From NCBI GenBank assembly GCA_024639505.1, contig JAHEIE010000006.1, positions 1 to 34,267 of the forward strand: a stretch of 34,267 bases of DNA, given 5' to 3'. Below, piece after piece: positions 1-34,267 of this stretch; position 1 is the stretch's first letter; each line of letters begins with the position of its first letter. Made by a program: the position numbers and the translations under genes. A model generated the notes under the pieces. That model was not told the origin of the DNA, made no database searches, and saw nothing but the letters and a program-made list of their open reading frames with translations. This stretch comes from Crocinitomicaceae bacterium. GTDB taxonomy: Bacteria > Bacteroidota > Bacteroidia > Flavobacteriales_D > CAJJDF01.

Positions 1-54
1 GTAAAAAGTAATTTTTTCATCATAGTTGAATTTTTTAAAAATGTGATTAGGTCG

Positions 55-62
55 CAAATGTA
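55..62 (-). promoter_or_regulatory. Putative -7 box of a leftward promoter
   Basis: The plus strand reads CAAATGTA, which is TACATTTG on the minus strand and fits the Bacteroidota TAnnTTTG -7 element. It would drive a gene lying left of the window, since bases 1-105 hold no gene. A -33 TTG at the usual spacing is not clear. This is a motif match only. Confidence 0.4.
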
Positions 63-105
63 AGGAATGATTCGAATAATTTAAGAATATCAACTGTTAA
101 AAAAC

Positions 106-134
106 AAAAAGGAAGCGAATTTCGCTTCCTTTTT
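106..134. terminator. Rho-independent terminator after the tonB-like gene
   Basis: A perfect 12-bp stem (AAAAAGGAAGCG at 106-117 with CGCTTCCTTTTT at 123-134) closes a 5-nt loop. On the minus strand it lies 9 nt beyond the stop of the TonB-like gene and ends in a U tract. Because it is flanked by A and T runs it could work in both directions. Confidence 0.85.
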
Positions 135-142
135 ATTCCTTT

Positions 143-826
143 CTACCTCACTTTGAAGTTAATAGGCAATACCATCCTTACCCGCACCGGGTGATGATTT
201 TGTATTCCTGGCTCCCATTTATTGAGTTTTTTTACTGCTTGTAAAGCATTGTTATCTAGTATTTCGTGCACTCCTCGTTTTACAATTACATTGCTCAAGC
301 TTCCATCTTTCTCTACTACAAATTCTATGTAAACTTTTCCGCTAATTCCAATTCTGTTTGGTTTTAGGTTGTCATTCAGTTCTTTGTACATGTTTTCCAA
401 TCCACCTTCGTAAACAGGTTCGTTTTCTACAAAATCCAAGATGGGTTCAATTACTGGTCCTGGATCTACCTGAACAAATGATACTGTGTCTATAATGTTG
501 GTAATAATATTATTAGTTATTGTGTCTAATATTATTACTTCCGTTGTGTCCTCCTCTTCAATCGGCTTTTTTTCATATTTATCGATGATAGGATTTTTTG
601 TTTTGGGCTGTGCTTTTGGCTGAGGCCGAACGATAATTATGTCCTGCACAACAACTTCGTCTTCAATTAATTCTCCCACCTCTCCTAATTTTAAGGTGTA
701 TGCAACTTCATAATTTGCCCATTCAAATGCCATGAGCATAAATCCTGTTGCAATTACTAAACTGAAAAGAAAAATTCCATGTTTCTTTTTCTCAAGGTCT
801 GCACCTTTGCTTTTTTTAACTTCCAT
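143..826 (-). CDS. Energy transducer TonB-like protein
   Basis: 227 aa. The layout is typical of TonB. A short basic cytoplasmic N-terminus is followed by one membrane segment (about residues 17-34). A periplasmic linker holds an RPQPKAQPKTK basic-proline stretch near residue 67 and a Thr/Ile/Asp-rich part. The C-terminal domain (about 130-227) contains YEGGLENMYKEL, GKVYIEFVVEKDG, VHEILDNNALQAVKK and a final VLPINFKVR strand. By family knowledge it passes proton-motive energy from ExbB/ExbD to outer-membrane TonB-dependent receptors. No exbBD genes are in the window. Bacteroidota carry many TonB paralogues, so which receptor it serves cannot be read here. It is a single gene with its own terminator. 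The ATG at 826 is the only sensible start, placing a short Lys-rich segment before the helix. Confidence 0.85.
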   Translation of the reverse strand: MEVKKSKGADLEKKKHGIFLFSLVIATGFMLMAFEWANYEVAYTLKLGEVGELIEDEVVVQDIIIVRPQPKAQPKTKNPIIDKYEKKPIEEEDTTEVIILDTITNNIITNIIDTVSFVQVDPGPVIEPILDFVENEPVYEGGLENMYKELNDNLKPNRIGISGKVYIEFVVEKDGSLSNVIVKRGVHEILDNNALQAVKKLNKWEPGIQNHHPVRVRMVLPINFKVR

Positions 827-1164
827 AACGGTTGGTTTTTGTCATATCGAGTAAGCCGATTTTTTATCGAGTTGTATCGAAATGTGATTAGTACTGTTCT
901 GTACACTCCAATTTCTATTCCGTTCAATGGTTTTTGCCTTAGAAGTTATTTTAGGGTGGGTTTTGAAAAGGAAAGGATAGAACGTATAACTTTCAAACCT
1001 TTTATGGAAAGTTGTAAATAGATAGTCCTTCCTGCCTTGCGATCTTTTATATTGTCATTCCTGCGAATGCAGGAATCTACGTTGTATAATAAGATTCTCG
1101 TTTTACAGATTCCTTTCTTCAAAGGAATGACAGATGAAATGACAAAACATAGTTATTGTAACAA
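827..1164. other. Gene-free spacer with palindromic repeats
   Basis: 338 bp between the TonB-like gene and the response regulator, both on the minus strand. I see no convincing gene. Bases 846-880 hold three ATCGA motifs in a decayed-looking repeat. Bases 1053-1132 hold the paired palindromic repeat annotated separately. The 80-aa plus-strand frame that crosses this spacer starts inside the TonB-like gene, resembles nothing I know and was not called. Confidence 0.6.
1053..1132. repeat. REPIN-like paired palindromic repeat
   Basis: Two 26-nt units face each other at 1053-1078 and 1107-1132. Both begin TGTCATTCC when read inward, and 21 of 26 positions match after reverse complementing one. 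Each unit also folds on its own: ATTCCTGC/GCAGGAAT at 1057-1076 and ATTCCTTT/AAAGGAAT at 1109-1128. A near-identical single unit lies at 10073-10098. Placed just downstream of the response regulator, it may also end or stabilise that transcript. Confidence 0.75.
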
Positions 1165-1845
1165 TTACTTCACCATCAACTTAAACCCTTTGCCATGAAT
1201 ATTTACAATCTCAACCTTTTCGTCTTGATTCAAATATTTTCTTAATTTGGTAATGTACACATCCATGCTTCTTCCATTGAAATAATTGTCGTCTCCCCAC
1301 ACAGCCTTCAGTAAATCATTTCGGTCAACTTCTTTCCCTAAGTTTTGAGCCAGAATTTTAAACAATTCACACTCCTTGGTTGTTAATTTTTGTTCATTTC
1401 CCTGAAAAGATAAAATACGAGTATTGTAATCAAACAAATAGTTGTGTACCGAATACAGGTGATTTTCTTCCTGTGTGTTGGTTCTTTTAAGAATAGCATT
1501 AACTCTCGCAATGAGTTCGTCCATGCTAAATGGTTTGGTTAAATAATCGTCTGCTCCTAGCTCAAATCCTTTCAATTTGTCGTCCTTCATACTTTTGGCT
1601 GTAAGGAATAAAATAGGAGTCTCTTTGTCAATCCCTCGGATGTCTTTTGCTACCGAAAACCCATCTTTTTTTGGCATCATTACATCCAGAATCACAAAAT
1701 CAAAGTTTCCGTTTGTGAACTCTTGGTAGGCAATTTCGCCATCTACAGCAAGGGTGCATGAGAAACCTTTAGCTCTTAGGAATTTACTCAAAAGCATTCC
1801 TAAATTTGGATCATCTTCGGCTAGTAAAATAGAGGCATTATTCAT
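1165..1845 (-). CDS. OmpR/PhoB-family response regulator
   Basis: 226 aa, the usual size for the family. The receiver domain (about 4-118) shows the acidic pair D11/D12, phospho-acceptor D54 in FVILDVMMPKKDG, T82 and K104 in the LTKPF motif. A winged-helix DNA-binding domain (about 132-226) includes LTTKECELFKIL and GRSMDVYITKLRKYL, with IVNIHGKGFKL as the C-terminal wing. It should be phosphorylated by the kinase encoded just upstream, with 11 nt between the genes. It resembles the RprY group of Bacteroidota regulators, but I infer this from overall look, so no gene symbol is given. Target genes cannot be read from the window. Confidence 0.92.
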   Translation of the reverse strand: MNNASILLAEDDPNLGMLLSKFLRAKGFSCTLAVDGEIAYQEFTNGNFDFVILDVMMPKKDGFSVAKDIRGIDKETPILFLTAKSMKDDKLKGFELGADDYLTKPFSMDELIARVNAILKRTNTQEENHLYSVHNYLFDYNTRILSFQGNEQKLTTKECELFKILAQNLGKEVDRNDLLKAVWGDDNYFNGRSMDVYITKLRKYLNQDEKVEIVNIHGKGFKLMVK

Positions 1846-1856
1846 AATTCTTAGTT

Positions 1857-3185
1857 TTATTCTGTTATTGGAAGGGAAAGGATAAACGTGCTCCCTTTGT
1901 CTTTAGTACTTTTTACTTCAATCTTTCCTCCGTGAAGTTCAATCATGGATTTCACGTAATTCAAACCCAGTCCAAAGCCTTTTACATTATGCAAGTCACC
2001 AGTAGGAACTCGGTATAGTTTTTCAAATATTTTGTCCAGATTTTCTTTGCTTATTCCTATTCCGTTGTCTGTAACCTTTATCAGATATGAATCAATAGTT
2101 TTGGCAGTCGAAATAATTATCTCTGGAGCTTTTGAAGTGTATTTTATCGCATTGTCTATTAGGTTCTGAAAAACATTCGTGAGATGCTGGTTATCTCCGA
2201 AAAGCGGCATTTCAGAGAGCTCGTTGTCAAGTAAAATTTTTCCATTCAACTGATTGATTTGAAGCGAAAAATTACCTCTTACTTTATGAATTATTTCGAG
2301 CAAGTCTAATGGTTCGCTCTGCAGTTTCATCTGTCCTTTATCCAAGATTGCTGTTTTCAATACGGTATCCACCAATCCTTTTAATCTGGTGTTCTCATCT
2401 TTTATCATAGTTACAAAGGTTTGCTGAGATTCCTTTGAGTTCATATCGGCATCGTTCAGGGCTTCGCAAGCCAATTGAATGGTGCTAATTGGAGTTTTTA
2501 GCTCGTGAGTCATATTATTGATAAAATCATTTTTGATTTCGGAAAGTTGTTTTTGTTTAAAAATGGTATTTACCGTAAAGTAAAAAGCATAAATAACAGC
2601 TAAAATCAAAAGAAGAGAAATACTTAAAATAAGCCACATTTTTTTAAAAATGAAGTTGTTTTTTTTAGGAAATATAATACTGATGAAAGGCTGTGTGAGC
2701 ATAAAGTCATCTACAAATACCGGAATATTAATTCCTTCGCTTACTAATTCCGAGGTGTGATTTTTCGCAATGCTATCTGCTTCGTAGAGATGGTTTCCTG
2801 TAGCATCAAACACACCAAATATATAAGGCGTAGTTATTCCTCTTTTCTTCATCTGCGATTGTATCAAAGAATCCAGTTGCTCTTTAGTGATTTTGTCAGA
2901 AAATTTTTGAAAAGGAGTGTTATCAAGCATTGCGTTTATCAAAGCATTAATGTCTGTTACTCCTTGATTGAGCTGTTGTTGCCGTTGAAAAAACTTAGTT
3001 TCTTTATTTTGCCTAATTACTTTGGGGATTTCTTGAGTCACCTCCACCAGCGATGTTTTAACCTCTTGGTCAAATTGTGATTTACGAACTTCGATGGCAT
3101 TAGTAATCCATACAATTTGCACAGCGATGAGCCCAATAATGGCAACACTAATTAATACAACAATATTTTTTAGATTCAATTTCAT
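1857..3185 (-). CDS. Membrane sensor histidine kinase
   Basis: 442 aa. The first membrane segment spans about 8-28, a sensor region of about 150 residues faces the periplasm (31-181), and the second membrane segment spans about 183-204. There is no obvious HAMP domain. The dimerisation domain carries the H-box FINNMTHELKTP with phospho-acceptor H227. The ATPase domain has the N-box NLIDNAIKYT, DNGIGI, an F-box-like IFEKLYRV and the G2 box KGFGLGLNYV, and ends with GSTFILSLP. It is first in a two-gene minus-strand operon and should phosphorylate D54 of the regulator. The periplasmic domain has no motif I recognise, so the signal is unknown. It faces away from the bactofilin gene across a 140-bp spacer. 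Confidence 0.92.
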   Translation of the reverse strand: MKLNLKNIVVLISVAIIGLIAVQIVWITNAIEVRKSQFDQEVKTSLVEVTQEIPKVIRQNKETKFFQRQQQLNQGVTDINALINAMLDNTPFQKFSDKITKEQLDSLIQSQMKKRGITTPYIFGVFDATGNHLYEADSIAKNHTSELVSEGINIPVFVDDFMLTQPFISIIFPKKNNFIFKKMWLILSISLLLILAVIYAFYFTVNTIFKQKQLSEIKNDFINNMTHELKTPISTIQLACEALNDADMNSKESQQTFVTMIKDENTRLKGLVDTVLKTAILDKGQMKLQSEPLDLLEIIHKVRGNFSLQINQLNGKILLDNELSEMPLFGDNQHLTNVFQNLIDNAIKYTSKAPEIIISTAKTIDSYLIKVTDNGIGISKENLDKIFEKLYRVPTGDLHNVKGFGLGLNYVKSMIELHGGKIEVKSTKDKGSTFILSLPITE

Positions 3186-3284
3186 TCTTTTAAGAAGTTA
3201 AAGTTAAGTATTAATCTCACCCAAAGCAGAAGAGGTTTCATTTTTAACTTTCTTTAACAACGAATCATTTCTTTAGTATTTCAC

Positions 3285-3292
3285 TATATTTG
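3285..3292 (+). promoter_or_regulatory. -7 box TATATTTG upstream of the bactofilin gene
   Basis: TATATTTG is an exact TAnnTTTG match, 33 nt before the bactofilin ATG. It is the best candidate to start the bactofilin and small-membrane-protein transcript, and possibly read-through into the atp genes. No clear -33 TTG is visible. Confidence 0.55.
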
Positions 3293-3325
3293 TTGCACGC
3301 AAGAACAATAAAAAACAAAAATCTC

Positions 3326-3712
3326 ATGGCAAAATCAATTGCACAAACGTCCAACGACCAATTAAATAAAATAGTCGAAAACACTAGAATAGTGGGAGAC
3401 ATAGATTCTCAAAATAATATCCGTGTGGATGGAAAAATTAAAGGTACACTGAAAGTTAAGGGAAAATTGGTTTTGGGAGTAAATGGATTGATAGAAGGAG
3501 AAATTCATTGTGAAAATGCAGAAATAGAAGGAACAATCAATGGAAACATTCAGGTTTCGGGGCTATTATCCTTAAAATCTACTTCAAAAATTCAAGGAGA
3601 CATTACGTCTCAAAAACTATCGATGGAGGCAGGTGCTTTGCACAACGGAAAAACTTCGATGGGAGCTCCAAGTAGTTCAAAACCTATTTCAACTCCAGTT
3701 CAAAATGGATAA
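3326..3712 (+). CDS. Bactofilin (polymer-forming cytoskeletal protein)
   Basis: 128 aa from the ATG at 3326. An upstream TTG at 3290 overlaps the -7 box and was not used. The core (about 20-108) is a run of short glycine-bearing beta repeats such as RVDGKIKGTLKVKGKLVLG and IEGTINGNIQVSGLLSL, typical of the right-handed beta-helix of the DUF583/bactofilin family. The C-terminus is a Ser/Pro-rich disordered tail. Bactofilins self-assemble without nucleotide and act in cell shape, polarity or envelope enzyme placement. It heads the run of small genes leading to atpB and overlaps the next one by 8 nt, suggesting translational coupling. I recall this neighbourhood from other Flavobacteriia but cannot check it here. 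Confidence 0.9.
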   Translation: MAKSIAQTSNDQLNKIVENTRIVGDIDSQNNIRVDGKIKGTLKVKGKLVLGVNGLIEGEIHCENAEIEGTINGNIQVSGLLSLKSTSKIQGDITSQKLSMEAGALHNGKTSMGAPSSSKPISTPVQNG

Positions 3713-3875
3713 AACACCTCTATACTTTTTGTTTGTAGCAGCTGTGTTTGGTGGAATTTTGTGCGACACCACAATCAAGTTTGGCTTTCCATTTTTCACC
3801 ATAGTATTCGTATTGTTAGCTGCTATAATATTTATGGTAGTAACAAAACCGCTCAAAAGCGATGAAGAAGAATAG
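3705..3875 (+). CDS. Small two-helix membrane protein before atpZ
   Basis: 56 aa. The ATG at 3705 sits inside the end of the bactofilin gene. A longer frame opening at 3633 would overlap bactofilin by 80 nt and put polar sequence before the helix, so it was rejected. Two hydrophobic segments (about 5-20 and 26-47) are joined by a short CDTTIKFGFP turn. The acidic tail ends KSDEEE. I do not recognise a family. It is tightly coupled on both sides: 8-nt overlap with bactofilin and 14-nt overlap with the AtpZ-like gene. Position suggests a link to the ATP synthase or to bactofilin at the membrane, but that is inference. Confidence 0.75.
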   Translation: MDKTPLYFLFVAAVFGGILCDTTIKFGFPFFTIVFVLLAAIIFMVVTKPLKSDEEE

Positions 3876-4086
3876 AAGAGTTAATTCCATACTTATTTTT
3901 TCAGGATTGGGCATTCAAATTGGTGCATCTATTTATTTTGGCGCTTATTTAGGTAAAATCCTTGATCTCAAATACAACACAGCCAAACCCTATTTCACAC
4001 TAGGAATCGTTACAGTTGTGTTCGCGATTTCAATGTATGCATTGGTAATTAGGCTCAATAAAATGAATAAGGATGAAGAAGAATAA
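3862..4086 (+). CDS. AtpZ/AtpI-family small membrane protein
   Basis: 74 aa with two membrane helices (about 9-30 and 43-64). The first contains the glycine-rich GLGIQIGASIYFGAYLGKIL pattern followed by D, characteristic of the AtpZ/AtpI family (first helix, then GxxLD). The tail ends NKDEEE. In other bacteria AtpZ with AtpI helps assembly or ion supply of the F1Fo ATP synthase. The ATG at 3862 lies in the last codons of the previous gene. The next gene starts inside this one with exactly the same 14-nt overlap, described as a finding. Confidence 0.82.
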   Translation: MKKNRRVNSILIFSGLGIQIGASIYFGAYLGKILDLKYNTAKPYFTLGIVTVVFAISMYALVIRLNKMNKDEEE

Positions 4087-4456
4087 ATCAATTCTGCAGG
4101 GTTTGTCCGCCACCTTGGTTTTAATTTTTCTGTTTATTTGTCATTCCTATTTGAACAAAATTAATCAATGGGTTTCAGCCGAATTTTTAATAAAAAGCTA
4201 CTTCGTACTGCTTGTTCTTACCTCCATGTTTTTTGTTCTTTTTGGAATTGCTAAAATCAAATTCCGAGATCATTTAGGCTTTTTATACTTGTTTTGGGTG
4301 CTAATAAAGTTTGTGATTTTGTTTTTTTTATTTTACACCGAAATAAATAATGATTCAATCAGTAAAAAGACGGAAGCTATTTCTCTACTTATACCATATT
4401 TAATAACTATTTTTTTGTCGGCATTTCCACTTTCACGGGAACTAAACAGGCAGTAA
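4073..4456 (+). CDS. Four-helix membrane protein in the AtpI position
   Basis: 127 aa with four predicted membrane helices, about 10-24, 41-61, 68-91 and 102-118. Charged residues lie between them (KIKFRDH at about 62-68) and an Arg-containing tail, LSRELNRQ, follows. No catalytic motif is visible. It occupies the place held by atpI in many atp operons. I recall an uncharacterised flavobacterial family (DUF6168) there, but cannot confirm membership. Translation is probably coupled to the AtpZ-like gene, since the ATG at 4073 is inside it. 102 nt with its own promoter box separate it from atpB. Confidence 0.75.
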   Translation: MKKNKSILQGLSATLVLIFLFICHSYLNKINQWVSAEFLIKSYFVLLVLTSMFFVLFGIAKIKFRDHLGFLYLFWVLIKFVILFFLFYTEINNDSISKKTEAISLLIPYLITIFLSAFPLSRELNRQ

Positions 4457-4522
4457 TGAGATAAATTGTGCAGAAACTGAATGTTTTTTGTCGAAAAAGG
4501 GATATGAATTGTTTAAAATTTT

Positions 4523-4530
4523 TACTTTTG
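4523..4530 (+). promoter_or_regulatory. -7 box TACTTTTG upstream of atpB
   Basis: TACTTTTG fits TAnnTTTG and lies 28 nt before the atpB ATG, implying a leader of about 24 nt. This suggests the atp structural genes have a promoter separate from that of the bactofilin genes. A clear -33 TTG at the usual distance is not visible. Confidence 0.55.
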
Positions 4531-4558
4531 CAGAATAAAATTTGCTCAAAACAGAATC

Positions 4559-5617
4559 ATGACCAAAAAAGTGTTTAAAATATTCGTTTTAATCGTATTC
4601 AGTCTTAGCTCGTTAGTTTCGGTTGCATCTGCGGAAGCTCACGGTCATAGCGATACTACAGAAGTTAAGAAATCGATCAGAGAAGAAATTAAAGAGACAA
4701 TTGCTCATCACCTTCAAGATTCTTACATTTTTGAAATAACTCATGGAGTAAGTTTTCCATTGCCAGTTATTTTGTGGGATGGAGGTTTGCATGTGTTTTC
4801 TGGAGCAGCTTTCCACCATGGAGATCATGCAGTAGAATCAAAAGGAAACTTTTACAAGCTTTATCACGGTAAAATTTACAAAACTGACAGTGAAGGTCAT
4901 ATTAATTACGATGCAGAACACCACGTTCAAAACGCGAAGCCGTTTGATTTTTCGATTACAAAAAATGTTTTTGTAATCATTTTGATGTCTGCATTTTTAT
5001 TTTTCTTGTTTTCGAGAATGGCAAAAAGATATGCAAACAACATGAATCCGGGAGGGGCAGCCAAGTTTTTGGAGCCAATCATTATTTTCATTAGAGATGA
5101 CATTGCTATTCCAAACATTGGAAAAAAGCATTACAAGAAATACATGAGTTATTTGTTGACTATCTTTTTCTTTATCTGGTTTTTGAATCTTGCCGGAATG
5201 ACACCACTTGGAATTGGAGTAACCAATAACATAGCTGTTACATTTGCTTTAGCTCTTATTACTTTCCTAATCACACAGTTTACAGCAAACAAAAATTACT
5301 GGGGACACATATTTTGGATGCCAGGTGTACCAAAACCAATGAGAATTATTCTTGCGCCAATAGAATTGCTTGGAGTTTTTATTAAGCCTTTTGCTCTGAT
5401 GATTCGTTTGTATGCCAACATGACTGCGGGTCATATCGTAATCATGAGTTTGATTGGATTGATTTTTATCTTCCAAAACTACTTTGCGACAGGAGCTTTC
5501 TTCGGTCTTACTTTATTTTTATCAATCTTAGAGTTGCTTGTAGCTGCTCTACAAGCTTATATTTTTACGATGTTATCTGCGTTGTATTTCGGTGCAGCAG
5601 TAGAAGAACATCACTAA
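4559..5617 (+). CDS. atpB: ATP synthase Fo subunit a, long Bacteroidota form
   Basis: 352 aa, about 80 longer than E. coli AtpB. A signal-peptide-like N-terminus (1-25, ending SVASAEA) precedes a periplasmic segment of about 105 residues rich in His (HGH at 28-30, HH at 50-51, 86-87 and 121-122). The Fo core starts near residue 133 with five or so membrane helices. The essential proton-channel arginine is R283 in LMIRLYANMTAGH, with LELLVAALQAYIFTMLSALY as the last helix. It forms the half-channels against the c-ring in the inner membrane. A signal peptide and extension on subunit a are, as I recall, usual in Bacteroidota; the function of the His-rich part is not known to me. It is first of the atp structural genes and 43 nt precede atpE. 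Confidence 0.96.
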   Translation: MTKKVFKIFVLIVFSLSSLVSVASAEAHGHSDTTEVKKSIREEIKETIAHHLQDSYIFEITHGVSFPLPVILWDGGLHVFSGAAFHHGDHAVESKGNFYKLYHGKIYKTDSEGHINYDAEHHVQNAKPFDFSITKNVFVIILMSAFLFFLFSRMAKRYANNMNPGGAAKFLEPIIIFIRDDIAIPNIGKKHYKKYMSYLLTIFFFIWFLNLAGMTPLGIGVTNNIAVTFALALITFLITQFTANKNYWGHIFWMPGVPKPMRIILAPIELLGVFIKPFALMIRLYANMTAGHIVIMSLIGLIFIFQNYFATGAFFGLTLFLSILELLVAALQAYIFTMLSALYFGAAVEEHH

Positions 5618-5638
5618 TTTGAATTTAAAACACATTTA

Positions 5639-5852
<214 letters not shown>

Positions 5853-5867
5853 TCATAAAATGAATTT

Positions 5868-5896
5868 AGTAGTTGCAACGGTTGGTTGCAACTACT
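5868..5896 (+). promoter_or_regulatory. Strong hairpin just downstream of atpE
   Basis: AGTAGTTGCAAC (5868-5879) pairs perfectly with GTTGCAACTACT (5885-5896) around a 5-nt loop. It lies between atpE and atpF. A U-rich stretch follows (TTATTTT, then a T7 run ending near 5914) but not directly against the stem. It is best read as an mRNA-stability or partial-termination element that raises atpE expression over the distal genes. Confidence 0.6.
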
Positions 5897-5925
5897 TATT
5901 TTAATTGTTTTTTTAAAAAAGAAGT

Positions 5926-6426
5926 ATGGAAAAGTTAATATCAGATTTTTCGGTTGGATTGTTTTTTTGGCAATCACTAGTATTCGTAGCACTTATCTTA
6001 TTGCTAAGAAAATTCGCTTGGAAACCAATCTTGAATGCAGTAAATACAAGAGAAGAAAGCATTGAAAATGCATTGAACTCTGCAGAAGATGCCAAAAAAG
6101 AAATGGCTAATTTGACTGTCTCTAACGAAAGATTGCTAAACGAGGCAAGAGAAGAAAGAGATGCATTGATGAAAGAAGCCAGAGAAATGAAAGCTGAAAT
6201 CGTTGCAAAAGCAAAAGAAGAAGCAGCAGCAGAAGGTGAAAAAATGATTGCATCTGCAAAAAGTGCTATCGAAATGGAAAGAAAAGCAGCAATAGTTGAG
6301 TTGAAAAACCAAGTTGCTTCTTTGTCAATCGATATTGCTGAGAAAGTAGTAAAAGGAAACTTAGCTTCTGACGACAAGCAAAAAGCATTGGTAAATGAAT
6401 TAGTAGAAGAAGTGAACCTAAACTAA
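5926..6426 (+). CDS. atpF: ATP synthase Fo subunit b
   Basis: 166 aa, normal length. An N-terminal membrane helix (about 9-28) is followed by KFAWKPILNAVNTREESIENAL, the family's start of the stalk. A long charged Ala/Glu/Lys-rich right-handed coiled coil runs to about 135, and the C-terminal part (QVASLSIDIAEKVV) contacts subunit delta. Two copies form the peripheral stalk that holds F1 against subunit a. Only one b gene is present, so the stalk is probably a homodimer. It is followed 24 nt later by atpH. Confidence 0.95.
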   Translation: MEKLISDFSVGLFFWQSLVFVALILLLRKFAWKPILNAVNTREESIENALNSAEDAKKEMANLTVSNERLLNEAREERDALMKEAREMKAEIVAKAKEEAAAEGEKMIASAKSAIEMERKAAIVELKNQVASLSIDIAEKVVKGNLASDDKQKALVNELVEEVNLN

Positions 6427-6450
6427 AGGTTAAACATTTAACTTCATAAC

Positions 6451-6984
6451 ATGAAAGATAGTAAAACAGCATCACGTTACGCAAAAGCTTTATTAGGGTT
6501 GTCACAAGAAAGTGGTAAGCTCGAAGAAGTAGTTTCGGACATGAATTCTTTATCCGAAACATTGGCCCAAAGCTCAGATTTACGTTCTTTGGTTAAGAAT
6601 CCGGTGATAAAAGGAGAAGAAAAAACGAAAGTGTTTACAGCTCTTTTTGGATCTCAATTTAATGAATTGACACTGAATACAATTCAGTTGTTGGTGAAGA
6701 ATAAAAGAGAAACCTTATTGGCAGAAACTGCAAATCAATTTGTGGGAATGTACAAAGAGAGCAAGAACATTGTTACAGCGGAGGTGACTTCGGCTTCTCA
6801 ATTGGATGAAGAGCAAAAGAAAAGTATCCTTTCTTTGTTGAAACACGATGGAGAAGTAGAAATAGTAGAAAAAATTGACGCAGCTCTTATCGGTGGATTT
6901 ATCGTAAGAGTAGATGACAAACAAATAGACGCTAGTATTTCGACAAAGTTTAAAAACTTAAGAAAAGAAATTTCACTTAACTAA
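6451..6984 (+). CDS. atpH: ATP synthase F1 subunit delta
   Basis: 177 aa, usual length. It opens SKTASRYAKALLGLSQESGK, matching the family's R-Y-A-x-A-L start. An N-terminal helical bundle (about 5-105) binds the top of alpha. The C-terminal region has VEIVEKIDAALIGGFIVRVDDKQIDASI, the delta/OSCP family motif near the end that contacts subunit b. It couples the peripheral stalk to the F1 head. The next gene starts only 5 nt after the stop, so co-translation is likely. Confidence 0.94.
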   Translation: MKDSKTASRYAKALLGLSQESGKLEEVVSDMNSLSETLAQSSDLRSLVKNPVIKGEEKTKVFTALFGSQFNELTLNTIQLLVKNKRETLLAETANQFVGMYKESKNIVTAEVTSASQLDEEQKKSILSLLKHDGEVEIVEKIDAALIGGFIVRVDDKQIDASISTKFKNLRKEISLN

Positions 6985-6989
6985 GTCTT

Positions 6990-7439
6990 ATGAAAAAAGT
7001 AGTTCTGTTTCTAGCCCTCTCTTTATTAGTTCTTTCATTCAATGAATTGGGAGATAAACTAAAAGTGAAGTTTAAGAAAGGAACTATTTTGGTAGAGAAA
7101 GAGGCTTGGGGGAAATTTGAAAGAACGGGTGGAAAGAGTTTTTATAGTACTTTAGCAGGGATAGAATTCGTATCTGTCAATGGTTTGAGCTATGGAACTG
7201 GAAAGTATTACAACGATAGTAAAGGAGTAAGAAGGGAGTACATGCATTTTTATGCAGAACTTCATTTTTTAACCACAGATTTGGAAAAGTTTGAAACCGA
7301 TTTAGTGGGCAAATCACTGATTAGAGCCTTCATCAAAGAAGGAGTTATTCAGAATGATGAACTAAATCTAGAAAACGTAAAGAAATTTAAAACGAAATAC
7401 GAGGATAATATATCTGAAAAACGATTTTTGACAAAATAA
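6990..7439 (+). CDS. Unrecognised exported protein inside the atp operon
   Basis: 149 aa. The N-terminus MKKVVLFLALSLLVLSFNEL is a signal peptide or membrane anchor without a lipobox Cys. The rest is hydrophilic, Lys-rich, and looks alpha/beta, with KKGTILVEKEAWGKFERTGG near residue 30 and a charged helical C-terminal region (ELNLENVKKFKTKYEDN). No Cys and no metal-binding pattern are present. It sits 5 nt after atpH and 9 nt before atpA, so it is transcribed with them. I recognise no family. Export would place it outside the cytoplasm, unlike the F1 subunits flanking it. A role in ATP synthase is possible from position alone; an acquired passenger gene is equally possible. Confidence 0.8.
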   Translation: MKKVVLFLALSLLVLSFNELGDKLKVKFKKGTILVEKEAWGKFERTGGKSFYSTLAGIEFVSVNGLSYGTGKYYNDSKGVRREYMHFYAELHFLTTDLEKFETDLVGKSLIRAFIKEGVIQNDELNLENVKKFKTKYEDNISEKRFLTK

Positions 7440-7448
7440 ATAAATCAA

Positions 7449-9023
7449 ATGGCAGGAATAAAACCAGCAGAAGTATCTGCAATTATCAAGGAGCAATTAT
7501 CAGGATTTAAAACTGAAGCTCAATTAGAAGAAGTAGGAACTGTATTGCAAGTAGGTGATGGAGTTGCACGTATCCACGGATTGTCAAACGTACAATCGGG
7601 GGAGCTTATCGAATTTGAAGATGGATTGCAAGCAATTGTATTGAACTTGGAGGAAGATAATGTTGGTGCTGTACTACTTGGAACTTCTGATGTTGTGAGA
7701 GAAGGAGCTTCTGTAAAAAGAACAAACAGAATTGCTTCTATCAAAACAGGAGAAGGAATTGTAGGTAGAGTTGTAGATACATTGGGTCAGCCAATTGATG
7801 GTAAAGGAGCTATCGAAGGCGAATTGTACGAAATGCCAATCGAAAGAAAAGCACCAGGTGTAATTTACAGACAACCAGTAACTGAGCCGTTGCAAACAGG
7901 AATTAAAGCAATTGATGCTATGATTCCGGTAGGAAGAGGACAAAGAGAGTTGATCATTGGAGATAAGCAAACAGGGAAAACTACTGTGGCTATTGATACG
8001 ATCATCAACCAAAAAGAATTTTTTGATAAAGGAGAACCAGTTTATTGCGTATACGTTGCAGTAGGACAAAAAGCATCTACGGTAGCTGGAATCGTTAAGA
8101 AATTGGAAGAAGCTGGAGCTATGGCTTACACGACTATCGTTGCGGCAAATGCATCAGATCCTGCGCCATTACAATATTATGCACCATTTACTGGAGCTGC
8201 AATCGCAGAATTTTTCAGAGACACTGGAAGACCAGCTTTGATTGTTTATGATGATTTGTCTAAGCAAGCAGTTGCTTACCGTGAGGTGTCACTTCTGTTG
8301 AAAAGACCTCCAGGAAGAGAGGCATACCCAGGAGATGTATTCTTCTTGCACTCAAGATTATTGGAGAGAGCAGCAAAAGTGATCGAAATTGATGACATTG
8401 CTAAAGAAATGAATGATTTGCCAGAATCTATGAAAGGAATGGTAAAAGGAGGAGGTTCAATTACCGCTTTGCCAATTATTGAAACGCAAGCAGGTGATGT
8501 ATCGGCTTATATTCCAACAAACGTAATTTCTATTACAGATGGACAGATTTTCTTGGAGCAAGATTTATTTAACTCGGGTGTGAGACCAGCGATTAACGTA
8601 GGAATCTCAGTATCTAGAGTTGGAGGAAATGCTCAGATTAAATCAATGAAGAAAGTAGCAGGAACCTTGAAATTGGATCAAGCACAATACAGAGAATTAG
8701 AAGCATTTGCTAAATTTGGATCTGACCTTGATGCAAGTACAAAAGCAGTACTAGATAAAGGAGCTAGAAACGTAGAGTTATTGAAACAAAACGAAGGTTC
8801 TCCATTGTCTGTAGAACACCAAATTGCTGTATTGTATGTTGGAACTAAAGGACTAATTGGAAAAGTACCAGTAAATAAAGTTAAGCAGTTTGAAGAAGAA
8901 TACATTGCGTATTTGGAAGCAAAACATAGAGATACACTAGATTTGTTACAAGCAGGAAAATACACTGACGAAGCAACTGACGTGTTGACTAAAGTGGCTG
9001 CTGAACTAAGCGCAAAGTACTAG
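7449..9023 (+). CDS. atpA: ATP synthase F1 subunit alpha
   Basis: 524 aa. The beta-barrel N-terminal domain (to about 105) is followed by the nucleotide-binding domain. That domain has the Walker A motif GDKQTGKT at 171-178, Walker B IVYDDL at 265-270, [13 protein letters not shown] at 287-299 and the arginine finger R390 in SVSRVGG. A helical C-terminal domain completes it. Alpha carries the non-catalytic sites and completes the catalytic site of beta. The usual order alpha-gamma-beta-epsilon is broken: beta and epsilon are absent after gamma, which is common in Bacteroidota. It is the largest gene of the operon and highly conserved. Confidence 0.98.
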
Positions 9024-9031
9024 AAATATAA

Positions 9032-9119
9032 AGATATTAGAGATTAGACAATAGATGTTTGAGATAAGTGACTTTATGTTTCTGATGACTTTTAATCTAT
9101 TATCTAAAATCTAAGTTCT
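9032..9119. repeat. Inverted repeat element in the atpA-atpG gap
   Basis: The arms at 9032-9055 and 9096-9119 are inverted copies matching at 19 of 24 positions, built from degenerate TCTATTATCTAA-type units, with a 40-nt spacer. They fill nearly all of the 111-bp gap between atpA and atpG, the largest gap among atpB to atpG. It has the look of a small interspersed element that landed in the operon. Confidence 0.65.
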
Positions 9120-9134
9120 ATTATCTAAAAGAAA

Positions 9135-10013
9135 ATGGCAAACTTAAAAGAAATACGAAATAGGATTACCTCGGTAAATTCCACAATGCAGATTACTTCT
9201 GCAATGAAGATGGTATCGGCAGCTAAGCTTAAAAGAGCTCAAGATGCTATTACTCAATTATTGCCGTACGCCAACAAACTGCAAGAAATTCAAATGAACT
9301 TAAGTTCTAGCTTGGATAGCTCTGAGGGAATATATTCGCAGGAAAGAGAAGTAAAAAACGTATTGTTTGTGGCTGTAACTTCTAACAGAGGTTTGTGTGG
9401 AGGATTCAACAACAACATCAACAAGAGAATAGCTATGTTGGCAAAAGAATACGCTGATGCAAATGTTCACTTTATGGCAATAGGTAAAAAAGCCCAAGAG
9501 TATTCAAAGAAGAATTTTGTCGCTACCAATATGCCAGAAATTCCAACTGATTTAGAAAGATTGTATAACGACTTGAATTTCGGTTCGGTATCTGAAGTAG
9601 CTGAGTTAATTATGAAGCTTTACAGAGAAGAAAAAGTAGATAAAGTAGTGATGGTGTACAACCACTTCGTGAATGCAGCTAACCAAACTGTTATGGTTGA
9701 GCAGTTTTTACCAATTGAAAAAGTAGAATTGGAAGAATCTTCATCAAGCAATGCCGACTATATCTTTGTGCCTTCAAAAGAGAGAATTATCGAGGATATT
9801 GTTCCAAAATCATTAAAAATACAATTGTATAAATGTGTTTTGGATTCTCATGCAGGAGAACACGGAGCGAGAATGACAGCAATGCACAAAGCAACAGATA
9901 ACGCTGGAGATATGTTGTTTGACCTTAAATTGACTTATAACAAAGCAAGACAAGCAGCAATTACAAACGAAATTCTTGAGATTGTTGGTGGAGCTGAAGC
10001 TTTGAAAAACTAA
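9135..10013 (+). CDS. atpG: ATP synthase F1 subunit gamma
   Basis: 292 aa, normal length. The N-terminal coiled-coil helix carries ANLKEIRNRITSVNSTMQIT and SAMKMVSAAKLKRAQ, the classic gamma signature. The Rossmann-like middle has VTSNRGLCGGFNNNI. The C-terminal helix has GEHGARMTAMHKATDNAGDM and ends AAITNEILEIVGGAEAL. It is the rotating central shaft. As the last gene of the operon here, it is followed 23 nt later by a strong terminator, so atpD and atpC are not co-transcribed. Confidence 0.97.
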   Translation: MANLKEIRNRITSVNSTMQITSAMKMVSAAKLKRAQDAITQLLPYANKLQEIQMNLSSSLDSSEGIYSQEREVKNVLFVAVTSNRGLCGGFNNNINKRIAMLAKEYADANVHFMAIGKKAQEYSKKNFVATNMPEIPTDLERLYNDLNFGSVSEVAELIMKLYREEKVDKVVMVYNHFVNAANQTVMVEQFLPIEKVELEESSSSNADYIFVPSKERIIEDIVPKSLKIQLYKCVLDSHAGEHGARMTAMHKATDNAGDMLFDLKLTYNKARQAAITNEILEIVGGAEALKN

Positions 10014-10036
10014 TACTTAAAAATTTATTCATATTG

Positions 10037-10069
10037 AAAAGCATCTTATGAAAATAAGGTGCTTTTTTT
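10037..10069 (+). terminator. Rho-independent terminator of the atp operon
   Basis: A 13-bp stem with one G-U pair (10037-10049 with 10054-10066), a GAAA tetraloop and a T7 run follows the atpG stop by 23 nt. The A run on its left side lets it also stop the convergent minus-strand genes. Confidence 0.88.
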
Positions 10070-10072
10070 GTT

Positions 10073-10098
10073 TGTCATTCCTGCGAAGGCAGGAATCT
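10073..10098. repeat. Solo REP-like palindrome
   Basis: A 26-nt unit beginning TGTCATTCCTGCG that differs from the left unit at 1053-1078 at one loop base. It folds as ATTCCTGC/GCAGGAAT. Only one unit is present here, directly after the atp terminator and before the end of the lipoprotein gene. Confidence 0.75.
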
Positions 10099-10115
10099 TT
10101 TTCATTGAAAAAAAA

Positions 10116-11708
10116 TTATATCTCCCAACTCTCCGCCATTTCCCAATTAGAACGGATGGTTATATCTATTGGGAAATAGAAAACCAACTCTGGTTTTTTC
10201 TTTAAATAGTAATTTCCAGTATCCCATTTTTTATTTGAATTGAGGTCTTCAATTGCTTTAACGGTATATTTTCCCGGTGTTAGCTTCGAAAAAGTAAGTG
10301 TTGTATTTCCTTTTACCCATTTTGTTTTTATCACTTCGCCTTTTTCATCAAGTAGGGAAACGATGTAATTGACAGAATCTTTTTTAGGAATAAATTTCAA
10401 GGTAAAACTACCGTAAAAACTACTTTTTTTAACTGAAATAGGACTGCTTAGCGTGTCTTTGTTTGTTGTTTGAAACAAATCTTCAATAGCATTAGGTAAA
10501 GTGGTATAGCGATATGATTTATCTTCTTTTTTTGCAAAATAAATAAGGAGTGTTTTCATCTCAATAGTAATGCTGTCAATCGGTATACTTGTGGTGTCCT
10601 TTTTTATAGAAATAAGAGCATCCTTTACTTTTGAAATAGGTCTGTTGAACTTAATTTTTAGGGGTTCAGTAGCATCAATGGCACGAGAAACAGAGAGTTG
10701 GTTTAGCTCTTTATTTTGTGTAGGATTTTTAAATGGATACACGTTAATTGCCTCTTTTGTCGTATCCATTGCAACGGTCAAAATAGATTTTTCTTTCCCT
10801 AAATTAACTCCCCAAAGCACAAGTGAATCTCTATTTTCATTCATTTCTTTTTTCAAGAACTCAACAGGTATACTATCCAGAAAAGAAATTCCCCACTTTT
10901 GAACTGGTCTGGCAAATGTAAGAGTTAATTTCCCGGGATATTCGTATTTTTTATTGGTAATACTTTGTTTGATATAGTCTTTTGTGAACAAGGAAATAGG
11001 GGAGTGTGAGACGGCAGAATCATCGGTCAATTCAATAAGATTATCAATAGTTCCTACTTTTTCGTTGGGCAAATCGTACAAGAAATTTCTGTTTTCGTCC
11101 TTCAATGCAAAAAGTTTGTAGTTGCCTGCTTTTAAATTTGTTAATGAATAGTTTCCTTCCTTGTTGGATAGGGTATAATAAATAGGTCTTTCTTTTGATA
11201 CGATAGAATCTTCAGTGTTTTCGTAAAGCATCACCAATACATCAGAAATAGGTTTGCCTTTAAAGGCATCAATAACTTTTCCTTCAGTTTTCATCGAATC
11301 AATGAAGGTTCCGGTTGAGAAAACGTATTTGAAATCAGGGATTTTATTCCCAACCGTGTAATCCGAAATAGCATCTCCAAAATTGATGGTATAGGTAGTA
11401 TTCGCTTTTAGTTCATTGTTCAAAAGAATAGTAAGTGTTTTACCTTTTACGATATATTCCGGTTCGTTGTCAATTCGTGGCGAAAAGAAAACAGTACTTT
11501 CTGGATTTTTCAAAACAAAGTACTCATCAAAAGTCAATACAATTTTATTGCCTCTAAACTGAGTGGAATAATTAGAAGGAACAGTCCCGATGCTATCCAA
11601 AACCGGAAAATCTTTGTCTGGTTCTCCTCCTGTGGGAGCAGAAATTTGAGCACAGTTTTGAAACAAAATTATCCCTGTAATTAGCGTTATGTAATAGAGT
11701 TTTTTCAC
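10116..11708 (-). CDS. Ig-like domain lipoprotein
   Basis: 530 aa. The signal peptide ends with lipobox FQNC, giving lipidated C19. Residues about 33-133 form a bacterial Ig-like (Big_5/SbsA-type) domain, with KIVLTFDEYF, LLNNELKANTTYTINFGDAI and FKYVFSTG. A carboxypeptidase-regulatory-like fold follows (VIDAFKGKPISDVLVMLYEN). More beta-rich repeats end with LTPGKYTVKAIEDLNSNKKWDTGNYY, an SdrD/CnaB-like motif. It is probably an envelope lipoprotein, with no enzyme motif. The start is GTG at 11708-11706, overlapping the TAG stop of the preceding msrC gene by one base; no ATG in frame gives a signal peptide. It is the last gene of the phoA-like/msrC/lipoprotein operon. Confidence 0.82.
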   Translation of the reverse strand: MKKLYYITLITGIILFQNCAQISAPTGGEPDKDFPVLDSIGTVPSNYSTQFRGNKIVLTFDEYFVLKNPESTVFFSPRIDNEPEYIVKGKTLTILLNNELKANTTYTINFGDAISDYTVGNKIPDFKYVFSTGTFIDSMKTEGKVIDAFKGKPISDVLVMLYENTEDSIVSKERPIYYTLSNKEGNYSLTNLKAGNYKLFALKDENRNFLYDLPNEKVGTIDNLIELTDDSAVSHSPISLFTKDYIKQSITNKKYEYPGKLTLTFARPVQKWGISFLDSIPVEFLKKEMNENRDSLVLWGVNLGKEKSILTVAMDTTKEAINVYPFKNPTQNKELNQLSVSRAIDATEPLKIKFNRPISKVKDALISIKKDTTSIPIDSITIEMKTLLIYFAKKEDKSYRYTTLPNAIEDLFQTTNKDTLSSPISVKKSSFYGSFTLKFIPKKDSVNYIVSLLDEKGEVIKTKWVKGNTTLTFSKLTPGKYTVKAIEDLNSNKKWDTGNYYLKKKPELVFYFPIDITIRSNWEMAESWEI

Positions 11709-12181
11709 TAAAAATTTATTTCATTTAATAGAAGAGACAAATGTTTTTCATCTACTTCATCAAAGGTATTTAATTCTGAGCTATCTACATCCAATACAGC
11801 CACAACTTCTTGGTTGCGAATCATTGGAATTACAATTTCGGATTTGGAATGAGAGCTACAGGCAATGTGCCCTTCAAATTTCTCTACATCTGGAACGATG
11901 ATTGTTTGCGCTTTATCCCAAGAATTTCCGCACACTCCCTTTCCTTTTTGGATACGTGTACAAGCCACTGGCCCTTGGAATGGTCCAAGAACCAACTCGT
12001 CTTGTTTCACCAAATAGAATCCTACCCAAAGAAATTGAAAAGCTTCTTTCAATCCAGCGGAAACATTAGCTAGGTTGGCGATTAAATCTTCCTCTCCTTG
12101 AATAAGTGCGTTTAGTTGAGGAATTAATTCCTTGTATTTTTCCTCTTTCGAAGTCTGGGTAAGTTTTAAATCTTCTGCCAT
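11708..12181 (-). CDS. msrC: Free methionine-(R)-sulfoxide reductase (GAF domain)
   Basis: 157 aa, a single GAF domain. Three cysteines sit as in the fRMsr family: C74 (PVACTRI), C84 (KGVCG) and C108 (GHIACSS). The spacings of 10 and 24 are the same as those of the E. coli enzyme (C84, C94, C118). The surrounding PDVEKFEGHIAC and SEIVIPM also match. It reduces free methionine-R-sulfoxide in the cytoplasm using thioredoxin, so it is an antioxidant repair enzyme and not merely a GAF sensor. The ATG at 12181, one base after the preceding stop, is preferred. An ATG 24 nt upstream would overlap the phosphatase gene. Confidence 0.88.
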   Translation of the reverse strand: MAEDLKLTQTSKEEKYKELIPQLNALIQGEEDLIANLANVSAGLKEAFQFLWVGFYLVKQDELVLGPFQGPVACTRIQKGKGVCGNSWDKAQTIIVPDVEKFEGHIACSSHSKSEIVIPMIRNQEVVAVLDVDSSELNTFDEVDEKHLSLLLNEINF

Positions 12182-12182
12182 T

Positions 12183-13340
12183 TTATTTAGATTGTTCAAA
12201 ATCAAATGACTCCATCATTTTGTCAAAAATAGCAGTGTTGTCAAAAATTCCAGCAAATTTTTCTGCTCCTTTTCCAAAAGCAAATACGGGAATCATTGCT
12301 GCGCTATGATGTTGGGTAGAAAACCCTCCTTTCATTTCGCTGCCATCGAGCTTTCCATCAATAATTGCGTAACCTCCAGTTTCGTGATCAGCCGTTATTA
12401 TAACTAAAGTTTCACCATCCTTTTCAGCAAAATCCAATACTTTTTTAATTGTTTGATTAAAGTCGAGCATTTCGTTAATTATGTATTCAGAATCATTGTT
12501 GTGTCCACCCCAGTCAATCTGAGAACCTTCAACCATCAAAAAGAAACCATTGGTATCTTTTTTCAAAACCTCTATGGCTTTTTCAGTGGCTAGAGGTAAA
12601 ATTCGGCCTCGGCTTGGAGCTTCATCTCCTTTGGTAAATACTAATTTTCCTGGTTGTGTAGGAGCGTACAAATACACAAGTTTAAATACTTCTTTTGTGT
12701 CAAAGCTAGATGTTAATGTGTCCGCCAGAGTATATCCATTTGCGGCAAGCTCATTCAAGAGATTTCTGTCATCCGATCGTGTTTCAAAATATTTTTTTCC
12801 GCCACCAATCAAAACATCCACACCGCTATTTACAAACTGAGAAGAAATAGGTTCGTTGGCATCATATCTCCTTGGATAATGCGCATAAAAGCAAGCCGGA
12901 GTGGCGTGAGTCACAGTACTTGTAACGACAATTCCAGTTGCTTTTTTGTACTCTTCGGCATACTCCACAAAAGTTTTGTAATTAGTAGAATCTTCCATCG
13001 CCTGCGATACCATTCCGTTTCGTGTCTTTTTTCCAGTTGCAAATGCAGTAGCTCCAGCCGAAGAATCTGTGATTAATTGTTTTTTAGAGTTTGTTTTTAT
13101 CAGTCCAATAATCTTGCACCGCTCCAGTTCAAGCTTGTTTCCATTTCGGTACATTCCTGCCGTAATTTGTGAAATCCCCATTCCATCTCCTATCATTAGT
13201 ATGATATTTTTTGGTGTTAAACTCTCTTCGTTAAGAGATTCTATTTCGGTTGGAACTTCACTTGTACTTTCTATTACATTTTCTTTGCAAGAAAAAAGTA
13301 TGAAAAGGGAAATAGCTAAAAATTGATGTAATTTTTTCAT
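12183..13340 (-). CDS. Alkaline phosphatase, lipoprotein
   Basis: 385 aa from the ATG at 13340; an ATG 21 nt further upstream overlaps the -7 box and was rejected. The signal peptide ends ILFSC, giving lipidated C18. Metal and active-site motifs of the PhoA family are in order: GDGMG with D52, TDSSAGATAFATG with nucleophile S93, EGSQIDWGGHNND, TADHETGG and the late QHHSAAM histidine. It hydrolyses phosphate monoesters at the cell surface or in the periplasm to release phosphate. It is first of a three-gene operon with msrC (1-nt gap) and the Ig-like lipoprotein. No Pho box is recognisable to me, so phosphate control is not claimed. Confidence 0.92.
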   Translation of the reverse strand: MKKLHQFLAISLFILFSCKENVIESTSEVPTEIESLNEESLTPKNIILMIGDGMGISQITAGMYRNGNKLELERCKIIGLIKTNSKKQLITDSSAGATAFATGKKTRNGMVSQAMEDSTNYKTFVEYAEEYKKATGIVVTSTVTHATPACFYAHYPRRYDANEPISSQFVNSGVDVLIGGGKKYFETRSDDRNLLNELAANGYTLADTLTSSFDTKEVFKLVYLYAPTQPGKLVFTKGDEAPSRGRILPLATEKAIEVLKKDTNGFFLMVEGSQIDWGGHNNDSEYIINEMLDFNQTIKKVLDFAEKDGETLVIITADHETGGYAIIDGKLDGSEMKGGFSTQHHSAAMIPVFAFGKGAEKFAGIFDNTAIFDKMMESFDFEQSK

Positions 13341-13358
13341 GGAATATAGATTGTGAAT

Positions 13359-13366
13359 CAAAGATA
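13359..13366 (-). promoter_or_regulatory. -7 box TATCTTTG of the phosphatase operon
   Basis: The plus strand reads CAAAGATA, giving TATCTTTG on the minus strand, 18 nt before the ATG at 13340. The implied leader is about 14 nt. This supports the shorter start. Confidence 0.6.
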
Positions 13367-13389
13367 AATAACGCTTTTAAATATTGGGG

Positions 13390-14088
13390 TTAATTAAATA
13401 TCATTTCTAATACGGGAAGTGATTTTAATTCTCTCATTTCGGTATGATATCGATAATAGGTAATCATAATTTGCAACCCTCTCTTTCTTGTTTGGTTAGA
13501 TAAGGTTAGTTTAGAATTGGATTCGAAACCCGCTTCATAAATAGATTTAAAAAGAACTGATTCTTTTTCATCAAAAAAATGAGAATGGGTGGGAGTTTTA
13601 GAAGTAAACTCGCCTTCGGCAAAGTCATAGTAAGTTCCTTCTCCGCTAGTATCAGGTTCAAAACCAAGAAATGAAGTAAGTTGGATAAGGAAAATTAAGT
13701 GGAAATTTGAGTCAAAACTGTTGTTTTCTAGTTCCTTAATTTTATTCTCCAAAAAGTAATATTTTTCTGGATTAGATTCTTCTTCCTGAATCACATTGTT
13801 CAAAATTTCATTGATGAAAATAAGAACATTAGATTTGTATATATTTTGGTACACATCTCTTAGTGGCGGAGAGGTTTCGTATTCTTTCAGGGAGTAAATA
13901 GTTTTCTTGGCTTGATGATAACCAGTTAGTTCAACAATAGAAAGAGGTAAATATTTATTTTTCATTTGTTTACTAGTCCTACCAAAATAGGAGCGAATAC
14001 CAAACTCCAAAGTCAGGATTTTCAAAATATATCCACCGCCCGATAATTTTGTTTTACGTAAAAGAATTCCCCTAGATTTATGGTACAT
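13390..14088 (-). CDS. recO: DNA repair protein RecO
   Basis: 232 aa. The N-terminal OB-fold starts MYHKSRGILLRKTKLSGGG and continues ILTLEFGIRSYFGR, the usual RecO opening (G-I-V-L...Y-G-E). A helical C-terminal domain follows, with LIQLTSFLGFEPDTS, the family's helix where others read L-x-x-L-G-Y-x-P. Zinc-binding cysteines found in some RecO are absent, as is common in Bacteroidota. It anneals single strands and loads RecA with RecR in gap repair. It appears to be a single gene, 49 nt upstream of the alkaline phosphatase gene on the same strand. Confidence 0.88.
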   Translation of the reverse strand: MYHKSRGILLRKTKLSGGGYILKILTLEFGIRSYFGRTSKQMKNKYLPLSIVELTGYHQAKKTIYSLKEYETSPPLRDVYQNIYKSNVLIFINEILNNVIQEEESNPEKYYFLENKIKELENNSFDSNFHLIFLIQLTSFLGFEPDTSGEGTYYDFAEGEFTSKTPTHSHFFDEKESVLFKSIYEAGFESNSKLTLSNQTRKRGLQIMITYYRYHTEMRELKSLPVLEMIFN

Positions 14089-14202
14089 AAAGTGTTTCTA
14101 TCGGTTAGTTGTTGCTCACTCAAGTTGAAATAAGCCAATAATCAAAACTCAAATTTGTTCATTTTGTCAATAAATAAACTGAGTTCATCGATTCAAAGGT
14201 AT

Positions 14203-14210
14203 TATATTTG
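14203..14210 (+). promoter_or_regulatory. -7 box TATATTTG of dusB
   Basis: An exact TAnnTTTG match 30 nt before the TTG start of dusB. It gives a leader of about 25 nt. No clear -33 element is visible. Confidence 0.55.
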
Positions 14211-14239
14211 TGCCTTAGTTGAACAAATACAATTGATTT

Positions 14240-15229
14240 TTGGTAAAAATTGCTGACATAGAATTAGGGGATTTCCCTTTGTTATTGGCCCCCATGGAAG
14301 ATGTGAGTGATCCGCCATTCAGAGCTTTGTGCAAGCAACATGGTGCCGATCTTATGTACACCGAATTTATTTCTTCGGAAGGATTGATTCGCGATGCAGC
14401 AAAGAGTGTCCGGAAACTCGATATATTTGAATACGAACGTCCTGTGGGGATTCAAATTTTTGGTTCCAATATTGAGTCTATGCGAAAAGCAACCGAAGTA
14501 ACTCAGGGAGCAAACCCAGATATTATTGATATAAATTACGGTTGCCCGGTAAAGAAAGTGGCGGGAAAAGGCGCTGGAGCTGGAATATTGCAAGATGTCC
14601 CAAAAATGGTGGAGATGACAAAAGAAATAGTCAATTCAACTCATTTGCCAGTCACTGTTAAAACCAGATTGGGTTGGGACGATAATTCTAAATATATTGT
14701 AGAGGTAGCAGAAAGATTGCAAGATGTTGGGATAAAAGCAATTTCTATTCATGGGAGAACTCGAAAGCAAATGTACAAAGGAGAGGCGGATTGGTCTCTT
14801 ATTTCAGAAGTGAAAAACAACCCAAGAATGACTATTCCGGTATTTGGAAATGGAGACATTAATTCACCTCAAAAGGCGGTAGAATATAAAAATAGATACG
14901 GTGTTGATGGAGTTATGATTGGCAGAGCTAGTATAGGTAATCCATGGTTTTTTAATCAAGTAAAGCATTTTATTAAAACAGGAGAGGAATTGCCTTTACC
15001 TACTATAAATGAGCGAGTAGATGTGGTAAGAAAGCATCTTGAAATGTCTTTGGAATGGAAAGGTGAGCATGAAGGAATTGTAGAAATGAGAAGACATTAT
15101 GCCAATTATTTCAAGGGAATTAGAGATTTCAAACCATTAAGAATGAAGTTGGTAACCACTATGGAAACCCAAGAGATTTTTGATACATTGGATGAAATTA
15201 AAAATTTCGATTTCACCTACGAATCGTAG
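14240..15229 (+). CDS. dusB: tRNA-dihydrouridine synthase
   Basis: 329 aa. The TIM-barrel FMN enzyme begins VKIADIELGDFPLLLAPMEDVSDPPFR and contains the signature DINYGCPVKKVAGKGAGAGIL with catalytic C102. FMN-binding segments follow: VKTRLGW, SIHGRTRKQMYKGEADW and GVMIGRASIGNPW. It reduces uridines in the tRNA D-loop with NAD(P)H. The start is TTG at 14240: an in-frame TGA lies two codons upstream, and the first internal ATG would remove the conserved N-terminus. Its last 13 nt overlap the end of the convergent glycosyltransferase gene. Confidence 0.93.
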   Translation: MVKIADIELGDFPLLLAPMEDVSDPPFRALCKQHGADLMYTEFISSEGLIRDAAKSVRKLDIFEYERPVGIQIFGSNIESMRKATEVTQGANPDIIDINYGCPVKKVAGKGAGAGILQDVPKMVEMTKEIVNSTHLPVTVKTRLGWDDNSKYIVEVAERLQDVGIKAISIHGRTRKQMYKGEADWSLISEVKNNPRMTIPVFGNGDINSPQKAVEYKNRYGVDGVMIGRASIGNPWFFNQVKHFIKTGEELPLPTINERVDVVRKHLEMSLEWKGEHEGIVEMRRHYANYFKGIRDFKPLRMKLVTTMETQEIFDTLDEIKNFDFTYES

Positions 15230-15235
15230 GTTTTT
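15216..15235 (+). terminator. Short hairpin over the convergent stop codons
   Basis: CCTACG (15216-15221) and CGTAGG (15225-15230) form a 6-bp stem with a 3-nt loop, followed by five T. Both TAG stops, of dusB and of the glycosyltransferase, lie inside it. The stem is short, so termination strength is uncertain. Confidence 0.45.
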
Positions 15236-15969
15236 AGTAGTTTGTATTTTTGCTTAGTCTCCCAATATGTGATTTTGGCAATTGTCCAGCCGTATTTTCC
15301 ATCCATAAATCCACGATGGAACAAATAACTAGAAATAAATCTTGAAATTGGGCTGAAAATTATTTTCAACCAGCTTGATTTTTTGCCAGTCTCGTGGTAA
15401 GCTTTCGCAGCAATTTTAGAAAATTTCTCAGCTTGTTTCCAGTGCTCATCCACTGTGTAATAGCTGTAATGGAACAAATCTCCTTTTAGGTGAGTTGCTT
15501 TTTGTCCCGAATCTAAAAGGTATGTGTCGTGAGGGTTTTTACCTCCCCATTTTCCTTTGGAAGAATCCCAAAGTCTTAGCTTTGAATCCGGATACCAATG
15601 CCCATGCTTTATCCATTTCCCACAGTAATTCGTCATTCTATTAAATGAATAACCTTCTGCATTCCAATTTTCTTTCACCCTTAATATAGAGGTTTCTAAT
15701 TCTTTTGAAATAGCTTCATCTGCATCAAGCGATAGTACATGATTAAAATTGGCTTGTGTAATGGCCCAGTTTTTTTGCTGGATGTGTCCTTCGAAGGCAT
15801 GCTCAATAAATCGCACACCAAATTCCAAACATAGTTCTTTTGTCCTATCCGTTGAGAAAGAATCAACCACAACAATTTCGTCTGCAATATTCTTTAATGA
15901 ACCTATACACCTTTCGATGTTTTTTTCTTCATTGAATGTAATGATTACAGCTGATAGTTTAATTTTCAT
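15217..15969 (-). CDS. Family 2 glycosyltransferase, WaaE/KdtX-like
   Basis: 250 aa from the ATG at 15969. The longer frame begins inside the upstream terminator hairpin and was rejected. The GT-A fold shows LSAVIITFNEEKNIERCI, EIVVVDSFSTDRT, QQKNWAI and the metal-binding DAD at 82-84 (LSLDADE). C-terminal features YPDSKLRLW, HDTYLL, LFHYSYYTVDEHW and HRGFMDGKYGW resemble the LPS core beta-1,4-glucosyltransferase group (WaaE/KdtX, LgtF). It probably adds a sugar to a lipid A core or other envelope glycan at the inner membrane face. The exact donor and acceptor cannot be read. Confidence 0.87.
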   Translation of the reverse strand: MKIKLSAVIITFNEEKNIERCIGSLKNIADEIVVVDSFSTDRTKELCLEFGVRFIEHAFEGHIQQKNWAITQANFNHVLSLDADEAISKELETSILRVKENWNAEGYSFNRMTNYCGKWIKHGHWYPDSKLRLWDSSKGKWGGKNPHDTYLLDSGQKATHLKGDLFHYSYYTVDEHWKQAEKFSKIAAKAYHETGKKSSWLKIIFSPISRFISSYLFHRGFMDGKYGWTIAKITYWETKQKYKLLKTYDS

Positions 15970-15992
15970 AAATAGGTTGACGGTTTTCAGTA

Positions 15993-16000
15993 CAAAGATA
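15993..16000 (-). promoter_or_regulatory. -7 box TATCTTTG of the glycosyltransferase gene
   Basis: The plus strand reads CAAAGATA. On the minus strand TATCTTTG lies 24 nt before the ATG at 15969 and directly beyond the terminator of the preceding gene, so the gene has its own promoter. Confidence 0.6.
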
Positions 16001-16002
16001 AA

Positions 16003-16036
16003 AAAAAGAGCCTTACAGATTTGCAAGGCTCTTTTT
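16003..16036 (-). terminator. Terminator of the sialidase-like gene
   Basis: A perfect 12-bp inverted repeat, AAAAAGAGCCTT (16003-16014) with AAGGCTCTTTTT (16025-16036), has a 10-nt loop. It lies 23 nt past the stop of the minus-strand gene and ends in a U tract. Confidence 0.85.
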
Positions 16037-16058
16037 ACTTTTATTATTAAGTTGAAAA

Positions 16059-17909
16059 TTATTTTTTCACTAATGATTTTGTAATCAAACCAGACTGTGA
16101 TTCTATTCTTACGAAATACACACCAGCTTCAATGTTTGAAACATTCATTTGATACAAAGCAGCAGTTCCGTTAAAAGATTCTTGTAAGCTGTATACAGTT
16201 CTTCCAGTAGCATCTATTACAGAAACAGTCATTGTTTCGTTAGAAGCATTATCAGCTAAGATCCTTACATTAACCAAATCATTTGCAGGGTTAGGGAATA
16301 CAGAAACATCAAGAGTTGATTCTAATTCTTCCACAGAAACGAATGGCTCTGCAAGCATGGTATCAATGGATAAATAAACAATATCATTGATTACGGCTGG
16401 ATCTAAATCTCCAGAAATTGAATGCCCTGGGCTAAAATCTCTTTGATATATTATGTGAATATTACTATCAACATGTTTTGCCATTGAAGGATATACCGCT
16501 TCATAGATAGCAAAACTAAAGTCTGGAGTGTAATCCTCTGGATCAGACCATGTAGCTCCACCATCCGTAGAATTCATTACATACAAGTGTCTGTAAGTTT
16601 GAACCCCATCTGAATGCGTTTCAGCCAATGCCGCGTAAACCAAATACAATGTGTTATTAGCAGAAACCCCACAGCTAGGCATACTTGACATTCCTACCTG
16701 GTAAGAAGGAAGAGATCCTCCTGATGGAACTACTTCTAATGTTCCTGAACCATCAAGATCTAAAGCGCCTGTAATCACTTGAATAGAATCGTTCCCGAAT
16801 CCTTCATTCCAATATGCTAACCCATTAGTGCCAGGGAAATAAGAAGTTCCGTCATCAGTTGTATCAGCATCCAGTACTCTCGCTAATCCGTAAAAGACAT
16901 GCACAGTTCCTAGATTATCTATCATCATTGATCCTGAACCATCACAACTTTCAATAGTATCGATTATTCCATCATTGTTTATATCAGATCCATCGTCAAT
17001 TGCATATTTATTAATTGGAAAGTCAGAAACGATTGAAGGTGTCCAAGTATCTCCATTGTTAGCAGATTTGAATACCAATACATCTCCCCAAGAATTATAA
17101 ACTGCAAAAGCTACTGTGTTTCCACTTGCATCAATTGAATAAGCATCAGCCGCGACATAGGTGAAAACACTTGAATCTAATCCTGGTAAAATAGAATCTT
17201 GAATATCCCATGAATTCCCTAAGTTTTGAGATCTATAGTAAACCAAAGCATTGGTAAGACCTCTATAAGGAATTGCTGGAGTTGCTGAGCTACGAACGAT
17301 TGCAATCACATGAATTGTACTGTCGTTAGAACCGCCTACTACAGCTCTAGGCCATAATACGTCATATCCTGTCGGTATTGTTGTAGGTATAATTGTTTCT
17401 TTCCAAAGTCCTGAACCTTTAGTTGATCTTTGGTTCAATGTAAGACCTCCAGTCCCAGAGTGACTTACAATAATTTCGTTGTCTGCGTTAGCGCTAGACG
17501 ATAAAGCAGGCCAACCATTCCTTGTTGATTCCACTTTGTTTGTAGGAAAAGCGCCCCAGGAAGTCCCATTGTGATAATTGTAACCAGCACCTCTGTTTGC
17601 ATATGGGCTTACTCCGTTGTCCATAGTCCAAACAGCAGAAATTGTTCCGTCCGAGTGATTTACAATCCTTCTTTGACTTGTTCCGTTGGTTTGCAAATCG
17701 TAAACTGTTGTTCCGATTGTAGTTTCTGCAAGTGACCTTGATGCTGATGAAGGCGCGATAGGTCCGTTTATCATTTCTGAACCATCAGCTGCTTTTTCTT
17801 TTTTTACAGCATGATCGATGTTGGATGTTCTAATTATCCCACTATTGCTTTGAGAAATAGCAGAATATACAATTGTGAATGAAAATAAGGTGAGTAATAT
17901 TTTTTTCAT
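16059..17909 (-). CDS. Type IX-secreted protein with Asp-box (BNR) repeats
   Basis: 616 aa. The signal peptide MKKILLTLFSFTIVYSAISQ is followed by a long region with three Asp-box-like motifs: YYRSQNLGNSWDIQD, SANNGDTWTPS and STDGGATWSDP. These are typical of sialidase-fold beta-propellers. Two Asp-rich calcium-binding-like loops occur, SDINNDGIIDTIES and LDLDGSGTLEV. The last 80 residues form a type A sorting domain: VSVFPNPANDLVNVRI, DATGRTVYSLQ and NIEAGVYFVRIESQSG, ending SLVKK. It should cross the outer membrane by the Por system and be released or surface-attached. Glycosidase catalytic residues were not identified, so no enzyme activity is claimed. It is divergent from the next cargo gene. 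Confidence 0.86.
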   Translation of the reverse strand: MKKILLTLFSFTIVYSAISQSNSGIIRTSNIDHAVKKEKAADGSEMINGPIAPSSASRSLAETTIGTTVYDLQTNGTSQRRIVNHSDGTISAVWTMDNGVSPYANRGAGYNYHNGTSWGAFPTNKVESTRNGWPALSSSANADNEIIVSHSGTGGLTLNQRSTKGSGLWKETIIPTTIPTGYDVLWPRAVVGGSNDSTIHVIAIVRSSATPAIPYRGLTNALVYYRSQNLGNSWDIQDSILPGLDSSVFTYVAADAYSIDASGNTVAFAVYNSWGDVLVFKSANNGDTWTPSIVSDFPINKYAIDDGSDINNDGIIDTIESCDGSGSMMIDNLGTVHVFYGLARVLDADTTDDGTSYFPGTNGLAYWNEGFGNDSIQVITGALDLDGSGTLEVVPSGGSLPSYQVGMSSMPSCGVSANNTLYLVYAALAETHSDGVQTYRHLYVMNSTDGGATWSDPEDYTPDFSFAIYEAVYPSMAKHVDSNIHIIYQRDFSPGHSISGDLDPAVINDIVYLSIDTMLAEPFVSVEELESTLDVSVFPNPANDLVNVRILADNASNETMTVSVIDATGRTVYSLQESFNGTAALYQMNVSNIEAGVYFVRIESQSGLITKSLVKK

Positions 17910-17991
17910 AGGGTTCGTTTTTTAACATTATTAGTTTTACTAAATTAAGAAAAAATTACGAAAGAATTATGGAAACGTTAAATAATATTCT

Positions 17992-17999
17992 TATATTTG
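17992..17999 (+). promoter_or_regulatory. -7 box TATATTTG of the second T9SS cargo gene
   Basis: An exact TAnnTTTG match 31 nt before the ATG at 18030. The opposite strand of this 120-bp divergent spacer shows no comparable box for the gene at 17909. Confidence 0.55.
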
Positions 18000-18029
18000 A
18001 GATTAGTTATAACATTAAAAAAAACAACA

Positions 18030-19295
18030 ATGAAAAAAATTTACTTAACACTTGCAGGAGTCATTCTGTCTGCAACAATGATGGCTCAGGCACCAGTAAA
18101 CCAATCGGTTTTTAAAGAAGCGCCAGCACATCATACAGCAAGGGATTTAAAAGCCCCTCACAACTTTGCAAATAGATATACTATTGACAAAGTAAAGTTT
18201 AATTTTATTGACTTAAGTTCAAATTATTATTCTTCAACTCCGGATTACGACTATTATTACACGTTTCCAGACTCAACTCCTTTTGCTGATTATGGAGGAA
18301 CTTTAGGAAGTGTTTTTAACCATTCATATGGACAAGTTTATGATTTAACTTCACCTGTAATGAATCAAAATGGTTTAGGTTATCCATCTATTTTTGACGT
18401 TACAATTCCTACAACTATCGATTCAATAGCGACTTACGGTGTTTGGGCTCAAGATAGATCTAATTCGATAGATACTCTTATTTTTAGAGTAGTTAAACCT
18501 GCTACAGGAGTTAACTTAGATAGAGTATTTTATTTTACAGGTCAAGCTACGGATTATCCGTCAAGTAATGATACAACTAGATTTGCTATGTTAAATACAG
18601 ACACTAATAATTGGGTTGCACCAGGTGTTGTCGCTGAGTACAAAGTAGCTTTAAGACCACAAGATACATTGTCGAATGGTTTACAGTACGCAATAACTCC
18701 AGCAGGTATAACTGTGGATAGACTATTTGCTGTAACAATTGACTTTAAGCCAGGTAATACTTTTACTCCATATGTGGACACAATGGGATTTGGTGTTGGT
18801 GGATGGACGCAAGTAACTGCTGAATTGAATGGAGACGGAACGTTTAGCAACTATGTGCCAGGTGATTTAACTGCTTCTAATACTGTAACTTCATCCGTAA
18901 GACATGGACTTTCTGCAGGATGGGCTGGAAGGTATATCCCTTACCTAGCTTATGGCGCTGGTATTTATGAATCAATTGATATTGATTTAACACTCTCACA
19001 GACTAACTCTATTTCTGTAAAAGAAAATACAAACGAAGCGAAATTATTCCAAAACTTCCCTAACCCAGCAAATGGATTTACAACTGTAAGATACGCTTTG
19101 GAAAACAATGCTGAAGTTACTTTTGAAGTTATGGATGTAACGGGTAAAAAAGTAATTTCTACTTTTGAAGGAAACAGAAACGCAGGAACTCATTCAATTG
19201 AAATCAATTCTAATGAGTTAAATGCAGGAATGTATTTTTACTCAATCGTTGTTAACGGAAAAAGAATTACTAAAAAAATGACAATCACGAAATAA
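18030..19295 (+). CDS. Type IX-secreted protein of unknown function
   Basis: 421 aa from the ATG at 18030. The upstream in-frame TTG overlaps the promoter box. The signal peptide (about 1-20) ends MMAQA. The middle is Thr/Asn/Asp/Tyr-rich and beta-like with no domain I recognise. The C-terminal sorting domain (about 332-421) has LFQNFPNPANGFTTVRYAL, FEVMDVTGKKVIS and ELNAGMYFYSIVVNGKRITKKMTITK in the family order. The linker before it (SQTNSISVKENTNEAKL) is usual. It is a secreted or surface protein. Its middle is probably a species-specific structure or binding part. It is transcribed alone and ends at a strong terminator. Confidence 0.83.
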   Translation: MKKIYLTLAGVILSATMMAQAPVNQSVFKEAPAHHTARDLKAPHNFANRYTIDKVKFNFIDLSSNYYSSTPDYDYYYTFPDSTPFADYGGTLGSVFNHSYGQVYDLTSPVMNQNGLGYPSIFDVTIPTTIDSIATYGVWAQDRSNSIDTLIFRVVKPATGVNLDRVFYFTGQATDYPSSNDTTRFAMLNTDTNNWVAPGVVAEYKVALRPQDTLSNGLQYAITPAGITVDRLFAVTIDFKPGNTFTPYVDTMGFGVGGWTQVTAELNGDGTFSNYVPGDLTASNTVTSSVRHGLSAGWAGRYIPYLAYGAGIYESIDIDLTLSQTNSISVKENTNEAKLFQNFPNPANGFTTVRYALENNAEVTFEVMDVTGKKVISTFEGNRNAGTHSIEINSNELNAGMYFYSIVVNGKRITKKMTITK

Positions 19296-19317
19296 GCAAA
19301 CGATTTATTTTTAATTT

Positions 19318-19349
19318 AAGGCTCCAGTCAAATGACTGGAGCTTTTTTT
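19318..19349 (+). terminator. Terminator of the second T9SS cargo gene
   Basis: A perfect 9-bp GC-rich stem, GCTCCAGTC (19321-19329) with GACTGGAGC (19334-19342), has an AAAT loop and is followed by seven T. It lies 25 nt after the stop. Confidence 0.9.
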
Positions 19350-19690
19350 ATGAGTTAAACTTTAATGTTTTAAAAAATAAAATACTCAGACTTATCAGTA
19401 CTTTATGAGTCAGAAAGAACTCTTAATTAGTTATCGATGGAATAGATTTAAAGTGTTTACCAACTAATTTTTTACAAATGTCTTCAAAAAACAGACGCTT
19501 AGCTTTTTTATTTGAAAAGCAAATCGGCTTTGCTCTTATAGATTTGAACTATTGCTTCCAGCAGAAATTAAATACAGCTAGAGGGCTTTAGTGCCACAGA
19601 AGCTAATTGTTTACAGTACGCTTATGAAATGTCCAGTAACCCCTGAGAGGGATTAGTTTTGAATAAAAAATTGATTTAAATTTATTTTGG
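19350..19690. other. Gene-free stretch left of tRNA-Val
   Basis: About 340 bp with no ORF that I can support. Small hairpins occur: GCTTTT/AAAAGC at 19502-19520, GCAAA/TTTGC at 19519-19533 and CCCT/AGGG at 19641-19651. Bases 19490-19655 are clearly richer in G and C than the flanks. It matches no RNA family I can recognise by eye (not tmRNA, RNase P or SRP RNA). It could be a decayed gene or mobile element, or a small RNA. Confidence 0.4.
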
Positions 19691-19692
19691 CA

Positions 19693-19725
19693 TAAAAAAA
19701 GCCTCAGTAAAACTGAAGCTTTTTT
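19693..19725. terminator. Terminator downstream of tRNA-Val
   Basis: A hairpin with loop AAA, flanked by A and T runs on both sides, starts two bases beyond the tRNA 3' end on the minus strand. The stem pairs AGCCTCAGT with ACTGAAGCT, with one A-C mismatch in the plus sense, which becomes a G-U pair in the minus-strand RNA. This favours minus-strand use. Confidence 0.8.
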
Positions 19726-19726
19726 G

Positions 19727-19801
19727 TGGGCAATGAGGGATTCGAACCCCCGACCCCCTCGGTGTAAACGAGGTGCTCTGAACCAACTGAGCTAATTGCC
19801 C
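19727..19801 (-). tRNA. tRNA-Val (anticodon UAC)
   Basis: 75 nt that fold as a full cloverleaf on the minus strand: acceptor GGGCAAT/ATTGCCC with discriminator A, D-arm GCTC/GAGC and anticodon stem CCTCG/CGAGG. The loop TTTACAC gives anticodon TAC. The T-arm has the TTCGAAT loop and one G-U pair. CCA is not encoded. It reads GUA and, by wobble, other valine codons. Confidence 0.97.
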
Positions 19802-19818
19802 TTATTCGTTTGGGTTTG

Positions 19819-19826
19819 CAAATATA
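19819..19826 (-). promoter_or_regulatory. -7 box TATATTTG of tRNA-Val
   Basis: The plus strand reads CAAATATA. On the minus strand TATATTTG lies 18 nt upstream of the tRNA 5' end, implying a short 5' leader for RNase P to remove. Confidence 0.6.
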
Positions 19827-19951
19827 GAGATATTTTTAAATTGTAAACAAATATCTTGAAGAAAAAGATTTATAAACTTGAAATAAAATTTATTACTTGT
19901 ATTTAAACATCAATAAATCAAACGATTGAAGGTGTGAAAAAAAGCCCTGAT

Positions 19952-19997
19952 TATTGCAGAAATATTGCAGAAAACTCGGTTTAGTTGACTATCTTTG
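19952..19997 (+). promoter_or_regulatory. purH promoter with tandem 11-mer
   Basis: TATCTTTG at 19990-19997 is the -7 box, 18 nt before the ATG at 20015. TTG at 19965-19967 is a possible -33 element (22-nt spacing). The 11-mer TATTGCAGAAA occurs twice in perfect tandem at 19952-19962 and 19963-19973, the second copy containing that TTG. This arrangement would suit an operator for a dimeric or tandem regulator. Confidence 0.5.
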
Positions 19998-20014
19998 TGC
20001 AAAAAGGTAGAAGA

Positions 20015-21541
20015 ATGTCTCGAAAAAAAATAAACTCAGCTTTAATATCAGTTTTTTATAAAGATGGATTGGAGCCAATTGTAAAAAAATTGAATGAACA
20101 AGGTGTTACCATTTATTCAACAGGAGGAACCCAGGGGTTTATAGAAAAATTGGGAATAGATGTAGTTCCTGTAGAGGATCTTACTTCTTATCCTTCAATT
20201 TTGGGAGGCAGAGTAAAAACTCTTCATCCAAAAGTTTTTGGAGGCATTTTAACAAGAAGAGAAAACGAAAGTGATCAAAAAGAAATAGCTGAATACGAAA
20301 TACCAGAATTGGATTTGGTAATTGTAGATTTATATCCGTTTGAAGAAACAGTAAAGTCTGGAGCTAGTGAAGCAGATATAATCGAGAAAATTGATATTGG
20401 AGGTATTTCGTTAATCAGAGCAGCTGCTAAGAATTACAAAGACGTAACTATTGTGTCTTCTGTTAGTCAATACGAAAAACTACTTGCACTGATAACTGAA
20501 AACAACGGAGCTTTGTCTTTGGAAGAAAGAAGAGAGTTTGCAAAAGATTCTTTTGATGTTTCTTCGAACTACGATTCCCATATTTTTAATTATTTTGATG
20601 ATAATAACCAAACTTCGTTTAAGCAGAGTATACAAGTGAAATCTGAGTTGAGATACGGAGAAAATCCTCATCAAAAAGGAAGTTTTTATGGAGACTTAAA
20701 TAGTTTTTTCGACAAATTGCACGGAAAAGAACTTTCTTACAACAATCTTCTAGATGTTGATGCGGCAGTAAATTTAATTTTAGAGTTTAAAAATTCAAAG
20801 CCCACTTTTGCTATACTAAAACACAACAATGCATGTGGTTTGGCCTCGAGAGATACAATTTCTCAGGCATACTCGGATGCCCTGGCTGGCGACCCAGTAT
20901 CTGCTTTTGGAGGAGTTTTGATTTCGAATACAGAGATTGATAAAGAAACGGCAGAAAAGATTCACACATTGTTTTGTGAGGTTGTTATTGCGCCATCTTA
21001 TGCTAAAGATGCTTTAGAAATTTTGAAGGGTAAAAAGAATAGAATTATCTTGGTTCAAAAATCATTTGAATTGCCAAGCAACCAATACCGTACAATTTTG
21101 AATGGTGTTTTGGTTCAGGACAAAGATTTTGTTTCTGATAAAAAAGAAGATTTTAAAACGGTAACCACTATATCTCCTACTGAATCTCAAATGACTGATT
21201 TAGAATTTGCAGGAAAGATTTGTAAGCATACAAAGTCAAATACGATAGTATTGGCGAAAAATGGTCAATTGTTTGCAAGCGGAACGGGTCAGACCTCGCG
21301 AGTTGATGCTTTAAACCAAGCAATACACAAAGCAAAGTCATTTGGTTTTGATTTACAAGACGCTGTAATGGCATCGGATGCATTTTTCCCTTTTCCGGAT
21401 TGTGTTGAGATAGCAGGAAATGAGGGAATTAATGCAGTTGTACAACCGGGTGGATCAATCAAAGATGAATTGTCTATTGAGTACTGCGACAACAATAAAA
21501 TTTCAATGGTATTTACAGGTACCAGACACTTTAAACACTAA
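20015..21541 (+). CDS. purH: Bifunctional AICAR formyltransferase/IMP cyclohydrolase
   Basis: 508 aa from the ATG at 20015. A frame open from 19985 overlaps the -7 box. The N-terminal cyclohydrolase domain shows YSTGGT (34-39), GGRVKTLHPKVFGGIL (64-79), IDIGGISLIRAAAKN and VDLYPFEETV. The C-terminal formyltransferase has ELRYGENPHQKGSF, LKHNNACGLAS, GDPVSAFGGVL and the end motif VFTGTRHFKH. It performs the last two steps of IMP synthesis. It is followed 6 nt later by mreB, an order I recall as common in this phylum. Confidence 0.96.
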   Translation: MSRKKINSALISVFYKDGLEPIVKKLNEQGVTIYSTGGTQGFIEKLGIDVVPVEDLTSYPSILGGRVKTLHPKVFGGILTRRENESDQKEIAEYEIPELDLVIVDLYPFEETVKSGASEADIIEKIDIGGISLIRAAAKNYKDVTIVSSVSQYEKLLALITENNGALSLEERREFAKDSFDVSSNYDSHIFNYFDDNNQTSFKQSIQVKSELRYGENPHQKGSFYGDLNSFFDKLHGKELSYNNLLDVDAAVNLILEFKNSKPTFAILKHNNACGLASRDTISQAYSDALAGDPVSAFGGVLISNTEIDKETAEKIHTLFCEVVIAPSYAKDALEILKGKKNRIILVQKSFELPSNQYRTILNGVLVQDKDFVSDKKEDFKTVTTISPTESQMTDLEFAGKICKHTKSNTIVLAKNGQLFASGTGQTSRVDALNQAIHKAKSFGFDLQDAVMASDAFFPFPDCVEIAGNEGINAVVQPGGSIKDELSIEYCDNNKISMVFTGTRHFKH

Positions 21542-21547
21542 TCATAA

Positions 21548-22582
21548 ATGGGACTATTTAGTTTTTTTCAACAAGAAATTGCCATTGATTTAGGTACGGC
21601 TAACACAATTATAATTCAGAACGGAAAAATTGTAGTGGACGAACCCTCAATTGTTGCGATGGATATCAAAACTGATAAAATTATTGCGATAGGGAAACGT
21701 GCCCAGCAAATGCACGGGAAAACGCATGAAAATATAAAAACAATTCGACCATTAAAAGATGGGGTAATTGCAGATTACAAGGCGACTGAGGAAATGATCA
21801 AAGGAATGATTAAAATGACTCAGGAAAAGAAAAATGTGTTTAGCGCTCTTTCAAAAATTAGAATGATGATTTGTATTCCTTCGGGAATAACAGAGGTTGA
21901 AAAGAGAGCTGTAAGTGACTCTGCACAGCATGCTGGGGCAAGAGAGGTGTATTTAATTCATGAACCAATGGCAGCTGCAATTGGGATTGGAATTGATGTG
22001 CAAGAACCAATGGGAAACATGATTATTGATATAGGTGGTGGTACTTCGGAAATCGCAGTAATAGCACTAGGAGGAATCGTATGTGATAAATCGATAAGAG
22101 TTGCTGGTGATGATTTTACAGCTGATATTGAGGAATACATGAGGCGTCAGCACAATATTTTGATTGGAGAGAGAACTGCAGAAACGATTAAAATTGAAGT
22201 AGGTGCGGCAACAATGGACTTAGATGATCCACCAGAAGATTATGCAGTTCGTGGAAGAGATTTGATGACTGGAATTCCCAAGGAAATAACTATTTCTTAT
22301 AAGGAAATTGCGCAATCATTGGATAAATCTATTACAAAAATTGAAGAGGCAATTTTATCCGCATTGGAAATGACTCCTCCAGAATTATCCGCTGATATTT
22401 ACAAAACAGGAATTTACCTTGCTGGGGGTGGGTCTCTATTGAGAGGGTTAGACAAGCGTATTTCGTTGAGAACACAATTGCCAATTCATATAGCAGATGA
22501 ACCTTTGAGATCAGTAGTGAGAGGTACAGGAATTGCTCTTGATAATATAGATAGGTTCCAATTTTTGATGAAAGGAATATAA
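21548..22582 (+). CDS. mreB: Rod-shape actin homologue MreB
   Basis: 344 aa, usual length. Actin-fold ATPase motifs are phosphate-1 DLGTANT (14-20), catalytic E139 in IHEPMAAAIGIG, phosphate-2 DIGGGTSE (161-168), and adenosine motif AGGGSLLRGLD near 295. The membrane-binding N-terminus is MGLFSFF. It polymerises under the inner membrane and guides cell-wall synthesis. It sits between purH and mreC with gaps of 6 and 14 nt. Presence of a full mreBCD set implies rod shape or at least lateral wall control. Confidence 0.97.
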   Translation: MGLFSFFQQEIAIDLGTANTIIIQNGKIVVDEPSIVAMDIKTDKIIAIGKRAQQMHGKTHENIKTIRPLKDGVIADYKATEEMIKGMIKMTQEKKNVFSALSKIRMMICIPSGITEVEKRAVSDSAQHAGAREVYLIHEPMAAAIGIGIDVQEPMGNMIIDIGGGTSEIAVIALGGIVCDKSIRVAGDDFTADIEEYMRRQHNILIGERTAETIKIEVGAATMDLDDPPEDYAVRGRDLMTGIPKEITISYKEIAQSLDKSITKIEEAILSALEMTPPELSADIYKTGIYLAGGGSLLRGLDKRISLRTQLPIHIADEPLRSVVRGTGIALDNIDRFQFLMKGI

Positions 22583-22596
22583 CTTAACGGGCTTAC

Positions 22597-23427
22597 ATGA
22601 AAAACGTACTCTTATTTTTTAAGAAAATTAGATTTATCTTGTTTTTTATGTTACTCCAACTTTTTGTGTTGTTTTTAATTCAGAGGAATTCGAGCTACCA
22701 ACAAGCACAAATTTTAAATTCTAGCGCTGGGATTTCTGGTTGGATGTTTCAAAAAAAGAATGCTGTATTTCAATATTTTAATTTAAAATCGGAGAATCAA
22801 AAACTGCTGGAAGAGAATTCCAAGTTAAAACAAGAAGCGTTTTACAACTATTCTACTGTCTCTAAAAACTTGATTGAAATAAAAAAGAAGGAATACGAAA
22901 GACAATTCTCGTTTCAGCCTGCAACTGTAATTCAGAACTCAACAAGCAGAGATAAAAATATACTTACCTTAAATGTGGGTAGTTTAAAAGAAATAAATCC
23001 AGAAATGGGAGTTGTAAATTCAAAAGGTATAGTTGGGTTTGTGAAAAATGTTTCGAATAATTTTTCTACGGTAATGAGCGCCATGAATATAGAGTTTAAA
23101 ATACCCGTGAGGCCTTTGCAAGATAGTTGTGTTGGTACTTTGATGTGGCTTCCAGAAAACAAAGTGAACGAAATAACTGTAAAAGGAATACCCTCTTATT
23201 TTAAAATTAAAATAGGCGATACGATTGTAACTCAAGGAGGTTCGGGAATATTTCCGCAGGGAGAAATGGTGGGAATTGTAAAGAAAAGTAGTCCAGAATC
23301 AGGGAACAACAATCAATTATTAACACTGAAAACTACAGTCGATTTTTTTGCTGTTCATCATGTATTCGTTGTAAATAATATACATAAATCGGAACTCGAT
23401 TCTGTCATCAACTCAATCAATCAATAA
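22597..23427 (+). CDS. mreC: Rod-shape-determining protein MreC
   Basis: 276 aa. A short basic N-terminus and one membrane helix (about 10-32) are followed by a coiled coil (about 58-100) and two beta-barrel domains containing the family pieces VGSLKEINPEMGVVNSKGIVGFV and GDTIVTQGGSGIFPQGEMVGIV. Periplasmic MreC links MreB/MreD to penicillin-binding proteins. The end overlaps mreD by one base (TAATG), so translation is coupled. Confidence 0.93.
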   Translation: MKNVLLFFKKIRFILFFMLLQLFVLFLIQRNSSYQQAQILNSSAGISGWMFQKKNAVFQYFNLKSENQKLLEENSKLKQEAFYNYSTVSKNLIEIKKKEYERQFSFQPATVIQNSTSRDKNILTLNVGSLKEINPEMGVVNSKGIVGFVKNVSNNFSTVMSAMNIEFKIPVRPLQDSCVGTLMWLPENKVNEITVKGIPSYFKIKIGDTIVTQGGSGIFPQGEMVGIVKKSSPESGNNNQLLTLKTTVDFFAVHHVFVVNNIHKSELDSVINSINQ

Positions 23428-23948
23428 TGAACTTAGTTTTTTCAAATATATTAAGGTTCATATTTCTTGTATTGGTACAAGTTTTTATCGTCAATCAAAT
23501 TGATTTAGGGATTTTCAACTCCTATGTTTCTCCATTAATTTATCTTTCTTTTTTACTCACATTCTCGACCAAAGTATCTAAATATACAACGATGGTAGTA
23601 GCCCTAATTTTGGGTATTACGATTGATATGTTTTTAAATACAGAAGGAATTCATACCTCGGCTTGTTTGTTTTTAGCGCTTGTAAGACCTCTTTTATTAA
23701 GAAGGATTCAAACTACTAATCCGCTTGACAACGTGCAAGAACTTACGGTTTATACAGAAGACATTCAAAAATACGCTCTGTACTCATTCTTGCTCATTGG
23801 AGCCTTTTTCTTTTGGTTGTTTTTAATGGAAGAATTTTCATTCATTTCGTTACCAATCATTTTACTTAAGACACTTTTAAGCACCATTGTTTCTACTTTT
23901 CTTATTTTGATCGGACAATATTTATTGTATCAAAAACCAAAAAACTAA
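23427..23948 (+). CDS. mreD: Rod-shape-determining protein MreD
   Basis: 173 aa, hydrophobic, with about five membrane helices (about 7-24, 32-46, 50-70, 115-134 and 140-165). Sequence in this family is poorly conserved; the call rests on position after mreC, length and topology. The start codon shares one base with the mreC stop. The genes mrdA and rodA, which I expect next in many Bacteroidota, are absent; an M42 peptidase follows after 5 nt. Confidence 0.85.
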   Translation: MNLVFSNILRFIFLVLVQVFIVNQIDLGIFNSYVSPLIYLSFLLTFSTKVSKYTTMVVALILGITIDMFLNTEGIHTSACLFLALVRPLLLRRIQTTNPLDNVQELTVYTEDIQKYALYSFLLIGAFFFWLFLMEEFSFISLPIILLKTLLSTIVSTFLILIGQYLLYQKPKN

Positions 23949-23953
23949 ATCTT

Positions 23954-24997
23954 ATGTTGGATATAAAATTACTTTCTGAAATTTGTGAAACTCCGGGAGC
24001 GCCTGGCTTTGAGGATAGAGTTAGAAAGCTTGTATTGAAAGAAATAAAATCTTTGGTAGATGAGATTACTATTGATAATTTGGGAAATGTAACAGCAATT
24101 AAAAAAGGAAGAGATAGCTCCAAAAAAGTAATGTTGGGTGCACACATGGATGAAATAGGATTTATTGTAACGCACATAGACGATAATGGGTTTGTTAGGT
24201 TTCATACCTTAGGAGGATTTGATCCAAAAACATTGACAGCCCAAAGAGTTATTGTACACGGAAAAAAAGATTTGGTGGGTGTAATGGGATCAAAACCAAT
24301 ACACGTAATGAGCCCAGAAGAAAAAAATAAAGTGCCTAAAACAACTGACTACTTTATCGATATGGGAATGAATAAGAAAGAGGTAGAGAAGTACATAGAA
24401 ATTGGCAATCCAATTACGAGAGAAAGAGGATTGATTGAGATGGGGGATTGTGTCAACTGTAAGTCGATAGACAATAGAGTTTCTGTGTTTATTTTGATTG
24501 AAGTTTTGAAAGAACTAAAATCAATTCCTTATGATGTATATGCTGTATTTACTGTACAAGAAGAGGTGGGTTTGAGAGGAGCTAATGTTTCTGCATTGAA
24601 CATTAATCCAGATTTTGGATTTGGAATTGACACAACCATTGCCTTTGATGTTCCTGGTGCAGCTGCTCATGAAAAAGTAACTGAACTTGGCAAAGGAACA
24701 GCGATCAAAATCATGGATTCGCAAACTATTTGTGATCATAGAATGGTGTCATTTATGAAGAAAACAGCCGATAAAAATAACATTACTTGGCAGCCAGAAA
24801 TATTGACAGCAGGAGGAACGGATACAGCAGGAATTCAAAGAATGACTCCTGGAGGTTCTATTGCTGGTGCAATTTCTATTCCTACACGTCACATTCATCA
24901 GTCCATTGAAATGGCTAACAAAAAAGATATCCGAGGTAGTATAGATATCTTAGTAGCTTGTTTGACTGAGATTGATACGTACGATTGGAGTTTTTAA
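23954..24997 (+). CDS. M42-family metallo-aminopeptidase
   Basis: 347 aa. Two-metal site residues are all visible: H64 and D66 in LGAHMDEIGF, bridging D173 in KSIDNRV, E203/E204 in TVQEEVGLRGA (catalytic base and ligand), D226 in GIDTT and H315 in SIPTRHIHQS. ILTAGGTDTAG is the usual active-site loop. Family members (DAP, TET, PepA-like, endoglucanase-misnamed) form large cytosolic dodecamers that trim peptides. Which N-terminal residue is preferred cannot be read. It begins 5 nt after mreD and so is likely co-transcribed. Its TAA abuts the convergent TAG of the dioxygenase gene with no gap. Confidence 0.93.
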   Translation: MLDIKLLSEICETPGAPGFEDRVRKLVLKEIKSLVDEITIDNLGNVTAIKKGRDSSKKVMLGAHMDEIGFIVTHIDDNGFVRFHTLGGFDPKTLTAQRVIVHGKKDLVGVMGSKPIHVMSPEEKNKVPKTTDYFIDMGMNKKEVEKYIEIGNPITRERGLIEMGDCVNCKSIDNRVSVFILIEVLKELKSIPYDVYAVFTVQEEVGLRGANVSALNINPDFGFGIDTTIAFDVPGAAAHEKVTELGKGTAIKIMDSQTICDHRMVSFMKKTADKNNITWQPEILTAGGTDTAGIQRMTPGGSIAGAISIPTRHIHQSIEMANKKDIRGSIDILVACLTEIDTYDWSF

Positions 24998-25936
24998 CTA
25001 AACCTCAGTCAATATTTTTATTTCTTCTAAATTGGTTACTCCCCAATTGTCTTGTTCTTCTTGACTCCATAGTGCTGGGAAGAAAATTCGTTTTTGATAT
25101 TTAGGGTGCATGTATTTGTGCCAATCGCTTCCACCTGTTGCAGCAGCTTCCCCCAGGTATTTTGCAGCTGCGTGATAGTGGTGCATCACCCATTTTATAT
25201 TCACAGTGTAGTCGTAATGTCTCATCGCATTTACCAGTGTAACATTACTCTGAAACTCCTCGGGCAATTCTTTGAATTTTGTCCAAAGATTTACTGTGTT
25301 GTAGTCTTTCATGAAGTCAATCAATTCCTTTTTGTACTTTTTTTCAAAATTAACCAAAAGGGCATTTTTCTTTCCTGTTTTAAAGTCTTTTCCAGCTGCT
25401 TGCCAATACATATGCTCAAACGCATGTTCGTATGGAGTATCTCGGTCAATTGTTGCTCTAAATCGAAGGTCAATTAGATTTATGAGTTCGGTAGAAGCAA
25501 TTTCTATTTGGCGATACTGTGCGCTTTGAAAACCACTTGCTGGCGTAAGTGTATCACGAAACTTCATGTATTGTTCTAGCTCCATTCCATCGCCCATTAC
25601 GGTAAAAGAATTAGCGAGCACATCAAAATATCTGCTTATTCTTCCAAGGTGCATCGTAAATTTTTCAGGCTGAATTTCTTTTTTATCAGCAATCTGTCCG
25701 ATTTCCCATAGGATCATTTTAAACAACAATTCATTCACCTGATGATACATGATGAATACCATTTCGTCTTTCAACTGGGTTCTTTGTGTTTGTAAACTTA
25801 GGAGTGCGTCTACCTGAGCAAAATCCCAATATGTCATAGGTTCCGCGTGTAATAATCCCGACAAATGAACATCTGGGTTTTGTCCCATTGCTTCGTATTT
25901 TTTGTCTATTGCGGCTAATAATTCTTCTCTTGTCAT
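24998..25936 (-). CDS. Tryptophan 2,3-dioxygenase family protein
   Basis: 312 aa, all-helical heme enzyme. Motifs match the family: DEMVFIMYHQVNELLFKM (substrate-side His at H65), FRDTLTPASGFQSAQYRQIE (R127) and the heme ligand H253, 14 residues before T267 of ATGGS, the same spacing as H240-T254 in the Xanthomonas enzyme. It opens the indole ring of tryptophan to N-formylkynurenine. No other kynurenine-pathway gene is present in the window. It lies last of three dioxygenase genes on this strand, after a paired palindromic repeat. Its C-terminal half (WHKYMHPKYQKRIFFPALWS) is characteristic of the Bacteroidota branch as I recall. Confidence 0.87.
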   Translation of the reverse strand: MTREELLAAIDKKYEAMGQNPDVHLSGLLHAEPMTYWDFAQVDALLSLQTQRTQLKDEMVFIMYHQVNELLFKMILWEIGQIADKKEIQPEKFTMHLGRISRYFDVLANSFTVMGDGMELEQYMKFRDTLTPASGFQSAQYRQIEIASTELINLIDLRFRATIDRDTPYEHAFEHMYWQAAGKDFKTGKKNALLVNFEKKYKKELIDFMKDYNTVNLWTKFKELPEEFQSNVTLVNAMRHYDYTVNIKWVMHHYHAAAKYLGEAAATGGSDWHKYMHPKYQKRIFFPALWSQEEQDNWGVTNLEEIKILTEV

Positions 25937-25958
25937 AATACTAATTTTCCCAACCTAT

Positions 25959-26037
25959 CCTTCCCTAAGGGAAGGGAATATTCTCACGAAATATTCTTTT
26001 GTCTAAATAAATATTTGTTTCCTTCCCTTAGGGAAGG
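25959..26037. repeat. Paired palindromic repeat between the two dioxygenase genes
   Basis: Two 17-nt perfect hairpins, CCTTCCCT-N-AGGGAAGG, at 25959-25975 and 26021-26037, have opposite centre bases (A and T). They are the cores of two larger inverted arms, 25949-25976 and 26021-26050, which share further flanking sequence (CCCAACCTATCC against GGGTTAGGGATGGG). The structure is REPIN-like. It fills the gap between the hpd stop and the tryptophan dioxygenase start. Confidence 0.8.
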
Positions 26038-26052
26038 GTTAGGGATGGGATT

Positions 26053-27210
26053 TTACAATGTCCCTCTCTTAGCCTGCTCTCTTTCAATAGATTCGAACAA
26101 AGCTTTGAAGTTTCCAGCTCCAAATCCTCTTGCTCCCATTCTTTGAATTACTTCAAAAAACAGAGTTGGTCTGTCTTCAATTGGCTTGGTAAAAATCTGA
26201 AGCAAGTATCCTTCTTCATCGGCATCAATCATAATACCTAATGATTTAAGTTTTTCAATATCTTCAGTTAATTCATGATTATGTTCTTGTAATCTTCCTG
26301 GAACTGCCTTATAATATTCTTCTGGCGGTGTAGATAAAAACTCAATTCCTCGTGCTCTCATTTTCGCAACAGTATCCAAAATGTCATTCGTTGCAACTGC
26401 GATATGCTGTACTCCCGGACCTTCATAAAAGTCGATGTATTCTTCAATCTGAGACTTCTTTTTACCCTCAGCTGGTTCGTTAATTGGGAATTTTATTCTT
26501 CCATTTCCGTTACTCATTACCTTACTCATAAGAGCCGAATATTCGGTTGTAATTTGCTTATCATCAAAAGATAAAAAGTTTACAAACCCCATTACATCTT
26601 CGTACCACTTTACCCAAATATTCATCTCGTTCCAACCTACATTCCCTACCATGTGATCGATAAATTTAAGTCCAACTGGTTCTGGATTATAATCCGATTC
26701 CCATTTTTCGTAACCTGGTAAAAACTCTCCTGTGTAGTTTTTTCTTTCTACAAACATATGAACCGTTTCCCCGTAAGTGTAAATTCCTGCTCTCACAACT
26801 TCACCGTGTTCATCTTTCTCCACAGTTGGCTCCATGTATGATTTTGCCCCTCTTTTGGTCGTTTCTTCCCATGATTTTTTAGCATCATCAACCCACAACG
26901 CAACAAATTTTACACCATCACCGTGTTTGGCTAAGTGCTCATTCATCCATGATTTCGAGTTGAGTGGGGTAGTCAGTACAATTCTTATTTTGTCTTGTTT
27001 CAATACGTATGAAGAATAATCTCTACACCCAGTTTCTAAACCTTTGTAGGCATGAGATTGAAATCCAAAGGCAGTTTTATAAAAGTGTGCTGCTTGTTTG
27101 GCGTTTCCCACAATAAATTCTACATAATCCGTTCCCAGAAGCGGCAAGAAATCTTGCGCTCCCTCAAATATTTTTTCTAGTCCGTATTCTACGTTTTTAA
27201 TATCGCTCAT
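26053..27210 (-). CDS. hpd: 4-Hydroxyphenylpyruvate dioxygenase
   Basis: 385 aa. Two vicinal-oxygen-chelate domains are visible, the second catalytic. Iron ligands H186 (FIDHMVGNV), H269 (GPGVQHIAVATND) and E353 (LFFEVIQRMG) are all in place, and the C-terminal RGFGAGNFKALFESIEREQ matches the family gate helix. It turns 4-hydroxyphenylpyruvate to homogentisate in tyrosine breakdown. It lies downstream of the next enzyme of the pathway, homogentisate dioxygenase, with an 81-nt gap. Confidence 0.96.
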   Translation of the reverse strand: MSDIKNVEYGLEKIFEGAQDFLPLLGTDYVEFIVGNAKQAAHFYKTAFGFQSHAYKGLETGCRDYSSYVLKQDKIRIVLTTPLNSKSWMNEHLAKHGDGVKFVALWVDDAKKSWEETTKRGAKSYMEPTVEKDEHGEVVRAGIYTYGETVHMFVERKNYTGEFLPGYEKWESDYNPEPVGLKFIDHMVGNVGWNEMNIWVKWYEDVMGFVNFLSFDDKQITTEYSALMSKVMSNGNGRIKFPINEPAEGKKKSQIEEYIDFYEGPGVQHIAVATNDILDTVAKMRARGIEFLSTPPEEYYKAVPGRLQEHNHELTEDIEKLKSLGIMIDADEEGYLLQIFTKPIEDRPTLFFEVIQRMGARGFGAGNFKALFESIEREQAKRGTL

Positions 27211-27221
27211 AATTCTTTTGA

Positions 27222-27326
27222 TTAGCTAGTTTTATTTAAGTTATAATTTTTATTGGCTAATTGGCATACTTTCTCAATTTGCTCTTCTGTTTTAATGGTC
27301 AAGCCAAGATTTGTAATAATCCCCAT
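27222..27326 (-). other. Short open frame spanning the hmgA-hpd junction
   Basis: A 34-aa frame from the ATG at 27326 to the TAA at 27222 overlaps the last 35 nt of the homogentisate dioxygenase gene in another frame and then fills most of the gap to hpd. The product (MGIITNLGLTIK... KVCQLANKNYNLNK) has a balanced amino-acid mix. No known family; it may be chance. Confidence 0.2.
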
Positions 27327-28452
27327 CTTGCAATTTCACAGCTTCCTCCGTCACCATCAACGGTTTAAAAGTATCTACCATTACGGCTAATTCTTGAGTT
27401 TCTTTTTTCCCAATACTTTTTTCCATAGTTCCTGGGTGAGGTCCGTGTGGAATTCCTGCAGGATGCAAAGTTATCTGCCCTTGTTCAATGTTGTTTCTGC
27501 TCATAAAATCACCATCTACATAATACAACACTTCGTCAGAATCTATATTGCTGTGGTTGTATGGAGCAGGAACTGCCTGCGGATGATAATCGTATAGTCT
27601 GGGGACAAATGAGCAGATAACAAACGTATCTGTCTCGAATGTTTGGTGAACAGGAGGCGGTTGGTGCACTCTTCCAGTAATGGGTTCAAAATCGTGAATC
27701 GAGAATTTATAGGGAAAATTATATCCATCCCAACCCACTACACTAAAAGGGTGAGCTGCATAATTATACTCATGAATCATGTCTTGTTTTTTCACTTTTA
27801 CCAAAAAATCTCCTTGCTCGTCAAAAGTCTCTAATTCTGAAGGCCCGTGAAGATCTCTTTCGCAAAATGGAGAATGTTCTAGGTGCTGCCCAAACCAATT
27901 TCGGTATCTTTTTGGCGTATAAATAGGGCTTTTAGATTCTACGATAAACAATCTATTGTCTTCATTATCAAAGTTTATTTGATAAATCATGCCTCTTGGT
28001 ATAACCAAATAATCACCGTATTCAAAATCAATATTTCCCAACATTGTTCTCAGTTTTCCAGTTCCTTTGTGGATGAATATCACTTCGTCACTGTCAGTGT
28101 TTTTGTAAAAATATTCGGTCAATGATTGTTTCGGAGCAGCCAATGTAATTTGACAATCCGAATTCATCAACACACATTTTCTACTTTCCAGGAAATCATT
28201 GATTGGCGGAACTTTGTATCCTTTAAGAGAAATGGATTTCATGTTCTTCGCCACAGCAATTTTAGGTTCTACGGAGTAAGATTTTACTACTTCTTTCACC
28301 TGAGTTGGTCTCTGGGTGTGGTACAAAAGTGATGACATTCCATCAAATCCAATAGTGCCGAAAAGCTCTTCGTAATAAAAATCTCCGTTTGGTTTTTTGA
28401 AAACGGTGTGTCGTTTAGGTGGGATATTCCCAAGTGTGTGGTATCTAGGCAT
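27292..28452 (-). CDS. hmgA: Homogentisate 1,2-dioxygenase, short bacterial clade
   Basis: 386 aa, a double-cupin enzyme. It is shorter than the roughly 440-aa human and Pseudomonas enzymes and belongs to a shorter bacterial branch. Visible pieces are MPRYHTLGNIPPKRHTVF, an N-terminal cupin (DEVIFIHKGTG), RVHQPPPVHQTF, HSNIDSDEVLYYVDGDF and HPAGIPHGPHPG; the last three should give the iron ligands (His, Glu, His). The His-to-Glu spacing differs by one from that of the human enzyme, which I take as a clade feature. It cleaves homogentisate to maleylacetoacetate. It is first of the hmgA-hpd-dioxygenase run. Fumarylacetoacetase and the isomerase are not in the window. Confidence 0.9.
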   Translation of the reverse strand: MPRYHTLGNIPPKRHTVFKKPNGDFYYEELFGTIGFDGMSSLLYHTQRPTQVKEVVKSYSVEPKIAVAKNMKSISLKGYKVPPINDFLESRKCVLMNSDCQITLAAPKQSLTEYFYKNTDSDEVIFIHKGTGKLRTMLGNIDFEYGDYLVIPRGMIYQINFDNEDNRLFIVESKSPIYTPKRYRNWFGQHLEHSPFCERDLHGPSELETFDEQGDFLVKVKKQDMIHEYNYAAHPFSVVGWDGYNFPYKFSIHDFEPITGRVHQPPPVHQTFETDTFVICSFVPRLYDYHPQAVPAPYNHSNIDSDEVLYYVDGDFMSRNNIEQGQITLHPAGIPHGPHPGTMEKSIGKKETQELAVMVDTFKPLMVTEEAVKLQDGDYYKSWLDH

Positions 28453-28592
28453 GTTTAAATGTAATAAATTAATAGGAGTTTTAAATAAAATATAGGCGTA
28501 AAAAACCCTATTACTCTGGATTTTTGATAATCACAGAAAGCAGTAACGAAAAGATATTTTCCCAGCTTGTTTTCATTTAAAATTGGTTTGAT

Positions 28593-28617
28593 AAAAAAGA
28601 ATTGAGTCTTCTTTTTT
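28593..28617 (-). terminator. AT-rich hairpin, possible terminator of the small lipoprotein
   Basis: AAAAAAGAA (28593-28601) pairs with TTCTTTTTT (28609-28617) around a 7-nt loop. On the minus strand it follows the lipoprotein stop by 58 nt. It contains only one G-C pair, so the call is weak. Confidence 0.3.
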
Positions 28618-28674
28618 AATCGATTCTAAAATTAAGAAAAATTCCCGACAAGTTTTACCTGATAAATATCAGTT

Positions 28675-28944
28675 TTATTGAATCATTTCATCCAGCGGAA
28701 GTGCCGCATCCGGACAATTTTTTTCCATGCCTTTCATAATTTTGGCTTGGTCTAGATTCGAAAATTCTTCACGCGCGTTTATCTCATCAGAACATTCTAT
28801 TACTTCCAAAAAGTTGCCTTTCTCTTTGTCAAATGTTTTTAAGCAATTGCATCTAGCTTCAATCGCTTGTTCTAATAGAGGTTTCTCTTCTTGGCATTGA
28901 GTTAAAATAAAGAGTGAAAAGATGAAGAAAATTGATTTTTTCAT
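28675..28944 (-). CDS. Small lipoprotein of unknown function
   Basis: 89 aa. The signal peptide MKKSIFFIFSLFILTQC ends in lipobox LTQC, lipidated C17. The mature 73 residues are acidic and helical-looking, with three further cysteines (C32, C34 and C51, and one more near C76). CNCLKTFD near the start may form disulfides. No family recognised. It has its own -7 box (28966-28973) and lies alone between hmgA and the divergent thiL. Envelope location is certain only as far as the lipobox is. Confidence 0.72.
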   Translation of the reverse strand: MKKSIFFIFSLFILTQCQEEKPLLEQAIEARCNCLKTFDKEKGNFLEVIECSDEINAREEFSNLDQAKIMKGMEKNCPDAALPLDEMIQ

Positions 28945-28965
28945 TGTTTTAGTACGTTAGTTTAA

Positions 28966-28973
28966 CAAAAATA
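28966..28973 (-). promoter_or_regulatory. -7 box TATTTTTG of the small lipoprotein
   Basis: The plus strand reads CAAAAATA, which on the minus strand is TATTTTTG, 21 nt before the ATG at 28944. This is a motif match in an AT-rich spacer. Confidence 0.5.
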
Positions 28974-29108
28974 AAAAATATCCGGTCATTCCGTGCTTTA
29001 TGAGGAATCTGTTTGTGAACTACTCAATTTACAATCAGACTCGTAATTTAGCTCTAGGTGGCTAAGTTTTTTATTTTTTTAGAATTGAAATAAACTGATA
29101 ATAATCCT

Positions 29109-29116
29109 TAATTTTG
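29109..29116 (+). promoter_or_regulatory. -7 box TAATTTTG directly before thiL
   Basis: TAATTTTG ends 4 nt before the thiL ATG. With the usual distance to the start site the transcript would begin at or one base from the A of ATG, giving a leaderless mRNA. Confidence 0.5.
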
Positions 29117-29120
29117 CGGT

Positions 29121-30194
29121 ATGGAAAACAAAACAACTGCATTAAGCGAATTGGGAGAATTTGGGTTTATTAATAGACTCATGGAAAAGATAAAAATCAC
29201 AGACAAATCTGTGATTAAGGGAATTGGAGATGATGCCGCAGTATTAGATTTTGGGAATAAAAAAACGGTAATTTCTACCGATACACTTACCGAAGGAGTG
29301 CATTTTGATATTTCCTATACACCACTGAAACATTTGGGATACAAAGCAGTTGTGGTGAATGTCTCGGATATTTTTGCGATGAACGCTCAGCCAAAAGCTA
29401 TTACGGTTGCTTTGAGTTTTTCGAGCCGATATCCAGTGGAAGCAATAGACGAATTGTACGAAGGAATATTGCTGGCAGCCAATATGTATGGAGTGGAAGT
29501 GATTGGTGGAGATACTACAACTTCCTTGTCAGGATTGATTATCAATATTACCGCAATTGGCGAGGCTAATGAAGAAGATTTGGTGTATAGAAATGGGGCC
29601 AAAGAGAATGATTTGTTAGTTGTGACTGGAGATTTGGGAAGTGCTTACGTTGGTTTGCAATTGTTGGAAAGAGAAAAGAAAGTATTCAAGGCAAATGATA
29701 AAATTCAACCTGATTTGGAAGGAAATGATTATGTTTTGGAGCGGTTTTTAAAACCAGAAGCAAGAGCAGATATTATCGAATTGTTGCAAAAAATGGACGT
29801 GAAACCAACTAGTATGATTGATATTTCGGATGGTTTGGCTTCAGAGATTTTTCATATTTGTACTCAAAGCGAAGTTGGGTGTAGTGTTTATGAAGATAAA
29901 TTGCCAATTGATCCTCAAACGGTTCTCACGGCTCAAGATTTTGGAATGTCGCCAACAATTGTCGCTCTGAATGGAGGTGAAGATTATGAATTGTTGTTTA
30001 CGATAAAACAAGAAGATTTTGAAAAAGTAAAAGGAAATCCTCACATGAGTATTATTGGACACATGACGGACAAAAATACTGGAGTGAATTTGGTAACAAG
30101 AGACAATTCTTCAACACCACTTACCGCTCAGGGTTGGGACGCTTTTTTGAAAAGAGAATCTGATGAAGAGTTGAAGGAGAAAGAGGAAGAGTAA
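29121..30194 (+). CDS. thiL: Thiamine-monophosphate kinase
   Basis: 357 aa. AIR-synthase/PurM-fold kinase with ELGEFGFINRL, IGDDAAVLDFGNKKTVISTDTLTEGVHFD (metal- and ATP-binding Asp residues), VNVSDIFAMNAQPKAITVALS, VIGGDTTTSLSGLIINITAIG and DISDGLASEIFHI. The final NGGEDYELLFTI is the family's C-terminal motif. It phosphorylates thiamine monophosphate to the diphosphate cofactor. The C-terminus ends in a Glu/Lys-rich tail. Single gene, with no other thiamine gene nearby and no TPP riboswitch visible upstream. The start is fixed by the -7 box immediately before it. Confidence 0.95.
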   Translation: MENKTTALSELGEFGFINRLMEKIKITDKSVIKGIGDDAAVLDFGNKKTVISTDTLTEGVHFDISYTPLKHLGYKAVVVNVSDIFAMNAQPKAITVALSFSSRYPVEAIDELYEGILLAANMYGVEVIGGDTTTSLSGLIINITAIGEANEEDLVYRNGAKENDLLVVTGDLGSAYVGLQLLEREKKVFKANDKIQPDLEGNDYVLERFLKPEARADIIELLQKMDVKPTSMIDISDGLASEIFHICTQSEVGCSVYEDKLPIDPQTVLTAQDFGMSPTIVALNGGEDYELLFTIKQEDFEKVKGNPHMSIIGHMTDKNTGVNLVTRDNSSTPLTAQGWDAFLKRESDEELKEKEEE

Positions 30195-30557
30195 GTTCCA
30201 GTTAGGGTTAGAGACATTTTGAACAAGTTCAAAACCCTCAGCTTTGTATTGTATTTCTTCATCTTTCATTTCGGCCTCCGATCGGGAATATTTCACATTA
30301 CTTACTCAGACAATATTTCAATGAATGGGTATCCTGAAATGAATTCAGGATGACTCGAATTATTTTTCATCTATCATTCCAAATCAAGTTTGGAATGACA
30401 CATTTTGGTTTTTTATTCTACAATATATTTTATCAATTAGATTTACTAAAATAAACATCCCTTAATTGGCTAAATCTAGAGATGGCAAGATCATTTTTTT
30501 GTAAGGTGGGTTTACTTTCTTTTACAATCAAAAATCAATTCTGACCTGCATCAATAA
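30195..30557. other. Gene-free spacer between thiL and the acetyltransferase
   Basis: 363 bp without a gene I can support. It holds an 8-bp inverted repeat TTTTGAAC/GTTCAAAA at 30217-30234, just after thiL, and the paired palindromes annotated at 30331-30398. The rest is AT-rich. thiL and the acetyltransferase converge here, so this is a natural place for termination and for tolerated repeats. Confidence 0.6.
30331..30398. repeat. Two neighbouring palindromes of the TGTCATTCC type
   Basis: ATCCTGAA/TTCAGGAT pairs at 30331-30351 and TCATTCCAAA/TTTGGAATGA at 30374-30398. Read inward from the right, the second begins TGTCATTCC like the units at 1053 and 10073, with another loop sequence; the first reads GTCATCCTGAA on the minus strand. 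They look like diverged members of one dispersed repeat family. Confidence 0.65.
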
Positions 30558-31034
30558 TTAGCTCATTGATTTAATAATTTCCTTAAACTCATTCTTAAAT
30601 ATCTTTCCATTGTACCATTCTTTCTCAATAGTAGAATTGTACTTTTCGTAGAAATTTATTGCTGGCTCGTTCCAATCTAAAACTTGCCATTTAGCCAAAC
30701 TTACATTTAGCTTTTGAGCTTCTTCCAAGTATGCCTTAAAGAGTAATTTCCCTATTCCTTTTCCTCTTAATTCTTCTTTCACCACAAAATCTTCGAGGAA
30801 GAGCATTTTGCCTTTCCACGTGGAATAAGTCATGTAATAAAAAGCAATGCCAACAATTTCGTTTTCTTGCTCAGCTACAATGATATCAAAAATATGTTGG
30901 TCAAAATCCCTTTCGTAATCAGCTAAAGTTACGGTTACTTCTTCGGGTGCTTTTTCGTAAAGTGCAAGTTCTTTTACTAAATCAAGTACTGATTTTAAAT
31001 CAGATTTGGTTGCTTTTCTTAGGGATGTTTTCAT
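30558..31034 (-). CDS. GNAT acetyltransferase, SSAT-like
   Basis: 158 aa, one GNAT domain. The acetyl-CoA loop is RGKGIG (90-95), after LFLEDFVVKEEL. Features match the spermidine/spermine or thialysine acetyltransferase branch more than generic RimI-like proteins: ELALYEKAPEEVTVT, YSTWKGKMLFLED and WQVLDWNEPAINFYEKY with Y129 at the general-acid place. It probably acetylates a small polyamine or lysine-like amine in the cytoplasm; substrate not proven. Single gene, 54 nt downstream of ispD on the same strand. Confidence 0.85.
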   Translation of the reverse strand: MKTSLRKATKSDLKSVLDLVKELALYEKAPEEVTVTLADYERDFDQHIFDIIVAEQENEIVGIAFYYMTYSTWKGKMLFLEDFVVKEELRGKGIGKLLFKAYLEEAQKLNVSLAKWQVLDWNEPAINFYEKYNSTIEKEWYNGKIFKNEFKEIIKSMS

Positions 31035-31088
31035 GGGTTTGAAGATAGTGAAAATAAGTCACCCTTCGAGAGAGCCAAACGGTATATT

Positions 31089-31757
31089 TTACCGCAACAA
31101 TTCTCTAGCCACAATTAAATCAATAGGAGATGTAATTTTAATATTTTCTGGATTTCCTTTTACAGGATGAATGTCGTGCCCACTTGCTTCATAAACAGAA
31201 GCATCATCCGTAAATTTACGAGAGTATTCCTTGCAGTATGATTCCTTAATTAGTTGTGCGTTAAAATATTGTGGAGTTTGAACTTGCTTAACTAAACTTC
31301 TGTCTAAAATTTCATTTCGATGCTCTGTAATGTATCTCAGGCTGTTTACTGAGTCTTCTACAGGAATGGCCGAAAAGTAAGTTTGAGTCTCACGAAAACA
31401 GCGGGTAATTGTTCCTAATGAAACAAGTGGACGAACAGAGTCATGTATGCCTACAATTGCATTTCTGGGCACCAGTTCCAGTGCATTTTTAACAGAGTAA
31501 AATCTTTCGTTACCTCCTTTTACAGTTTTGTGGCTAAACTTAAAATTGTGATGCTGAATTAGTTCTTCCCAATATTCAATATAGTCGGGATGAAGTGAGA
31601 TAATAAATTCAATAGAACTGTCTGCTTCCAAGAATCTTTCTATCGTATGAAAAATGATAGGTTTGTCATTGATCTTAATAAATTGCTTTGGCAGGGGAGA
31701 GTTCATTCTTTTTCCAACTCCACCGGCTACAATTATTACGTAATGATTTGGATCCAT
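31089..31757 (-). CDS. ispD: 2-C-methyl-D-erythritol 4-phosphate cytidylyltransferase
   Basis: 222 aa from the ATG at 31757. The frame open to 31856 adds a Phe/Cys-rich stretch unlike the family and was rejected. Motifs: VIIVAGGVGKRMNSPLPKQF (CTP-binding loop with R17 and K24), GIHDSVRPLVS and FTDDASVYEASG. It joins CTP and methylerythritol phosphate in the non-mevalonate isoprenoid pathway, supplying precursors of undecaprenyl phosphate and quinones. Typical length. The next gene upstream, queA, has its own terminator, so ispD must have its own promoter; no TAnnTTTG box is visible. Confidence 0.92.
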   Translation of the reverse strand: MDPNHYVIIVAGGVGKRMNSPLPKQFIKINDKPIIFHTIERFLEADSSIEFIISLHPDYIEYWEELIQHHNFKFSHKTVKGGNERFYSVKNALELVPRNAIVGIHDSVRPLVSLGTITRCFRETQTYFSAIPVEDSVNSLRYITEHRNEILDRSLVKQVQTPQYFNAQLIKESYCKEYSRKFTDDASVYEASGHDIHPVKGNPENIKITSPIDLIVARELLR

Positions 31758-31855
31758 AATTTTTGCTTTGAATCTAAAGGTAATAAAAGTAAACCATCCG
31801 ACTGAAAATCCTAGTGTCAAATTCCTACAATAGAACCCCGCTAAAATTTTACACA

Positions 31856-31883
31856 AAGAAAAATCCCACTAAAAAGCGGGATT
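31856..31883 (-). terminator. Terminator of queA
   Basis: AATCCCACT (31862-31870) pairs with AGCGGGATT (31875-31883), with one mismatch on the plus strand that is a G-U pair on the minus strand. The loop is AAAA, followed by a U-rich tract on the minus strand. It follows the queA stop by 46 nt. Confidence 0.75.
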
Positions 31884-31929
31884 AATTCTTATTTATCTGA
31901 ACGAGAATAGTTAATTTTTTAAGTGTGCA

Positions 31930-32979
31930 TTAGATGATTAACATGGCATCACCGTAAGAGAAAAACTTGTATTTTTCTTTCACAGCTTCTTCGTAAGCTC
32001 TCATTACAAAATCGTATCCACCAAAAGCACAAACCATCATCAATAAGGTAGAATATGGAGTGTGGAAATTAGTAATTAATCTATTTGGGATACTAAAATC
32101 GTAAGGAGGGAATATAAATTTATTGGTCCATCCGTCAAAAGGTTTCAGTAAGTTTTCTGAAGAAACTGAAGATTCAATTGTTCTTACCGAAGTGGTTCCA
32201 ATCGCACACACATTTTTCTTGTTTTTGATTCCTTTATTAATAATGTCAGCATTCATTTGACTCACATAGGCTCTTTCCGATCCCATTTTGTGTTTTGTCA
32301 AATCTTCTACTTCCACCGGCTGAAATGTTCCCAATCCAACGTGTAAAGTTACTTCTGCAAAATTTACACCTTTAATTTCTAATCTTTTTAATAAGTTTTT
32401 GCTGAAGTGAAGTCCAGCGGTTGGCGCGGCAACCGAACCTTCATGTCTTGCATAAATAGTTTGGTATCTTTCTTCGTCTTCTGGCTCTACTGCTCTTTTG
32501 ATGTATTTAGGAAGTGGAGTTTTTCCAAGTTGTCTTACTTTATCTTGGAATTCCTCATAAGTTCCGTCAAATAGGAATCTCAAAGTCCTTCCTCTTGAAG
32601 TAGTGTTGTCAATTACTTCTGCAACCAACTCTTCATCTTCACCAAAATATAATTTGTTTCCAATACGGATTTTTCTAGCAGGATCTACTAGTACATCCCA
32701 AAGTAAAGTTTCTTGATTCAATTCTCTCAATAGAAATACCTCAATTTCAGCACCTGTTTTTTCTTTGTTCCCAATCATTCGAGCAGGAAAAACTTTCGTG
32801 TTGTTCATGATTAGTACATCTTCATCATCAAAGTATTCGATAAGGTCTTTGAATTGCTTGTGCTCAATGGTTTGCTTTTCTCTGTTAAGCACCATTAATC
32901 TTGATTCGTCTCTGTTTTCAGCTGGATATTCGGCCAATAACTCTTCCGGTAATTCGAATCCAAATTTTGATAATTTCAT
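31930..32979 (-). CDS. queA: tRNA preQ1(34) S-adenosylmethionine ribosyltransferase-isomerase
   Basis: 349 aa, usual length. Motifs: [28 protein letters not shown] at the start, [34 protein letters not shown] and [10 protein letters not shown], with [20 protein letters not shown] near the end. It adds the ribosyl part of AdoMet to preQ1 in tRNA to make epoxyqueuosine. It lies after truB on the same strand with an 87-nt gap and its own -7 box (33002-33009). Confidence 0.96.
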
Positions 32980-33001
32980 AGGTAGTTTTTATTTCAGAAT
33001 A

Positions 33002-33009
33002 CAAAAATA
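33002..33009 (-). promoter_or_regulatory. -7 box TATTTTTG of queA
   Basis: The plus strand reads CAAAAATA. On the minus strand TATTTTTG lies 22 nt before the ATG at 32979, giving queA a promoter of its own within the uppP-truB-queA run. Confidence 0.55.
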
Positions 33010-33066
33010 CGATTTTACTACCTTTTTTCCTAAAAATTAAGAGGGCTTGGCATTAAGGAGGAAATA

Positions 33067-33780
33067 TTATACAATTGGGGCAAATTCTGAATCGAAAATC
33101 CATTGCTGAACTTCTTCAATTGTGTGCGCATCATTCACATTGTATTCCCCAATTTTGGTTCTTCTTAGTTCTGTTAAATGTGCACCATTCTTGAGTTTTA
33201 CCCCAAAATCATAAGCAATGGAACGAATGTAAGTTCCTTTGCTACAGCTAATTCTAACTTTTATTTCAGGAAGCTTTATTTCCAAAATTTCCATTTCGTG
33301 AATGGTTATTTTATTTGGTTTCACTTTCACTTCTTCGCCAGCTCGAGCCAAGTCATAAGCTCTTTTTCCGTCAATTTTCTTAGCCGAAAAAATGGGTGGC
33401 AATTGATCTTGCTCTCCAATAAATGATTCGGCACATTTCAGTATATCCTCTTTAGTGATGTCCGAAATATCAAAAGTGTTGTCAATTTCTGTTTCTAAAT
33501 CATACGAAGGTGTAGTTGCACCCAGTTTTATTGTTGCCGTATATTCTTTGGGTAAATTTTGAAAAGAAGAAATGGTCTTGGTTTTTTTTCCCGAACACAT
33601 AATCAATAGCCCTGAAGCCAATGGATCTAATGTTCCGGCATGCCCAATTTTGTATCGTTTTTTTTTAGTTTGTTGAATGAAAACTCTTTTTATGCGATTT
33701 ACTGCCCCAAACGAAGTTATTTTTAAAGGTTTGTCAACCAATATGACTTCGCCATCATGAAAATTTACTGAATGATCCAT
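33067..33780 (-). CDS. truB: tRNA pseudouridine(55) synthase
   Basis: 237 aa. The family signature is present: LVDKPLKITSFGAVNRIKR, then KIGHAGTLDPLASGLL with catalytic D52, and later QLPPIFSAKKIDGKRAYDLAR and CSKGTYIRSIAYDFG. It isomerises U55 in the T-loop of tRNAs. It is short because the C-terminal PUA-like extension is missing, which is common in Bacteroidota. It starts 8 nt after the uppP stop, so the two are probably co-translated. Confidence 0.95.
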   Translation of the reverse strand: MDHSVNFHDGEVILVDKPLKITSFGAVNRIKRVFIQQTKKKRYKIGHAGTLDPLASGLLIMCSGKKTKTISSFQNLPKEYTATIKLGATTPSYDLETEIDNTFDISDITKEDILKCAESFIGEQDQLPPIFSAKKIDGKRAYDLARAGEEVKVKPNKITIHEMEILEIKLPEIKVRISCSKGTYIRSIAYDFGVKLKNGAHLTELRRTKIGEYNVNDAHTIEEVQQWIFDSEFAPIV

Positions 33781-33788
33781 GTGTTAAT

Positions 33789-34267
33789 TTACAGAATTGA
33801 ATATATAATTACTGCGATTCCAATTACAAAACAATAAATAGAAAAGGAGGTAAGTTTAGATTTTTTAACCAGTTTTATCATCCACTGACAAGCGATAAGT
33901 CCTGTAAAAAAAGCGAAAATAAAGCCTGCCACATAAGGAGTGAATTCAGCTGTTTTTACCATTGATTCGCCACTTGAAAGATCCAAAAGGTCTTTGGCAA
34001 TTTTCCCAAAAATAAGAGGGACAACCATCAAAAATGAAAATCGAGCAGCTTTTTCCCTATCTATTCCCAACAACACCGAAGTGGAAATAGTAGCACCCGA
34101 CCTAGAAATTCCCGGTAATATTGCAATCATTTGAGATATTCCGATGATAAAAGAATGAATAATATTCACTTCTTTGTTGGTAGTTTTTGCTTTGTCGGCA
34201 ACAAACAAAAGTGCTCCAGTTACCAAAAGCATAAAGCCAACTAACATTATTTTTCCAGCAAAAAATG
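33789..34267 (-). CDS. uppP: Undecaprenyl-diphosphatase, C-terminal part
   Basis: The frame is open to the window end; about 159 residues of a protein usually 260-270 aa are seen, so the N-terminus lies outside. The BacA-family motif LPGISRSGATIS is present, with five or so hydrophobic helices and the end SIYCFVIGIAVIIYSIL. It removes phosphate from undecaprenyl diphosphate in the inner membrane, recycling the lipid carrier for peptidoglycan and glycans. The ATG at 34247 is an internal methionine, not the start. Confidence 0.93.
   Translation of the reverse strand, partial: FFAGKIMLVGFMLLVTGALLFVADKAKTTNKEVNIIHSFIIGISQMIAILPGISRSGATISTSVLLGIDREKAARFSFLMVVPLIFGKIAKDLLDLSSGESMVKTAEFTPYVAGFIFAFFTGLIACQWMIKLVKKSKLTSFSIYCFVIGIAVIIYSIL

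Follow-up and report, generated by a model that had tools for sequence, protein, structure and literature searches.

atpI/uncI and atpZ are small extra genes co-located with the F1Fo genes; like atp1/CGL160, they encode integral membrane proteins and typically stand at the start of the operon. Hypervariable allele slots, in turn, exist between conserved genes, as in surface-antigen and specificity-subunit loci. The atp operon is considered to rank among the most conserved sets of genes, and the gain, loss and middle replacement of an exported gene inside it would be unexpected. In cyanobacteria, atp1/CGL160 is a further small gene that accompanies those for F1Fo (PMC4383579), and the relevant passages of an account of Bacteroidetes atp gene orders (PMC5709465) mention no insert.

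Here, we analysed a window of 34,267 nucleotides (contig JAHEIE010000006.1 of a Crocinitomicaceae bacterium, genome G000), in which one gene, hereafter X, occupies the atpH-atpA junction, hereafter the slot. A search of openly accessible journal papers found no description of an atpH-X-atpA arrangement. We propose that X is the current occupant of a slot for exchangeable genes and encodes an envelope protein made from the atp operon, not a synthase subunit, a reading to which we assign a probability of about 50%.

RESULTS

A predicted exported protein encoded between the delta and alpha subunit genes

The first-pass annotation had placed a 149-aa reading frame 5 nt after atpH and 9 nt before atpA, and these coordinates were confirmed: atpH ends at 6984, X runs from 6990 to 7439 and atpA starts at 7449. 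X is indeed encoded among the F1 genes. The features of the locus, all on the forward strand, are as follows.

4559..5852, +, atpB and atpE, a block of another type than that of the congener G001 (by AtpB comparison)
5926..6426, +, atpF; the atpF-atpH junction serves as a control (0 insertions in 208 loci)
6451..6984, +, atpH, delta subunit, the upstream border of the slot, adjoining X
6990..7439, +, X, predicted exported protein of 149 aa, occupant of the atpH-atpA slot
6990..7043, +, predicted signal-peptide region of X, about residues 1-18 (hydropathy; model helix 2-16; AxA/Q ends in homologues)
7053..7436, +, mature domain of X, modelled as a beta sheet with three helices after it (AlphaFold2, pLDDT 93.1, pTM 0.84)
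7413..7436, +, slot-specific C-terminal tail SEKRFLTK of X (9/9 clade members, synonymous changes)
7449..9023, +, atpA, alpha subunit, the downstream border of the slot, adjoining X

The frame of X opens with ATG, closes with TAA and contains no cysteine, and a search of the forward strand between the genes around X found no terminator-like site. In the congener G003, X is 91% identical at the amino-acid level, with dN 0.039 and dS 1.27 (NG86), while AtpH is only 83% identical. X is therefore a selected protein-coding gene, not a chance ORF, and it is under strong purifying selection, with a dN/dS against this congener of about 0.03 that is approximate because dS is near saturation.

That the protein would be exported, as first suggested, agrees with its N-terminus, in which two lysines precede a strongly hydrophobic run (Kyte-Doolittle 3.2 over residues 4-14). 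Homologues show a classical AxA/Q signal end (MKNLVVLLSLLFVLPAMA/QDK and MKLTKTIIVALLMVFAYNASA/QK, the slash marking the end of the signal), and by composition the start of X is a typical export signal. The absence of a lipobox cysteine noted earlier was borne out, LPAM_1 giving only an E of 1.7, under its cut-off. Likewise, Pfam and NCBIfam gave no match in X to a type IX secretion C-terminal sorting domain, and the C-terminus is modelled as a helix.

X belongs to a large unnamed family of Bacteroidota

The profile and structure searches that the first-pass annotation had proposed led to a large Bacteroidota family; they gave neither a named family nor a significant fold match. Profile searches of genomes from the phylum to which the window belongs brought up many relatives, and 58 collected members form one homology network over their mature parts (E 0.01). 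Members from the genus g68, probably Chryseobacterium as judged from its sequences and species number, matched the family profile (A5) with E 1e-11 to 1e-29 over their mature parts. A profile match, a predicted signal peptide and a continuous homology network all place X in this unnamed secreted family. It was met only in Bacteroidota, in the phylum-wide profile searches and in a conserved-peptide scan of all available genome contigs, the latter returning Flavobacteriales records only.

The protein remains without a name, as first claimed: Pfam, NCBIfam (F1Fo subunits and known atp accessory families included) and PDB sequences gave no above-cut-off match for X or its relatives. PADLOC gave none for X and only isolated ones for its relatives, at 0.004 or weaker and each in one of 35 members, and the phage and plasmid collections contained no family member. 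The mature domain was modelled confidently by AlphaFold2 (see the feature list), and searches of PDB and viral structure models found no significant structural match, from which novelty of the fold does not follow. The best Foldseek hit had an E of 0.07, not significant, and in a second structural comparison the BLIP/PepSY-like fold (DUF2874) scored Z 2.8-3.3, which is background level.

The majority of the family lies at scattered loci, and some members carry a second domain. In longer Flavobacteriaceae members of 250-480 aa (L124, L125, L126, L131, L133), this appears to be a copy-like domain behind the first. In many g68 species, one paralogue is kept next to the gene for a YfcE-like phosphodiesterase (L057, L058, L228, L229, L231, L235, L236, L238, L239; about 1450-1950), and some family members are therefore stable in place. 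The family searches that reached G000 found no paralogue in it besides X.

A recurrent slot at the atpH-atpA junction

Is an occupied atpH-atpA junction a common feature among relatives of the window? Using survey genomes restricted to one per species, we found X at this site in three of the four species of the window's genus, namely G000, G003 (91% identity) and G001 (about 44-45%). The fourth, G002, has a 24-nt junction without X; G004, from the sister genus, also lacks X, and in G005 masking hides the atpH end, but the spacing is too small for X. The atpH-X-atpA order recurs in named records of Crocinitomix, Winogradskyella (where W. tangerina M1309 is a carrier) and Flavobacteriales 33_180_T64, in G059 from another family of the order, and in four further genera (G1177, G1140, G979, G938) of the family f17, which we take to be Flavobacteriaceae from sequences and species number. 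Among 70 surveyed g68 species, 15 have an ORF in the junction, and by profile all 15 belong to the X family. The distance from the atpH stop to the start of X is 1 to 25 nt in all carriers.

Thus, the order proposed for checking across Bacteroidota recurs in several families, though it is absent from most relatives. In most other genomes surveyed, the junction is empty and 1-110 nt long. In a class survey of 59 genomes, a sample biased toward genomes with a window-like AtpA, 57 had no gene there (junction 6-110 nt), and none of 79 surveyed Flavobacteriaceae genera had an insert. Across the surveys, insertions were found at 16 of 209 atpH-atpA junctions versus 0 of 208 atpF-atpH junctions (Fisher p 2e-5, with species that are not independent). 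The X family recurrently uses the atpH-atpA junction as a slot, in several families of Flavobacteriia.

The other two of the 59 class genomes differ from this pattern. G695 (L117, 1367-1666) has a second kind of occupant, an unrelated secreted ORF of 99 aa that lies ahead of atpA and overlaps the atpH end. In G376 (L112, 1456-1746), a 291-nt junction holds no ORF and perhaps represents the remains of a lost gene.

X turns over faster than its flanks

Between G000 and G001, X is 45% identical, with AtpH at 79% and AtpA at 98%. More than half of X thus differs beside such similar neighbours, and the occupant has therefore been replaced or is of other source. The same holds in g68, where the median pairwise identity among 18 occupants, divided by eye into seven subfamilies, is 32% for X versus 82% for AtpH. 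Within these occupants, the bodies are 29% identical, the predicted signal peptides and the tails 50% each. The sharpest pair, L284 and L224, combines 96.7% identity of atpH DNA and 99% of AtpH with 32% of X, and the first nucleotides of the ORF are identical.

Presence is equally mobile. On a flank-DNA tree of 73 g68 species, it requires 16 changes, 12 of them forced by well-supported branches, which is no fewer than with shuffled labels and leaves no phylogenetic signal. On a tree of AtpH from 156 genomes, the count is 10 changes, at least 7 of them forced. Two g68 non-carriers, L275 and L283, have a carrier-like 3' spacer, as if X had been lost. A single ancient insertion inherited by descent is unlikely, given the scattered presence on the flank trees and an AU test p of 0.04 for one clade of 15 slot proteins, a marginal value from a test with long branches and weak power. 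Joint transfer of X with atpH was also considered and was not seen among the carriers listed from the AtpH tree, whose AtpH groups with its own kin, X or not. Within X alleles, dN/dS is 0.03-0.18. Taken together and read from sequence, these comparisons demonstrate that the presence and the middle part of X have a far higher turnover than the genes on either side, and that X is conserved within lineages, with a predicted signal peptide and a slot-specific tail retained.

Replacement of the body in place, presence and absence without phylogenetic signal, small size and predicted export would also suit a periplasmic immunity or receptor-shielding protein directed against rivals' toxins or phages, to which the atp operon gives constant expression. 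We consider this unlikely, however, since neither PADLOC nor phage families gave an above-chance match, the family was not found on phages or plasmids, no effector partner was seen adjoining X, and some paralogues are stable at one locus.

Alternatively, the junction may simply tolerate an extra gene, X being a near-neutral or selfish passenger. The patchy presence and the unrelated secreted ORF of G695 at the same junction are consistent with such tolerance. A near-neutral gene is nevertheless improbable in view of the low dN/dS within alleles, the conserved signal peptide and tail, and occupants drawn nearly all from one family. As an acquired passenger, an option raised by the first-pass annotation, X fits the findings better than as a dedicated accessory.

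Slot-specific tails and the relation to the ATP synthase

A GVNI-type or FLTK tail ends 29 of 33 slot proteins versus 1 of 25 scattered members (Fisher p 4e-11, inflated by relatedness), and the nine proteins with an FLTK tail group together in a single clade (support 95/95). Because its coding sequence shows synonymous changes and lies between 9 and about 120 nt from atpA, the FLTK tail is conserved as protein. This bears on the idea that atpA translation is set by the 3' end of X in the form of RNA, the protein being incidental. Indeed, the last X nucleotides are near-identical across three congeners; the protein-level conservation at varying distance and an RNA fold z-score of just -1.3 make this very improbable. 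The slot-restricted tails and the avoidance of the atpF-atpH junction hint at a tie of the protein to its slot that may go beyond mere expression.

Would this tie be to the synthase itself? X could be a periplasmic accessory acting in assembly, in the stator or in regulation, whose conserved tail docks while the body varies. Its conserved position directly behind the delta-subunit gene, the slot-specific tails conserved as protein at varying distances from atpA, and the purifying selection argue for it. However, X is missing from most relatives, a congener included, in which the other atp genes are in place; its family lies chiefly elsewhere in genomes; its body is replaced at 99% AtpH identity; and it is unaltered where atpB and atpE are replaced. 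We therefore see in an accessory a minor but real possibility. An F1Fo subunit should occur in all operon-bearing relatives, and X is absent from G002 and G004, with no gene at the junction in 57/59 class genomes and 79/79 Flavobacteriaceae genera.

The more specific suggestion of a lineage-specific accessory acting with the extended N-terminus of AtpB did not survive. AtpB is also long in genomes without X (365 aa in G002, 354 aa in G004, 381 aa in G005), which speaks against a link of X to this extension, and X does not follow the Fo type. In two Winogradskyella (L054, L055), atpB is 50% and atpE 56% identical, while X is 89%, AtpH 88% and AtpA 97% identical; atpB and atpE were replaced here beside an unchanged X. 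The first-pass annotation had held that scattered loci in an unrelated family, or absence from the site in all close relatives, would speak against an accessory, and the outcome is split: the family is scattered, yet X occupies the site in 3/4 species of the genus. A structural tie between X and the synthase is possible from the tails and the junction specificity, and it is unsupported where it could be checked, in Winogradskyella.

Independently of X, there are two types of atpB and atpE, and in part of atpF, which swap as a block (window 4559-6426; L054, L055). The AtpB of the window is 53% identical to that of its congener G001 and 66% to that of G004 from another genus, with AtpA at 98% within the window's genus.

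DISCUSSION

We favour the reading that X currently occupies a slot whose genes can be exchanged. X would be transcribed with the atp genes and, because of this, probably made constitutively and at a high level, then exported to the periplasm or cell envelope, where it would not serve as an ATP synthase subunit. The cassette may be gained, lost or replaced by homologous recombination through its own conserved ends and the near-identical atpH and atpA on either side, which would be the simplest route. Because neither a mobile element nor an attachment site was seen, we only infer this route. From the turnover we guess that the variable middle part has an envelope job favouring variants, for example towards phages, rivals or surfaces. 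One could also imagine swappable exported heads on a conserved tail that docks onto the synthase from the periplasm, or onto a co-made partner, so that the varying protein would shield the synthase from phages, toxins or the environment, or tune it to them; we hold this combination to be quite unlikely.

Turnover between near-identical delta and alpha genes offers a genetic handle on an undescribed protein family. It raises the question of whether the slot is an expression harbour or reflects a real synthase tie, and it warns that a conserved neighbourhood may mislead functional guesses.

In summary, X resembles atpI/uncI, atpZ and atp1/CGL160 in being a small extra gene among the F1Fo genes, and it differs from them in its predicted export, its place between the delta and alpha genes, its patchy presence and its exchanged middle part. 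To the secreted BLIP/PepSY-like proteins of Bacteroidota (DUF2874; 4ipb, 4hbr, 4fr9) there is a weak structural resemblance (Z 2.8-3.3), but the scores are at background level and no sequence match accompanies them. With hypervariable allele slots X shares conserved ends and flanks, a variable middle and a recombination-like turnover; unlike these, it lies inside the ATP-synthase operon and is a single small, predicted exported protein of an unnamed family.
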